Made by a program: the position numbers and the translations under genes
In this document: piece after piece, positions 1 to 64,000 of the stretch
Layout of the letters: each line of letters starts with the position of its first letter
Position numbering within the stretch: the first letter of the stretch is position 1
Notes under the pieces: generated by a model
Database searches by the model: none
The model's input: the letters and a program-made list of their open reading frames with translations, nothing else
Told to the model about the DNA's origin: nothing
Source: Achromobacter pulmonis
Lineage (GTDB): Bacteria > Pseudomonadota > Gammaproteobacteria > Burkholderiales > Burkholderiaceae_B
Length of the DNA: 64,000 nt
Assembly: GCF_902859765.1 (NCBI RefSeq)
Contig: NZ_CADIJV010000011.1
Location: 81,261-145,260, forward strand
Direction of reading: 5' to 3'

Positions 1-78
1 GAACTGGCACCCAACGAAGCTGGCCATCCGATCTGGGGCCCCGTGTTCCAGCACGCCAAGGCCCAGGCGGCCAGATAA
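1..78 (+). CDS. C-terminal end of an unidentified protein (partial)
   Basis: Only the last 25 codons are in the window, read in frame from base 1 and closed by TAA at 76-78. The tail ends HAKAQAAR. It is too short to assign to a family. It converges on rpoC and shares the terminator at 99-132. The frame is open to the window edge, so a real gene end is likely, but its function cannot be read. Confidence 0.5.
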   Translation, partial: ELAPNEAGHPIWGPVFQHAKAQAAR

Positions 79-96
79 CCGGGCCCTGCCACGCGC

Positions 97-133
97 AAAA
101 AAAGGCCGCTGATTCGCATCAGCGGCCTTTTTG
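97..133. terminator. Bidirectional rho-independent terminator
   Basis: A 15-bp perfect stem (99-113 with 118-132) with a 4-base loop, A-rich on the left and T-rich on the right, so it ends in a U-run on both strands. It lies between the converging upstream gene and rpoC and can terminate both. Confidence 0.9.
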
Positions 134-184
134 CTTCTGGCCTCCCCCGCCCGGACCGCGCGGGGGATATACCGACGCGCGCCG

Positions 185-3100
185 TTACTCGGCGGCGTCC
201 TCGCTACCCAGGTCAGTCGACGGGGCATCGGCGTCCGAACCCACCGTGACCGGCGCGTCCTCGAACGGGTTGGCCAGCTGGCGGGCGGCTTCGCGTTCCG
301 CGGCCTCCAGGGCTTCCTTGTCCTTGCGGGCATGGTGATACGCCAGGCCGGTACCGGCCGGGATCAGGCGGCCGACGATGACGTTTTCCTTCAGGCCACG
401 CAGGTCGTCGCGCTTGCCCATGATGGCGGCTTCGGTCAGGACACGCGTGGTCTCCTGGAACGAGGCGGCCGAGATGAACGAGTCGGTCGACAGCGAGGCC
501 TTGGTGATACCCAGCAGCACGTTTTCGTAGGTGGCCGGACGCTTGTTCTCGGCGTTGACACGGTCGTTCTCGTTCAACAGCTCGGAGCGCTCGACCTGCT
601 CGCCCGGGATGAACTCGGTATCGCCCGCATCGACGATGTTCACACGACGCAGCATCTGGCGAACAATCACTTCGATGTGCTTGTCGTTGATCTTCACGCC
701 CTGCAGACGGTAAACGTCCTGCACTTCGTCGACGATGTAGGTCGCCAGCTTCTCGATGCCCTGCAGGCGCAGGATGTCGTGGGGATCGGCCGGGCCGTCC
801 ACGATCATTTCGCCCTTGTTCACCACCTGGCCGTCGTGCACCAGCACCTGCTTTTCCTTCGGAATCAGGAACTCGTGGCTGACGCCTTCCAGGTCGGTGA
901 TGACCAGGCGCTGCTTGCCCTTGGTGTCCTTGCCGAACGAGACCGTACCGGTAACGTCGGCGAGCATGCCGGCATCCTTGGGCGAACGGGCTTCGAACAG
1001 CTCGGCCACGCGCGGCAGACCGCCGGTAATGTCGCGGGTCTTTTGCGATTCCTGCGGAATACGCGCCAGCACCTCACCCACGGCAACCTGCTGGCCGTCA
1101 CGCACGGTGATCAGCGCGCCGACCGGGAACGAGATGATCACCGAGTGATCGGTGCCGGCGATCTTGACGTCTTCGCCGTTCTCGTTGACCAGCTTGATCT
1201 GCGGACGCATGACGATCTTGCCGCCACGGGTCTTGGGCGTGATGACGACCAGCGTCGACAGGCCGGTGACTTCGTCCACCTGCTTGGCCACGGTCACGCC
1301 TTCCTCGATGTTCTCGAAGCGGACGGCGCCACCGTATTCCGACACGATCGGACGGGTCAGCGGATCCCACGTCGCCAGGCGCGCGCCGGCCTTCACGGCC
1401 TCGCCATCGCCCACCAGCACGGTCGCGCCGTACGGGATCTTGTGGCGTTCGCGCTCGCGGCCGTTGTCATCGAAGATCGCCAGTTCGCCCGAGCGCGAGA
1501 TCGCAACGCGCTCGCCCTTGGCGTTGGTGACGTAGCGCATGGTGCTGGCAAAGCCGACCACGCCGCTGGACTTGGTTTCCACCGCGCTGGCCAAGGCCGA
1601 GCGCGACGCCGCGCCACCGATGTGGAACGTACGCATCGTGAGCTGCGTGCCGGGTTCACCGATGGACTGGGCGGCGATGACGCCAACCGCCTCGCCCTGG
1701 TTGACCGACGAGCCGCGGCCGAGATCACGGCCGTAGCAGCGCGCGCACAGGCCATGGCGCGTTTCGCAGGTCAGCGGGGTGCGGACCTTGACTTCGTCCA
1801 CGCCGATGCGGTCGATGGTGTCGACCATGTCCTCGTCCAGCAAGGTACCGGCCGTGATGGCGGTTTCCTGCGTGTCCGGGTTGACGATGTCCACGGCGGC
1901 AACGCGGCCGAGGATACGGTCGCGCAGCGGCTCGATGACTTCACCGCCTTCCACCAGGGCCTTCATGTTGTAGCCCTGCGAGGTGCCGCAATCGTCCTCG
2001 GTGATCACCAGGTCTTGCGTCACGTCGACCAGACGACGGGTCAGGTAACCCGAGTTCGCGGTCTTCAGCGCCGTGTCGGCCAGACCCTTACGCGCACCGT
2101 GCGTCGAGATGAAGTACTGAAGCACGTTCAGGCCTTCACGGAAGTTCGCGGTGATGGGCGTTTCGATGATCGAGCCGTCCGGCTTGGCCATCAGGCCGCG
2201 CATACCGGCCAGCTGGCGGATCTGGGCGGCCGAACCGCGCGCGCCCGAGTCGGCCATCATGTAGATGGAGTTGAACGACTCCTGGCGCACTTCCTCGCCG
2301 TGACGGTTGATGACGGGTTCGGTGGCCAGTTGTTCCATCATCGCCTTGCCGACCTTGTCGCCGGCCTTGCCCCAGATGTCCACCACGTTGTTGTAGCGTT
2401 CCTGGGACGTGACCAGACCCGACGAGTACTGCTTGTCGATTTCCTTCACTTCGCGGCTGGCTTCGGCCAGGATGCCTTCCTTGGCCGACGGGATCAGCAT
2501 GTCGCCCATGGCGATCGAGATACCGCCACGGGTGGCCAGACGGAAGCCCGACTGCATCAGCTTGTCGGCGAAGATCACCGTGTCGCGCAGGCCGCAACGG
2601 CGGAACGACTGGTTGATCAGGCGCGAGATTTCCTTCTTCTTCAGCGCCTTGTTCAGGACGGTGAAGGGCAGGCCCTTGGGCAGGATCTCGGACAGCAGCG
2701 CGCGGCCGACGGTGGTTTCATGGCGGCGGATCACCGGCTGCCATTCGCCATTCTCGTCACGCTCGTGTTCCTTCAGACGCACGGTGATGCGGCTTTGCAG
2801 CTCGACTTCACCATTGTCGTAGGCACGTTGCACTTCGGCCACGTCGGTGAAGAAGATGCCTTCGCCCTTGCCGTTGATGCGCTCGCGCGTCGTGTAGTAC
2901 AGACCCAGCACGATGTCCTGGGACGGCACAATCGACGGTTCGCCGTTGGCCGGGAACAGCACGTTGTTCGAAGCCAGCATCAGCGTGCGCGCTTCCAGCT
3001 GGGCTTCCAGCGACAGCGGCACGTGGACGGCCATCTGGTCACCGTCGAAGTCGGCGTTGAACGCCGCGCAGACCAGCGGGTGCAGCTGGATGGCCTTGCC

Positions 3101-4428
3101 TTCGATCAACACCGGCTCGAACGCCTGGATGCCCAGACGGTGCAGCGTCGGCGCGCGGTTCAGCATCACCGGGTGTTCGCGGATGACTTCTTCCAGGATG
3201 TCCCAGACCACCGGTTCCTGGCTTTCCACCAATTTCTTGGCGGCCTTGATGGTCGTGGCCAGGCCCATCATCTCCAGGCGATTGAAGATGAACGGCTTGA
3301 ACAGTTCCAGGGCCATCAGCTTGGGCAGGCCGCACTGGTGCAGCTTGAGCTGCGGACCCACCACGATGACCGAACGGCCCGAGTAGTCGACGCGCTTGCC
3401 CAGCAGGTTCTGACGGAAACGACCGCTCTTGCCCTTGATCATGTCGGCCAGGGACTTGAGCTGGCGCTTGTTGGCGCCGGTCATGGCCTTGCCGCGGCGA
3501 CCGTTGTCCAGCAGCGAGTCGACGGCTTCCTGCAGCATGCGCTTTTCGTTGCGCAGGATGATTTCAGGAGCCTTCAGCTCCAGCAGGCGCTTCAGACGGT
3601 TGTTGCGGTTGATGACGCGGCGGTACAGGTCGTTCAGGTCGGAGGTCGCGAAGCGGCCGCCGTCCAGCGGCACCAGCGGACGCAGGTCCGGCGGCAGCAC
3701 GGGCAGCACTTCCATGACCATCCACTCGGCCTTGATGCCGGACTTCTGGAAGCCTTCCAGCACCTTCAGGCGCTTGGAGATCTTCTTGATCTTGGCTTCC
3801 GAGCTGGTGGCCTTCAGTTCGCCGCGCAGCGTTTCCACTTCACGGTCGATGTCGATGGTGCGCAGCAGTTCACGCACAGCTTCGGCGCCCATCAGGGCAC
3901 GGAAGTCATCGCCGTATTCCTCGGTCTTGGCCAGGAAATCGTCGTCCGACATGATCTGGCCGCGCTTGAGCGGCGTCATGCCGGGCTCGATCACGCACCA
4001 GGCTTCGAAGTACAGCACGCGTTCGATGTCGCGCAGGGTCATGTCGAGCACCATGCCCAGACGCGACGGCAGGCTCTTCAGGAACCAGATGTGCGCGACG
4101 GGGCTGGCCAGCTCGATGTGGCCCATGCGTTCACGGCGAACCTTGGCAACGGTGACTTCAACGCCGCACTTCTCGCAGATCACGCCACGGTGCTTCAAGC
4201 GCTTGTACTTGCCGCACAGGCACTCGTAGTCCTTGATCGGGCCGAAGATCTTGGAGCAGAACAGGCCGTCGCGCTCAGGCTTGAACGTGCGGTAGTTGAT
4301 GGTCTCGGGCTTGCGAACTTCGCCGTAGGACCACGAACGGATCTTCTCGGGCGAGGCGATGCCGATCTTGATGGCATCGAATTGCTCGTCTTGCGAGACT
4401 TGCTTAAAGAGGTCGAGTAGCGCTTTCA

Positions 4429-4429
<1 letters not shown>
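185..4429 (-). CDS. rpoC: DNA-directed RNA polymerase subunit beta'
   Basis: Beta' subunit of RNA polymerase, 1414 residues, the usual length in this group. The N-terminal zinc site CLCGKYK...CEKCG is seen near residue 70, the catalytic magnesium loop NADFDGDQ near 460, and the second zinc site (CGTSQGY, then [13 protein letters not shown]) in the C-terminal half. The start codon overlaps the rpoB stop by one base (TAATG), so the two subunits are translationally coupled. It is the last gene of the secE-rpoC block and is followed by the strong terminator at 97-133. The opposite strand is open over almost the whole gene, a high-GC shadow and not a second gene. Confidence 0.99.
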
Positions 4430-8541
<4,112 letters not shown>

Positions 8542-8597
8542 GAGCACTCCGACTCGAGGTTGCATGGGCCGTCAACCACGGCCCCAGGTGATACGAC

Positions 8598-8647
8598 TCC
8601 AGGAAACCCCTCTGGAAAGGGCCTGACCCCAGCAGGGGTTTCCTGGA
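8598..8647 (-). promoter_or_regulatory. Long stem-loop upstream of rpoB, possible RNA processing site
   Basis: A perfect 14-bp inverted repeat (8598-8611 with 8634-8647) with a 22-base loop lies in the rplL-rpoB gap, 57 bases before the rpoB start. It has no U-run, so it is not a simple terminator. E. coli has an RNase III processing hairpin at the same place; equivalence here is inference from position and structure. Confidence 0.55.
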
Positions 8648-8649
8648 AA

Positions 8650-8689
8650 CGCAAAAGCCCGGGGACGGCAAATTGCGCTGTCCCCGGGC
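8650..8689 (-). terminator. Leaky terminator (attenuator) between rplL and rpoB
   Basis: On the minus strand a 10-bp GC-rich stem (8680-8689 with 8657-8666) is followed directly by TTTTGC, a short U-run, 15 bases after the rplL stop. A weak intrinsic terminator here would lower rpoBC transcription relative to the ribosomal proteins, as known for the E. coli rplL-rpoB attenuator. Confidence 0.65.
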
Positions 8690-8704
8690 AAATTGACGCA
8701 GGTC

Positions 8705-9085
8705 TTACTTGACTTCGACCTTGGCGCCAGCTTCTTCCAGCTTCTTCTTGGCGGCTTCGGCGTCAGCCTTGGCAACGCCTTCCTTGACGGGCTTCGGCGC
8801 GCCGTCGACCAGGTCCTTGGCTTCCTTCAGGCCCAGGCCGGTCAGCTCGCGCACGGCCTTGATGACGGAAACCTTGTTGGCGCCGGCTTCAGCCAGGACA
8901 ACGGTGAACTCGGTCTGCTCTTCAGCAGCGGCGGCAGCGCCACCGGCGGCCGGAGCGGCCACGGCCACAGCGGCGGCAGCAGCCGACACGCCGAACTTCT
9001 CTTCCATTTCCTTGATCAGCTCGGACAGTTCGAGCACGGTCATGCCAGCGATGGCGTCAAGGATTTCAGCTTTGTTAAGTGCCAT
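8705..9085 (-). CDS. rplL: 50S ribosomal protein L7/L12
   Basis: Stalk protein L7/L12, 126 residues from MALNKAEIL; an upstream in-frame ATG is rejected because the family begins at MALN and GGAG lies nine bases before it. The layout is the N-terminal dimerisation helices (1-32), an alanine-rich hinge (about 35-55), and the factor-binding C-terminal domain with the conserved [12 protein letters not shown] helix. It forms the multimeric stalk on L10, encoded just upstream, and recruits translation factors to the ribosome. Confidence 0.99.
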
Positions 9086-9165
9086 TTTTAAGAACTCCAA
9101 ATATTGGGTAATGCCAGGGTTTGGGTGTCGCTCGGTCGTTCAGCGAATTCCGGGAAGGACGGCGA

Positions 9166-9690
9166 TTAAGCCGCGGCCTTCTGGTCGCGCACGGCGGCGA
9201 GGCCACGGGCGAACTTGGTCGGAACTTCGTTGAGCGTACGCACGAATTGCGCGATGGGGGCTTGCATGGTGCCCAGCAGTTTCGACAGCAACTCTTCGCG
9301 CGAGGGCATGGTGGCCAGGGCCTTCACACCTTCTTGGTTCAGCAGGCTGTTGGGCAGAGCGCCCGCCTTGATGACCAGCTTGTCGTTGCTTTTCGCGAAA
9401 CCTGCGAGGACCTTGGCCGCCGTGACCGGGTCGGTGCTGATGCCATAGATCAGCGGACCGGTCAGTTGCTCGGCCAACGGCTCGAAAGCCGTGCCGGCAA
9501 CAGCACGACGGGCCAGCGAGTTCTTCAGAACACGCAGATACACGCCCGATTCACGCGCAGTTTTGCGCAGTACGGTGACAGAGGCGACGTCCAGACCACG
9601 GTACTCGGCGATAACAATCGATTGCGCCTTGGCCACTTCGGCCGAGACTTCCTCGATCACCACCGCTTTCTCTTGACGATTGAGACTCAC
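9166..9690 (-). CDS. rplJ: 50S ribosomal protein L10
   Basis: L10, 174 residues, anchors the L7/L12 stalk to 23S rRNA. Translation begins with GTG ([15 protein letters not shown]) about ten bases after GGAG. The gene is followed by rplL and preceded by a 269-base leader with recognisable L10-leader sequence, so feedback control of rplJ-rplL translation by the L10-L12 complex is likely. Confidence 0.98.
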
Positions 9691-9959
9691 GGTTTGAACA
9701 CTCCATCAAAAGACGCCTGGGGCCGGAGCCTTGCGCGTCAACCGAATGCGGCGCCTGGTCGAGTTCTTCGGGTAAAGAAATCTTCCTGGGGACGCCGTCT
9801 ACGCTGGATCCGAACTATGCAAGCTTCGGGATTAAGCGGATCAGCAGGGTACTGCTTCCAGCGGAAGGAGGACCTTCGCGCCGACCTGCTCCAGCGGTCT
9901 TTGACAGCAGCATCCGGAGGAATCCGGATGCGGCCCAAAGTACGTTTACAGCTGTAGGC
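9691..9959 (-). promoter_or_regulatory. L10 leader (autoregulatory mRNA element) upstream of rplJ
   Basis: A 269-base gap between rplA and rplJ. On the minus strand it contains GCGTAGACGG around 9797-9806, which as I recall matches the conserved core of the E. coli L10-binding leader, and a 9-bp hairpin (9910-9918 with 9923-9931). Position and core sequence support a ribosomal-protein leader at which L10-(L12)4 represses translation. The full fold was not computed. Confidence 0.7.
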
Positions 9960-10658
9960 TTAAGCAGCCGACAGCGAGGCAATTTCCACGCGCGCACCAC
10001 CGCCCATCGTGGACGAGACGGCCAGCTTGCGCAGGTAGATGCCCTTGGCAGCGGCGGGACGGGCCTTTTGCAAGGCGTCGACCAACGCGGCCAGGTTGGT
10101 TTGCAGCTGTTCCACGTCGAACGACGCGCGGCCGATCGTGGCGTGGATGATGCCGGCCTTGTCGGTACGGTACTGGACCTGACCGGCCTTGGCGTTCTTG
10201 ACGGCGGTGGCGACGTCGGGCGTCACGGTGCCGACCTTCGGGTTCGGCATCAGGCCACGGGGACCCAGGACCTGACCCAGGGCACCCACGACACGCATCG
10301 TGTCGGGCGAAGCGATGACGATGTCGAAATCCATCTGGCCAGCCTTGATGCGCTCGGCCAGATCGTCCAGACCGACGATGTCGGCGCCGGCGGCCTTGGC
10401 GGCCTCAGCCTTGTCGCCCTGGGCGAACACGGCGACGCGAACCGTCTTGCCGGTGCCGGCGGGCAGCACGACCGAACCGCGGACCAGTTGATCCGACTTC
10501 TTCGGGTCGATGCCCAGCTGCACGGCCACGTCAATCGATTCGTTGAACTTGGCGACAGCGGTTTCCTTGACCAGGGTCAGGGCTTCGGCGACCGGGTACA
10601 GCTTGGTGCGGTCGATCTTTTGCGCAATGGCGGCGGCGCGCTTGCTCAGTTTTGCCAT
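9960..10658 (-). CDS. rplA: 50S ribosomal protein L1
   Basis: L1, 232 residues ([16 protein letters not shown] start). It binds 23S rRNA in the mobile L1 stalk and in many bacteria represses its own rplK-rplA mRNA. The conserved [12 protein letters not shown] segment, central to RNA binding, is intact. It starts two bases after the rplK stop, so the pair is translationally coupled. Confidence 0.99.
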
Positions 10659-10660
10659 GA

Positions 10661-11092
10661 TTAGATCCCCTCAACCGTGATGCCCATGCTGCGGGCGCTG
10701 CCAGCGATCGTGCGGACGGCGGCGTCCAGATCAGCGGCGGTCAGATCGGGGCCCTTGGCCTTGGCGATTTCTTCAGCTTGCGCGCGGGTCAGCGTGCCAA
10801 CCTTGTCGGTATGCGGCTTGGACGAACCCTTCTGCACGCCGGCGGCCTTCTTGATGAGGACCGTCGCGGGCGGGGTCTTCATGATGAAGGTGAAGCTCTT
10901 GTCGGCGAAGGCGGTGATCACCACCGGAATCGGCAGACCAGGCTCCATGCCTTGGGTCTTGGCGTTGAACGCCTTGCAGAATTCCATGATGTTCAGGCCA
11001 CGCTGACCCAGGGCCGGGCCAATCGGGGGGGAGGGGTTAGCCTTACCAGCCGGCACTTGCAGCTTGATAAAGCCGACGATCTTCTTCGCCAT
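10661..11092 (-). CDS. rplK: 50S ribosomal protein L11
   Basis: L11, 143 residues. The N-terminal proline-rich domain ([21 protein letters not shown]) and the C-terminal rRNA-binding domain, including a [14 protein letters not shown] segment, are intact. It forms the base of the GTPase-associated centre with L10. A strong AAGGAG ribosome-binding site precedes the ATG. A run of seven G in the plus strand falls inside the coding sequence and does not disturb the frame. Confidence 0.99.
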
Positions 11093-11153
11093 GCTTTGCT
11101 CCTTGCGGGTTATATCGCCCTAGCGCGAGGCCAGGGCTCCCCGGGGTTTGAAA

Positions 11154-11687
11154 TCAGGTCTTTTCGACCTGGCTGAAATCCAGTTCGACGGGAGTGGCAC
11201 GACCGAAGATCGTGACAGACACGCGAACCTTGCTCTTTTCGTAGTTGACTTCTTCGACGTTGCCGTTGAAGTCCGCAAACGGACCTTCCTTGACCCGAAC
11301 CATCTCGCCCACTTCGAACAGGATCTTGGGGCGGGGTTTCTCGACGCCCTCTTCCATCTGGGAGAGGATCTTTTCGACTTCCTTCTCGGAAATCGGGGTC
11401 GGACGATTGCCCGAGCCACCCAGAAAACCGGTGACACGGTTGGTGTTCTTGACCAGGTGCCACGTTTCGTCGGTCAGGTCCATTTCAACCAGGACGTAAC
11501 CGGGGAAAATGCGGCGCTCGGTGATCGACTTCTGGCCACCCTTGACCTCGACGACTTCCTCGGAGGGCACAAGAATGCGGCCGAAAGACGTTTGCAGGCC
11601 CGCGCGCTCGATGCGCTCGTTCAGGGCCTTGTGTACGCTTTTTTCCATGCCGGAGTACACATGGACGACATACCAACGCTTACTCAT
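11154..11687 (-). CDS. nusG: Transcription termination/antitermination factor NusG
   Basis: NusG, 177 residues: the NGN domain (about 1-115, beginning [15 protein letters not shown]) binds RNA polymerase, and a C-terminal KOW domain ([17 protein letters not shown]) binds Rho or S10. The start is preceded by only nine bases after secE, so the two are co-transcribed. The secE-nusG-rplK order is near universal in proteobacteria. Confidence 0.99.
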
Positions 11688-11696
11688 TCGCCGTCC

Positions 11697-12077
11697 TTAT
11701 TTCCAGCCTAACAACAGGCCGTAGAGAATCCATTCGATGCCCTTGTCGAGCACCCACATGAAAATGCCCATGACCGCCACGAACGCGAAAACGATGCCCG
11801 TCATCTGGGTCGTTTCCTTGCGCGTGGGCCAGGAGACACGCTTGACTTCGTTGTACGACTCGCTGGCAAAGCTCAGGGTGCGACGGCCGGGTTCGCTGAA
11901 CCAGGCGATCACGGCTGCGATCACGAGACCGCCGACAAAGACGCCGATACGAGCAGGCATCGGTTGCGCGCTGAGCACGGAAAACCCGACGATGCCAGCA
12001 ATAACGACAAGAACCGCCAGCCCGAGCTTGACCCGGTCGGCGGTACTGGTTACGGTTTCTACGCTGGTATTAGACAT
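11697..12077 (-). CDS. secE: Preprotein translocase subunit SecE
   Basis: SecE, 126 residues, small essential subunit of the SecYEG channel in the inner membrane. Two N-terminal hydrophobic segments (about 17-33 and 39-58) precede the conserved amphipathic region EVKRVSWPTRKETTQMT and the core transmembrane helix (about 95-120). The three-helix length is the E. coli type. Confidence 0.97.
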   Translation of the reverse strand: MSNTSVETVTSTADRVKLGLAVLVVIAGIVGFSVLSAQPMPARIGVFVGGLVIAAVIAWFSEPGRRTLSFASESYNEVKRVSWPTRKETTQMTGIVFAFVAVMGIFMWVLDKGIEWILYGLLLGWK

Positions 12078-12141
12078 ATTGCGACGCGAGCCGCCGTGAA
12101 TGCGTAACTCGCGATGATCTCCCGCGGGTTTATCCTGGCGG

Positions 12142-12217
12142 TGGCAGGGGCAGTAGGAATCGAACCTACAACCTTCGGTTTTGGAGACCGACGCTCTGCC
12201 AATTGAGCTATGCCCCT
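12142..12217 (-). tRNA. tRNA-Trp (CCA anticodon)
   Basis: 76 bases on the minus strand including the encoded 3' CCA. The acceptor AGGGGCA pairs with TGCCCCT, the anticodon loop reads CT-CCA-AA, and the T loop is GTTCGATTC. It lies between tuf and secE, its usual place. Confidence 0.97.
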
Positions 12218-12362
12218 AAAACACTCACATTCACGTGCACTTCGCTTTTCGTTCCAGGCAAACCGCCACGCGCAGCAGCTTGCGGAACCATACATCATAC
12301 TACTTTTACAGCAAAGATGGATAGAGGGACTTGAGAGTCCACTCTACCCACCCGGGTATTGC

Positions 12363-13553
<1,191 letters not shown>

Positions 13554-13621
13554 GGCTGACTCCTGACCTGGATTGCGCTTTTGACTGAAGCTGCTGACTG
13601 AAGAAAAGACTTTGGAATTTG

Positions 13622-13696
<75 letters not shown>

Positions 13697-13708
13697 ATGT
13701 GTACTGCT

Positions 13709-13782
13709 TGGAGCGGGTGAAGGGAATCGAACCCTCGTCGTAAGCTTGGAAGGCTTCTGCTCTACCATTGAGCTACACCCGC
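13709..13782 (-). tRNA. tRNA-Gly (TCC anticodon)
   Basis: 74 bases on the minus strand with encoded CCA. The acceptor GCGGGTG pairs with CACCCGC, and the anticodon loop CTTCCAA shows TCC. Second tRNA of the Tyr-Gly-Thr-tuf transcription unit. Confidence 0.97.
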
Positions 13783-13932
13783 GGCTGTCCTTTCACCACC
13801 TCACTATCTATCCCAGACTTTCAAAACGAAGGCCTTGGAAAACCTGCCGCCTTCGTTGCGAAGGCCGCCCAGTTCACTAGGCCTGCATTTTAAAATCCAG
13901 GCAAACATCGCCTGGATTCAGGTTTGGGTCTC

Positions 13933-14019
13933 TGGTGGAGGAGGTTGGATTCGAACCAACGTAGGCGCAAGGCCAACAGATTTACAGTCTGCCCCCTTTA
14001 ACCACTCGGGCACCCCTCC
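13933..14019 (-). tRNA. tRNA-Tyr (GTA anticodon)
   Basis: 87 bases on the minus strand with encoded CCA and a long class II variable arm. The acceptor GGAGGGG pairs with CTCCTCC (one G-U), and the anticodon loop CTGTAAA shows GTA. First gene of the tRNA-tuf unit, about nine bases after the predicted transcription start. Confidence 0.97.
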
Positions 14020-14034
14020 AGCGGAGAACTTGAG

Positions 14035-14063
14035 ATTATGAACACTTTCAAATCCGCTGTCAA
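14035..14063 (-). promoter_or_regulatory. Sigma-70 promoter for the tRNA-Tyr/Gly/Thr-tuf operon
   Basis: On the minus strand the -35 TTGACA (14058-14063) and -10 CATAAT (14035-14040) are separated by exactly 17 bases. Transcription would start near 14028, about nine bases before tRNA-Tyr. A near-consensus promoter fits a highly expressed stable-RNA operon. Confidence 0.85.
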
Positions 14064-14132
14064 ACGCCTGGGACGAAAAATATTCAAAACTTTCGTTCTG
14101 CCTGCCGCATTTGCGCGCAGAGGGGGCGAAGC

Positions 14133-15296
14133 TTACAAGATTCCGCGAACGGCTGCACGAAAAAGTTCGGCGTACTGGTCCGCGGTGTAGGCGACGGGGT
14201 TGGTGCCGCCGGACGGATCCTCGCTCGCCATGCGCCCTACCCGCTCGGCCTGCGCGTCGTCGATGCCGATGTCGGCCAGGGTGTGGGGGATGCCGATGGA
14301 CTCGCGCAGGCCCAGCACCCAGTCGAGCACGGCGCCCGGACGATCGTCCGCAAGCGCCAGGTAGCGCGCCAGCGCCTGCAACCGCGGCGCGATCGCGTGC
14401 TGGTTGGCCTTGAGCACGTAGGGCATCAGGATGGCGTTGAGCATGCCATGGTGTGCGTCGTACAGCGCCCCCAGCGGGTGCGCCAGCGCATGCATCGCCC
14501 CCAGGCCGCGCTGGAACGCGGTGGCGCCCATGCTGGATGCCACCAGCATCTGATGGCGCGCCTGCAGATCGGCGCCGTCCGTCACAGCCAGCGGCAGGTA
14601 TTCCTTGATCATGCGCATGCCTTCCAGCGCGATGCCGGCGGCCATCGGATGAAAGAACGGCGAACAGTAGGCTTCGAGATTGTGCGACAGCGCATCCATG
14701 CCGGTCGCCGCCGTGATGCGCGGCGGCAGGCCGACGGTCAGTTCGGGGTCGAGGATGACAATGGCCGGCAGCATGCGCGCGTGGAAGATGATGCGCTTGA
14801 CCTGCGCCGCCTCGTCGGTGATGACGGATGCGCGCCCCACTTCCGAGCCGGTGCCGGCGGTGGTCGGCACCGCCACCACCGGCGCCATGCCGGCAACGTT
14901 CACGCGCAGGTAGTTGTCGCCCATGTCTTCGAAGTCCCACAGGGGACGCTTCTGCCCGGCCATCAGCGCAATGGCCTTGGCCGCATCCAACGCCGAGCCG
15001 CCGCCGAACGCGATGACGCCGTCGTGGCGGCCCTCGCGATAGCGCGCCACGCCATCGTCCACATTCCTGCCGGTGGGGTTGCCCTTCACTTCGTGGAACA
15101 GGCCGCATTCGAGTCCGGCCTGGCGGCAGCCGCGCACCGCGTCGGCGATCATGGGCAGCGCGGCCAGGCCTGGGTCGGTGACCAGCAGCGGCCGCGCCAT
15201 GCCGAGTTCGCGGCACCAGTCGGGCAGTTCCTCGATGCGGCCGGGGCCCGCCTTGATGGCGGTGGGATAGTTCCAGTTGACGCTGGGGACGGTCAT
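14133..15296 (-). CDS. Iron-containing (group III) alcohol dehydrogenase
   Basis: 387 residues from MTVPSVNWNYPTA, with AGGAG six bases upstream; longer frames upstream are compositional. The NAD-binding GGGSALDAAKAIA (near 95) and the TTAGTGSE motif (near 140) define the Fe-ADH family, and metal-ligand segments DALSHNLEAYCS and MHALAHPLGALYDAHHG supply the conserved Asp and His residues. It would interconvert an alcohol and an aldehyde in the cytoplasm. It follows an aldehyde dehydrogenase by 20 bases on the same strand, suggesting stepwise alcohol-to-acid oxidation. Substrate unknown; family relatives include 4-hydroxybutyrate, butanol and phosphonoacetaldehyde enzymes. Confidence 0.9.
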   Translation of the reverse strand: MTVPSVNWNYPTAIKAGPGRIEELPDWCRELGMARPLLVTDPGLAALPMIADAVRGCRQAGLECGLFHEVKGNPTGRNVDDGVARYREGRHDGVIAFGGGSALDAAKAIALMAGQKRPLWDFEDMGDNYLRVNVAGMAPVVAVPTTAGTGSEVGRASVITDEAAQVKRIIFHARMLPAIVILDPELTVGLPPRITAATGMDALSHNLEAYCSPFFHPMAAGIALEGMRMIKEYLPLAVTDGADLQARHQMLVASSMGATAFQRGLGAMHALAHPLGALYDAHHGMLNAILMPYVLKANQHAIAPRLQALARYLALADDRPGAVLDWVLGLRESIGIPHTLADIGIDDAQAERVGRMASEDPSGGTNPVAYTADQYAELFRAAVRGIL

Positions 15297-15316
15297 GTCG
15301 GCTCCTGGTCGCGCGC

Positions 15317-16708
<1,392 letters not shown>

Positions 16709-16751
16709 GGCGACCCTGTGCATGCGTGGTGAATGAAGGAAGCGGCGGCGT

Positions 16752-18137
16752 TCAGATGATCTCGAAATAGCGGGCCAGTTCCCAATCGGTGACGTGGCGG
16801 CGGAACTGACGTTCTTCCCATTCGCGCGTGGCGGCGTAGTGCTCGACGAAAGCATCGCCGAACAGCTCGCGCGCCGCCTCCGACTGCCGCAGGCGCTGCG
16901 CCGCCTCCCACAACGTGGTGGGCAACCGCAGGTGTTCGGGGAACTGCTGCGTGTAGGCGTTGCCCTGCACCATCGGTTCGGGTTCGAGGCCCTGCTCGAT
17001 ACCGTACAGGCCCGACGCCAGCGCGGCGGACAGCGCCAGATACGGATTGGCGTCGGCCGAGCCGATGCGCACTTCGACGCGTTGCGACTTGTCGCTGCCG
17101 GGAATCAGGCGCAGCGCGGTAGTGCGGTTTTCCATACCCCAGGTGGCGTCCAGCGGCGCCCAGTAGCCCGGCACCAGGCGTGAATAGCTGTTGATGGTCT
17201 GCGCGTAGAGCGCCATGAATTCGGGCAGGTAGCGCTGCACGCCGGCCATGAAGGCCGTCTGCGTCGCGCTCATGCCGTGCGGGCGCGATTCATCGTAGAA
17301 CGCCGAGCGGCCGCTGGTGCGGTCGCGTAGCGACAGGTGGATGTGGCCGCTCTGGCCGGGATGATCGTGCGACCACTTCGCCATGAAGGTGGCCATCAGG
17401 CCGTTCTGCTGTGCCAGCGCCTTGGTGAAGGTCTTGAAGAGGAAGGCCTTGTCGCCAGCGGCGCTAGCCTGGTCGACGGCGATGGCCGCTTCCAGCACGC
17501 CGGGCCCGGTCTCGGTATGCAGGCCTTCGATCGGCATGTCCATGCGCTCGCACATGTCGAGCAGCTTGCGATAGAAATCGCCCTGCACCGTGCTGCGCAG
17601 CATCGAATAGCCGAAGTTGCCGGGGGTCCAGTTCTCCATGTCGCGGTAGTGCTTGGCGCGCACCGAGTGCGGCGTTTCGCGGAACATGAAGAACTCGTAT
17701 TCGAGCGCGGCATAGACCTCGAAGCCCATGCCGGCGGCGCGGTCCAGCGTGCGGTGCAGCAGGCGGCGCGGGCAGATGTCGGCCGCGGGGCCGTCGAATT
17801 CGGCCAGGAAGAGCAGCATGTCTTCGCCGCCGGGCCCCTGCTCCAGCGGCAGCCGGCGGCATGTGCTGGGCACGATGCGCAGCTGCGCGTCGGGATACGC
17901 CGTGTGCCAGCCGGTGTACTTGGCGTTGTCGTAGAGCTGGTCGTCCAGATCCCAGCCGAACACGACGTCGCAGAACGCCAGCCCGCCGCGTAGCGCGGCC
18001 AGGAACTTGTCGCGCCTGACGTACTTGCCCAGCATGACGCCATCGACGTCGGACAGGCCGATCTTGATATGCGAGAGCGTACTGGCCTGGACCAGCCGCT
18101 CCGCGTCTTCCACCGTTGCTACCCCTAGTGCATGCAT
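16752..18137 (-). CDS. Glutamine-synthetase-family gamma-glutamyl-amine ligase
   Basis: 461 residues. Glutamine-synthetase fold motifs are complete: ALEYEFFMF (metal Glu), TETGPGVLEAA, SGHIHLSL, PGYWAPLDA, NRTTALRLI and the terminal GSADANPYLALSAAL. The adenylylation loop of true GlnA (NLYDLPPEE type) is absent. This places it with the PuuA/GlnA-like ligases that attach glutamate to amines such as putrescine or ethanolamine. AAGGTG precedes the ATG. It is followed by ALDH and ADH genes, the usual company of such ligases. A bona fide glutamine synthetase is unlikely. The exact amine is not readable. Confidence 0.85.
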   Translation of the reverse strand: MHALGVATVEDAERLVQASTLSHIKIGLSDVDGVMLGKYVRRDKFLAALRGGLAFCDVVFGWDLDDQLYDNAKYTGWHTAYPDAQLRIVPSTCRRLPLEQGPGGEDMLLFLAEFDGPAADICPRRLLHRTLDRAAGMGFEVYAALEYEFFMFRETPHSVRAKHYRDMENWTPGNFGYSMLRSTVQGDFYRKLLDMCERMDMPIEGLHTETGPGVLEAAIAVDQASAAGDKAFLFKTFTKALAQQNGLMATFMAKWSHDHPGQSGHIHLSLRDRTSGRSAFYDESRPHGMSATQTAFMAGVQRYLPEFMALYAQTINSYSRLVPGYWAPLDATWGMENRTTALRLIPGSDKSQRVEVRIGSADANPYLALSAALASGLYGIEQGLEPEPMVQGNAYTQQFPEHLRLPTTLWEAAQRLRQSEAARELFGDAFVEHYAATREWEERQFRRHVTDWELARYFEII

Positions 18138-18206
18138 GGCTCGTTCACCTTGTCGTGGCTGAAGCGTTGCGTTGACGTGCGGGGTCGCGGGGCGCGGTGT
18201 TTCAGG

Positions 18207-19007
18207 TCACGGCCGCCCCAGCGCCCGCATCGCCTCGCGATGCAGTTGCGGTGTGGCGGCCGCGATCACGCGGCCCTGCGACGCGAGGCCTAACGGCTGC
18301 CCCGACCAATCGGTAATGACGCCGCCCGCGCCTTCGATCACGGGCATCAGCGCCAGATAGTCATAAGGCTGCAGGCCGGCCTCGACCACCAGGTCGACAT
18401 GGCCGCTGGCCAGCAGCCCATAGCTGTAGCAATCGCCACCGTAGCGACGCATGCGCACCGTGCCGGCCAGCGTGTCGAACGCGTCCAGGTCGGGGCCGTC
18501 GAATATGTCGGGCGAGGTGGCGTAGAGGATAGCCTGGTCCAGCTGGGTGCAGGCGCTGACCCGGCAGGGCTCGCCGTTCAGGCGAGCGGGCGAACCGCTG
18601 GCGCCCAGCCAGCGCTCGGCCATCATGGGGATGTCGATCAGTCCCAGCACCGGGCGGCCGCGATGCAGCAGCGCCAGCAATGTGCCCCACAGGGGATTGC
18701 CTGAGATGAAGGCGCGGGTGCCGTCGATGGGATCGAGCGACCACACCCATTCGGCCTCCGCATGGCTGGCGCCGTATTCCTCGCCGAAGATGCCATGGTC
18801 CGGGTAGTGCTGCGCGATGGTCTCGCGCAAGGCTGCCTCGACCTCGCGGTCGGCCCGGGTGACGGGACTTTCGTCCGCTTTGGTTTCCACCGTCAAGGGG
18901 TGGCGGAACCACTGGCGCGACAAAGGCCGGACCTGATCCGCCAGCGTCTGGGCGAACGAGGAAAACACGGCCAATTGCTGCGCGGTAAGCGGCGGCGAAG
19001 TTTGCAT
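18207..19007 (-). CDS. Inositol-monophosphatase-family phosphatase (histidinol-phosphatase-like)
   Basis: 266 residues from MQTSPPLTAQQLAV, with GGAG six bases upstream; longer frames reach into the divergent promoter. Metal-site motifs are GEEYG (near 75), SLDPIDGTRAF (near 90) and YDYLALMPVIEGAGG near the C-terminus. The WSLDPIDGTRAFISG form is typical of the HisN-like branch, which hydrolyses histidinol phosphate or related small phosphomonoesters. No histidine genes are nearby. Beside an ABC importer and an amine ligase it may instead dephosphorylate an imported substrate. The fold call is firm, the substrate is open. Confidence 0.8.
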   Translation of the reverse strand: MQTSPPLTAQQLAVFSSFAQTLADQVRPLSRQWFRHPLTVETKADESPVTRADREVEAALRETIAQHYPDHGIFGEEYGASHAEAEWVWSLDPIDGTRAFISGNPLWGTLLALLHRGRPVLGLIDIPMMAERWLGASGSPARLNGEPCRVSACTQLDQAILYATSPDIFDGPDLDAFDTLAGTVRMRRYGGDCYSYGLLASGHVDLVVEAGLQPYDYLALMPVIEGAGGVITDWSGQPLGLASQGRVIAAATPQLHREAMRALGRP

Positions 19008-19102
19008 GACGAGCTCCGAGGCGTGGCGCGGCGCAGAAAAACCCATGCGATTCGGGTTTTTCCAGTCTAGACACGTTGCCACAAATTTGCAAATATACCT
19101 AA

Positions 19103-19131
19103 AAACGCAACCCGGGAAACGCAACGTTTCC
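19103..19131. promoter_or_regulatory. Repeated motif in the divergent control region, possible DeoR-family operator
   Basis: AAACGCAAC occurs twice as a direct repeat (19103-19111 and 19117-19125), and the second copy is part of a perfect 7-3-7 inverted repeat (19115-19131). It lies between the phosphatase and importer genes. A regulator of the DeoR family is encoded in the importer operon, so it is the natural candidate ligand. This is inference. Confidence 0.45.
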
Positions 19132-19210
19132 TCGCGCAACTTTACCGCCCCGCCGTTCGCAGAAAAGCAGCTCATCGCCGTTGCCGTGTATTCCTTTCCG
19201 GAGTTCCATC

Positions 19211-20221
19211 ATGCAATGTAAGAAGAAGCTTGGTCTTGTGGTTGCAGTAATTTCCCTAGGTTTCGCCCAGGCCGTCCATGCCGGCGCCATCACCGTCTAT
19301 ACCGCGCTGGAGGAAGACGAGATCGCCGCCTACTTGAAGGCGGCCAATGCCGCCATGCCGGACGTGAAGGTGAACGTGCTGCGCCTGTCCACCGGCGATC
19401 TGGGCGCGCGCCTGATCGCCGAGGCGGACAATCCACAGCAGGACGTGATCTGGGGCTTCGCCGTCAGCAACATGTTGGACCCGCGTCTGCAAAAGCTGCT
19501 GGAGCCGTATGCGGCCAAGGGCATCGATACCCTGCCGGCGCAATACAAGGCCGCCGACAACAAGTGGTTCGCCGCCACCGGCTATGTGGCCGCGTTCTGC
19601 GTCAACACCGACCGGCTCAAGTCGAAGAACCTGCCGCTGCCAACCTCGTGGGAGGATCTGACCAAGCCGGTCTACAAGGGCGAGATTGTCATCCCCAGCC
19701 CGGCGGCATCCGGCACCGGCTATCTGCAGATCGTGGCATTGCTGCAGGGGCTGGGCGCCGAGAAAGGCTGGGCGCTGCTCAAGGACTTGGACAAGAACGT
19801 AGCGCAGTACACGTCGTCGGGCTCGCGCCCCTGCAAGATGGCGCGCGCCGGCGAGTATGCAATCGGCGTGTCGTTCGCGTTTCCGGCGATGCAGTCGATC
19901 GAGGAGGGCTTTCCGGTGAAGATGGTGATCCCGTCGAAATGGGTCGGCTATGAACTCGAAGCCTCCGGCCTCATGAAGACCGCCAAGAATCCCGCGGATG
20001 CCAAGCGTTTCCTCGACTGGACGCTGTCGGCGCAGGCCGGCGAGCTGTACAGCAAGTACAAGGAACTGGTGACGATCCCGGGCGCCGCCCCCAACAAGGC
20101 GGCCGAGGCCGCGGGCCTGCCCAAGGACCTGACCGCCGTGCTGTACCCGGTGGACTTCCAGAAATCGGCGGCGGAACGCGACACCACCATCAAGACCTGG
20201 CAGGAAACCATCAAACGCTGA
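19211..20221 (+). CDS. ABC transporter periplasmic substrate-binding protein (FbpA/PhnS-like)
   Basis: 336 residues from ATG at 19211, eight bases after GGAG. A signal peptide (MQCKKKLGLVVAVISLGFA, cleavage after AVHA) exports it to the periplasm. The mature protein has the two-lobe extracellular solute-binding fold of the iron(III)/2-aminoethylphosphonate/hexose-phosphate group: ITVYTALEEDEI near the start and the PSPAASGTGYL ligand-loop motif in the middle. Tyrosine-rich iron ligation typical of FbpA is not evident. It heads an operon with an ATPase, a fused permease and a DeoR regulator, an order seen in putative aminoethylphosphonate importers. Confidence 0.85.
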   Translation: MQCKKKLGLVVAVISLGFAQAVHAGAITVYTALEEDEIAAYLKAANAAMPDVKVNVLRLSTGDLGARLIAEADNPQQDVIWGFAVSNMLDPRLQKLLEPYAAKGIDTLPAQYKAADNKWFAATGYVAAFCVNTDRLKSKNLPLPTSWEDLTKPVYKGEIVIPSPAASGTGYLQIVALLQGLGAEKGWALLKDLDKNVAQYTSSGSRPCKMARAGEYAIGVSFAFPAMQSIEEGFPVKMVIPSKWVGYELEASGLMKTAKNPADAKRFLDWTLSAQAGELYSKYKELVTIPGAAPNKAAEAAGLPKDLTAVLYPVDFQKSAAERDTTIKTWQETIKR

Positions 20222-20272
20222 CGGCGCGCGCGGCCGGCGCCGCCGGCCGCCACGCCACCGCCTGGAGTGGCC

Positions 20273-21280
20273 ATGTACCTGGAATTGCGCGGAATCCGCA
20301 AGACCTTCGACGGCGCGGTGGCGCTGGAAGGCATCGACCTGTCCGTCGGCGAGCACGAATTCGTCTGCCTGCTGGGCCCCAGCGGCTGCGGCAAGACGAC
20401 CCTGCTGCGCATCGTCGCCGGGCTGCTGCCCTTCGACAGCGGTACCCTCACGCTGGGCGGACGCGACCTGTCGGCGCTGCCCGCGCGCAAACGCGGCTTC
20501 GGCATCGTGTTCCAGTCGTATTCGCTGTTCCCCAACATGACCGTCGCCCAGAACGTGGGCTACGGCCTGCGCATCCGCGGCGAAGGCCGCGAGCGCATCG
20601 ACGCGCGCGTGCGCGAATTGCTGGCGCTGATCAAGCTGCCGGATTATGCACAGCGTTATCCCCATCAGTTGTCCGGCGGCCAGCAGCAACGCGTGGCGCT
20701 GGCGCGGGCACTGGCGGTGGATCCCGCGCTGATCCTGCTGGACGAGCCGCTGTCGGCGCTGGATGCGCGCGTGCGCACCGACATGCGCGCCGAGATCCAC
20801 GAGGTGCAGCGTCGCCTGCAGATCCCCACCATCATGGTGACGCACGACCAGGAGGAGGCGCTGACGCTGGCCGACAAGATCGTCTGCATGAACGATGGCC
20901 GCGTCGAACAGGTGGGATCGCCGTCTGACCTGTACCTGCGGCCGCGCACGCGTTTTGTCGCCAACTTCGTCGGCTTGAGCAACCTGTTGCCGACCGACTG
21001 GGTGCGCGAGGCCATGCCAGCGCTGCTGGCGACCCGGCCGGATGGCGCCAGCGAGCGTTTCGAGGCGTGTCTGCGGCCGGAGAGCCTGCGCATCGCCGCC
21101 GATGAACGCGGACCGGGGCGCGTGCGCGAGATGACTTTCATGGGCAACCTGACACGCGTGCGGGTGGACTGGCGGGGCCGCGAATTGCTGGTCGAACAGC
21201 AAGGCGCGGCGGGCCTGTCGCGGGGCACGCCGGTGCGCCTGGACATGGCGCCGGAACAATGCGCCTGGGTTCATGTATGA
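20273..21280 (+). CDS. ABC transporter ATP-binding protein (PotA/FbpC/PhnT type)
   Basis: 335 residues from ATG at 20273, five bases after GGAG; a GTG two codons earlier overlaps the GGAG. Walker A GPSGCGKTT (near 39), signature LSGGQQQRVALARAL, Walker B LILLDEPLSALD and the H-loop TMVTHDQEEA-like segment are intact, followed by a TOBE-type C-terminal domain. It energises the importer formed with the flanking binding protein and permease. The end overlaps the longest possible permease frame by eight bases. Confidence 0.92.
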   Translation: MYLELRGIRKTFDGAVALEGIDLSVGEHEFVCLLGPSGCGKTTLLRIVAGLLPFDSGTLTLGGRDLSALPARKRGFGIVFQSYSLFPNMTVAQNVGYGLRIRGEGRERIDARVRELLALIKLPDYAQRYPHQLSGGQQQRVALARALAVDPALILLDEPLSALDARVRTDMRAEIHEVQRRLQIPTIMVTHDQEEALTLADKIVCMNDGRVEQVGSPSDLYLRPRTRFVANFVGLSNLLPTDWVREAMPALLATRPDGASERFEACLRPESLRIAADERGPGRVREMTFMGNLTRVRVDWRGRELLVEQQGAAGLSRGTPVRLDMAPEQCAWVHV

Positions 21281-21317
21281 ACGTATCCGCCACGCCGATT
21301 CGCGCGGGAGCCCGGAC

Positions 21318-23000
21318 ATGAATACCGCTCGTATCGACGCCACCGCTTCGTCCCGCGCCAGCCGCGCGCCCGCATCGCTGGATCGGCTGTTGCTGTGGGC
21401 CTGCGTCGGCATCCCGATGACGGGCCTGGCGCTGTTTTTCCTGTATCCGTTGGCCACGGTAGGCTGGCGCAGCCTGGTGGAAAAGGACGGCGGCATCGGC
21501 CTGGGCAATTACACCGAGGTGTTCGCCACGCGCGGCATCCTGACCGCCACCGCCAACAGCCTGACGATGAGCGCGGCCACCACCGCCGTCAGCCTGCTGC
21601 TGGGTTTCGCCATTGCCTTCGGCTTGGACCGCAGCCGCATGCGCGGCAAGGCTTTCGTCAAACTGGCGCTGGTGCTGCCGCTGCTGGCGCCGTCGCTGGT
21701 GCAAGGGCTTGGACTGATCTTCATTCTCGGCCGCAATGGCCTGGTGCACCGCTGGACCGGTTGGGAGATCGACATCTACGGCTTCTGGGGACTGCTGATC
21801 TCGAACGTGTTCTATGCCCTGCCCCAGGCCGTGCTGATTCTGCAGGCGGCGCTGCGCAACACCGACGCGCGCTATTACGATGCGGCCGAGGTGATGGGCG
21901 CGTCGAGCCTGCGGCAGTTCTTCGACATCACGCTGCCAAACTGCAGGTTCGGTCTGTTGAGCGCGGCCTTCGTGGTGTTCGTCATCACCATCACCGACTT
22001 CGGCAATGCCGCGGTGATCGGCGGCAACTACCGCGTGCTGGCCACCGAGATCTACAGCCAGGTGTCGGGCCAGATGAATTTCGGCATGGGCTCGGTGGTC
22101 GGCATCCTGCTGCTGCTGCCGTCGCTGATCTCGGTGCAGATCGAGCGCGTGGCCTCGCAGCGCCAGTTCGGCGCCGCCTCGCCCAGCGGCCTGCGCGTGA
22201 CGCCGCAATCGGCGCGCGGGCGCGACCTCGCGTTCACGCTGGGAGTGTCGCTGTGCGCGGGCGCCATCGTGGCGACGGTGGCCACGGTGGTGTTCGCCAG
22301 CTTCATGCGGCTATGGCCGTACCGTATGGAGTGGACCCTGAAGCACTACGACATCACGGTCAGCGGCGGTTATGCGCCACTGTGGACATCGCTGTACCTG
22401 TCGCTGGCGGCCGCGGCCGGTGGCGTGCTGTTGCTGTTCTTCCTGACCTTCGGGGTGTGCCGCATTCCACGTGTCTGGGCCAAACTGGTCTACCTGGTAT
22501 CGGTGCTGCCCGTGGGCGTGCCGGGACTGGTGCTGGGGCTGTCCTATATCTTCGCCTTCAACTCCCCTTCCACGCCGCTCTACGCGCTGTATGGCAGCGC
22601 CGCGCTGATCGCGCTTTGCAACTTCTACCACTATCACACGCAGGGTTTCCTGACGATGATGACCGGCATGCGCGCGGTGCCGCAGGCCCTGGAGGAAGCG
22701 GTGAGCTGCCTGGGCGGCGGCACCGCGCACGTGCTGCGCGACGCGGTGTTGCCGCAAATAGGCGCGACGGTGCTGGGCGTATTCTTCTTCCTGTTCATGC
22801 GTTCCATGGTGACGCTGTCGGCGGTGATATTCCTGGTGACGCCGTCAATCAGCGTGGCGCCCGTTTCCGTACTGCGGCTGGACGAAGCCGGCTTCGTCTC
22901 GCAGGCCGCGGCCTATTCGACGCTTATCATGCTGGTCGTAGGTGGTTCGCTGCTGGCGATGCGCGCGTTGATCGCGCTGCCGGCGCGGCGCCGCAAATAA
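21318..23000 (+). CDS. Fused ABC transporter permease (PhnU-like, two MetI-type domains)
   Basis: 560 residues from ATG 21318, with GGGAG seven bases upstream; an earlier in-frame ATG (21273) overlapping the ATPase stop lacks a clear binding site. About twelve hydrophobic segments form two tandem permease halves, each with an EAA loop (EVMGASSLRQFFDITLP and EEAVSCLGGGTAHVLRDAVLP). A single fused permease with one ATPase and one binding protein is the composition of FbpB-type iron and PhnU-type phosphonate importers. Confidence 0.88.
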   Translation: MNTARIDATASSRASRAPASLDRLLLWACVGIPMTGLALFFLYPLATVGWRSLVEKDGGIGLGNYTEVFATRGILTATANSLTMSAATTAVSLLLGFAIAFGLDRSRMRGKAFVKLALVLPLLAPSLVQGLGLIFILGRNGLVHRWTGWEIDIYGFWGLLISNVFYALPQAVLILQAALRNTDARYYDAAEVMGASSLRQFFDITLPNCRFGLLSAAFVVFVITITDFGNAAVIGGNYRVLATEIYSQVSGQMNFGMGSVVGILLLLPSLISVQIERVASQRQFGAASPSGLRVTPQSARGRDLAFTLGVSLCAGAIVATVATVVFASFMRLWPYRMEWTLKHYDITVSGGYAPLWTSLYLSLAAAAGGVLLLFFLTFGVCRIPRVWAKLVYLVSVLPVGVPGLVLGLSYIFAFNSPSTPLYALYGSAALIALCNFYHYHTQGFLTMMTGMRAVPQALEEAVSCLGGGTAHVLRDAVLPQIGATVLGVFFFLFMRSMVTLSAVIFLVTPSISVAPVSVLRLDEAGFVSQAAAYSTLIMLVVGGSLLAMRALIALPARRRK

Positions 23001-23018
23001 GATTAGGAAGCATCCGAT

Positions 23019-23780
23019 ATGTGGCAAGAAGAGCGGTATCAGAGAATCCGCGCCCTGCTGTCTTCGCTGCAGCAGGTATCGACCGACCGTATCGTCGGTG
23101 AACTGGGCGTATCGCGGGAGACGGTCCGGCGCGATCTGCTGGAACTGGAGGCCATGGGCGAGTTGCGCCGCGTGCATGGCGGCGCCGTGCCGGTGCATAG
23201 CGAGCCGCCGATCACCGAACGCGTGCACACCCGCGTCAAGTACAAGCGCGCCATCGCGCGCGCCGCCGCCGGGTTGGTGGCCAGCGGCCAGACGCTGTTC
23301 CTGGACGCGGGCAGCACCACCAGCACACTGGCCGATGAGCTGGCCAAGCTGAGCGGGCTGACCATCATCACCAATTCATTCGATGTGGCGCTCAAGGTGG
23401 GCGCCGCCGGCCATGGCGCCAACGAACTGATCATGCTGGGAGGCTCGGTGGGCGGCCCGGTCTGCGCCACCGCCGGCGACATCACCATCGCCGAGATCCA
23501 CCGCTACCGCGCCGACGTCGCGCTGCTGTCGCCGGTGGGCGTGGACGCAGAATGCGGCGCCACCAGCTACGACCTGCGCGAGGCCGAAGTGGCCCGCGCC
23601 ATGGCGGCCAACGCCAAGCAGCGCATCCTGCTGGCCGACTTCAGCAAGATCGGCCTGTGCAGCCGGGTGTCGTATTGCGAGGTCAATCGCATCGACCACC
23701 TCATCACCAACACCCAGGCACAGAAGCAGCCTGCGTTCGCGGCCCTGGCGGCCGCGGTCGGCAAGCTGCTGGTGGTATAG
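23019..23780 (+). CDS. DeoR/GlpR-family transcriptional regulator
   Basis: 253 residues. An N-terminal winged helix-turn-helix (QQVSTDRIVGELGVSRETVRRDL, then ELRRVHGGA) is the DeoR hallmark, and a C-terminal sugar-phosphate-isomerase-like sensor domain (LFLDAGSTTSTLADEL; ITNSFDVAL; LLADFSKIG) usually binds phosphorylated metabolites. AGGAAG precedes the ATG. It is 18 bases after the permease and co-transcribed with it, so it likely controls the importer and the divergent catabolic genes. A phosphorylated effector would fit with the phosphatase in the divergent operon. Confidence 0.9.
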   Translation: MWQEERYQRIRALLSSLQQVSTDRIVGELGVSRETVRRDLLELEAMGELRRVHGGAVPVHSEPPITERVHTRVKYKRAIARAAAGLVASGQTLFLDAGSTTSTLADELAKLSGLTIITNSFDVALKVGAAGHGANELIMLGGSVGGPVCATAGDITIAEIHRYRADVALLSPVGVDAECGATSYDLREAEVARAMAANAKQRILLADFSKIGLCSRVSYCEVNRIDHLITNTQAQKQPAFAALAAAVGKLLVV

Positions 23781-23787
23781 CGGCGCG

Positions 23788-24789
23788 TCAGTCGACCGAC
23801 ACCCCCGCCACCTTCACCATGTCGGCCCAGTACGCGGTGTCCTGCTGCAACCGCTTGCCGAACGCGTCGGGCGCACTGCCCACGGGCTGGCTGCCGCCAG
23901 CCCGGATTTTGGCGATCACATTGGGCGACTTCATCGCCTGCGCCACGGCCTGCGCCAGGTAGGCAACACGCTCGGGCGGCGTCCCCGCCGGCGCGAACAG
24001 GCCGTACCAGTCGTCGGCCGTGATGCCATCCATGCCGGCCTGGCCAAGCGTGGGCGCGCCCTTGAAGATGCCGATGCCGTTCTCGTGGCTGAGCGCCAGG
24101 ATGCGCAGCTTGCCGGCCGTGACCATCGGCTCGGCCGAGGCCGGCGAGGTGATCAGCATGTCGACGGTGCCGCCCATCAGGTCGGTGATGGCGGGCGCGG
24201 CGCCGCGATACGGCACGTGCACCAGCTTGACGTTGGCCTTCTGCGACAGCAGCGCCCCCATCAAGTGGCTCATCGTGCCGTTGCCGGGCGTGGCGTAGGT
24301 GATGACGTCCGGCTGCTTGCGCGCGGCGTCCAGGTAGTCGCCCAGCGACTTGTAGGCGCTTTCGCTGCGCGCCACCAGCACCAGCGGCGCCGAGGTGATC
24401 TGCGAGATCGGCACGAAGTCCTTGAGCGGATCGAAACCGACGTTCTTGTACAGGCGCGGGTTGACCGCCATGACGCTGGTCTGCGACATCACCAGCGTAT
24501 AACCGTCAGGCTTGGCGCGCGAGACCTGTGACGTGCCAACGTTGCCGCCGGCGCCGGAGCGGTTTTCCACCACGACGCTCTGGCCGGTGATGACGCCGAG
24601 TTCCTGCGCGATCAGGCGTGCCACGCCATCGTTGCCGCCGCCGGGCGGGAATGGCGACACCACGGTAATGGCCTGCCTGGGATAGTCGGCCAGGGGCGCG
24701 AGCGCCTGGGCATGGGCATTGAGTCCCCACGCCAGGCAGGCCAGGGCGGCGGCGGTCTTGCATGCATGTTGCACGATGTACTTGTTCAT
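23788..24789 (-). CDS. Bug-family (TctC-like) periplasmic solute receptor
   Basis: 333 residues from MNKYIVQHACKTA, with AAGGGG upstream; a signal peptide ends at LNAHAQA. Bug-family features are present: YPRQAITVVSPFPPGGGNDGVARL at the N-terminus of the mature protein, VVENRSGAGGNVGT and PDGYTLVMS. Such receptors bind carboxylates and deliver them to a TctAB membrane partner or act in sensing. No TctA/TctB genes accompany it, so it is an orphan. It ends the sulfur-related operon, 153 bases after the rhodanese gene, and may capture a carboxylated sulfur compound. It converges with the DeoR gene. Confidence 0.9.
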   Translation of the reverse strand: MNKYIVQHACKTAAALACLAWGLNAHAQALAPLADYPRQAITVVSPFPPGGGNDGVARLIAQELGVITGQSVVVENRSGAGGNVGTSQVSRAKPDGYTLVMSQTSVMAVNPRLYKNVGFDPLKDFVPISQITSAPLVLVARSESAYKSLGDYLDAARKQPDVITYATPGNGTMSHLMGALLSQKANVKLVHVPYRGAAPAITDLMGGTVDMLITSPASAEPMVTAGKLRILALSHENGIGIFKGAPTLGQAGMDGITADDWYGLFAPAGTPPERVAYLAQAVAQAMKSPNVIAKIRAGGSQPVGSAPDAFGKRLQQDTAYWADMVKVAGVSVD

Positions 24790-24942
24790 CGGTATTTCCC
24801 CTTGTGGTTGGCGGCCGGATGCTCGGCCGTCCATTGCATTCCGGTTCGCCATGAACCGTCCGCGCCCCGCCGGCAAAGCGCCGGGGCGTGCTGATCGGAT
24901 GAAGCGTTTCACCCGGCCGCCGTGGCGGCCGAGCTGCGATGG

Positions 24943-26541
24943 TTATCCTGCCGGGAAGCGATAGGCGGCGCGCTCGCGCGCGTCGATCTGCCTGACCAGA
25001 TTGGTTTCCCAAGCCAGGTACTGACGCGCGGCGGCCTTATTGCCGTCGTGGCGGTCATGTACGAAAAACAGGTAGTCGATGCAATCCCGGTCGGCCGGTT
25101 CGTCGGGCGTCGCAACCAGGGGGATGCCGGCGGCCGACCAGCTGGCCGGCGTGCCCAGGTTTACCGCCACATCGTGCGCACCGAGCGCGCGCAGATCGGC
25201 CACGGCCCAGGCGGCCACGGCGCGTTCGTCGGCCAGCAGCACCAGCGGCTGCGACGGCGCCAGCGCCAGGCCGGCAAAGCGCGGCCGGATCGACCATTGC
25301 GCCCCCGCGATATGCTGGGCGCGATAACGCATGCTGGAACGGATATCGATCAGCCGCGCGCCCCGCGCCTGCGCCGCGGCCAGAGCGCGATCATCCAGCA
25401 GCCGCAGGGCGGGCTCGACCGGCGGCGCGACCGGTGCTGGAAGGTCGGCGGCCAGGCCTTCCTTGAGCACACATGCGTCCCAGCCCATCTGGCACAGCCA
25501 GCTGGCCACCACCGGCGCGCGCACGCCTTCGCCATCGAACACCACGATGCGGGCGCCGCGCACGGCCAGGTACTGGTCGGTGGCCTGGATCAACTGGCCA
25601 CCCGGGGCATGCTGCGCGCCGGGCAGCGAGCCTTGCGCGTATTCCTCGGCGCTGCGCACATCGCACAGAAAGGTGCTGCGGGCCGTGTCGCCCAGCCAGG
25701 CCCGCACCTGGGCCGCGTCCACGATCGGCACGCCGTGGCGTTCGGCCAGGCCGGCCGAGCGTTGCGCCAGCGCGGGCAGGTCTTGCGGCGCGATGGCCTC
25801 GTCGTAGCGGCGGCTGGCGCCGTGGTCGAGCCTGAAGTCCGCCAGATACCAGCCCTGAGTGCCGTTTTCCAGCGCATAGACCGGATTGGGCACACCCAGG
25901 TTGATCAGCGTCTGCGCGCCAATGATGCTGCGCGTGCGGCCAGCACAATTGACCACGATGGTGGTGCTCGGGTCGCGCGCCAGGGTGTGGGCGCGCAGCG
26001 CCAGTTCGCCGTTGGGGCAGCAGATGCCGCCGGGGATGCTCATCTTCTGGTATTCAGCGTAGGGCCGGCCGTCGAGCACGATCAGGTTGTCGCCGCGGCG
26101 CTGGCGCTCGGCCAGTTCGGCCGCGCTGATGCGCGGCGTATGGAAGACCTCTTCAGCCAGTTCGCCAAAAGTCTTGCTGGGTACGTTGACGCCGGCGAAC
26201 GTGGCATAGCCATCGCGCTGCCATTGCGCGATGCCCCCGGCCAGGCGATAGACACGGGTATAGCCCAGCGCGCGCAAAGCCGAGGCCGCGCGCAGGGCGA
26301 CGTCATCCTCGGCGCCGGCGTCATACACCACCAGGCGCACATCGCGGCGCGGCGCCAGCCGCGCGATGTCGGCTTCCAGGCGGCTGAAGGGCACCGGCGC
26401 CGCATAGAACAGGTGGGACTCGCCATACTGGCCATGCTCGCGCACGTCCAGCAACGCGATCTCGTCGCCGTCGTGCAACCAGCCTTTGAGCGTGTGCGAG
26501 TCGATGTCGGCCAGCGTCGGGTGGGAAGGGGAATGCATCAT
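24943..26541 (-). CDS. Four-domain rhodanese-like sulfurtransferase
   Basis: 532 residues, four tandem rhodanese folds (roughly 1-125, 130-245, 260-370, 380-500). Only the second shows an active-site cysteine (TTIVVNCAGRTRS); the others have VVYDAG, VVFDGEG and LLADERA where the Cys loop should be, so they are probably structural or binding domains. No signal peptide is seen, so it should be cytoplasmic. The start ATG overlaps the stop of the PLP lyase by one base (TGATG), so the pair is translationally coupled. Persulfide or thiosulfate sulfur handling downstream of the lyase is the likely role. Confidence 0.88.
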   Translation of the reverse strand: MMHSPSHPTLADIDSHTLKGWLHDGDEIALLDVREHGQYGESHLFYAAPVPFSRLEADIARLAPRRDVRLVVYDAGAEDDVALRAASALRALGYTRVYRLAGGIAQWQRDGYATFAGVNVPSKTFGELAEEVFHTPRISAAELAERQRRGDNLIVLDGRPYAEYQKMSIPGGICCPNGELALRAHTLARDPSTTIVVNCAGRTRSIIGAQTLINLGVPNPVYALENGTQGWYLADFRLDHGASRRYDEAIAPQDLPALAQRSAGLAERHGVPIVDAAQVRAWLGDTARSTFLCDVRSAEEYAQGSLPGAQHAPGGQLIQATDQYLAVRGARIVVFDGEGVRAPVVASWLCQMGWDACVLKEGLAADLPAPVAPPVEPALRLLDDRALAAAQARGARLIDIRSSMRYRAQHIAGAQWSIRPRFAGLALAPSQPLVLLADERAVAAWAVADLRALGAHDVAVNLGTPASWSAAGIPLVATPDEPADRDCIDYLFFVHDRHDGNKAAARQYLAWETNLVRQIDARERAAYRFPAG

Positions 26542-27743
26542 CAAATCCGCAGGGAATCGGGAGAATGGGAATTCAAGGCTGGCCGCAGTTGGTCCAATGC
26601 CTGTTCGAGATCGGCAATCAGGTCGTCCGGATCTTCAAGCCCGATATGCAGGCGCAGCATGGCGCCATGCGGGGCGACAGGCAGGGACCGGGCCTTGGCC
26701 AGATTGACGGGAATCACGAGGCTCTCGAAACCGCCCCAGGAGGCGCCGATGCCAAACAGGCGCAGGGCATCGATAACGCGCTCCATGTCTGCGTCGGTGA
26801 TGCCCGCGGCGAACTCCAGCGTCAACAGGCCATTGGCGCCTGAACATTCGCGCCGCCAGACCGTATGCGCGGGGTCGCCGGGCAAGGCCGGGTACAGCAC
26901 GCGCGCCACCTGCGCCCTGCCCTGCAGCCATTGCGCCACGCGCAAGGCGCTGCGGGCATGCTGCGCCAGGCGCAGCGGCAGCGATCGCATGCCGCGCAGC
27001 ACCAGGAACGCATCGTCGGCGCCGACGGTCTGGCCGAAATCGATACTGGCCCGTTCCAGCGCGCGCCATGCCCGGACATTGGTCACGACCGCGCCCATCA
27101 TCACGTCGGCATGTCCACCCAGGTATTTGGTGGCCGCCAGAATCGAGATATCCGCGCCCAGCGCCAGCGGCTGGCACAGCAAGCCGGACGCCCAGGTATT
27201 GTCCACAGCCAGCCAGCACCCATGGCGCCGCGCCAGATCGGCCATCTGTCGCAAGCCGGGCATCTCGTAAGTGAGCGAGCCGGGCGACTCGGCATAGATC
27301 ATGCGTGTGTTGGGACGCAGCAACTGCGCCAGGCCGGCGCCATCCGGCGGGTAGAAGGTGACCTCGATGCCCAGCCGCGCCAGGTGCTCGGCGCAGAAGC
27401 GCCGCACCGGTTCATATACCGCGTCGGTCACCAGCACATGATCGCCGCTGCGCAGATAGGCCAGCAGCACGGTGGCGATGGCGGCCTGTCCGGTCGGGTA
27501 CAACTGGGCGCGATGGCCCTGCTCCAGCTCGACCAGCGCGTCTTCCAGCGCGTGCGTGCTGTCGGTGCCGCGCGCGCCATATGACGCCAGGCGTTCCTGT
27601 TCGCGGCGGGCGCGGGTGTCACGCCAGGCCGCGACGCTGTCGAACACATAAGTGCTGGCGCGCGTGACCGGGGTATTGACCCAGCCGGCGTGGGGACGCC
27701 CGGCGCGCAGCAAGCGCGTCGCGGGCCGCAGGGGCTTGTTCAT
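26541..27743 (-). CDS. Cystathionine beta-lyase-like PLP enzyme
   Basis: 400 residues, Cys/Met-metabolism PLP family (cystathionine beta/gamma-lyase fold). The PLP lysine lies in SILAATKYLGGHADV, the phosphate-binding region in YPTGQAAIATVL and the Asp of the cofactor ring in AVDNTWASG. The GILTLEF-like region near the C-terminus is intact. It cleaves C-S bonds of cystathionine or of a related thioether/cysteine. Placed between a thiol dioxygenase and a rhodanese, it is more likely in sulfur-compound catabolism than in methionine biosynthesis; metC is an alternative annotation. Confidence 0.88.
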   Translation of the reverse strand: MNKPLRPATRLLRAGRPHAGWVNTPVTRASTYVFDSVAAWRDTRARREQERLASYGARGTDSTHALEDALVELEQGHRAQLYPTGQAAIATVLLAYLRSGDHVLVTDAVYEPVRRFCAEHLARLGIEVTFYPPDGAGLAQLLRPNTRMIYAESPGSLTYEMPGLRQMADLARRHGCWLAVDNTWASGLLCQPLALGADISILAATKYLGGHADVMMGAVVTNVRAWRALERASIDFGQTVGADDAFLVLRGMRSLPLRLAQHARSALRVAQWLQGRAQVARVLYPALPGDPAHTVWRRECSGANGLLTLEFAAGITDADMERVIDALRLFGIGASWGGFESLVIPVNLAKARSLPVAPHGAMLRLHIGLEDPDDLIADLEQALDQLRPALNSHSPDSLRI

Positions 27744-27748
27744 GGCGG

Positions 27749-28336
27749 TCAGCGGCGGGTCTGCACGCCGATCGGCATGACTTTGCAGGTCCCGGCGGCC
27801 AGGTCGAAGGCCAGCCGTTCGTTCAGCGTTTCAAGGGCGCGGCCATACATGTGCAGGTGACGGATCACGCTGTCGCCCTGGATCTCGACCGCGTGGATAT
27901 CGTCGGGCATGAGCGCAATGCCGGCGCCCGGCCCGACCACCACGGTGCCGCGTTGCTTCAGGTGACCGACGCCGGGCACCGAGCCATCGTCGGTGCGATC
28001 GTAGACGTAGTTGTATTCGACCCCTTCGACGGCCGCGATACAGGCCCAGGTGGTGTGGTTGTGCGGCACGATCTGCTTGCCGGGCCGCATCACGTTCAGG
28101 TAGAGCGCGTAACTTTTGTCGGCGTCCTCGCTGATCAGGTAGCGCGCCTGGCGCTCGCCGTCTTCCGGTGCCGGGTAGCGGTCCTGGGCCCACCAGTCGG
28201 TGTGGCCCGCCAGGCCGATGAGTTCGTCCAGCACCACCTTCAGGCTGTCGCGGTTCAGCCCCTTATTTCCTAAAGTATTTTTAATATTTCCGACGGCGCT
28301 GTCGATGCCGTGCTGATGGGGATGCGGGGTGCTCAC
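27749..28336 (-). CDS. Cysteine dioxygenase-type cupin (thiol dioxygenase)
   Basis: 195 residues from a GTG start ([15 protein letters not shown]) with GAGAGAAAG upstream; longer frames reach into the LysR control region. The iron-binding cupin motif [15 protein letters not shown] supplies two His and the third is in RHLHMYG; the DIHAVE His belongs to the conserved second-shell triad. These enzymes add dioxygen to cysteine or 3-mercaptopropionate to give the sulfinate. First gene of a four-gene operon with C-S lyase, rhodanese and Bug receptor. Cysteine versus mercaptopropionate cannot be decided by eye. Confidence 0.85.
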
Positions 28337-28464
28337 GATGACTTTCTCTCTTGTTTCACGAGTTATTACAGTCACTGTATCGTCGAGCGTCGGCGCCAAC
28401 AATTTAAATTGCCTTAATATTCCATAAGCATCTCTAATGTATTTAGGCGATATCCCCGTTCCTC

Positions 28465-29346
28465 ATGCGTAATCTCGATCTGGACCTGCTGCGTACGTTG
28501 ACCGCGATCGCGCGCTACGAGACCTTTTCCGAAGCCGCCAACCGGCTGCACAAGACCCAGTCGGCCGTGACCCAGCAGATGCAGCGCCTGGAGGCGACCC
28601 TTGGCCTGCCCCTGTTCGAAAAGCAAGGCCGCAACAAGACCCTGTCCACCCATGGCAGGCGCCTGGTGGAATATGCGCGCCACATGCTGGCCATCAATGA
28701 TGAAGCCCTGCGCGCGCTGCAGGACGGCCCGCTGGAGGGCGACCTGCGGCTGGGCGCGCCGCTCGACGTGGCCGACACCATCCTGCCGACGCTGCTGACC
28801 CATATCGCGCGCTCGGCGCCGCGCGTGAAACTGGAGATCCGCACCGACCGCAGCCCTATCCTGATGGACGCGCTGCGCGCGGGCGAGCTGGACCTGACGA
28901 TCTCGACGCGCTTCGACCAGGATTTCGAAGGCGTGGCGTTGCGCACCTCGCCCACGGTGTGGCTGGCCTCGGCCGACTATGTGCATGACATGAATGCGCC
29001 GGTGCCACTGGTGCTGGCCGACGAGCCCAGCATCTTCCGCCGCCTGGCGTTGACTGCGCTGGAACAGGCGCAGGTGCGGTGGCACACCAACTACGTCGCG
29101 CCCAACCTGGTGGGCATCAAGGCCGCGCTGCGGGCGGGCCTGGGCGTGACGGCGCGCAGCGTGGAACTGCTGGCGCCGGAAATGCGGGTGCTGGGAGAAA
29201 AGGAAGGCCTGCCGCCGCTGCCGGACGTGACCTACTTTCTGTGGATAAGACGTGACCTAATCAATCCACTGACGCGACAGGTCTACGATATGCTGCGCAC
29301 CAGCCTGGGGCTGGCGCACGGCGCTGACGCATCGCCCGATCCGTAA
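28465..29346 (+). CDS. LysR-family transcriptional regulator
   Basis: 293 residues. The N-terminal helix-turn-helix (ETFSEAANRLHKTQSAVTQQMQRLE) and the effector domain (GDLRLGAPLDVADTILPTLL onward) are complete. It is divergent from the thiol-dioxygenase operon, the usual layout for a LysR controlling its neighbour, with a 128-base AT-rich gap that includes AATTTAAATT (28401-28410). It converges with the asparaginase gene. Confidence 0.92.
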   Translation: MRNLDLDLLRTLTAIARYETFSEAANRLHKTQSAVTQQMQRLEATLGLPLFEKQGRNKTLSTHGRRLVEYARHMLAINDEALRALQDGPLEGDLRLGAPLDVADTILPTLLTHIARSAPRVKLEIRTDRSPILMDALRAGELDLTISTRFDQDFEGVALRTSPTVWLASADYVHDMNAPVPLVLADEPSIFRRLALTALEQAQVRWHTNYVAPNLVGIKAALRAGLGVTARSVELLAPEMRVLGEKEGLPPLPDVTYFLWIRRDLINPLTRQVYDMLRTSLGLAHGADASPDP

Positions 29347-29391
29347 GGGCGACGGGCACGCAAGGCATGCCCGCGAATGCCACGGATCGCC

Positions 29392-30396
29392 TCAATAGCG
29401 ATCGAAGCAGCGCTGCAGGACCGTAGTGTCACGCGTTATGCACAGCGCCAGCATCAACAGGATGCGGGCCTTCTGCGGATTCAGGTCGGCAGCGGCGACG
29501 AAGCCGAGCGCGGCGTCGTCGAGTTCGACGTCACGCGCGACAAAACCGCTGCCGGTACGGCTGGAACGCACCACCGCGACGCCATTGGCCGCGGCCCGCG
29601 TCAAGCCGTCGATGGCCAGATCGGTGGCGTTGCCATCGCCCACCCCGGCCAGCACGATGCCTTCGGCCTGGCTCGCGATGAAGTCAATGACGTCGCCCTG
29701 GAGATCGGCGTGCGCATAGACGATATCCACGCGCGGCCAGCCGGCTTTTTCCAGCAATGCGAGTGAAAACTCACTTTGTGTCGTGTGGACCGTGGTGTTG
29801 CGCGAATAGAAACATGGCGTGCCGCCGTGCATCACACCGGCGCGCCCCCGGTTGGGCGAGGCGAAGGCATTGATGCCGGCGCAGGCGATCTTCTGGATTT
29901 CGCGCGCGTAATGCACGTCTTCGTTCATGACGACCAGCGGGCCACGCCCGCGCGCGTCGGGATGGCGCGCCAGCGCCACCGCGTTGTACAGGTTGGCGGG
30001 GCCTTCGGCGCCGAGCGCCGTGGCCGGCCGCATCGCGCCCACCAGCACCACGGGTTTGTCATGGCGGACCACCAGACTGAGGAAGTAAGCGGTTTCCTCA
30101 AGCGTGTCGGTGCCGTGCGTGATGACGATGCCGGCAACGGAATGATCCGCGCACAAGGCCTCGACCCGCTGCGCCAGCGCGCGCCAGACGCCGTGCGTCA
30201 TGTTCTGGCTGCCAACGTTGGCGACCTGTTCGGCACGGATATCGGCCAGGCCCGCCAATTGCGGCACCGCGGCCAGCAGGTCGCCCACCGAGAACGAACC
30301 AGCCTTGTAGCCGGCGGACGTGGCGTCGGCCTGGGCGCCGGCGATGGTGCCGCCCGTGGCCAGCACCGCGATGACGGGCAACGCCTGCTCAGGCAT
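29392..30396 (-). CDS. L-asparaginase (type II family, no signal peptide)
   Basis: 334 residues. Both catalytic threonine motifs are present: VLATGGTIAGAQ near the N-terminus and ITHGTDTLEETAYFL near 90. The enzyme hydrolyses asparagine to aspartate and ammonia. No signal peptide is seen, so it is predicted cytoplasmic despite type II-like sequence. Its start overlaps the parB end by eight bases, so it is the last gene of the mnmG-rsmG-parA-GNAT-parB operon, an unusual place for an amino-acid catabolic enzyme. Confidence 0.9.
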   Translation of the reverse strand: MPEQALPVIAVLATGGTIAGAQADATSAGYKAGSFSVGDLLAAVPQLAGLADIRAEQVANVGSQNMTHGVWRALAQRVEALCADHSVAGIVITHGTDTLEETAYFLSLVVRHDKPVVLVGAMRPATALGAEGPANLYNAVALARHPDARGRGPLVVMNEDVHYAREIQKIACAGINAFASPNRGRAGVMHGGTPCFYSRNTTVHTTQSEFSLALLEKAGWPRVDIVYAHADLQGDVIDFIASQAEGIVLAGVGDGNATDLAIDGLTRAAANGVAVVRSSRTGSGFVARDVELDDAALGFVAAADLNPQKARILLMLALCITRDTTVLQRCFDRY

Positions 30397-31306
30397 CGAC
30401 CACCCCGGACAGGCCCTGGCGTTCGAGCAGCGAGTTCAGATGTTCCCAGCCGTGGAAATCAATCACGATCTGGCCCTTTTCCTTGGCGCCGACCTTGAGC
30501 GCCACGCGCGTGCCGAGATGATCGGACAGGGCCTCTTCCAGGCGCGTCAGGTCGCGCGAAACGCCGTTGGCCTTCTTCTTGGGCGAGGCCGCGCTCTCGG
30601 CTTCCTTGGCGGTCTTGGCGACCAGCTTTTCGGCTTCGCGCACCGACAGGCGGCGCGCGATGATCTGGTTGGCCAGCTGGATCTGCGTGGCGGCATCCAC
30701 CGCCAGCAACGCGCGCGCATGGCCCATGTCGACGTCGCCGGCCAGCAGCATGGTCTGCACGGCGGACGCCAGGTTCAACAGGCGCAGCAGGTTGCTGGTG
30801 GCCGAACGCGAACGGCCGATGGCCTGGGCGGCCTGCTCGTGGGTCAGGCCAAATTCGTCCAGCAGGCGGCGCACGCCATGCGCCTCTTCCAGCGGGTTCA
30901 GGTCTTCGCGCTGGATGTTCTCGATCAGCGCCATGACGGCCGCGTTCTCGTCGGCGACTTCGCGCACCAGCACCGGCACTTCCTTCAGACCGGCCAGTTG
31001 CGCGGCGCGGAAACGGCGCTCGCCCGCGATGATCTCGTAATGGCCGGGCGCATCGCCCAGCGCGCGCACCAGAATGGGCTGCATGATGCCTTGTGTGCGA
31101 ATCGACTCGGCCAGCTCGCCCAACGCGCCCTCGTCCATGCGGGTACGCGGCTGGTACTTGCCGGCTCGCATCTTCGAAACAGGCAAGGTGGACGGCAAAC
31201 CCTCGGGCTTGGCCGGGGCCTTGCCGATGTTGTCGATGGCGGGCGCATCGGCGCCCAGCAAGGCGTCAAGTCCGCGACCCAATCCCTTGGGTTTCTTGGT
31301 GGCCAT
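30389..31306 (-). CDS. parB: Chromosome partitioning protein ParB
   Basis: 305 residues from MATKKPKGLGRGLDALLG. The N-terminal ParA-activating peptide (KGLGRGLDALLG), the CTP-binding GERRFRAAQLAGL motif, the helix-turn-helix that reads parS (LTHEQAAQAIGRSRSATSN) and a C-terminal dimerisation domain are seen. It loads on the parS sites at 35.6-36.9 kb and spreads to form the partition complex. It is separated from parA by a GNAT gene, an insertion not found in the standard parAB pair. Confidence 0.97.
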   Translation of the reverse strand: MATKKPKGLGRGLDALLGADAPAIDNIGKAPAKPEGLPSTLPVSKMRAGKYQPRTRMDEGALGELAESIRTQGIMQPILVRALGDAPGHYEIIAGERRFRAAQLAGLKEVPVLVREVADENAAVMALIENIQREDLNPLEEAHGVRRLLDEFGLTHEQAAQAIGRSRSATSNLLRLLNLASAVQTMLLAGDVDMGHARALLAVDAATQIQLANQIIARRLSVREAEKLVAKTAKEAESAASPKKKANGVSRDLTRLEEALSDHLGTRVALKVGAKEKGQIVIDFHGWEHLNSLLERQGLSGVVDA

Positions 31307-31350
31307 AGTTAAATCCTCTTTCCTTCTGTTTTTGGTATCCCGAACCGGGC

Positions 31351-32172
31351 TCAGGCGGCCGCCTGCTCGGCGGGCAGGCGGTACCAATACGCGTAACAGT
31401 CTTTGAATCCGTAGCGGTCATACAAAGCGCGCGCGGCGGTGTTTTGTGGCTCCACCTGCAGATAGGCCGTGGTGGCGCCGTTTTCGGCGCACTCGGCCAA
31501 CAGGTGCTCGACCAGCCCCGCCGCGTGACCCTTGCGCCGCTGCGCCGGGTCCGTCACCACATCGAACAGGCCCGCCAGGTCACCATCGCGCACGGCCATG
31601 CCACCGGCCACGCAGGCGCCCGCGGCATCGAAAGCCAACACCGGCAGGATATCCACCGCCAAGCCTTCGAGCCGCGCCTGGTGCTCGGCCACATGCTCGG
31701 CACGGGCGGCGCGCATGCCTCCGACCGCCGCCGCGAAACGGGCAGGGTCCACTGTCCTGAAAAGCAGATCGCCCCGGGCGGGCGGCCGGGGGGCGAGCGG
31801 CATGCTCATGACTCGGGTCTCTTCGGTAAGGAGGTAGCCCCGGGAGGCCAGCTCGGCGTCCAGGGCGAAATCAGGGCCGATGGAGGTCAGGCGCAGCACC
31901 ATGGGCAAGCCATGGCGCGCGTACAACGTTGAACAATACGCCAGCCGCTCATCCAGCGGACGTGTGGATAACCCCAGCACGTTGATGCTGCGCACCCGCT
32001 TGGCCGACGATGGCGCGAACCGCACCAGCCAGCCGTCGTACAGCACCTGCGCGCGCACCGCCGTGGCGTTGAGCGCGGCCTCTTCCAGGCGCGCGCGCAG
32101 CGTGTCCCGCAGGTCGCGGCGCGGCGGGTGGGAACGGACGGCGTCCGGAGGAAGAGGCATGACAGCGGACAT
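31351..32172 (-). CDS. GNAT-family N-acetyltransferase located between parA and parB
   Basis: 273 residues. The C-terminal half carries a clear GNAT acetyl-CoA site (LFDVVTDPAQRRKGHAAGLVEHLL; YLQVEPQNTAARALYDRYGF); the N-terminal half is a more degenerate GNAT-like domain. The start is uncertain: ATG at 32172 or four codons later, neither with a strong ribosome-binding site. It lies 9 bases after parA and 44 before parB and must be co-transcribed with them. Target unknown; an effect on Par proteins is speculation. Confidence 0.85.
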   Translation of the reverse strand: MSAVMPLPPDAVRSHPPRRDLRDTLRARLEEAALNATAVRAQVLYDGWLVRFAPSSAKRVRSINVLGLSTRPLDERLAYCSTLYARHGLPMVLRLTSIGPDFALDAELASRGYLLTEETRVMSMPLAPRPPARGDLLFRTVDPARFAAAVGGMRAARAEHVAEHQARLEGLAVDILPVLAFDAAGACVAGGMAVRDGDLAGLFDVVTDPAQRRKGHAAGLVEHLLAECAENGATTAYLQVEPQNTAARALYDRYGFKDCYAYWYRLPAEQAAA

Positions 32173-32181
32173 GCGGATGTG

Positions 32182-32979
32182 TCAGTTGAGTTCGCGCACG
32201 CGTTCGATCATTTCGGCGCCGAACGAGATGTACGCCTGCGCGCCGCGCGAGGCGCGGTCGTAGATCACGCCCGGCATGCCGTAGCTGGGTGCTTCGGCCA
32301 GGCGCACGTTGCGCGGCACCACGGTCTTGAAGACCTTGTCGCCAAAGTGCGATTCGAGCTGCGCCGACACCTGCTGCTGCAGGGTCATGCGCGGATCGAA
32401 CATCACGCGCAGCAAGCCGATGACGCGCAGGTCGTCGTTGATATTGCGATGCACCCGCTTGATGGTGTTGACCAGGTCGGACAGGCCTTCGAGCGCGAAG
32501 TACTCGCACTGCATGGGAATGATGACGCCATGCGCCGCGGCCAGGCCGTTCAGCGTCAGCAGCGAGAGCGTGGGCGGACAATCGATCAGCACGAAGTCAT
32601 ACTGCGTGGCGACGGTATCGATGGCGGCCTTGAGCTGGCGCTCGCGCTGGTCCATCTGCACCAGGTCGATTTCCGCGCCGGACAGTTCGCGGTTGGCGGG
32701 CAGCACGTCGTAGCCCCCCGACTCCGAACGCACGCGGGCCTGCTCGATGGTGGCTTCGCCGATCAGCACCTGGTACAGGTTCGACTCGAGGGAATTCTTG
32801 TCGATGCCGCTGCCCATGGTCGCATTGCCCTGCGGATCCAGGTCCACCAGCAGCACGCGTTGCTTGTGCGTGGCCAACCCGGCCGCCAGGTTGATGGCGG
32901 TGGTCGTCTTGCCGACACCGCCCTTCTGGTTGGCGATGCAGAAAACGCGGGCGGTCGAGCTGGGGGGTAAGTTCTTCAT
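32182..32979 (-). CDS. parA: Chromosome partitioning ATPase ParA
   Basis: 265 residues. The deviant Walker A QKGGVGKTTTAINLAAGLA (near 20), Walker A' LLVDLDPQGNATMG and Walker B DFVLIDCPPTLS are all present. It forms an ATP-dependent gradient on the nucleoid that segregates ParB-parS complexes. Its start overlaps the rsmG stop by four bases (ATGA), so translation is coupled to rsmG. Confidence 0.98.
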   Translation of the reverse strand: MKNLPPSSTARVFCIANQKGGVGKTTTAINLAAGLATHKQRVLLVDLDPQGNATMGSGIDKNSLESNLYQVLIGEATIEQARVRSESGGYDVLPANRELSGAEIDLVQMDQRERQLKAAIDTVATQYDFVLIDCPPTLSLLTLNGLAAAHGVIIPMQCEYFALEGLSDLVNTIKRVHRNINDDLRVIGLLRVMFDPRMTLQQQVSAQLESHFGDKVFKTVVPRNVRLAEAPSYGMPGVIYDRASRGAQAYISFGAEMIERVRELN

Positions 32980-33661
32980 AGGGTTCCTTGACTACGGCGC
33001 ATCCAGATCAGGCAGCGTTCGGCTTGCAGCTCCGGCACCTGGAGCGGCTGAATATGGTCGACCTGCCATTGCCCATGCGCGTGCAGCGCCTGGATCTCTT
33101 CATCCGGGACCTTGCCCTTCATGGCGATGAGGGTACCATCGTTGCCCACATGTCGGCCCGCGAGCATCGCAAAATCCTCCAAGGAAGCGAAGGCACGCGA
33201 CGTCACAATGTTGCAACCGGCCGGTTCCAGCGTCTCGATGCGCGCGTGACGCGCCTGGAGATTGGGCAGCGCCAGGACGCCGCTCATCTGCCGGACGAAG
33301 GCGGTTTTCTTTTCCACGGCGTCGACGCAGGTCACCGACCACTCAGGCCGCATGATGGCCAGGACCACGCCAGGCAGGCCGCCACCGGAGCCGACGTCGT
33401 ATACCTTGGCGGGCGTGCCGGGCGCGCCCAGCGCTGCGCTGAACGGCCCCACCGCGGCCAGGCTGTCGAACAGGTGCTGCACCAGCATCTGTTGCGGGTC
33501 ACGGATCGCGGTCAGGTTGTAGGTGCGATTCCAGCGCTGCATCTGCGCCAGGTAGTCGAGCAGCTTGGCCGTGGCCGCGGCGTCGGCCTGCAAGCCCAGT
33601 TGCTCGAAGGCATGGGCGAGGCGGCCGGCCATGTCCGCGCCGGCCGGGTTGGCATGGGCGC

Positions 33662-33665
<4 letters not shown>
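32976..33665 (-). CDS. rsmG: 16S rRNA (guanine527-N7)-methyltransferase
   Basis: 229 residues, also called GidB. The AdoMet site [17 protein letters not shown] (near 95) and the RNA-side motif [12 protein letters not shown] are typical. It methylates G527 of 16S rRNA. It overlaps mnmG and parA by four bases at either end, the near-universal mnmG-rsmG-parA order. Confidence 0.97.
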
Positions 33666-35581
<1,916 letters not shown>

Positions 35582-35612
35582 GATGGGGAAGGTAAGAGAG
35601 CGTTCGGTGCTC

Positions 35613-35641
35613 ATTATAGAGGCAGGGTCAGCATGTTTCAC
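35613..35641 (-). promoter_or_regulatory. Predicted mnmG operon promoter overlapping a parS site
   Basis: Minus strand: a perfect -10 TATAAT (35613-35618) with a weak -35 GTGAAA (35636-35641) 17 bases away. The -35 region lies inside the parS site at 35634-35649, so ParB binding could repress or modulate the partition operon. The start near 35606 gives a 25-base leader before mnmG. Confidence 0.6.
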
Positions 35642-35649
35642 GTGAAACA
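35634..35649. promoter_or_regulatory. parS site 1 (perfect 16-bp palindrome)
   Basis: TGTTTCACGTGAAACA, identical to the canonical chromosomal ParB-binding site. It lies 53 bases upstream of mnmG in the parAB operon promoter region. Confidence 0.95.
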
Positions 35650-35866
35650 TGGGTCGGCCAGGAAAAGCGGCGTAAACATGTACGCCAGGCGTGCGGAATG
35701 ACAACGCCAAGTCGGGCAATCGGGTGTTGAGTGCGGCAAGTTACGGTCAATCCCGCTAGCGTTAAGCAACAGACATCGCGGCGGCGGGAACCATGCCCTG
35801 AAGTTGCACCAGTTTTCCGAGTCAAACATGGTTCAAATATGTCGGCATCTGCCGGTGTCTTGCGGA

Positions 35867-35882
35867 TGTTCCACGTGAAACA
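35867..35882. promoter_or_regulatory. parS site 2
   Basis: TGTTCCACGTGAAACA, matching the TGTTNCACGTGAAACA consensus with one palindrome mismatch. Confidence 0.92.
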
Positions 35883-35909
35883 GCGGTGCTATCCCGCTAC
35901 CCCTGAGGC

Positions 35910-35925
35910 TGTTTCACGTGAAACA
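35910..35925. promoter_or_regulatory. parS site 3 (perfect palindrome)
   Basis: TGTTTCACGTGAAACA, identical to site 1 and only 27 bases after site 2. Confidence 0.95.
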
Positions 35926-36035
35926 TCCGAGATATCAATCAGATCACCGTGTCCAAGACAGGTCATCAAAGGACCGCGAGTGCTTGCCAGACATAGAAAC
36001 CTTGTCTTCGCCCTACCCCTTGATGGAGCGCCCGA

Positions 36036-36051
36036 TGTTCCACGTGAAACA
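36036..36051. promoter_or_regulatory. parS site 4
   Basis: TGTTCCACGTGAAACA, same variant as site 2. Confidence 0.92.
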
Positions 36052-36136
36052 TCAGCATCAAGAGTGATACCTCTACGGTTGAGCAACGGTGTCTGATCGA
36101 GGGCGAAACCCCGGGGCAGCAATGAACCAACTGCGA

Positions 36137-36152
36137 TGTTTCACGTGGAACA
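36137..36152. promoter_or_regulatory. parS site 5
   Basis: TGTTTCACGTGGAACA, the reverse complement of the site 2 variant. Confidence 0.92.
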
Positions 36153-36330
36153 TACGAAGGGGCTATACCAACAGTTGCTTCCCTGTGCAAAAAAATCGAG
36201 AGCAGGCCCATCTATCTATCAACTCGGCAGAAAGATAGTCGTGCCGGTACGGGCCAATGCCACTTGCCGGGCAGAATGAACGCGAACACATACCTCTTAA
36301 TACCCTGGTTGAAGAGCTCAGCAAATGGGG

Positions 36331-36346
36331 TGTTTCAGGTGAAACA
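36331..36346. promoter_or_regulatory. Degenerate parS site 6
   Basis: TGTTTCAGGTGAAACA: both arms are perfect but the central CACGTG is CAGGTG. ParB affinity may be reduced. Confidence 0.6.
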
Positions 36347-36453
36347 CGTGGCACCGCCGGAACTGCCGGTACGGAGCAGAACCCAAGTCCGAAGAGCGGA
36401 CCAGGAGCCGCACCCTCATTCCAGAGCGATAGGCGTAGACACAACGACAAGAC

Positions 36454-36467
36454 GTTTCACGTGAAAC
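36454..36467. promoter_or_regulatory. parS-like site 7 (14-bp core)
   Basis: The core GTTTCACGTGAAAC is perfect; only the outermost T/A pair is changed (C and T). Confidence 0.8.
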
Positions 36468-36779
36468 TGAGAAATAAAGTGATGTTTTGCGCCCTACCCT
36501 ACCCCTACCCCCAAAAAAGATCTTTTTCCTCATGAAGATCCCACCGAATATCCCCTTGGTGCGCGATCCCGAGACTTCAGCCATTCGAGCATTTCCTGGC
36601 GGGGCGATGACCCACAACCGTCACTCAGCTGAAACATCGGCCGTCTATGAAAAGAGCCGCGCGAGAATTCCGGGAATACGCACAGGCGCCGTCGCACCGC
36701 CAATAAGTATGGGGCAACCGCATCGGCCTCAATCAAGACCGTCTTGCTAGATCAACACGGTCGTGATTTCCGTGACCAA

Positions 36780-37930
36780 TTTGTCCACATACCCTCGTGG
36801 CCAGAAATCTGGAATATGATTCGCACCCGTCGCGCAACCCTTGCCCCGTGAAACCGTATTGCCGGCGACTTATCAACAGTGACATTCACATGCCCGTTGG
36901 CGCCAGTTTCACGTGGAACAACTTTGGGGATAACTTGCCTGCGCGAGGGAGAACGCACCGGGCCGTATGACGGTATCTGGCCTCGCAACGTGCTGTCGCG
37001 ATAAATGCCCAGATCCAGGAAAACACACAAAAGCGCAACCCTGCCCAGGAGAAGCGTGCTCCGCCATGCCCGCGGGTGGTTCAACGCGGCGACCCGGATT
37101 GACGCTCCTGCGGCGGCCGCAACCCTTTGCGCAGCAGTGGACAAAAATGTGGATAAACCCGGACTATCGACCCGATAAGGAACTTCGGCGTGACGTTTCA
37201 GTCCAATCGCCGCCGGCCTTCATCCGAGGTTTATCCACACCCCGCCACGCGCCCGGAGATGCCGTTCTCCATGCCGGTAGCGTATCGGCAGCCCGCGCGA
37301 TTCCACTTTTATCTTGCCCGTGTCGGCCAGGTTATGCCATCGTCCTTTCGGACGAGGCATTTCGGCCAACCGCAAACATATCCGTCCGGCTGTGGAAAAC
37401 CTTGCAGCTCGAGCGGCTAGCCGCGTTCTGTCATGCTTGGATCTCGCCTTCAGACCTGCCACTGATCATGGCAGAAAATCTTCCGGTAATAATTGTTCGG
37501 TCCTGTTCCAAATGCGTTGCAACATGAATATCCCCATTTCTATCCACAGCTTGCGCACCCATCTTTCGGCTATCTCGGGTGTCAATCTGTGCATAACCGT
37601 GGTGGGGATATCTCTGTGAACAACCGGACTCGACAAGGCCGATGATCGGCTCAATCGCGCTCTCCGTACCACACGCCCCGGCCCAGCCAGCATCGCCGCG
37701 AACGGCAAGAAAAGAGGTAAGGGCCTGGATTTATTGGGAAAAATCCATGTTTCACCGGAAACCTATTGAGCCTGCTGGCCTCAAATCCCCTCGTCCGACC
37801 TGAGCCGGTCCATGAATACGCGCGGACATGAAAATGTGCAAAACCACTGCCACACCATGGCTTTGCTTCAATACTACGCACCGAAATCGCCGCGGCCAAA
37901 AATAATTATCCACAAACTTATCCAAGGTAA
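36780..37930. other. Candidate chromosomal origin (oriC) with DnaA boxes
   Basis: Gene-free DNA holding four perfect TTATNCACA DnaA boxes (37148-37156 reverse, 37231-37239 forward, 37588-37596 reverse, 37906-37914 forward) and several one-mismatch boxes (36781, 36870, 36925, 37391, 37540). An AT-rich stretch around 37898-37955 abuts the last box and could be the unwinding element. It lies upstream of mnmG beyond the parS cluster, like oriC next to gidA in E. coli. No protein-coding gene is supported anywhere in 35582-38072. A competing origin candidate is the rpmH-dnaA gap. Confidence 0.6.
36905..36920. promoter_or_regulatory. parS-like site 8
   Basis: AGTTTCACGTGGAACA, two differences from the perfect palindrome, at the inner edge of the DnaA-box region. 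Confidence 0.7.
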
Positions 37931-37995
37931 GAGAATAAGTTAGTGAACACTAACAGACGGTGAGGAAGCGGGAAATAATCATGGCCCAGATGAAA

Positions 37996-38028
37996 CAACG
38001 CCCCAGACCTTGCGGTTCTGGGGCGTTG
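37996..38028 (-). terminator. Terminator of the cold-shock gene
   Basis: A 14-bp stem with one bulge (37996-38009 with 38014-38028) and a 4-base loop, followed on the minus strand by TTTCAT. It lies 45 bases after the csp stop codon. The U-run is short. Confidence 0.7.
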
Positions 38029-38072
38029 CGGCCAGGCCTTGCCTGGCGGACGGGAAATTGGGATTTCCCGAT

Positions 38073-38279
38073 TTAGAGCGGGCGAATTTCGGCCGCTTGA
38101 GGTCCTTTCGGACCATCCTTGACTTCGAATTCGACTTCCTGCCCTTCGTTCAGGCTGCGATAGCCGCGGCCCTGGATGGCGGAAAAGTGTGCGAAAACAT
38201 CGGTACCGCCGGCGTCCGGCGTAATGAAACCGTAACCCTTGTCAGCGTTGAACCACTTAACTTTGCCCTTCTGAGCCAT
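38073..38279 (-). CDS. Cold-shock protein (CspA family)
   Basis: 68 residues, a single OB-fold cold-shock domain. RNP1 KGYGFI and RNP2 VFAHFSA nucleic-acid-binding motifs are intact. It acts as an RNA chaperone. GGAAA precedes the ATG, and the upstream region is long enough for the structured 5' leader common in this family. The gene is next to the origin region, so its copy number is high in growing cells. Confidence 0.96.
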
Positions 38280-38511
38280 TTTCCTAGCGTCCTGTAATTA
38301 ACGAGATGCAATGAATCAAGGACGCCGTGAGAACTGAACGACCGGTAGGGATACCTGCGTTGCTGCTGCGTTCTCGCATGCCGCAAAAAGCGGCGAACGA
38401 GTCCGCGCGCTGCTTGAATCAACTGCGGAACCAGCATACTCATCCCACATTACAGCGTCATATTGTTGTTTTCCCCAATGTCGTATTTTTCTGACTGGAA
38501 GCCCGATACCG

Positions 38512-39570
38512 CTACGCGGAATTTGCCTGGCGCCGCGCCAGCCACGCGTACAGGGGGCCGGTGACAAGCACCACGAACACCATGCGCGTCACGTGAAATG
38601 CGGTCACCACCGGCACGCCCAGCTGCAGCACCTTCGCCGTGATCGCCATCTCCGCAATCCCCCCAGGCGTGGTGCCCAGGATCAAGGTCGGTATGGGCGC
38701 GGCGGACCACAAAGAAAGCAAGGCGCCCAGGCCAAAGGCCAGCCCCATCGCCACCATGGTGAAGGCCGCCACCACTGCAATGAAGCGCGGCGCCGCGCGG
38801 AAGAAGTCGGGCCGGTAGCGGTCGCCCAGCGACCAGCCAATGAGCAATTGCCCGACCTTCGGCACATAGTCTGGCAATGCCGACAGCTCGATGCCGCATG
38901 CGGTCAACGTCATTGCAACCAGCATCGGACCCAGCACCCATGGATTGGGCCAGCGCAGCTTCAGGAAGCCCAGCCCGCCGACACTCGTCAACGCGACCAA
39001 CGCCGCCAGGCCGGCGGCATCCACCGTGCGTGGCCCCGGCACGGTCGGATCCAGCCCTGCCACTCCCCACCACTGAAAGATGAACGGTACCGTGACGACC
39101 ACCAGCAAGACACGCACGCTGTGCGCGGTGGCCACGCGATCGATACGGGCGCCGTGCCGCTCGGCCAGGCTGGCCATTTCGCTGGCGCCGCCAATCGCCG
39201 AGGCGAACCACGCGGTCTTGAAATCGGCGTCGGTGTAGCGTCGCAACAGCACCGTGCCAATGCACGCCAGCCCCAGTGCGAACAACATGCCGACAATGAT
39301 GGGACCGGCATTGCTGCCGATATGCCCGATCACCTGCGGCGTGAAATACAGGCCCAGCGAAGTCCCGATGACCCATTGCCCGGCGTTGCGCGCCGGCCGC
39401 GGACAGAAGGTGCCACCGCCAGCGATGCGCACCGCCGCCGTCAACAGCAGCGCCCCCAGCATCCACGGCAGGGGCATATGCGCCCATACCGCCAGCAACG
39501 CGCCAGCCAATGCGATCGCCAGTCCGGCCAGAATCCTGTACCCCATGTTTTGCGCCACGCCACCGCCCAC
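38512..39570 (-). CDS. AbrB-family membrane protein (putative ammonia monooxygenase-like transporter)
   Basis: 352 residues, about ten hydrophobic segments in two repeats, each beginning with a glycine-rich motif (MPLPWMLGALLLTAAVRI and WPNPWVLGPMLVAMTLTACG). This is the pattern of the AbrB membrane family, unrelated to the AbrB DNA-binding protein and often misnamed ammonia monooxygenase. The start is uncertain (39570 or 39546), without a strong binding site. Substrate unknown. It is divergent from the aminotransferase at 39661. Confidence 0.8.
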   Translation of the reverse strand: MGGGVAQNMGYRILAGLAIALAGALLAVWAHMPLPWMLGALLLTAAVRIAGGGTFCPRPARNAGQWVIGTSLGLYFTPQVIGHIGSNAGPIIVGMLFALGLACIGTVLLRRYTDADFKTAWFASAIGGASEMASLAERHGARIDRVATAHSVRVLLVVVTVPFIFQWWGVAGLDPTVPGPRTVDAAGLAALVALTSVGGLGFLKLRWPNPWVLGPMLVAMTLTACGIELSALPDYVPKVGQLLIGWSLGDRYRPDFFRAAPRFIAVVAAFTMVAMGLAFGLGALLSLWSAAPIPTLILGTTPGGIAEMAITAKVLQLGVPVVTAFHVTRMVFVVLVTGPLYAWLARRQANSA

Positions 39571-39660
39571 GCCATAAGCTCACGAGAATCCTGAATTATG
39601 AGTTAGTGGGATACTTACGAAAACTCTCGAGCACATACCGCGTTCCTTTTCGCGTCCACC

Positions 39661-40827
39661 ATGATCCGATCCAAACTTCCCGACGTCGGCACCACCATCT
39701 TCACCGTCATGAGCCGCCTGGCCATCGAGCACCAGGCCATCAACCTGGGCCAGGGCTTCCCTGACTTCGATCCTGATCCCGCCCTGTGCGCGCTGGTCAC
39801 CCAGGCCATGGCCGACGGTCATAACCAATATCCCTACATGCCCGGCGTGGCGCCGCTGCGCCAGGCCATCGCCGCCAAGGTGCAGGCCCTGTATGGCCAT
39901 GCCTATGATCCCGAAACCGAGATCACCGTGACCAGCGGCGCGACCGAAGCGCTGATGGCCACCGTGCTGGCCGCCGTCGGCAGCGGCGACGAAGTCGTCG
40001 TCATCGAGCCGTGCTACGACTCGTACCTGCCCGCCATCCGCCTGGCCGGCGGCACCGCCGTGCCGGTGCCGCTGCGCGCGCCCACCGCGGACGACCCGTA
40101 CTACCGCATCGACTGGCAGCGCGTTCGCGATGCCATCACGTCCAAGACCCGCCTGTTGATGCTGAACTTTCCGCACAATCCGACGGGCGCCGTGCTGGAC
40201 GATAGCGACCTGGATGCCCTCGAAGCCATCGTGCGCGATACCGGAGTGCTGCTGGTGTCGGACGAGGTCTATGAACACATCGTGTTCGACGGCAAGCCGC
40301 ATGCGAGCGTGGCACGCCGTCCGCTGCTGGCCGAGCATGCCTTCGTGATCTCGTCGTTCGGCAAGACCTACCACACCACCGGCTGGAAGATCGGGTACTG
40401 CTGCGCGCCGCGCCAGCTCAGTGCCGAGCTGCGCAAGGTGCACCAGTTCATGGTGTTCACGGTACCGTCGCCGATGCAGTTCGCGCTCGCCGAGTTCATG
40501 CGCGATCCCAAGCCCTACCTGACGCTGCCGGCCTTCTACCAAGCCAAGCGCGACCGCCTGGCGCAAGGCCTGGCCAAGACGCGTTTCAAGCCACTGCCCA
40601 GTCCCGGCACGTTCTTCCTGCTGGCCGATTACAGCGAGATCTCCAGACAGGGCGAAGCCGACTTCGCCCGCGATCTCACGGTGCGCCACGGCGTCACGGT
40701 GATTCCGGTTTCCGCTTTCTATCAAAGGCCCGATGCGGCCGAGTCGAATCACCGCATCGTGCGCTTCTGCTTCGCCAAGCAAGATGCCACGCTGGACGCG
40801 GCACTGGAACGGTTGGCGCGGGTCTGA
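39661..40827 (+). CDS. PLP-dependent aminotransferase, methionine aminotransferase (YbdL)-like
   Basis: 388 residues, class I fold-type I aminotransferase. INLGQGFPDFD at the N-terminus, NFPHNPTGAVL in the middle and the PLP lysine in SSFGKTYHTTGWKIGY match the YbdL group, which transaminates methionine and related amino acids with 2-oxoacids. The C-terminal Arg for the substrate carboxylate lies in NHRIVRFCFA. It stands alone, divergent from the AbrB-family gene and converging on the tct operon terminator. Confidence 0.9.
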   Translation: MIRSKLPDVGTTIFTVMSRLAIEHQAINLGQGFPDFDPDPALCALVTQAMADGHNQYPYMPGVAPLRQAIAAKVQALYGHAYDPETEITVTSGATEALMATVLAAVGSGDEVVVIEPCYDSYLPAIRLAGGTAVPVPLRAPTADDPYYRIDWQRVRDAITSKTRLLMLNFPHNPTGAVLDDSDLDALEAIVRDTGVLLVSDEVYEHIVFDGKPHASVARRPLLAEHAFVISSFGKTYHTTGWKIGYCCAPRQLSAELRKVHQFMVFTVPSPMQFALAEFMRDPKPYLTLPAFYQAKRDRLAQGLAKTRFKPLPSPGTFFLLADYSEISRQGEADFARDLTVRHGVTVIPVSAFYQRPDAAESNHRIVRFCFAKQDATLDAALERLARV

Positions 40828-40892
40828 CGGCAGGCATCACGCAGAGGAAAGCGTCCGCGCCTTCCTCGAATCAGCCGGGAATGGCCACGGCC

Positions 40893-40918
40893 AAAAAAAA
40901 GGAGCGCCGCAGCGCTCC
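40893..40918 (-). terminator. Rho-independent terminator of the tctCBA operon
   Basis: On the minus strand a 7-bp GC-rich stem (40912-40918 with 40901-40907) with a 4-base loop is followed by eight T (40893-40900). It lies 67 bases after the tctA stop. Confidence 0.85.
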
Positions 40919-40984
40919 TATGCAATAACCGGTGCGTCGCCCGATGCAGGCAGGCCCTGACGGGCGGGCCTGCACCGGCCAGCA

Positions 40985-42511
40985 TCACACCGATTCGGCG
41001 GCAATCTTCCTGGCCTTGCGCAAGCGGCGCAGAACCTGCGGCACCACGACCACCGAGGCCGCCGCCACCCACAACCCGATGGCGACCGGGCTGCCGAACA
41101 GCACCGAGACATTGCCGTCGGTGATCGACAAGGCGCGGCGCAGGTTCTGTTCCATCATGTCACCCAGCACCACGCCCAGTACCAGCGGCGCCATGGGCAC
41201 ACCGAACTTGCGCAGGAAATAACCCAGCGTACCGATGCCAGCCACCAACAGCAGATCGAAAGTGCCGGCGTTGATGGCATACACGCCGATATAGCTGATG
41301 CAAAGGATGCCCGGCACCATCAGCCAGCCCGGCACAGACAGCACCTTCGAGAACAGGCGCACCATCGGCACGTTCATGACGAACAGCAGCACGTTGGCGA
41401 CGAACAGCGAAGCGATCAGGCCCCACACCAGCTCCGGCTTGGTGTCGAACAACACCGGCCCCGGCGTGATGTTGTAGAGAGTCAGCGCCCCCATCATCAC
41501 CGCGGTCGTGCCCGATCCCGGCACGCCCAGCGTCAGCATCGGCACGAACGAGCCGATGGCCGACGACGTGGCGGCGGCTTCCGGAGCGACCAGCCCGCGC
41601 AAATCGCCCTTGCCGAACTTGGCATTCGGGTCCTTGGCCTCGATGATGCGCTTCTCTTGCGAATAGGCGACGGCCGCGGCAACACTGGCGCCCGCGCCAG
41701 GCAGCACGCCCACGCCGAAACCGACGAAGGCGCTGCGCACCACGCTCCACCAAGTGAACGCCAGTTCCTTCAGATTGAACAATTTGCGGCCACTGGACTT
41801 GACCTCGACACTCTGGCCCGCCGCCACTTTCTCGAGCATTTCCAGCATCTCGCTGACCGCGAACAGGGCGATCACCACCACCACGAAATCGATGCCATCG
41901 GCCAGATGCACGGAATCGAAGGTATAGCGGTATACGCCCGAGTTTGCGTCCACGCCGATCACCGAGATCGACAGGCCGATCATGGCCGCCAGCACGCCCT
42001 TGATCGGTTCCTTGCCAAGCAGGCTGGTCAGGCAGCAGAAGGCAAACACCATCAGCACGAAGTATTCGGCCGGACCGAAGGCCAGCGCCCACTTGGCCAG
42101 CAGCGGCGCCAGCAGGATGATGCCCACCACCGATACGATGGCGCCGAAGAACGCCGACCAGGCCGACAGGGACAGGGCCACATTGGCCAAGCCCTGGCGC
42201 GCCAGCGGATAACCGTCCAGCGTGGTCATGATGGCGCTGGCCTCGCCGGGCACATTCAGCAGGATCGAGGTGATGCGCCCGCCATACTCGGCGCCCACAT
42301 ATACGGCCGCCAGCAGAATCAGCGCGGTTTCGGGCGGCAGATTCATGGCGAAAGCGATCGGGATCAGCATCGCCACGCCGTTGATCGGCCCCAGACCCGG
42401 CAGTACCCCCACCATGGTGCCGAAGAACGAACCGATCGCCGCCACCAGGATGTTGGTCCAGGAAAACGCCACGCCGAAGCCGATCGACAGATGATCAAGA
42501 ATGCCGCTCAT
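40985..42511 (-). CDS. tctA: Tripartite tricarboxylate transporter large membrane subunit (TctA/BctA)
   Basis: 508 residues from MSGILDHLSIGFGVAF, with GGAG six bases upstream; longer frames overlap tctB improbably. About twelve transmembrane segments. Two glycine/proline-rich family signatures (GVLPGLGPINGVAMLIPIA and VLPGAGASVAAAVAYSQEK) define TctA. It forms the transport channel with TctB and the periplasmic TctC. The start overlaps the tctB stop by four bases. The operon resembles the bctCBA citrate transporter of B. pertussis. Confidence 0.95.
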   Translation of the reverse strand: MSGILDHLSIGFGVAFSWTNILVAAIGSFFGTMVGVLPGLGPINGVAMLIPIAFAMNLPPETALILLAAVYVGAEYGGRITSILLNVPGEASAIMTTLDGYPLARQGLANVALSLSAWSAFFGAIVSVVGIILLAPLLAKWALAFGPAEYFVLMVFAFCCLTSLLGKEPIKGVLAAMIGLSISVIGVDANSGVYRYTFDSVHLADGIDFVVVVIALFAVSEMLEMLEKVAAGQSVEVKSSGRKLFNLKELAFTWWSVVRSAFVGFGVGVLPGAGASVAAAVAYSQEKRIIEAKDPNAKFGKGDLRGLVAPEAAATSSAIGSFVPMLTLGVPGSGTTAVMMGALTLYNITPGPVLFDTKPELVWGLIASLFVANVLLFVMNVPMVRLFSKVLSVPGWLMVPGILCISYIGVYAINAGTFDLLLVAGIGTLGYFLRKFGVPMAPLVLGVVLGDMMEQNLRRALSITDGNVSVLFGSPVAIGLWVAAASVVVVPQVLRRLRKARKIAAESV

Positions 42512-42945
42512 ATCAGGTTCTCCAGCAGCCCGCCGGGCAGGACCACGTCCAGCACCTTGTCGAACAGGACGAAAAAGAAAGCGCTCATGACGATGCCGCC
42601 GATGGCGCACTTGGCCCAGCCGCCGCCGAACAGCCGGCCGACGAACACAGTCATCAACGCGGTCGCAATGACGAAACCGAGCCACTGGAACAGGAATGCG
42701 TAGGCGGTGGCGAACGCCACCATCAACACGATGCGGCTATTGGCCCCCGCGGGGTTCGGTTCGACCGCATTGCCGCCTTTGTAGGCCAGGCGCAGTCCGC
42801 ACAGGCCGATGATCAGCGCCAGCAGCAGCGGGAAGGCGCGCGGGCCCACCGGCTCATAGGCGAACGGCGCTTCGATGCCCCATCCCGCCCAGGTCATGAA
42901 GGCAGCCAGCGCAAGCGCCGCGATGCCCAGAGTTCGATCGTTCAT
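42508..42945 (-). CDS. tctB: Tripartite tricarboxylate transporter small membrane subunit (TctB/BctB)
   Basis: 145 residues with four transmembrane segments (about 6-20, 34-52, 72-95, 112-135). The first includes the PVGPRAFPLLLAL region conserved in TctB proteins. It lies between tctC and tctA and ends overlapping tctA by ATGA. Confidence 0.93.
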   Translation of the reverse strand: MNDRTLGIAALALAAFMTWAGWGIEAPFAYEPVGPRAFPLLLALIIGLCGLRLAYKGGNAVEPNPAGANSRIVLMVAFATAYAFLFQWLGFVIATALMTVFVGRLFGGGWAKCAIGGIVMSAFFFVLFDKVLDVVLPGGLLENLI

Positions 42946-43061
42946 GATCAGCTTTCCGTTGGTAGAGAGACCGCGCGGCGCGCGCCTGTCCTGGCCGCCG
43001 GCAGCGGCCGGCGGCGCGGGATGCGGGCACGCCCGCGCGATCGGAAGGCAAGCCTCGCGGC

Positions 43062-44060
43062 TTATTTCTTGATCAGGCCGAAGCTATCGGCCAATTCGGC
43101 GTACTTCTTGACCTGATCCTTCACGTAGGCGTCCAGCTCCGGGCCGGTCTTGTTGAAGGGGAACAGGCCCTGCTGCTCGCGCAACTTGGCGAACTCGGGC
43201 GCGGCGCCGACGCGGTTGAAGGCGTCGACCCAGAACTGGTAATCGGCGTCCGACACCTTGGGACCGACGTAGAACCCGCGAATGATGGGCCAGACGATGT
43301 CGTAACCCTGTTCCTTCGCAGTCGGCACGGTGCCCAGCTTGCCCGGCAGGCGTTGGTCGTTGAACACCGCCAGCACCCGGATGGGAGCGCCGCCCTCGAG
43401 CATGGTGAAGGCCTCGGCGGCATCGCCCATATAAGCCTGGATATGGCCACCGCGCAGCGCCGTCACGGCCTCGCCGCCGCCTTCGAAGGCAACGAAGCGC
43501 ATCTTCTTGAAGTCCACGCCTGCCGCCTTGGCGGTCAGCGCGGCCTTCATCCAGTCCTGGCTGCCGACGGTGCCGCCAGCACCCAGCACGATCTTGGTCG
43601 GATCCTGCTTGAAGGCTTCCATCAGGCCCTTCAGGTCGGTGTACGGCGAATCATTGCGCACCACCGCCACGCCATAGTCGGTGCCGATGGCGGCCAGCCA
43701 GCGCACGTCGTTGACGTTGTATTTGCCGAATTTGCCCTGCGCCAGATTCAACAGCGATCCGCCCGAGAACGCGACGATGGTGCCGGGCTCGTTGGGATGC
43801 TGCGCCACGATGTTGTTGTAGGCCACGGCGCCAATGCCGCCGGGCATATAGACGATGCGCATGGCGCTCTTGAGCGCCCCGCTCTGCTTCAGGCCCTCCG
43901 TGGCCAGGCGGCAGGTCAGGTCGAAACCGCCACCAGGCTGGGCCGGCGCGATGCATTCCGGCCGGCGCGGTTCATCGGCGGCATGGGCGGCGCCCAGGGA
44001 CAGGGTGATCGCGCCGAGCGCCGCGACAGCGGCCAGGCGCAGCTTGAGGCTGGTCTGCAT
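43062..44060 (-). CDS. tctC: Tripartite tricarboxylate transporter periplasmic receptor (TctC/BctC)
   Basis: 332 residues with a signal peptide (LGAITLSLGAAHAA, cleavage near 28). The mature protein shows TctC/Bug features: CIAPAQPGGGFDLTCRL and MPGGIGAVAYNNI. It binds a tricarboxylate such as citrate and passes it to TctAB; in B. pertussis the homologous BctC also takes part in signalling to the BctDE two-component system. Followed by tctB and preceded by the sensor kinase. Confidence 0.93.
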   Translation of the reverse strand: MQTSLKLRLAAVAALGAITLSLGAAHAADEPRRPECIAPAQPGGGFDLTCRLATEGLKQSGALKSAMRIVYMPGGIGAVAYNNIVAQHPNEPGTIVAFSGGSLLNLAQGKFGKYNVNDVRWLAAIGTDYGVAVVRNDSPYTDLKGLMEAFKQDPTKIVLGAGGTVGSQDWMKAALTAKAAGVDFKKMRFVAFEGGGEAVTALRGGHIQAYMGDAAEAFTMLEGGAPIRVLAVFNDQRLPGKLGTVPTAKEQGYDIVWPIIRGFYVGPKVSDADYQFWVDAFNRVGAAPEFAKLREQQGLFPFNKTGPELDAYVKDQVKKYAELADSFGLIKK

Positions 44061-44169
44061 TCTTGCGTCTCCGAATTTATAGGTCTAGGCAGGGCTGGCG
44101 ATCAGGGTATGCCACCCGATCCAGGCCTTGCGGACGTAACCGTACAAAATCGAAGCTTTCCAAACCCTT

Positions 44170-45654
44170 TCAAAAACCGCTATTTTTTTGATGCGGCGCA
44201 GCATCCGCTGACGTTTCCAGGGAAAACACCAGCGCGGCGCGCAAGCCCGGCAGGGGCACGCGGTTTTCCAGCACGAGCCGGGCGCCCAGCAGTTCGGCAA
44301 TGGTACCGACGATGGCCAGCCCGAGGCCGGCGCCAGGCTTGTTCTTGCCGGCGGCCCCCCGGCGAAAGCGGATGCCGGCCCGGGCGATATCCTCGACCGA
44401 CATGCCCGGCCCGCTGTCCTCCACCGCCAGCCAGGCCTGGCCGTCAGCGGCCCGCACCTCCACGGTGACCACACCACCGGGGGCGGTGTAACGGATGGCG
44501 TTGTCGACCAGATTGCTGAGCGCCTCGCGCAACTGCCAGTCGACGCCCGGGACCACGACCGGGTCATCGCCGGCGTCCAGGCCGATGTCGATCTGCCGCG
44601 CGCGGGCGGTGGGCAGCAGGCTGCGGATGACCCCATCGGCCAGGTCTGCCAGGTCGACCGGCTCGGCCGCCAGGCCGCCTTCGGCCAGCGAAGCGTCTTT
44701 TGCGCGCGCCAGGGCCAGCATCTGGTTGGTGGTGCGTACCGCCCTGTCCAAGCCCTCCTGCATCGCCAGAAGGGCTGTACGGACCTCCTGGGGGCATGTT
44801 TCGCGCAAGGCATAGGCGGTCTGGGTCCGCAAAACCGACAATGGCGTGCGCAATTGGTGCGAGGCGTCGTCCAGGAACTGGCTCTGGACCCTCGCCTGGG
44901 CCGCGTAGCGGGCCATGTGGAGGTTTACGGCGGCGACCAGGGGTAGGACCTCACCAGGCATCTCGGACGCGCTGACGGGGCTTAAATCGTCCGCGGAACG
45001 CCCTTCCACTTCCTGGCGCAGCCGCTCGAGGGGACGCAGGGCCATGAAAACCCCCAGGACGATCACCAGCACGCTGATCAGGATCACGGCCAGATCGCGC
45101 TCGACCGAGCGCAGCAGCACCAGGTGCAGGAAGGCCTGGCGGCTTTCCAGACCCTCGGCGACCTGGACGATAACCCGTCCCCCTTTGTTCGCGTATAGCG
45201 GGGGATCCATGGCCCGGGCCAGGGCCGCAACCCGTACCGGCGCGCCCTGGTAGGTGGCGTAGAAAAACTGCGGCTCGCCCGAGACCAGCGGCTGGGCCGG
45301 CATGGGCAGCCCGGGATGGCCGATTTCGGCCAGCCCATCCTCGGTGGCGACCCGGTAGAACACGCTGCCATTGGCCGTCAGCTCGAAGAATTCCAGCATC
45401 AGGTACGGCTGCTCCATGGCTAATCCACCGCTGGCTGTGGATATGTTGTGGTCGATCGCGCGCAGCGCGCCGGCAAGCGAGCGGTCGTAGGCCATGTCGA
45501 CCTGGTTGCGCAGTTGGTGGTTGGACAACCACAGGGCGCCCATCATCACCAGAACCAGCGTCGGAATCAGCCACCACAGCAACTGCGTCTTCAAGGTGCG
45601 GTTGCGTTTTTTTTTCCTGGAAACCGGGGTTTTTTCCGGAAAACTAGTTGTCAA
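44170..45654 (-). CDS. tctE: Sensor histidine kinase of the tricarboxylate system (TctE/BctE)
   Basis: About 494 residues. No ATG or GTG suits the N-terminus; TTG at 45654 with GGAG eight bases upstream, overlapping the regulator stop by 11 bases, is proposed. Two transmembrane segments (about 25-45 and 190-212) flank a periplasmic sensor domain. The phosphoacceptor His is in DDASHQLRTPLSVL, the N box is NLVDNAIRYT, and the G boxes are VEDSGPGMS and GAGLGLAIVG. A run of nine A (45607-45615, complement) falls near the start and could slip. Confidence 0.9.
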   Translation of the reverse strand: MTTSFPEKTPVSRKKKRNRTLKTQLLWWLIPTLVLVMMGALWLSNHQLRNQVDMAYDRSLAGALRAIDHNISTASGGLAMEQPYLMLEFFELTANGSVFYRVATEDGLAEIGHPGLPMPAQPLVSGEPQFFYATYQGAPVRVAALARAMDPPLYANKGGRVIVQVAEGLESRQAFLHLVLLRSVERDLAVILISVLVIVLGVFMALRPLERLRQEVEGRSADDLSPVSASEMPGEVLPLVAAVNLHMARYAAQARVQSQFLDDASHQLRTPLSVLRTQTAYALRETCPQEVRTALLAMQEGLDRAVRTTNQMLALARAKDASLAEGGLAAEPVDLADLADGVIRSLLPTARARQIDIGLDAGDDPVVVPGVDWQLREALSNLVDNAIRYTAPGGVVTVEVRAADGQAWLAVEDSGPGMSVEDIARAGIRFRRGAAGKNKPGAGLGLAIVGTIAELLGARLVLENRVPLPGLRAALVFSLETSADAAPHQKNSGF

Positions 45655-46321
45655 CAGCGTTCTCCAGGCAGTAACCCATGCCCCGCATGGTGGTGATCTG
45701 CACGCCGGTGTCCGCCAATTTTTTGCGCAACCGGTGCACCAGCACCTCGATGGCCTCCAGGTTGATATCGGCATCGTCCGTCACGATGCGATCCAGGATT
45801 TGCTGCTTGTTGATGGGTTCGCCACTTTTCTGGATCAGCACTCGCAGGACCGCGTGTTCACGTGGGGATAACTGCAAAGTCTGTCCAGAGACCGTGAATT
45901 TTTGTGCGGCCGTATCAAAAACCAGGTTTCCCAGGGTCAGCCGCGGATGTTCACGGCCCCGGCTACGGCGTACCAACGCCATCAGGCGCGCCTCCAACTC
46001 TTCCATGACGAAGGGTTTTGGCAGGAAATCGTCCGCGCCTTCATGAAGTGTCCCGATTTTTTCGGCCAGTGAATCGCGCGCGGTCAGGACCAGCACCGGC
46101 GTACGGTCGTCGCGCGCGCGAATCTTCGCCAGCAAGGTATGGCCATCCATGCCGGGAAGTCCCAGGTCAAGGATGACCGCATCGAATTCTTCGATTGCCA
46201 ATCTTCTTTCGGCGACCAGTCCGTCATCGGCCCATTCGACCACAAAGCCGGCATGGCGGGCCAGGCTGCGCGAAAGCCAGCGGGCAAGTTCAGCTTCGTC
46301 TTCTATCAGGAGGATGCGCAT
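45644..46321 (-). CDS. tctD: OmpR-family response regulator of the tricarboxylate system (TctD/BctD)
   Basis: 225 residues. The receiver domain has the phosphorylated Asp in DAVILDLGLPGMDG and the Lys in FLPKPFVMEE, followed by an OmpR-type winged helix (LSPREHAVLRVLIQKSG; LVHRLRKKLADTG; TMRGMGYCL). It pairs with the overlapping sensor kinase and probably activates tctCBA. No clear Shine-Dalgarno precedes the ATG; a run of seven C occupies the position of a leader element (46333-46339). Confidence 0.93.
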   Translation of the reverse strand: MRILLIEDEAELARWLSRSLARHAGFVVEWADDGLVAERRLAIEEFDAVILDLGLPGMDGHTLLAKIRARDDRTPVLVLTARDSLAEKIGTLHEGADDFLPKPFVMEELEARLMALVRRSRGREHPRLTLGNLVFDTAAQKFTVSGQTLQLSPREHAVLRVLIQKSGEPINKQQILDRIVTDDADINLEAIEVLVHRLRKKLADTGVQITTMRGMGYCLENAVDN

Positions 46322-46812
46322 GGACGGAGTCCGGGGGGGTGTGGCTGGGAGGTAGGAGAAAGCATGTTTGTCTTTTCCCTGTATTTCTCTTTATATAAAG
46401 ACTAATGATTAATAAGGCCTGTGGATAACTACCTTAACCTTGAAAACCTGTTTTTTTTCATCGACTTGCGGCCGTTTTTGGCTGTGCAAGAACTCTGTGT
46501 GGGAAAAGAGCCGAAGTTGGACAAGATTTCGGGGCCGGTCCAAAAGCCCCGCTTGTTCAACTTGCCTCCACACAATGTGCACAACCTGCCGCCTTAGGAG
46601 TTATCCACAGGCCCTTCTTGCCAAACCGGGATCGGCAGGGGCCCTTTTACCGCGAAAAAACGCGACTTGCCTACCCTTGTTTTTGCCCCTTTCCGAGGCC
46701 GTAGAGGGGTCTGGAGGCGCTGCGGGAATCGCGCATGCGGGGGGTGCCGTCCTCGTCCGGTTGACGTTCGGCTGAACAAAAAGTGAGCAGGTTTCCGCCG
46801 TAGAATCCGCCC
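46322..46812. other. Divergent control region with two perfect DnaA boxes
   Basis: 491 bases between the regulator and the ClC channel gene. It contains TTATCCACA boxes at 46420-46428 (reverse) and 46601-46609 (forward), and an AT-rich segment TTTATATAAAG near 46389. No supported gene or clear consensus promoter was found in it. Confidence 0.6.
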
Positions 46813-48204
46813 ATGGCACGACAACTCAGAATTAAGAAACCGGCCTGGGTGACCTGGCTGAGAGGCCGCTTGCTGGCCGACAATTTGCCCACAACGCTCT
46901 GCGTGGCCGCCCTGATGGGGCTGGCTGGCGCGCTGGCGACCGTGATTTTTCGGGAACTGCTGGGATGGAGCCAGATGCTGCTGGGCGGCGCCGATTCGCC
47001 CCATGGCATGGTGTCCCTGGCGCGCGGGCTGGCGCCCTGGGAGCGATTCCTGCTGCCGGGTGTCGGCGGAGCGATCGCCGGACTGCTCCTGCAGTTGGCC
47101 GCCAAGCGACTGCCGCCGCGCGGCGCTGCCGACTATATGGAAGCCATTGCCATCGGGCGCGGCGTGATCGGTTTCCGGCAGACGGTGGCGCGCAGCATTT
47201 CTTCTTTGTTTTCAATTAGTTCGGGCGCTTCGATCGGCCGCGAAGGGCCGATGGTGCAACTGGCGGCGATGTTCTCGTCGCTGTCCGGCCGTTACCTGGT
47301 GCTGCCGCCGCGGCATTTGCGATTGTTGGTGGCCTGCGGCGCAACCGCGGGGATCACCGCGGCCTACAACGCGCCGATCGCCGGCGCATTGTTCATCTCC
47401 GAGATTGTCTATGGCGCGATTTCCTCGGCCACATTGGTGCCCCTGGTGGTGTCGTCGGTGGTGGCCAATATCGTGACGCGCCAGATCCTGCACTACGACG
47501 CGGTCTTTCATATGCCGCCGTTCGATTTCGTTTCCGGCTGGGAAGTCGCCAATTACCTGGGACTGGGCCTGATCGCGGGCATGGTGGCGCCGCAATTCCT
47601 GCGGTTTCTCGACGCATGCAAGGCGTTGTTCCGCCGCTTTTCGCTGCCGTTGTGGACCAAGATGGCGATTGGCGGCCTCGTGGTTGGCGCCCTGTCGGTG
47701 TTCAAGCCCGAGGTCTGGGGCAATGGCTACAGCGTGGTCAACAGCATGCTGCATACGGAATGGGCCTGGCAGGCGGTGGCCGCGATTCTGCTGTTCAAGA
47801 TCCTGGCCACCGGCGCCAGCGTGGGGTCGGGGGCAATCGGCGGGGTGTTCACGCCCACCTTGTTTGTGGGCGCGGCGGTCGGGGCCTTGTATGGTGCCGG
47901 CCTGCATGCGCTGTTCCCGGCCGCGGACCTGTCGGCGGTGTCGAGCTACGCGGTCGTGGGCATGGGGGCGCTGCTGGCGGCCACGACCCATGCGCCGTTG
48001 ATGTCGATCCTGATGATCTTCGAGATGACGTTGAGCTACGAGGTGATGTTGCCGTTGATGCTGGCGTGCATAACGGGGTTCGTGATTGCGCAGCGCATTC
48101 GGCCGGATTCGGTGTATGCGAAATCACTGGCCAGCAATCGCATCGCGCGCGAGACGCTGAAGGCCGCGCCGGTGTTGCCATCGGATAGGCCTCGCGATGC
48201 CTGA
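46813..48204 (+). CDS. ClC-family chloride channel or chloride/proton antiporter (ClcB-like)
   Basis: 463 residues, membrane protein with the ClC fold. The selectivity motifs are SISSGASIGREGPMVQ (with the gating Glu of GREGP), AAYNAPIAGALFISEIV (with a second acidic residue at the E. coli proton-Glu position) and GGVFTPTLFVGAAVG. It moves chloride across the inner membrane, probably in exchange for protons. Start ATG 46813 has a weak binding site. Confidence 0.88.
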   Translation: MARQLRIKKPAWVTWLRGRLLADNLPTTLCVAALMGLAGALATVIFRELLGWSQMLLGGADSPHGMVSLARGLAPWERFLLPGVGGAIAGLLLQLAAKRLPPRGAADYMEAIAIGRGVIGFRQTVARSISSLFSISSGASIGREGPMVQLAAMFSSLSGRYLVLPPRHLRLLVACGATAGITAAYNAPIAGALFISEIVYGAISSATLVPLVVSSVVANIVTRQILHYDAVFHMPPFDFVSGWEVANYLGLGLIAGMVAPQFLRFLDACKALFRRFSLPLWTKMAIGGLVVGALSVFKPEVWGNGYSVVNSMLHTEWAWQAVAAILLFKILATGASVGSGAIGGVFTPTLFVGAAVGALYGAGLHALFPAADLSAVSSYAVVGMGALLAATTHAPLMSILMIFEMTLSYEVMLPLMLACITGFVIAQRIRPDSVYAKSLASNRIARETLKAAPVLPSDRPRDA

Positions 48205-48253
48205 TAGACAGAATTCGCGAGAAAAGGCGTGAGCAGAATAGTGAGTGGAAGCT

Positions 48254-48268
48254 TGCATAAATTATGCA
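48254..48268. promoter_or_regulatory. Inverted repeat upstream of the transglutaminase-like gene
   Basis: A perfect 7-1-7 palindrome TGCATAA-A-TTATGCA about 235 bases before the gene start. It could be a regulator site. No protein can be assigned. Confidence 0.35.
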
Positions 48269-48438
48269 GAAGAAGTCTTCCTGCCGGCGCAAGAGAAATA
48301 GTAGGTACCGCGCGTGGACACAGGTTTGTGTCATATGAATAAAAGCCAATCTCATTTAAAAAAATGATATTCTTTTCCTCGTGAGGCCTGGGTTCAATCA
48401 ACCTACGGAGCAAAAGAACTGTCACAGTGCATTTCAAA

Positions 48439-48468
48439 TTAACAACATGAAAATCAGATGCGTATGCT
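48439..48468 (+). promoter_or_regulatory. Candidate promoter of the transglutaminase-like gene
   Basis: TTAACA (48439-48444, five of six to the -35 consensus) and TATGCT (48463-48468) separated by 18 bases, about 36 bases before the ATG at 48504. Confidence 0.45.
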
Positions 48469-48503
48469 ATCTGTAGTTAGATTTGCACGTGTTAATTACG
48501 GAG

Positions 48504-49860
48504 ATGCAGGGTTTGTTGAGGAAAATAAAGTCCAAGGTATTGCTGCCCTTGGTGATTGTTATGGCGGCGGGGGGCTACGCTTATAAGGCGGCTCCCATTG
48601 ATGGCAAGACGGGGCTGGAGGCGGCACAGGCCTATTCTTCTACAGAGGATTACCTGCGTCGTTTCGATCCTAACCGCTACATGCGCGCTGGCACGGATTT
48701 CTTCAATCCCAGATACAGCCCGGCTCGCCTCAACAAACCGCTGGACCAAATCGACATAACGTACGATTATCCTTTTGAGTACCTTGAGAAGGTCGAGGCC
48801 AAGCTCAGTAATATCGATCGTCGCATCGCCCTGCAAGGAATCTTTCGAAAGATAACGTCTGAGTCCAAGAACAACCTCGAACGTCATTTGGCTGTCCTGG
48901 ATTTTCTGTACAAGGCTGCATATCACAATGCTTATGTCCAGCCGATGTATGAAGATAAGCAAGCGGTGTACGATCCTATCGTACTCCTCAAACTGGGCGA
49001 AATGCGTTGTGGTGGTGTGGCCCGTGTCGCCGCTGATCTGTTCGAAGCCGCCGGCTATAAAACCCGTCTGGTGCAGGCACAGGCGCACATCACCACGGAG
49101 ATCTTCTATGATGGAGGGTGGCACCTTTTCGAGGCGGATTTAGTTGGTGGCCCGCCTGTCCTGATCAACGGGCACATCCCTTCTGTAGCCGAACTTGCCG
49201 ATAATCCGTTTCTTATAGACAGATCACCATCGCACTTTGCGGGATTGGTTTCGCCCGGGTCGGGAATGGGTGGAGACGAGTCGCCCGTCTATCCATCCTA
49301 TTACTTCTTCTCCAAGCAAGCGCTGGAGGGTCTGGATGCAGCTTACTACTACAAAACTGCTACACCCGAAGAAGCTGCGCAATCCAAGTGGTATGGGTGG
49401 AACTACTACAAGACCACCACTAATCGATGGAAGCTCAGCGATTTTGGACCAAAGTACGAACCCGCTCCACCCAACTTCAAGAACGTGAGCGTGAAGGGAG
49501 GGAAGTTCGTCGTCGAGTGGCTCCCTGCGCTCGATTCGGACAATGATCTGCTGGGTTATCGCATATTTGTGGCGACCAAAAGCAGGGGCTGGAATTACCA
49601 GGACATCAATGCCTCCGCCAGCGTCAAGAAGTACTTTGTGGGCGGCTGGAAGCCAGAAATGTATGACCATCTTTTTAAGACGCCCCCCCCGCAACATTGC
49701 ATTCTTCGAAACGAAATCTACTCGTGTAGAACTGCCTGTGCCGGAGACTGGGGAGCCCATATACGTGACGGTCATGCCGTTTGACCAACATGGTGAAACA
49801 GTCGGCAGACGCCTTTACAACATGTCCGCTGAGTTGAAGTTATCTGTCCCCTCGAGCTGA
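48504..49860 (+). pseudogene. Secreted or membrane-anchored transglutaminase-like protein, out of frame at a C8 tract (phase-variable or broken)
   Basis: The present reading frame is open to 49784; a continuation in another frame runs to 49860. The start is uncertain (TTG 48483, GTG 48489, ATG 48504 or TTG 48513). An N-terminal signal anchor (VLLPLVIVMAAGGYAY) is followed by a papain-like transglutaminase core: Cys in GEMRCGGVARVAADL, His in QAHITTEIFYDGG and an Asp in EADL. A beta-sandwich resembling fibronectin type III follows (PPNFKNVSVKGGKFVVEWLP). A run of eight C at 49683-49690 breaks it: with seven C the frame continues through FETKSTRVELPVPETG to SVPSS. The gene is visibly richer in A+T than its neighbours, suggesting horizontal origin. 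Confidence 0.7.
49683..49690 (+). repeat. Poly-C tract (C8), possible phase-variation switch
   Basis: Eight consecutive C. One C less joins the two frames of the transglutaminase-like gene. Poly-C slippage controls virulence genes in Bordetella. Confidence 0.6.
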
Positions 49861-49944
49861 TGGTGCGCTCCCGATGACCTGACCATTGGCACAGAGCGCG
49901 AATGCGTCCTGCCATTCTGTAAAAGGGCCGATCAGCGCATTGGC

Positions 49945-51297
49945 CTATTTCCCGATGCAAAAACTGGAAAAGATCTCCCCCAGCAAATCGTCGCTGGTGA
50001 ATTTTCCGGTGATGCTCGACAGGCTGTCATGCGCCAGCCGCAATTCCTCGGCGAACAGGTCGAGCACGCGGTCGTCCTGCTCGGCGTGTCCGGCCGCCAG
50101 CGCCAAGTGTTCGGCGGCATCCTGCAGCGCATGCAGGTGGCGCTCGCGCGCCAGCCAGGGCGATTCGGCGCCCGGGTTCCAGCCGGCGATCCGCAGCAGT
50201 TCGGCGCGCAGCGCGTCCAGGCCGGCGCCGCGCTTGGCGGAGATGCCGAGTTCGCCGGGGCCGGCGGCAAAGGCTGTGGACAACAGGTCCACCTTGTTGA
50301 AGACCTTCAATACCGGCGTACGCGGCGGCAGCCGCGCGGTGATCTGCGCGTCCAGCTCGTGGCCCGGCTGGGTGGCGTCCTGCAGGTGCAAGATGACGTC
50401 GGCGCGTTCGATCTCCTGCCAGCTGCGGGCAATGCCGATGCTCTCGACGGTGTCTTCGGTTTCGCGCAGACCGGCGGTGTCGACGATATGCAGCGGCACG
50501 CCATCGATATGGATCTGCTGCACCACTTTGTCGCGCGTGGTGCCGGCAATCGGCGTGACGATGGCAACGTCGTCGCCCGCCAGGGCGTTCAGCAGGCTCG
50601 ACTTGCCGACGTTGGGCTGCCCGGCCAGCACCACGTGCAGGCCTTCGCGCAGGATTACGCCCTGGCGGGCCTGGGCGATGAGATGATCCAGGTCCCCGGC
50701 CAGCTTTTCCAGCGTGGGGCGCGCCTGGTACTTCTCGAGGAAGTCGATTTCCTCTTCGGGGAAATCGAGCGTGGCCTCGACCAGCATGCGCAAATGGACG
50801 ATGCGGTCGGACAGATCGTTGACGCGATTGGAGAAGTCGCCCGATAGCGACGCCATGGCGCCGCGCGCGGCGGCCACCGAGGACGCTTCGATCAGGTCGG
50901 CGACGGCCTCGGCTTGCGCCAGATCCATGCGGTCATTGAGAAATGCGCGGCGGGTGAATTCACCCGGTTCGGCCAGGCGCAGGCCGAGGTCGCGGCCCGC
51001 CGCCAAGCAGCTGTCGAGCACGCGGCGCAGCACCGCGGGACCGCCGTGGCCCTGCAGTTCTAGCACGTCTTCGCCGGTGTAGGAATGCGGTCCCTTGAAG
51101 TACAGCGCGAGGCCCTCGTCGAGCCGTTCGCCATCGACCGCCTTGAACGGCAGGTAGTGCGCATGACGCGGCGTGAGTTCGCGCTGGAAGAGGCGACGCA
51201 CCAGTTCGGACAGGTCTGCACCAGAAATGCGCACGACGCCAATGCCCCCTCTTCCGGGGGCGGTGGCAATGGCGGCGATGGGGGCGTGGGCGGACAT
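49945..51297 (-). CDS. mnmE: tRNA modification GTPase MnmE (TrmE)
   Basis: 450 residues. Order: N-terminal tetrahydrofolate-binding domain (1-120), helical domain, G domain with [14 protein letters not shown] (G1), [10 protein letters not shown] (G3) and NKVDLL (G4), and the C-terminal FCIGK motif with its catalytic Cys. Forms a complex with MnmG for wobble-uridine modification. Transcribed on its own here, 14 kb away from mnmG. Confidence 0.98.
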
Positions 51298-51409
51298 ATC
51301 AAGGACAACGCGAGGCTAGGACAATAGGGGAATATAACTGTTGCGCAGGGCCTTGTTTGCTGGTTAAGGTGCGCCAGAGGTTTAGAACCCGAAACATCCC
51401 TGGGAGATC

Positions 51410-52999
51410 ATGATGGCATCTCGGTTTTCGCGTGTGTTGGCCTGTGGCTCGGTGGCCGTCCTGCTGGCCTTTGGCACCCTTAATTCGGCGCTGGCGCGCG
51501 ATCTGGTGATCGGGCTCAAGACCGAGCCGTCGTCGATGGATCCGCAGTACCACGCGCTGACCCCGAATACGCAGATCTCCCAGACCATCTTCGACCCATT
51601 GGTGGCCACTGACGCCCAGCTCAAGCCGGTGCCGGCGCTGGCCGAATCCTGGACCGTCGATGGCAAGGTATGGACCTTCAAGCTGCGGCCCGGCGTCAAA
51701 TTCTCCGATGGCTCGCCATTCACCGCGGAAGACGTGGTCTTTACCTATGATCGCGTGCCGAAGGTGCCGAACAGCCCGTCGCCTTTCACGCTCTACCTGG
51801 GCGCGGTGGCCAAGACTGAAGCGGTGGATCCGCTGACGCTGCGCATCACCACCAAGGAGGTGGCGCCCAACCTGTTGGTGAATCTGGCGCAATTGCCGAT
51901 CATGTCGAAGAAGGCCGCGTCCGGCCCCGCGCCCGAGGGCAAGACCACCACCGAACTGAACAGCGGCGACGGCCTGGTCGGAACCGGCCCGTACAAGTTC
52001 GTGTCATGGAAGCGCGGCGCCGAATTCGTGCTGGCGCGCAATGACAACTACTGGGGCAAGAAGCCCACCTGGGACAAGGTCATCTACCGCCCGATCAGCA
52101 ATGCCGCGGCGCGCGTGGCGGCCCTGCTGGCCGGTGACGTCGACATGATCGAGGATCCTCCGACCGACGATCTGCCCAAGCTCAAGGGCGACAAGAAGCT
52201 GTTCGTCGAGGAGACGCCTTCGGTGCGCGTGATATATGTGGCGCTGGACCAGTATGCCGAACCGTCGCCCGGGATCCAGGGTACCGACAAGAACCCGTTG
52301 AAGGACAAGCGCGTGCGCGAGGCGCTGTCGCTGGCGATCAACCGCGACGCGTTGGTCCAGCGGGTGATGGGCGGCGTGGCCCTGCCCGCTGGCAACCTGC
52401 TGCCTTACCCCATGTTCGGATCGAGCAAGGAACATTCCAAGGCGCCCAAGGCCGATGTGGAAAAGGCCAAGGCCTTGCTGAAGGAAGCCGGTTATCCCAA
52501 CGGTTTCTCGATCACGCTGGGGTCGCCGTCGGGCCGCTACGTCAATGATTCCAAGGTGGCGCAGGCCATCGCCTCGATGTGGACGCGCGTCGGCGTGAAA
52601 ACCAGCGTCGATGCCCTGTCGCCGCCGGTGTTCTTCAAGAGCCGCGACAGCTATGCGTTCTCGGCCTACCTGGCGGGATGGTCGGTGACCAGCGGCGAAA
52701 TGTCGAACGCCCTGACCTCGCTGTTGGTGACGCGCAATCCCGAAGCCGGCCTGGGCACCACCAATCGCAGCCGCTATTCCAACCCGAAGATGGATGAGCT
52801 GGTCAAGCAGGCTTCCTCCACCATGGATGACACCAAGCGCGCCGAGTTGCTGTCCAAGGCCAGCAATATGGCCATGGACGACTATGCGATGCTGCCGGTG
52901 CACTTCGAGCTGTCGGTATGGGCGATGAAGAACGACATCCGCTACCAGGGCCGTCCCGACCAGGTCACGCTGGCGCAGTTTGCAACGCTGAAGAAGTAA
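51410..52999 (+). CDS. Peptide ABC transporter periplasmic binding protein (family 5, DppA/OppA-like)
   Basis: 529 residues (ATG 51410, or ATG 51413 at the better spacing from GGGAG). Signal peptide MASRFSRVLACGSVAVLLAFG with cleavage near NSALARD. Family 5 hallmarks are VIGLKTEPSSMDPQYH, LAESWTVDGKVWTFKLRPGVKFSDG and VREALSLAINRDALV. It captures a peptide or similar solute in the periplasm. Divergent from mnmE and first gene of a complete five-gene importer operon. Confidence 0.93.
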   Translation: MMASRFSRVLACGSVAVLLAFGTLNSALARDLVIGLKTEPSSMDPQYHALTPNTQISQTIFDPLVATDAQLKPVPALAESWTVDGKVWTFKLRPGVKFSDGSPFTAEDVVFTYDRVPKVPNSPSPFTLYLGAVAKTEAVDPLTLRITTKEVAPNLLVNLAQLPIMSKKAASGPAPEGKTTTELNSGDGLVGTGPYKFVSWKRGAEFVLARNDNYWGKKPTWDKVIYRPISNAAARVAALLAGDVDMIEDPPTDDLPKLKGDKKLFVEETPSVRVIYVALDQYAEPSPGIQGTDKNPLKDKRVREALSLAINRDALVQRVMGGVALPAGNLLPYPMFGSSKEHSKAPKADVEKAKALLKEAGYPNGFSITLGSPSGRYVNDSKVAQAIASMWTRVGVKTSVDALSPPVFFKSRDSYAFSAYLAGWSVTSGEMSNALTSLLVTRNPEAGLGTTNRSRYSNPKMDELVKQASSTMDDTKRAELLSKASNMAMDDYAMLPVHFELSVWAMKNDIRYQGRPDQVTLAQFATLKK

Positions 53000-53021
53000 T
53001 GCGCGCAGCGGGCGGTATGAC

Positions 53022-53996
53022 GTGCTAGCGACAATCGTACGAAGGCTGCTGCAAACCATCGTCGTCATGCTGGTGATGTCGGCGTTGGTGTTCGCCGGCA
53101 TCTACATGGTCGGCGATCCGGTGTCGATGCTGGCCAGTCCGGAAGCCACCGAGGCCCAGCGCGCGGCCATCCGCGCTTCGCTCGGCCTGGACCTGCCGCT
53201 GTGGCGGCAGTACCTGATCTTCATGGGCCAGGCGGTGCGCGGCGATTTCGGCAACAGCTTCCTGACCGGCGAACCGGCCATGCGCCTGATCCTCGAGCGC
53301 ATGCCGGCCACCGTCGAGCTGGCCAGCGTCGCCATGCTGTTGTCGGTGTTGATCGGCGTGCCGCTGGGCATCCTGGCCGGGCTCAAGCCCAAGGCGGTCG
53401 GCTCGCGCGCCATCATGACCGGCTCGGTGCTGGGGTTCTCGCTGCCCAACTTCTGGGTCGGCCTGATGCTCATCATGGTGTTCGCCGTGATGCTGGGCTG
53501 GGTGCCGGCCGGCGGCCGTGGCGACACCGTCAGCATCGGCTCGCTGCAGTTGAGCGTGCTGACCCTGGATGGCTGGCTGAGCCTGGCCCTGCCGGCCACC
53601 ACCATCGCCTTCGCCAAGTGCGCCATGATCATCCGCGTGACGCGCGCCGCCACGCGCGAAGCCCTGCCGATGGACTACATCAAGTTCGCGCGCGCCAAGG
53701 GGCTGTCGGAGAAACGCGTGCTGGGCGTGCACCTGCTCAAGAACATCCTGATTCCCGTGGTGACGGTCGCGGGCCTGGAGTTCGGCCAGGTCATGGCCTT
53801 CGCGGTGGTGACCGAGACGGTGTTCTCGTGGCCCGGCATGGGCAAGCTGCTGATCGACTCCATCATCAACCTGGACCGGCCGGTGGTGGTGGCGTACCTG
53901 CTGCTGATCGTGTTCTTCCTTGTGATGCTGAACCTCGTGGTGGACATCATCTATACGGTGCTGGATCCCCGCGTACGCCTGGATAGCCGCCGATGA
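53022..53996 (+). CDS. Peptide ABC transporter permease (DppB-like)
   Basis: 324 residues from a GTG start. About six transmembrane segments, MetI-type permease with the N-terminal region MLATIVRRLLQTIVVMLVMS and an EAA loop (DYIKFARAKGLSEKRVLGVHLLKN). The stop overlaps the next permease start by four bases (ATGA). Confidence 0.93.
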   Translation: MLATIVRRLLQTIVVMLVMSALVFAGIYMVGDPVSMLASPEATEAQRAAIRASLGLDLPLWRQYLIFMGQAVRGDFGNSFLTGEPAMRLILERMPATVELASVAMLLSVLIGVPLGILAGLKPKAVGSRAIMTGSVLGFSLPNFWVGLMLIMVFAVMLGWVPAGGRGDTVSIGSLQLSVLTLDGWLSLALPATTIAFAKCAMIIRVTRAATREALPMDYIKFARAKGLSEKRVLGVHLLKNILIPVVTVAGLEFGQVMAFAVVTETVFSWPGMGKLLIDSIINLDRPVVVAYLLLIVFFLVMLNLVVDIIYTVLDPRVRLDSRR

Positions 53997-54913
53997 CCGC
54001 CCCTGCGACCGCCACCGTGCCGACCGCTGCCGCCAAGGAACAGACGCCCTGGCGCCGCTTCCTGGGCGATTTCTTCGCCAGCAAGCTGGCCACGCTGGGC
54101 CTAGTGATGCTGGTGCTGATCGTCGGCGCCGCGCTGCTGGCGCCATGGATCGCGCCGCAGAACCCGTACGACCTGGCCACGCTGGACATCATGGATTCCA
54201 AGCTCAAGCCCGGCAGCGAAAGCGGCGACGGCGCCCTGCACTACTGGCTGGGCACCGACGGGCAGGCGCGCGACCTGTTGTCGGCGATTCTCTACGGTAT
54301 GCGCACCAGCCTGCTGGTGGCCACCGTGTCAGTGCTGGCGGCTTTCGGCATTGGCGCCACGGTCGGATTGATCGCGGCATATTTCGGTGGGCGCATCGAT
54401 GCCCTGCTGATGCGGGTTGTGGATATCCAGTTGTCGTTCCCGGCGATCCTGGTGGCGCTGATGCTGCTGGCCATATTGGGCAAGGGTGTGGACAAGGTGA
54501 TCATCGCGCTGATCGTGGTGCAGTGGGCCTACTTCGCCCGCGCGGCGCGCGGCGCCGCGCTGGTCGAACGTGGCAAGGAATACGTCGAGGCGGCGCGCTG
54601 CATGTCCCTGTCCTGGGGGCGGGTGCTGTTCCGCCACGTGCTGCCCAATTGCATGCCGCCGCTGATCGTGATCGCCACCATCGACCTGGCGCATGCCATC
54701 GCGCTGGAAGCCACGTTGTCGTTCCTGGGCGTGGGCGTGCCGGTGACCGAGCCGTCGCTTGGCATGCTGATCTACAACGGCTTCGAGTACCTGCTGTCGG
54801 GGCAGTACTGGATTTCGTTCTTCCCTGGCATCGCGCTGGCGCTGGCGATCATCGCCATCAACCTGGTGGGCGACCATCTGCGCGATGTGCTCAACCCGCG
54901 CCACGCGAACTGA
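53993..54913 (+). CDS. Peptide ABC transporter permease (DppC-like)
   Basis: 306 residues. An N-terminal transmembrane segment is followed by HYWLGTDGQARDLLSAILYG, a DppC/OppC landmark, and an EAA loop (EYVEAARCMSLSWGRVLFRHVLPN). It forms the channel with the upstream permease. Confidence 0.94.
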   Translation: MTAPATATVPTAAAKEQTPWRRFLGDFFASKLATLGLVMLVLIVGAALLAPWIAPQNPYDLATLDIMDSKLKPGSESGDGALHYWLGTDGQARDLLSAILYGMRTSLLVATVSVLAAFGIGATVGLIAAYFGGRIDALLMRVVDIQLSFPAILVALMLLAILGKGVDKVIIALIVVQWAYFARAARGAALVERGKEYVEAARCMSLSWGRVLFRHVLPNCMPPLIVIATIDLAHAIALEATLSFLGVGVPVTEPSLGMLIYNGFEYLLSGQYWISFFPGIALALAIIAINLVGDHLRDVLNPRHAN

Positions 54914-54924
54914 GGGCGGACGCG

Positions 54925-55925
54925 ATGCAGACACAAGCTGTGGAAAAGTCGCCCGCCCCCGCCGTGCTCGATGTGCGGGGGTTGAAGACGCATTTCTTCA
55001 CGCGCAACGGCGTGGTCAAGGCGGTCGACGGCGTCGACCTGACGCTGGCCGAGGGCGAGATCCTGGGACTGGTGGGTGAATCCGGCTCGGGCAAGAGCAT
55101 CACTGGTTTCTCGTTGATGGGCCTGCTGGATGAACCCGGCCGCATTGTCGAAGGCGAGTTGCGCCTGAACGGCGAGGACCTGCGCGGCGCATCGCCGGCG
55201 CGCTGGCGGCAGTTGCGCGGCCAGGAGATCGCCATGATCTTCCAGGATCCGATGATGACGTTGAATCCGGTGCTGCGCGTCGATACGCAGATGATCGAGG
55301 CGGTGCGGGCGCATCATCGGGTATCGCGCGAACAGGCGCGTGACCGCGCGCTGCAGACGCTGACGATGGTTGGCATCCCGTCGCCGCAGGAACGCCTGCG
55401 CGCGTATCCGCACCAGTTGTCGGGTGGCATGCGGCAGCGCGTGGCGATTGCGATCGCGTTGCTGAATTCGCCGCGCGTCATCATTGCCGATGAACCCACC
55501 ACGGCGCTGGACGTAACCATCCAAGGCCAGATCCTGTTCGAAGTACAGAAGCTGTGCCGAGAGACCGGCACCGGCCTGGTGTGGATCACACACGACCTGG
55601 CGGTGGTGGCGGGCCTGGCCGACCGCGTGTCGGTGATGTACGCCGGCCGCGTGGTCGAAACCGGCAGCACGTACGATGTCATCAGCCATCCGATGCATCC
55701 CTACACGCACGGCCTGATCGCCTCGATTCCTACGCCGCAGTCGCGCGGCCGGCCGCTGGTGCCGATTCCCGGCATGACACCGTCCTTGCTCAATCTGCCG
55801 CAGGGCTGTGCGTTTCGCGGACGCTGTCCGCGTGCCAGCGATGCCTGTCTGGCCGAACCGCAGCCGGTGCAAGTGCGCCCGGCGCAATGGGTGCGTTGCT
55901 GGCATGCCGGCGCCCCGGAGGCCCA

Positions 55926-55929
<4 letters not shown>
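54925..55929 (+). CDS. Peptide ABC transporter ATP-binding protein (DppD-like)
   Basis: 334 residues from MQTQAVEKSPAPAVLD. Walker A GESGSGKS, signature LSGGMRQRVAIAIAL, Walker B VIIADEPTTALD, and a C-terminal oligopeptide-importer domain with a Cys cluster (GCAFRGRCPRASDAC). Stop overlaps the next ATPase by ATGA. Longer in-frame extension upstream lies within the permease gene and is rejected. Confidence 0.93.
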
Positions 55930-56942
<1,013 letters not shown>

Positions 56943-57060
56943 CGCCAATCGGTAACAGCGCTGGACGCGGCCGGCGACGGGCGCGAGAATTTCCCGATAC
57001 CCTGTCATACGACATCCGTTCTCTCGTTTCCGCCTCTATTCTTTCAGCTTATCCACCGCC

Positions 57061-58263
57061 ATGAAAACCCTAGCCGAAATCGAACGCGCCCACGGTGAAC
57101 TGACCGAGCTGCGCCGTGACATCCACGCCCATCCCGAACTGGCCTTCCAGGAAACGCGCACGTCCAACCTGGTGGCCGACCGCCTGCGCCAATGGGGACT
57201 GGAAGTCCATACCGGGCTGGGGAAAACCGGCGTGGTGGGCGTGCTGCGCGCCGGCAGCGGCGGCAAGACCATCGGCCTGCGCGCCGATATGGACGCGCTG
57301 CCCATGCCCGAGCACAATCGCTTCGCCCACAAGTCCACCATCAGCGGCCGCATGCATGGTTGCGGCCATGATGGCCACACCGCGATGCTGCTGGGCGCGG
57401 CGCAGTACCTGTCGACCCATCGCGATTTCGATGGCACCGTGGTGTTCATCTTCCAGCCGGCCGAGGAAGGCGGCAACGCCGGCGCGCGCGCGATGATGCA
57501 GGACGGCCTGTTCGACAGGTTTCCCTGTGACGCGGTGTTCGGCATCCACAATATGCCCGGCATGCCGGTCAATCAGTTCGGCTTTCGCGCGGGGCCGACC
57601 ATGGCGTCGAGCAATCGCTGGGACATCGTCATCAAGGGGGTAGGCGGCCATGCCGCGCAGCCGCACGCGTCGGTCGACCCGATCATCGTCGCCGCCGACA
57701 TGGTGCATGCGCTGCAGACGGTGATTTCGCGCAGCAAGAATCCGCTGGAGCAGGCGGTGCTGTCGATCACGCAGATCCACGCCGGCGATGCCTACAACGT
57801 GATTCCTGGCGAAGCGGTGCTGCGCGGCACGGTGCGCACCTATTCGGTCGAGGTGCTCGACAAGATCGAGCAAGACATGCGCCGCATCGCCACCACCCTG
57901 CCGCAGGTGTACGGGGGCACCGGCACGCTGGACTTCGTGCGCGCCTATCCGCCGCTGGTGAACTGGGAAAAGGAAACCGCGTTTGCCGCGCAGGTGGCCG
58001 AGGACACCTTCGGCGCCGAGAACGTGGTGCGCGACATGCCGCCCTTCATGGGAGCCGAGGACTTCTCGTTCTTCCTGGAGGCGCTTCCGGGCGCCTACCT
58101 GTTCCTGGGCAACGGCGATGGCGACCACCGCATGGAGACTTATCACGGCATGGGGCCGTGCCAGTTGCACAACCCGAACTACGACTTCAACGATGCGCTG
58201 CTGCCGGTGGGCGCGACCTATTGGGTCAAGCTGGTTCAGGCCTATCTGCCAGTGCAGAAATAA
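57061..58263 (+). CDS. M20-family metal-dependent amidohydrolase (hippurate/N-acyl-amino-acid hydrolase type)
   Basis: 400 residues. Metal and catalytic motifs HAHPELAFQE, MHGCGHDGHTAML, FQPAEEGGNAGARAM and MGAEDFSFF are complete. It cleaves amide bonds of N-acylated amino acids or small peptides in the cytoplasm. It lies 118 bases after the importer operon on the same strand, so it may process the imported substrate. Followed by a strong terminator at 58321-58350. Confidence 0.92.
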   Translation: MKTLAEIERAHGELTELRRDIHAHPELAFQETRTSNLVADRLRQWGLEVHTGLGKTGVVGVLRAGSGGKTIGLRADMDALPMPEHNRFAHKSTISGRMHGCGHDGHTAMLLGAAQYLSTHRDFDGTVVFIFQPAEEGGNAGARAMMQDGLFDRFPCDAVFGIHNMPGMPVNQFGFRAGPTMASSNRWDIVIKGVGGHAAQPHASVDPIIVAADMVHALQTVISRSKNPLEQAVLSITQIHAGDAYNVIPGEAVLRGTVRTYSVEVLDKIEQDMRRIATTLPQVYGGTGTLDFVRAYPPLVNWEKETAFAAQVAEDTFGAENVVRDMPPFMGAEDFSFFLEALPGAYLFLGNGDGDHRMETYHGMGPCQLHNPNYDFNDALLPVGATYWVKLVQAYLPVQK

Positions 58264-58320
58264 CGCCGTTCCAAGGTGTTCCGGGCATTCCGGCCTCCTG
58301 TCCGGCAGGAATGCCCCAGC

Positions 58321-58350
58321 AAGCCGCCCGCCTGCGCCCGGGCGGCTTTT
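58321..58350 (+). terminator. Terminator of the peptide-importer/amidohydrolase unit
   Basis: Perfect 10-bp stem (58321-58330 with 58339-58348) with an 8-base loop, followed by a T-rich tail. Confidence 0.88.
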
Positions 58351-58492
58351 CTATATGACGCCAGGCTTTGTCCAAACACCCAGAACTTCGTTTGATATAG
58401 GTTGCGCGCTTTTCATAATGGGTCCTTCCTGATGCATCCGACCGGGCCGCGGCGCCGGGCCGGCTGGTCGCGATCTATCCCCAAGGAATGCC

Positions 58493-58708
58493 ATGCAACT
58501 GTCCTCCGACCTGCGCGAACGACTGATTCGCACCGCCAGCGGTGCCGGCGTGGCATTGGCGCTGGCGCTCGTGGCCCTGGCGTCGCCCACGCCCGCCGTG
58601 GCCGGTGCTGTGCGATCCGGACCTGAATACGGGGAAAGCGGGTTTTCCACAACATGCCCGGGCGGTGCTATCCACAAGGCCAGTGGGATTCCTGTGGATT
58701 GCCTGTGA
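58493..58708 (+). CDS. Possible small secreted protein
   Basis: 71 residues. AAGGA lies seven bases before the ATG, and residues 15-40 look like a signal peptide (VALALALVALASPTPAVA, cleavage near AVAG). The rest resembles no family I recognise. The second half overlaps a cluster of DnaA-box-like motifs, so its reading may be coincidental. Confidence 0.3.
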   Translation: MQLSSDLRERLIRTASGAGVALALALVALASPTPAVAGAVRSGPEYGESGFSTTCPGGAIHKASGIPVDCL

Positions 58709-58758
58709 ATAGCCTGTGGATGAATGGGGATAACTTTTTTCGGCCCAGTTGTGGAAAA
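58643..58758. other. Cluster of seven degenerate DnaA boxes
   Basis: TTATNCACA-like motifs, mostly one mismatch, at 58643 (TTTTCCACA), 58668 (CTATCCACA), 58693 (reverse, two mismatches), 58704 (reverse), 58716 (reverse), 58725 (TGGGGATAA) and 58750 (TGTGGAAAA). Seven in 116 bases is far above chance. It lies in the gap 58264-58924 that otherwise has only the small open frame at 58493. Function unknown. Confidence 0.5.
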
Positions 58759-58853
58759 GTCGCCTGCAGCGGCTTTCGGAGCAAAACGCTGGCGGAAAAA
58801 ACCGGGACCGACGCAAAAAAGCCGTAAAAGCGGCAAAAAAACGCGCAGCCGGC

Positions 58854-58881
58854 AATAAAACGGGCGGCCCAGGGGCCGCCC
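58854..58881 (-). terminator. Terminator of katA
   Basis: Minus strand: a 9-bp GC-only stem (58873-58881 with 58862-58870) with a 2-base loop, then GTTTTATT. Located 44 bases after the katA stop. Confidence 0.8.
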
Positions 58882-58924
58882 ATAGCGTGTTGCGCGGCGT
58901 ATTGGCCGCGCCGGGACGCCGCTT

Positions 58925-60370
58925 CTACAGCTTCAGGCCCAGCGCCTTGGCCACGCCCGCGGCATAGGCCGGATCGGCCTTGCGGAAGTGCTCCAGCTGG
59001 CGGCGCTGGATTTCCTCGGGCACGCCGGCCATATGGCGGCCGATGTTGCCGAACAACTGCTCCTGTTGCGCTGGCGTCATCAGGCGGAACAAGGCGCCCG
59101 GCTGCGAGTAGTAGTCATCGTCCACGCGGTGGTTCCAGCGCGCGGCGGCCTGGCCGTCCAGCGGCAGCGGCGGTTCGCCAGCCGACGGGGTTTCCTGCCA
59201 CTGGCCGGCGCTGTTGGGCTCGTAGTTGAGCGTGCCGCCGGCATTGCCGTCCACGCGCGCCGCGCCGTCGCGGTGGTAGCTGTGGAACGGGCAGCGCGGC
59301 GCGTTCACCGGGATCTGGTGGTGGTTGATGCCCAGGCGGTAGCGGTGCGTATCGCCATAAGAGAACAGCCGGCCCTGCAGCATCTTGTCCGGCGAAAAGT
59401 CGATGCCGGGCACCACGTTGGCGGGCGTGAAGGCGGCCTGCTCGACCTCGGCGAAGTAGTTCTCGGGATTCTTGTTCAGTTCCAGCACGCCCACTTCGAT
59501 CAGCGGGTAATCGCCGTGCGGCCAGACCTTGGTCAGGTCGAACGGGTTGATGTGATAGGTCTCGGCGTCGGCCGCGGGCATGATCTGCACCTTCAGCGTC
59601 CACTTCGGGAAGTTGCCTTGCTCGATGTTGTCGAACAGGTCGCGCTGCGAGCTTTCGCGGTCATGGGCCACCACTTGCGCCGCTTCCTCGTCAGTCAGAC
59701 AGGCGATGCCCTGCTGCGACTTGAAGTGGAACTTCACATAGAAGCGTTCACCCTTGGCGTTGACGAAGCTGAAGGTATGCGAGCCGAAGCCATGCTGCTG
59801 GCGCAGGTTGGCCGGGATGCCGCGATCGCTCATCAGGATGGTGACCTGGTGCAGCGATTCGGGGCTGAGTGACCAGAAATCCCAGGCCGCGGTGGCGCTG
59901 CGCAGGTTGGTCTTGGGATCGCGTTTCTGCGTGTGGATGAAGTCGGGGAATTTGAGCGGGTCGCGGATGAAGAACACCGGGGTGTTGTTGCCCACCAGGT
60001 CCCAGTTGCCTTCGTCGGTGTAGAACTTGATGGCGAAGCCGCGCACGTCGCGCTCGGCGTCGGCCGCGCCGCGTTCGCCGGCCACGGTCGAGAAGCGCAG
60101 GAACAACGGGGTCTGTTTACCGACCTTGGAGAAGATGCTGGCGCGGGTGTACTGCGTGATGTCGTGGGTGACGGTGAAGGTGCCATAGGCGCCCGAACCC
60201 TTGGCATGCACCACGCGTTCGGGAATGCGTTCACGGTCGAAATGGGCCAGCTTTTCTATCAGCCAGAAGTCCTGCAACAGCGCCGGGCCGCGCGGGCCGG
60301 CGGTCAGGGTGTTGTTGTTGTCGGCCACCGGGGCGCCCGAGGCGGTGGTCAGATGCTTCTTGTCGGTCAT
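58925..60370 (-). CDS. katA: Monofunctional catalase
   Basis: 481 residues from [17 protein letters not shown] lies upstream. Distal catalytic His in [11 protein letters not shown], Asn in [10 protein letters not shown] region, and proximal haem Tyr in [14 protein letters not shown]. It breaks hydrogen peroxide into water and oxygen. It is a small-subunit (clade 3-type) catalase. It stands alone with its own promoter and terminator. Confidence 0.97.
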
Positions 60371-60478
60371 GGCACACACTCCCTACGTAATTCCTGGAAT
60401 GCGCGGCGCCTCAGGGGCCGCGCAACGTGATCGGATACCGCTCCGTATCATTGCCGGCCGGAGGGATATCTCCGACAC

Positions 60479-60507
60479 ATCATAGGGGTCATCGTTTGCA
60501 GTGTGAA
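60479..60507 (-). promoter_or_regulatory. katA promoter
   Basis: Minus strand: -35 TTCACA (60502-60507) and -10 TATGAT (60479-60484), 17-base spacing; both hexamers match five of six consensus bases. The leader would be about 100 bases. Confidence 0.65.
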
Positions 60508-60544
60508 GTTGATTGATTGACCAAATTCAATTGAAAATAACTAT
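60508..60544 (-). promoter_or_regulatory. Possible OxyR binding region upstream of katA
   Basis: Immediately upstream of the -35, the minus strand begins ATAG-N7-CAAT, two quarter-sites in OxyR spacing (ATAG-N7-CTAT). The following two quarter-sites match poorly. Position fits a class of OxyR-activated promoters. The assignment is tentative. Confidence 0.35.
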
Positions 60545-60595
60545 GACGAACGCGACTTGACCCGCATCGCCGACAAATCGCGCTGAAACACGGAC

Positions 60596-60622
60596 AAAAA
60601 AAACCGGCCCCTGAGGGCCGGC
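60596..60622 (-). terminator. Terminator of yidC
   Basis: Minus strand: an 8-bp stem (60615-60622 with 60603-60610) with a 4-base loop, followed by eight T (60596-60603). It lies 23 bases after the yidC stop. Confidence 0.9.
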
Positions 60623-60644
60623 TTTTCATTGCGCGAGCAGAAGG

Positions 60645-62333
60645 TCAGCGATTGGCCGCGGCTTCCGTCTTGCGCTGCATGGCGCGGGTGATGGACCATT
60701 GCTGGGCGATCGACAGCGTGTTGTTGACGCACCAGTAGAGCACCAGGCCGGCCGGGAAGAAGAACATCATCCCGCCGAACACCAGCGGCATGATCATCAT
60801 GACCTTGGCCTGGACGGGGTCCGGGGGCGTCGGGTTCAGCTTGATCTGCAGGAACATGGTGGCCATCATGATGGCGGGCAGAATGAAGTACGGGTCGCGG
60901 ATCGACAGGTCGTGCACCCACAGGATCCACGGCGCGCCGCGCATTTCCACGCTGGCCAGCAGCACCCAGTACAGCGAGATGAACACCGGGATCTGCACCA
61001 CCATCGGCAGGCAGCCGCCCAGCGGGTTGATCTTCTCGGTGCGGTACATCTCCATCATGGCCGCGTTGAGCTTCTGTTTGTCGTCGCCGTACTTTTCCTT
61101 CAGGGCCTGCAGGCGCGGGGCGACCTGCTTCATGCGGGCCATGGAGCGGTAGCTGGCGGCGGCCAGGGGGTAGAACAGCGCCTTGATGAGCACGGTCAGG
61201 GCGACGATGGTCCAACCCCAGTTGCCCAGGATCGAATGCAGCCAGGTCATCAGCTTGAACAGCGGCTTGGCGATGATGGTCAGCCAGCCGTAGTCCACCA
61301 CCAGTTCCAGGCCGGGGGCGAGCGCCGCCATGGCCTTCTGGTCCTGCGGACCGACCCACAGATGCGAATCGACGCGGGCGGAGGCGCCCGGGGCGATATC
61401 GCCCACGGCTTCGATGGTGCGGGCGGCGTACAGGTTCTTCTGCACTTCCAGCACTTCGTTGTTGCGCGGCTTGCCTTGCGGCGGCACCCAGGCGGTGGCG
61501 AAGTAGTGCTGCACCACGGCGATCCAGCCGTTATCGGCCTGCTTGATGTAGTTGGCCTTCTTCTTCTCGATGTCGGCGAAGGTCATCTTCTGGAACTTGT
61601 CCTGTTCCGAGTAGACGGCGATGCCGGTGAAGGTGTGATAGAAGCTGGAGGTGTCGGCCGGGTCGTTGCCGTCGCGCTCGAGCTGCAAGTACAGCGCGGG
61701 CGTCACGGGGGCGCTGCCGACGTTGGCCAGGTCGTGGCGCACGTCGATGTCGTAGCGGCCGCGATGCAGGGTGAAGGTCTTGGTGACCTTGACGCCGCCC
61801 GATTCCGCCTCGAAAGTCACCACCAGGCTGTCGCCGGTCATCTGGCGCTCGGTCGAGACCACGCGGAACGGCGTCTGGTGGGTCGGGAAGCTCTGGCCAT
61901 TGGGAGCGCCGACCACGCCGGTCTGGGCCACGTAGTTCAGGCCGGCGGAGCGATCGAGCAGCACGGTGGGCTTGTCGGGATGGCCGGTGGCCGGGTACTT
62001 CAGCAGCTCGGCGCGCACCAGTTGGGCGCCCAGCGTGTCGAAGGTCAGGCGCAGCACGTCGGTGGTGACGACCACCTCTTCCGAGCGCGTCGGCGCCGGC
62101 GTGGCGGCTCCCGGCACCGTGGAAGGCGCGGCCGCGGCGCTGGCGGCCGGGGCGTTGGGCACCGAAGGCGACGCGTTGTTCGCGGCGGCCGGCGTGCCGT
62201 TGGCGTTCGTGCTGGCCGTGGGCGTGGGGCCCCCGAACAACGACGGTTTGCCGTTATGGATCTGCCAGTTGTTCCAAAGGAGCAACAGCGAGAAGGAGAA
62301 AATCATCCAGAGGACGGTTCGTCGGATATCCAT
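60645..62333 (-). CDS. yidC: Membrane protein insertase YidC
   Basis: 562 residues. N-terminal transmembrane segment MDIRRTVLWMIFSFSLLLLW, a large periplasmic domain (about 50-360), and a C-terminal five-helix core with LNAAMMEMYRTEKINPLGGCLPM and the conserved positively charged groove. It inserts proteins into the inner membrane with or without SecYEG. Fourth gene of the rpmH-rnpA-yidD-yidC block, with its own strong terminator. mnmE, which normally follows, is about 9 kb away here. Confidence 0.97.
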   Translation of the reverse strand: MDIRRTVLWMIFSFSLLLLWNNWQIHNGKPSLFGGPTPTASTNANGTPAAANNASPSVPNAPAASAAAAPSTVPGAATPAPTRSEEVVVTTDVLRLTFDTLGAQLVRAELLKYPATGHPDKPTVLLDRSAGLNYVAQTGVVGAPNGQSFPTHQTPFRVVSTERQMTGDSLVVTFEAESGGVKVTKTFTLHRGRYDIDVRHDLANVGSAPVTPALYLQLERDGNDPADTSSFYHTFTGIAVYSEQDKFQKMTFADIEKKKANYIKQADNGWIAVVQHYFATAWVPPQGKPRNNEVLEVQKNLYAARTIEAVGDIAPGASARVDSHLWVGPQDQKAMAALAPGLELVVDYGWLTIIAKPLFKLMTWLHSILGNWGWTIVALTVLIKALFYPLAAASYRSMARMKQVAPRLQALKEKYGDDKQKLNAAMMEMYRTEKINPLGGCLPMVVQIPVFISLYWVLLASVEMRGAPWILWVHDLSIRDPYFILPAIMMATMFLQIKLNPTPPDPVQAKVMMIMPLVFGGMMFFFPAGLVLYWCVNNTLSIAQQWSITRAMQRKTEAAANR

Positions 62334-62381
62334 GGTGCCTACTGAAGTGAATACGGGCCAGCAAAGCCCGCCAGTTTAGCG

Positions 62382-62705
62382 TCAATCATGCTCGGTGCGG
62401 TGGCCATGGGAACAGCAGGCACCGCCATTGGTTCCCTTGGCCGGGGGAACGGGGTCCCAGCCGCCGGGCGACCAGGGATGGCAACGGCCGATCCGGCGCA
62501 GCATCAGCCAGAAGCCGCGCCAGGGGCCGTGGCGATCAATGGCTTCGATCGCGTAAGCCGAGCAGGTCGGGGTGAAGCGGCACTGCCGGCCGATCCAGGG
62601 GCTCAGGAAAAACCTGTAGAACCGGATCGGGGCAATGAGGATGGCGGCCCCCACGGAACGCCCGCGTCGCGGGCGGTCTGCCTGCCGGGGGGCGGGCCCA
62701 TTCAT
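62382..62705 (-). CDS. yidD: Membrane protein insertion efficiency factor YidD
   Basis: 107 residues. The core [30 protein letters not shown] is unmistakable. The N-terminal membrane-associated helix is short, with a Cys/His-rich C-terminal tail. It starts overlapping the rnpA stop by four bases (ATGA). Confidence 0.95.
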
Positions 62706-63073
62706 CGCGCTATCCGCTCGAAGTGAGCGTCCGCTTCGGCCCGGGCCGCCTGTTTCAGGGCGGTGAGCGTGGCGGGCGCCACTTTACTGTGCAGCCGCAC
62801 GACGTAATCTTTTGCCGGCAGCCCCAGCCGCCGTTGGCGGAACGCTTCGCGGATGACCCGCTTGAGGGCGTTGCGCGTGGTGGCGTGGGCGGCAAAGCGC
62901 TTGGCGATCACCAGGCCCAGGCGGGCACAGGCGTCCTGGCCGGGGGGCAGATCGTTGGAAGCGGCGCTCACAACGAAAAACGCCCCTCGGGCAAGACGCC
63001 GGCCTTTGAGGGCGGCGGCGAACTCGGAGGGGCGATGCAGCCGCGCCTCCGGCGGAAGCGTGGCGCGCGGCAT
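62702..63073 (-). CDS. rnpA: Ribonuclease P protein component
   Basis: 123 residues. The RNR motif lies in [18 protein letters not shown], and the aromatic/basic N-terminus is in the usual place. It assists RNase P RNA in tRNA 5' maturation. Between rpmH and yidD in the universal order. Confidence 0.96.
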
Positions 63074-63119
63074 GGACTGCGGGTCAGGCGTGGGTCTGGC
63101 GTCTGCGCGAAGGCAAGAC

Positions 63120-63254
63120 TTAGACGGCCAGACGCTTGCGGCCCTTGGCGCGGCGGGCGTTCAGGATGGCGCGGCCAGCGCGGGTCTTCATGCGCACGCG
63201 GAAACCATGGGTGCGCTTGCGGCGGGTAACGGAAGGTTGGTAGGTGCGTTTCAT
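63120..63254 (-). CDS. rpmH: 50S ribosomal protein L34
   Basis: 44 residues, [19 protein letters not shown] then [18 protein letters not shown]. The short family length fixes the start at 63254; the longer in-frame extension upstream is not real. Divergent from dnaA across a 412-base gap. Confidence 0.98.
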
Positions 63255-63666
63255 GGACGATCCACAAAAAGAACAAAAGTCAGAAGGGACCTGCCCGGAG
63301 GGTTCCTGGTCGCAAATCCGGTAGCGGGTATCTAGTAAGCGTTTCGCTGTGAATCGCACGTGACATGCGGATTCACTGGCAAAGACAGGCTTGTAGACGG
63401 GGCTCTGGTCCGGGTAATCCCCGGGCGACCTATTCAGCAAGGCACAGTGTCGGGGCGGGGTAAGTGTAACCATTACCCTGTTACCCGTGCGAATCTGGGC
63501 CTTCTGCGAAACCTTCTGACAGACAGAATTCGGAAAAGCCCACCATTTCAGCAAGTTTTCCCTGTCTTGTCAAACAGTTAAGCAGCGGCCCTGTGCAGGC
63601 TCATGCCCTACCCTGTGGATAACCCGCGCTCAGGCAAGGTAGAATCGAGGTTTGAATAAGAGCGAC
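63255..63666. other. rpmH-dnaA intergenic region, second origin candidate
   Basis: 412 bases without a gene. Holds one perfect DnaA box (63614-63622), a candidate rpmH promoter on the minus strand (TTGACA 63568-63573, 17-base gap, TGAAAT 63545-63550) and the dnaA promoter. This is the oriC position in Pseudomonas-type chromosomes, but the box count here is low. Confidence 0.5.
63614..63645 (+). promoter_or_regulatory. dnaA promoter with DnaA box
   Basis: TAGAAT (63640-63645) is a -10 candidate; the perfect reverse DnaA box TGTGGATAA (63614-63622) covers the -35 position. DnaA bound here would block its own promoter, the usual autoregulation. Confidence 0.65.
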
Positions 63667-64000
63667 ATGAAAGAATTCTGGCAGACCTGCGTCAGTCGTC
63701 TTGAGCAGGAACTCCCCCCCCAACAAATCAGCGCGTGGATACGACCGCTGGTCCCGCTTGCGTATGACGAAACGCAGGCGGTGCTGCGCGTTGCCGCCCC
63801 CAACCGGTTCAAGCTGGACTGGGTGCGCAAGAACTTCTCCCACCAGATCGAAGCGTTGGCCGCGGAGTGGTTCGAGCGTCCGGTACAGGTCCTGTTCGAA
63901 TTGCCCACGCAGGGCGCCACGCCGCGCATGCCGGTGGCGCCGGTGCGCGCGCAGCCGCCCGTGCCGACCGCGCCTTCGGCCGCCGCGCCCATGGGCGGCG
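63667..64000 (+). CDS. dnaA: Chromosomal replication initiator protein DnaA (N-terminal part)
   Basis: Starts with MKEFWQTCVSRLEQELPPQQ and runs off the window after 111 codons. Domain I (about 1-85, DnaB/DiaA interaction) is complete; the proline/alanine-rich linker (domain II) begins. The ATPase and box-binding domains are outside. A run of eight C (63714-63721) lies inside codons 16-19 in frame. DnaA opens oriC and is encoded divergently from rpmH. Confidence 0.97.
   Translation, partial: MKEFWQTCVSRLEQELPPQQISAWIRPLVPLAYDETQAVLRVAAPNRFKLDWVRKNFSHQIEALAAEWFERPVQVLFELPTQGATPRMPVAPVRAQPPVPTAPSAAAPMGG

What the first reader, a model, noticed from the sequence alone, without database searches (positions are those of the whole stretch)
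48483..49860. Possible phase-variable transglutaminase-like surface or secreted protein
The gene encodes a signal anchor, a Cys-His-Asp transglutaminase core and a fibronectin-like domain, but is split exactly at a C8 tract. With C7 the frame joins a sensible continuation of about 57 residues to 49860. It is poorer in GC than its neighbours. Poly-C slippage switches fim and bvgS genes in Bordetella, so an on/off switch is credible; a decaying pseudogene or a sequencing error are the alternatives.
Basis: partly seen in the sequence, partly recalled or inferred. Interest (0 to 1): 0.75.

Follow-up and report, generated by a model that had tools for sequence, protein, structure and literature searches.

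The report
Recently frame-broken transglutaminase-like gene
A rare, probably horizontally acquired gene for a transglutaminase-like exported protein loses its reading frame at a run of eight Cs, but the related intact genes compared lack that run and two other genes in this genome break the same way, so it looks like an ordinary slippage event or an assembly error rather than an evolved on/off switch.

Summary
A low-GC gene (start near 48504) changes reading frame at C8 (49683-49690). The downstream piece (49693-49857) is real coding sequence: it matches the C-termini of three intact relatives as well as the upstream piece matches the rest (75/69/48% against 77/69/49%).

The switch reading lacks support. 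None of those three relatives has a C run at that site. C8 is no commoner in the window than chance gives, and 40 C8 tracts is normal for the genus (12-61). An MFS transporter and the error-prone polymerase DnaE2 of the same assembly are also split at C8, while the orthologues compared lack an uninterrupted C8 there. By codon phase, 7 of 13 callable C8 tracts look split against 2 of 17 in three relatives; homology confirms only three of the seven.

Best reading: a recent slippage indel in a drifted C run that replaces the last ~55 residues (end of a fibronectin-like part) and leaves the putative catalytic triad intact. Assembly error is the main rival. Phase variation is possible, without positive evidence; no second isolate was available.

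The parts
48504..49682 (+). upstream coding piece: signal anchor, transglutaminase-like core, first half of a fibronectin-like part (start may be TTG 48513/48516)
   Evidence: 77% aa identity to the intact G040 copy (L005)
49008..49010 (+). codon of invariant Cys169 (putative catalytic)
   Evidence: role inferred from the Transglut_core match
49086..49088 (+). codon of invariant His195 (putative catalytic)
   Evidence: role inferred
49137..49139 (+). codon of invariant Asp212 (putative catalytic)
   Evidence: role inferred
49464..49616 (+). weak fibronectin type III match (first part of the domain)
   Evidence: 14.3 bits, cut-off 25; PDB FN3 chains, best E 0.23, not significant
49683..49690 (+). 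C8 tract at which the reading frame changes
   Evidence: no C run at this site in L005, L002, L003
49691..49784 (+). unrelated tail (about 30 residues) read in the upstream frame after the tract, to its stop
49693..49860 (+). downstream coding piece in another frame, homologous to the C-terminus of intact relatives

Best explanation
A rarely distributed, probably horizontally acquired gene for an exported transglutaminase-like protein (signal anchor, Cys-His-Asp core, C-terminal fibronectin-like part) suffered a recent one-base slippage event at a run of Cs that arose by ordinary drift in this lineage. The product keeps the putative catalytic core but exchanges its last ~55 residues, which hold the best conserved stretch of the C-terminal part, for about 30 unrelated ones, so it is probably destabilised or altered. 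Shown: frame change at C8, homologous downstream piece, three intact relatives without the run, and equal protein divergence in both pieces. Inferred: that the change is in the living genome and not only in the assembly, that it impairs the protein, and that the intact protein acts as a peptidase or cross-linking enzyme in the periplasm or at the surface (from the superfamily only).
For: Both pieces show the same nonsynonymous divergence from G040 (pN 0.13 and 0.12; dN/dS 0.06 for the N piece, with synonymous sites near saturation), so any decay is recent. Three of three intact relatives lack the run. C8 tracts also split an MFS transporter and DnaE2; 35 other genus genomes have an uninterrupted close MFS orthologue, 39 of 43 have DnaE2 frames of over 1000 codons, and the 7 and 13 sites compared as DNA have no C8 there. 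7 of 13 callable C8 tracts look split against 2 of 17 in G005, G003 and G001 together (Fisher p 0.02). No other stop or shift in either piece. The three homology-confirmed broken genes are of dispensable kinds (recalled). PMC3711429 (passages) reads singleton frameshifts near 3' ends as more likely indels than sequencing errors.
Against: An assembly error would give the same picture, and the excess of breaks at C8 in this one assembly could be its signature. mutS and mutL each lie in an uninterrupted frame, so a mutator lineage is not indicated. The lack of relaxed constraint in the C piece fits an error equally well. PMC3711429 also says that singletons validated by homologues are expected to be sequencing errors rather than indels. 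No second isolate was seen.
Confidence: 0.46

Rival explanations
1. Sequencing or assembly error at a homopolymer; the gene is intact in the living strain.
For: Excess of apparent breaks at C8 in this 91-contig draft (7 of 13 callable against 2 of 17). Two contig ends carry long artificial-looking poly-C (C22 near the start of C4; about 143 bases nearly all C at the end of C25), so the assembly has uncorrected artefacts. The C piece shows no relaxed constraint. PMC3711429 expects homologue-validated singletons to be errors (passage).
Against: Such poly-C ends look like untrimmed two-colour short-read artefact (recalled), a technology usually accurate at eight bases (recalled). The homology-confirmed broken genes are of dispensable kinds; no essential gene was found broken at C8, but this was not tested for all tracts. 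The number of C8 tracts is normal for the genus (40; range 12-61).
Confidence: 0.32
2. Contingency locus: reversible slippage at the tract switches the full-length surface or secreted protein on and off, as at bvgS of Bordetella.
For: Frame change exactly at a homopolymer in a probably exported protein. Short C tracts can switch: bvgS varies between C6 and C7 (PMC1891110, passages). Both frames are otherwise open.
Against: Tract absent from three of three intact relatives. It lies after ~395 of ~445 residues. C8 is no commoner in this window than chance. The same happens in an MFS transporter and a DNA polymerase. The threshold for significant C/G tracts in the Bordetella survey was apparently 9.
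Confidence: 0.14
3. C-terminal sequence switching or recoding: slippage of DNA, RNA polymerase or ribosome at the tract yields two C-termini on the same catalytic core.
For: Tract near the 3' end with both frames open; C-terminal switching is proposed for poly-G tracts of 10 or more in Helicobacter canadensis (PMC2823697, passages).
Against: Site not conserved in relatives; the alternative tail has no homologue support; the tract is shorter than in the precedent.
Confidence: 0.05

Closest known systems
bvgS C6/C7 tract of Bordetella pertussis (PMC1891110, passages seen)
   Same: C homopolymer inside a coding sequence; a one-base length change shifts the frame of an otherwise open gene
   Different: bvgS variation was shown between strains and within a culture; here there is one sequence only, no tract in the relatives compared, and the break lies at the far 3' end
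C-terminal phase variation in Helicobacter canadensis (PMC2823697, passages seen)
   Same: homopolymer near the 3' end; the two frames give different C-termini
   Different: those tracts are 10 or more G long and vary in the read data; here C8 and no read data
Transglutaminase-like superfamily, Pfam PF01841
   Same: Cys, His and Asp invariant in four sequences in the expected order; weak profile match over residues 115-210
   Different: below the curated cut-off; no NCBIfam model; no solved relative found by sequence
Singleton frameshifted genes / recent pseudogenes (PMC3711429, passages seen)
   Same: frame change confirmed by homologues, site not conserved, near the 3' end
   Different: located exactly at a homopolymer, so reversion is mechanically easy

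Membership tests
Phase-variable homopolymer (contingency) locus | frame change located in a homopolymeric tract of an otherwise open gene | tested here: met
Phase-variable homopolymer (contingency) locus | tract longer than expected by chance | tested here: not met
   2 C8 in the window, 4.1 expected; 40 in the genome, genus range 12-61 over 43 genomes
Phase-variable homopolymer (contingency) locus | tract retained in orthologues | tested here: not met
   absent from 3 of 3 intact relatives; only one of these is of the same genus
Phase-variable homopolymer (contingency) locus | tract length varies between isolates or colonies | not testable with these tools
   one genome per species held; no reads
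Transglutaminase-like superfamily (PF01841) | profile score above curated cut-off | tested here: not met
   20.7 bits against 23; relatives 17.9, 16.4 and 15.0 bits
Transglutaminase-like superfamily (PF01841) | conserved Cys-His-Asp triad in order | tested here: met
   C169, H195, D212 invariant in 4 of 4 sequences; which residues form the triad is my assignment
Transglutaminase-like superfamily (PF01841) | transglutaminase / papain-like fold | not testable with these tools
Fibronectin type III domain (PF00041) | profile score above curated cut-off | tested here: not met
   14.3 bits against 25; L003 18.1, L002 16.1, none listed for L005
Recent pseudogene / indel allele | intact orthologues without the shift | tested here: met
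   L005, L002, L003 single open frames of 445, 469 and 475 aa
Recent pseudogene / indel allele | further disabling changes or relaxed constraint | tested here: not met
   no second stop or shift; pN of the C piece equals that of the N piece, so decay, if any, is very recent

The most novel reading that the evidence does not exclude
A rare, horizontally spreading transglutaminase-fibronectin surface protein that in this species has come under stochastic control at C8, either on/off or by switching its C-terminal part while keeping the catalytic core, as one of several C8-switched genes in this genome that would also include the error-prone polymerase DnaE2.
Probability: 0.1. Interest if true: 0.55.

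Novelty: new member of a known kind. Interest (0 to 1): 0.2.

Why it matters
If it were a switch, this species would have a set of contingency genes that includes a mutagenic polymerase, which could be tested at once. As the evidence stands it matters mainly as a caution: in this high-GC genome, apparent frame breaks at C8 occur in unrelated genes, so a frame break at a C tract is not by itself evidence of phase variation. The protein (transglutaminase-like core plus C-terminal fibronectin-like part, sparsely distributed) has no match among NCBIfam models and no solved relative found by phmmer.

Tried and rejected
Plasmid, phage or viral gene: no match in plasmids or phages; in viral contigs 50 stretches matched a pattern and none was a relative. 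PHROGs gave one match of no weight (E 0.026), PADLOC none.

Mismatch-repair defect as the cause of C8 breaks: mutS and mutL each lie in an uninterrupted frame; point mutations were not examined.

Excess of C8 tracts as an assembly signature: not seen, 40 against 12-61 in 43 genomes.

Scripts that failed or were replaced: the first codon-phase script could not separate the strands and called almost nothing; searches replaced it. One search, an earlier version, gave 7 changes and 5 same-frame among 12 callable. The ORF comparison of contig C11 with G040 was dominated by shadow ORFs and missed the known break, so it was not used.

Weak points: the codon model was trained on this genome only. 26 of 40 tracts were unclear and 1 at an edge. 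Of the 7 split-like calls only 3 (this gene, MFS, DnaE2) are confirmed by homology on both sides. L127: an ABC-transporter ORF ends before the tract. L143: the tract lies at the very end of an alternate-type ATP synthase epsilon gene, just before the next gene, so a gene junction is likely. L124 lies ahead of the SelO domain and L121 has no Pfam match. The controls had 3 further phase changes without the split signature. G005, G003 and G001 were chosen because their sites were fully listed (17 each, all 51 used, 1 at an edge); the listed sites of other genomes (G002, G004 and some of G006) were not used.

Papers: searches returned listings of 4 of 4, 20 of 51 and 15 of 601 papers; no listed title reports phase variation by C tracts in Achromobacter. 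PMC9430717 (passages) concerns a different transglutaminase-like proteinase, linked to an RTX adhesin.

No tool named the organism; that the genus is Achromobacter is a guess from genome size and gene content.

Full report
Observation. The window holds C8 at 49683-49690. Upstream, a frame is open from 48504 through the tract to a stop ending at 49784; downstream, another frame continues to a stop ending at 49860. The tract alone is not remarkable: two C8 occur in the window where shuffles give 4.1.

The downstream piece is genuine. The same-genus genome G040 carries an intact 445-residue version in the same clc-mnmE interval (L005), and two metagenome-assembled genomes carry intact versions of 469 and 475 residues (L002, labelled Planctomycetota; L003, Burkholderiales). 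A third record found (L004, 32% over residues 98-241) is a distant relative only. The upstream piece is 77, 69 and 49% identical to L005, L002 and L003, the downstream piece 75, 69 and 48%. Nonsynonymous divergence is the same in both pieces (pN 0.13 and 0.12 against G040); dN/dS of the upstream piece is 0.06, a rough value because synonymous sites are near saturation. The gene was therefore maintained as one protein until recently, or still is.

What it encodes. The best Pfam match is Transglut_core (E 5.2e-4, 20.7 bits, cut-off 23) over residues 115-210, then fn3 (14.3 bits, cut-off 25). Cys169, His195 and Asp212 are invariant in four sequences and fit the triad; this assignment is mine. NCBIfam gives nothing at E up to 1 for 4 of 4 proteins, phmmer of L005 against the PDB nothing at E up to 1, and a profile mostly insignificant FN3-type chains (5 at E up to 5, best 0.23). 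The break falls after the putative catalytic core, inside the fibronectin-like C-terminal part; the segment put out of frame holds a strongly conserved stretch (YVxVMPFDxHGExVGRxLY). The signal anchor is read from the sequence and was not tested with a tool.

Distribution. Matches: 3 of 268 genomes of the family (own, G040, and a 28% identical partial match in G039), 1 of 399 in the order sample (own only), 2 of 369 in the class sample (own, plus a 36-residue match of no weight). Of the 30 mnmE loci fetched, out of 43 genus genomes searched, only the window's and G040's hold the gene. In 14 of these 30, clc lies within 1500 bases, with intervals of 113-1044 bases, so the site is variable. The gene is 52% GC in a mostly 62-68% GC surrounding. 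Against G040 its dS is 2.3, while the neighbouring mnmE has 0.34: the two copies probably did not diverge with their hosts and may have been acquired or replaced separately. In L002 the gene is poorer in GC (0.49) than its flanks (0.58).

Is it a switch? At the homologous site none of the three intact relatives has a C run. C8 counts per genome in the genus run from 12 to 61, with 40 here (43 genomes). A codon-phase survey of all 40 C8 tracts of this genome gave 7 split-like, 6 same-frame, 26 unclear and 1 at an edge. Three relatives (51 tracts) gave 17 callable: 2 split-like, 12 same-frame and 3 other phase changes. Random positions gave 205 split-like of 4661 callable, out of 6000. Fisher p for 7/13 against 2/17 is 0.02; per tract, 7/40 against 2/51, it is 0.04. 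Homology confirms three of the seven: this gene, an MFS transporter and the error-prone DNA polymerase DnaE2 (1261 bits to NF004225 for the upstream piece, 274 for the downstream piece). The other four are unconfirmed, and at least two look like gene ends or junctions.

For the MFS gene, 35 other genus genomes have a close orthologue in one frame of 386-470 codons, and 7 have only distant matches. For DnaE2, 39 of 43 have a frame of over 1000 codons; besides this genome, G028 (240 codons) and G027 (179) are short and G033 has no match, for reasons not examined. The orthologues compared as DNA (7 MFS, 13 DnaE2) lack an uninterrupted C8 at the site; one DnaE2 relative (L172) has a C7 a few bases away in an open frame. 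So runs of C seem to arise here by ordinary drift and then break the frame, in genes of unrelated function. That is the pattern of slippage indels, or of a systematic assembly error, rather than of a dedicated switch.

Error or mutation? Two contig ends carry poly-C artefact, which shows uncorrected sequence but, from recall, suggests two-colour short-read data that read eight-base runs well. mutS and mutL are uninterrupted. I found no essential gene broken at C8 but did not test all tracts. I lean to a real indel (0.46) over an error (0.32); the first was lowered and the second raised by 0.02 on rechecking, because the cited frameshift survey also expects homologue-validated singletons to be errors.

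Literature. bvgS of B. pertussis varies between C6 and C7; the threshold for significant C/G tracts there was apparently 9, with three shorter tracts added (PMC1891110, passages). C-terminal phase variation is proposed for Helicobacter canadensis at poly-G tracts of 10 or more (PMC2823697, passages). [quoted passage not shown] A frameshift survey reads singleton frame changes as errors or recent indels, and those near 3' ends more as indels (PMC3711429, passages).

Verdict. The finding is real as sequence and ordinary in its most likely meaning; it is undecided mainly between a recent slippage allele and an assembly error. A switch remains possible at about one in seven.

Noticed in passing
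G000 contig C37 near 3521 (L144:2523-2530): Error-prone DNA polymerase DnaE2 is split at a C8 tract; 39 of 43 genus genomes have a frame of over 1000 codons, and 13 relatives compared as DNA have no C8 there.
   Followed up: partly
G000 contig C4 near 174009 (L088:14009-14016): An MFS transporter gene is split at a C8 tract; 35 other genus genomes have an uninterrupted close orthologue.
   Followed up: partly
G000 contig C25 end and C4 start: Long artificial-looking poly-C at contig ends, probably untrimmed sequencing artefact.
   Followed up: no
window 48204-49945: The clc-mnmE interval varies in the genus: this gene, a gene that looks like a GNAT acetyltransferase (recalled label, not tested), both, or almost nothing.
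   Followed up: partly
L006:1474-2328: G039 carries a shorter, distant transglutaminase-like relative (28% identity over the core), 284 residues long and so without room for the C-terminal part.
   Followed up: no
G028 and G027: Short DnaE2 frames (240 and 179 codons) in two other genus genomes; contig ends or breaks, not examined.
   Followed up: no
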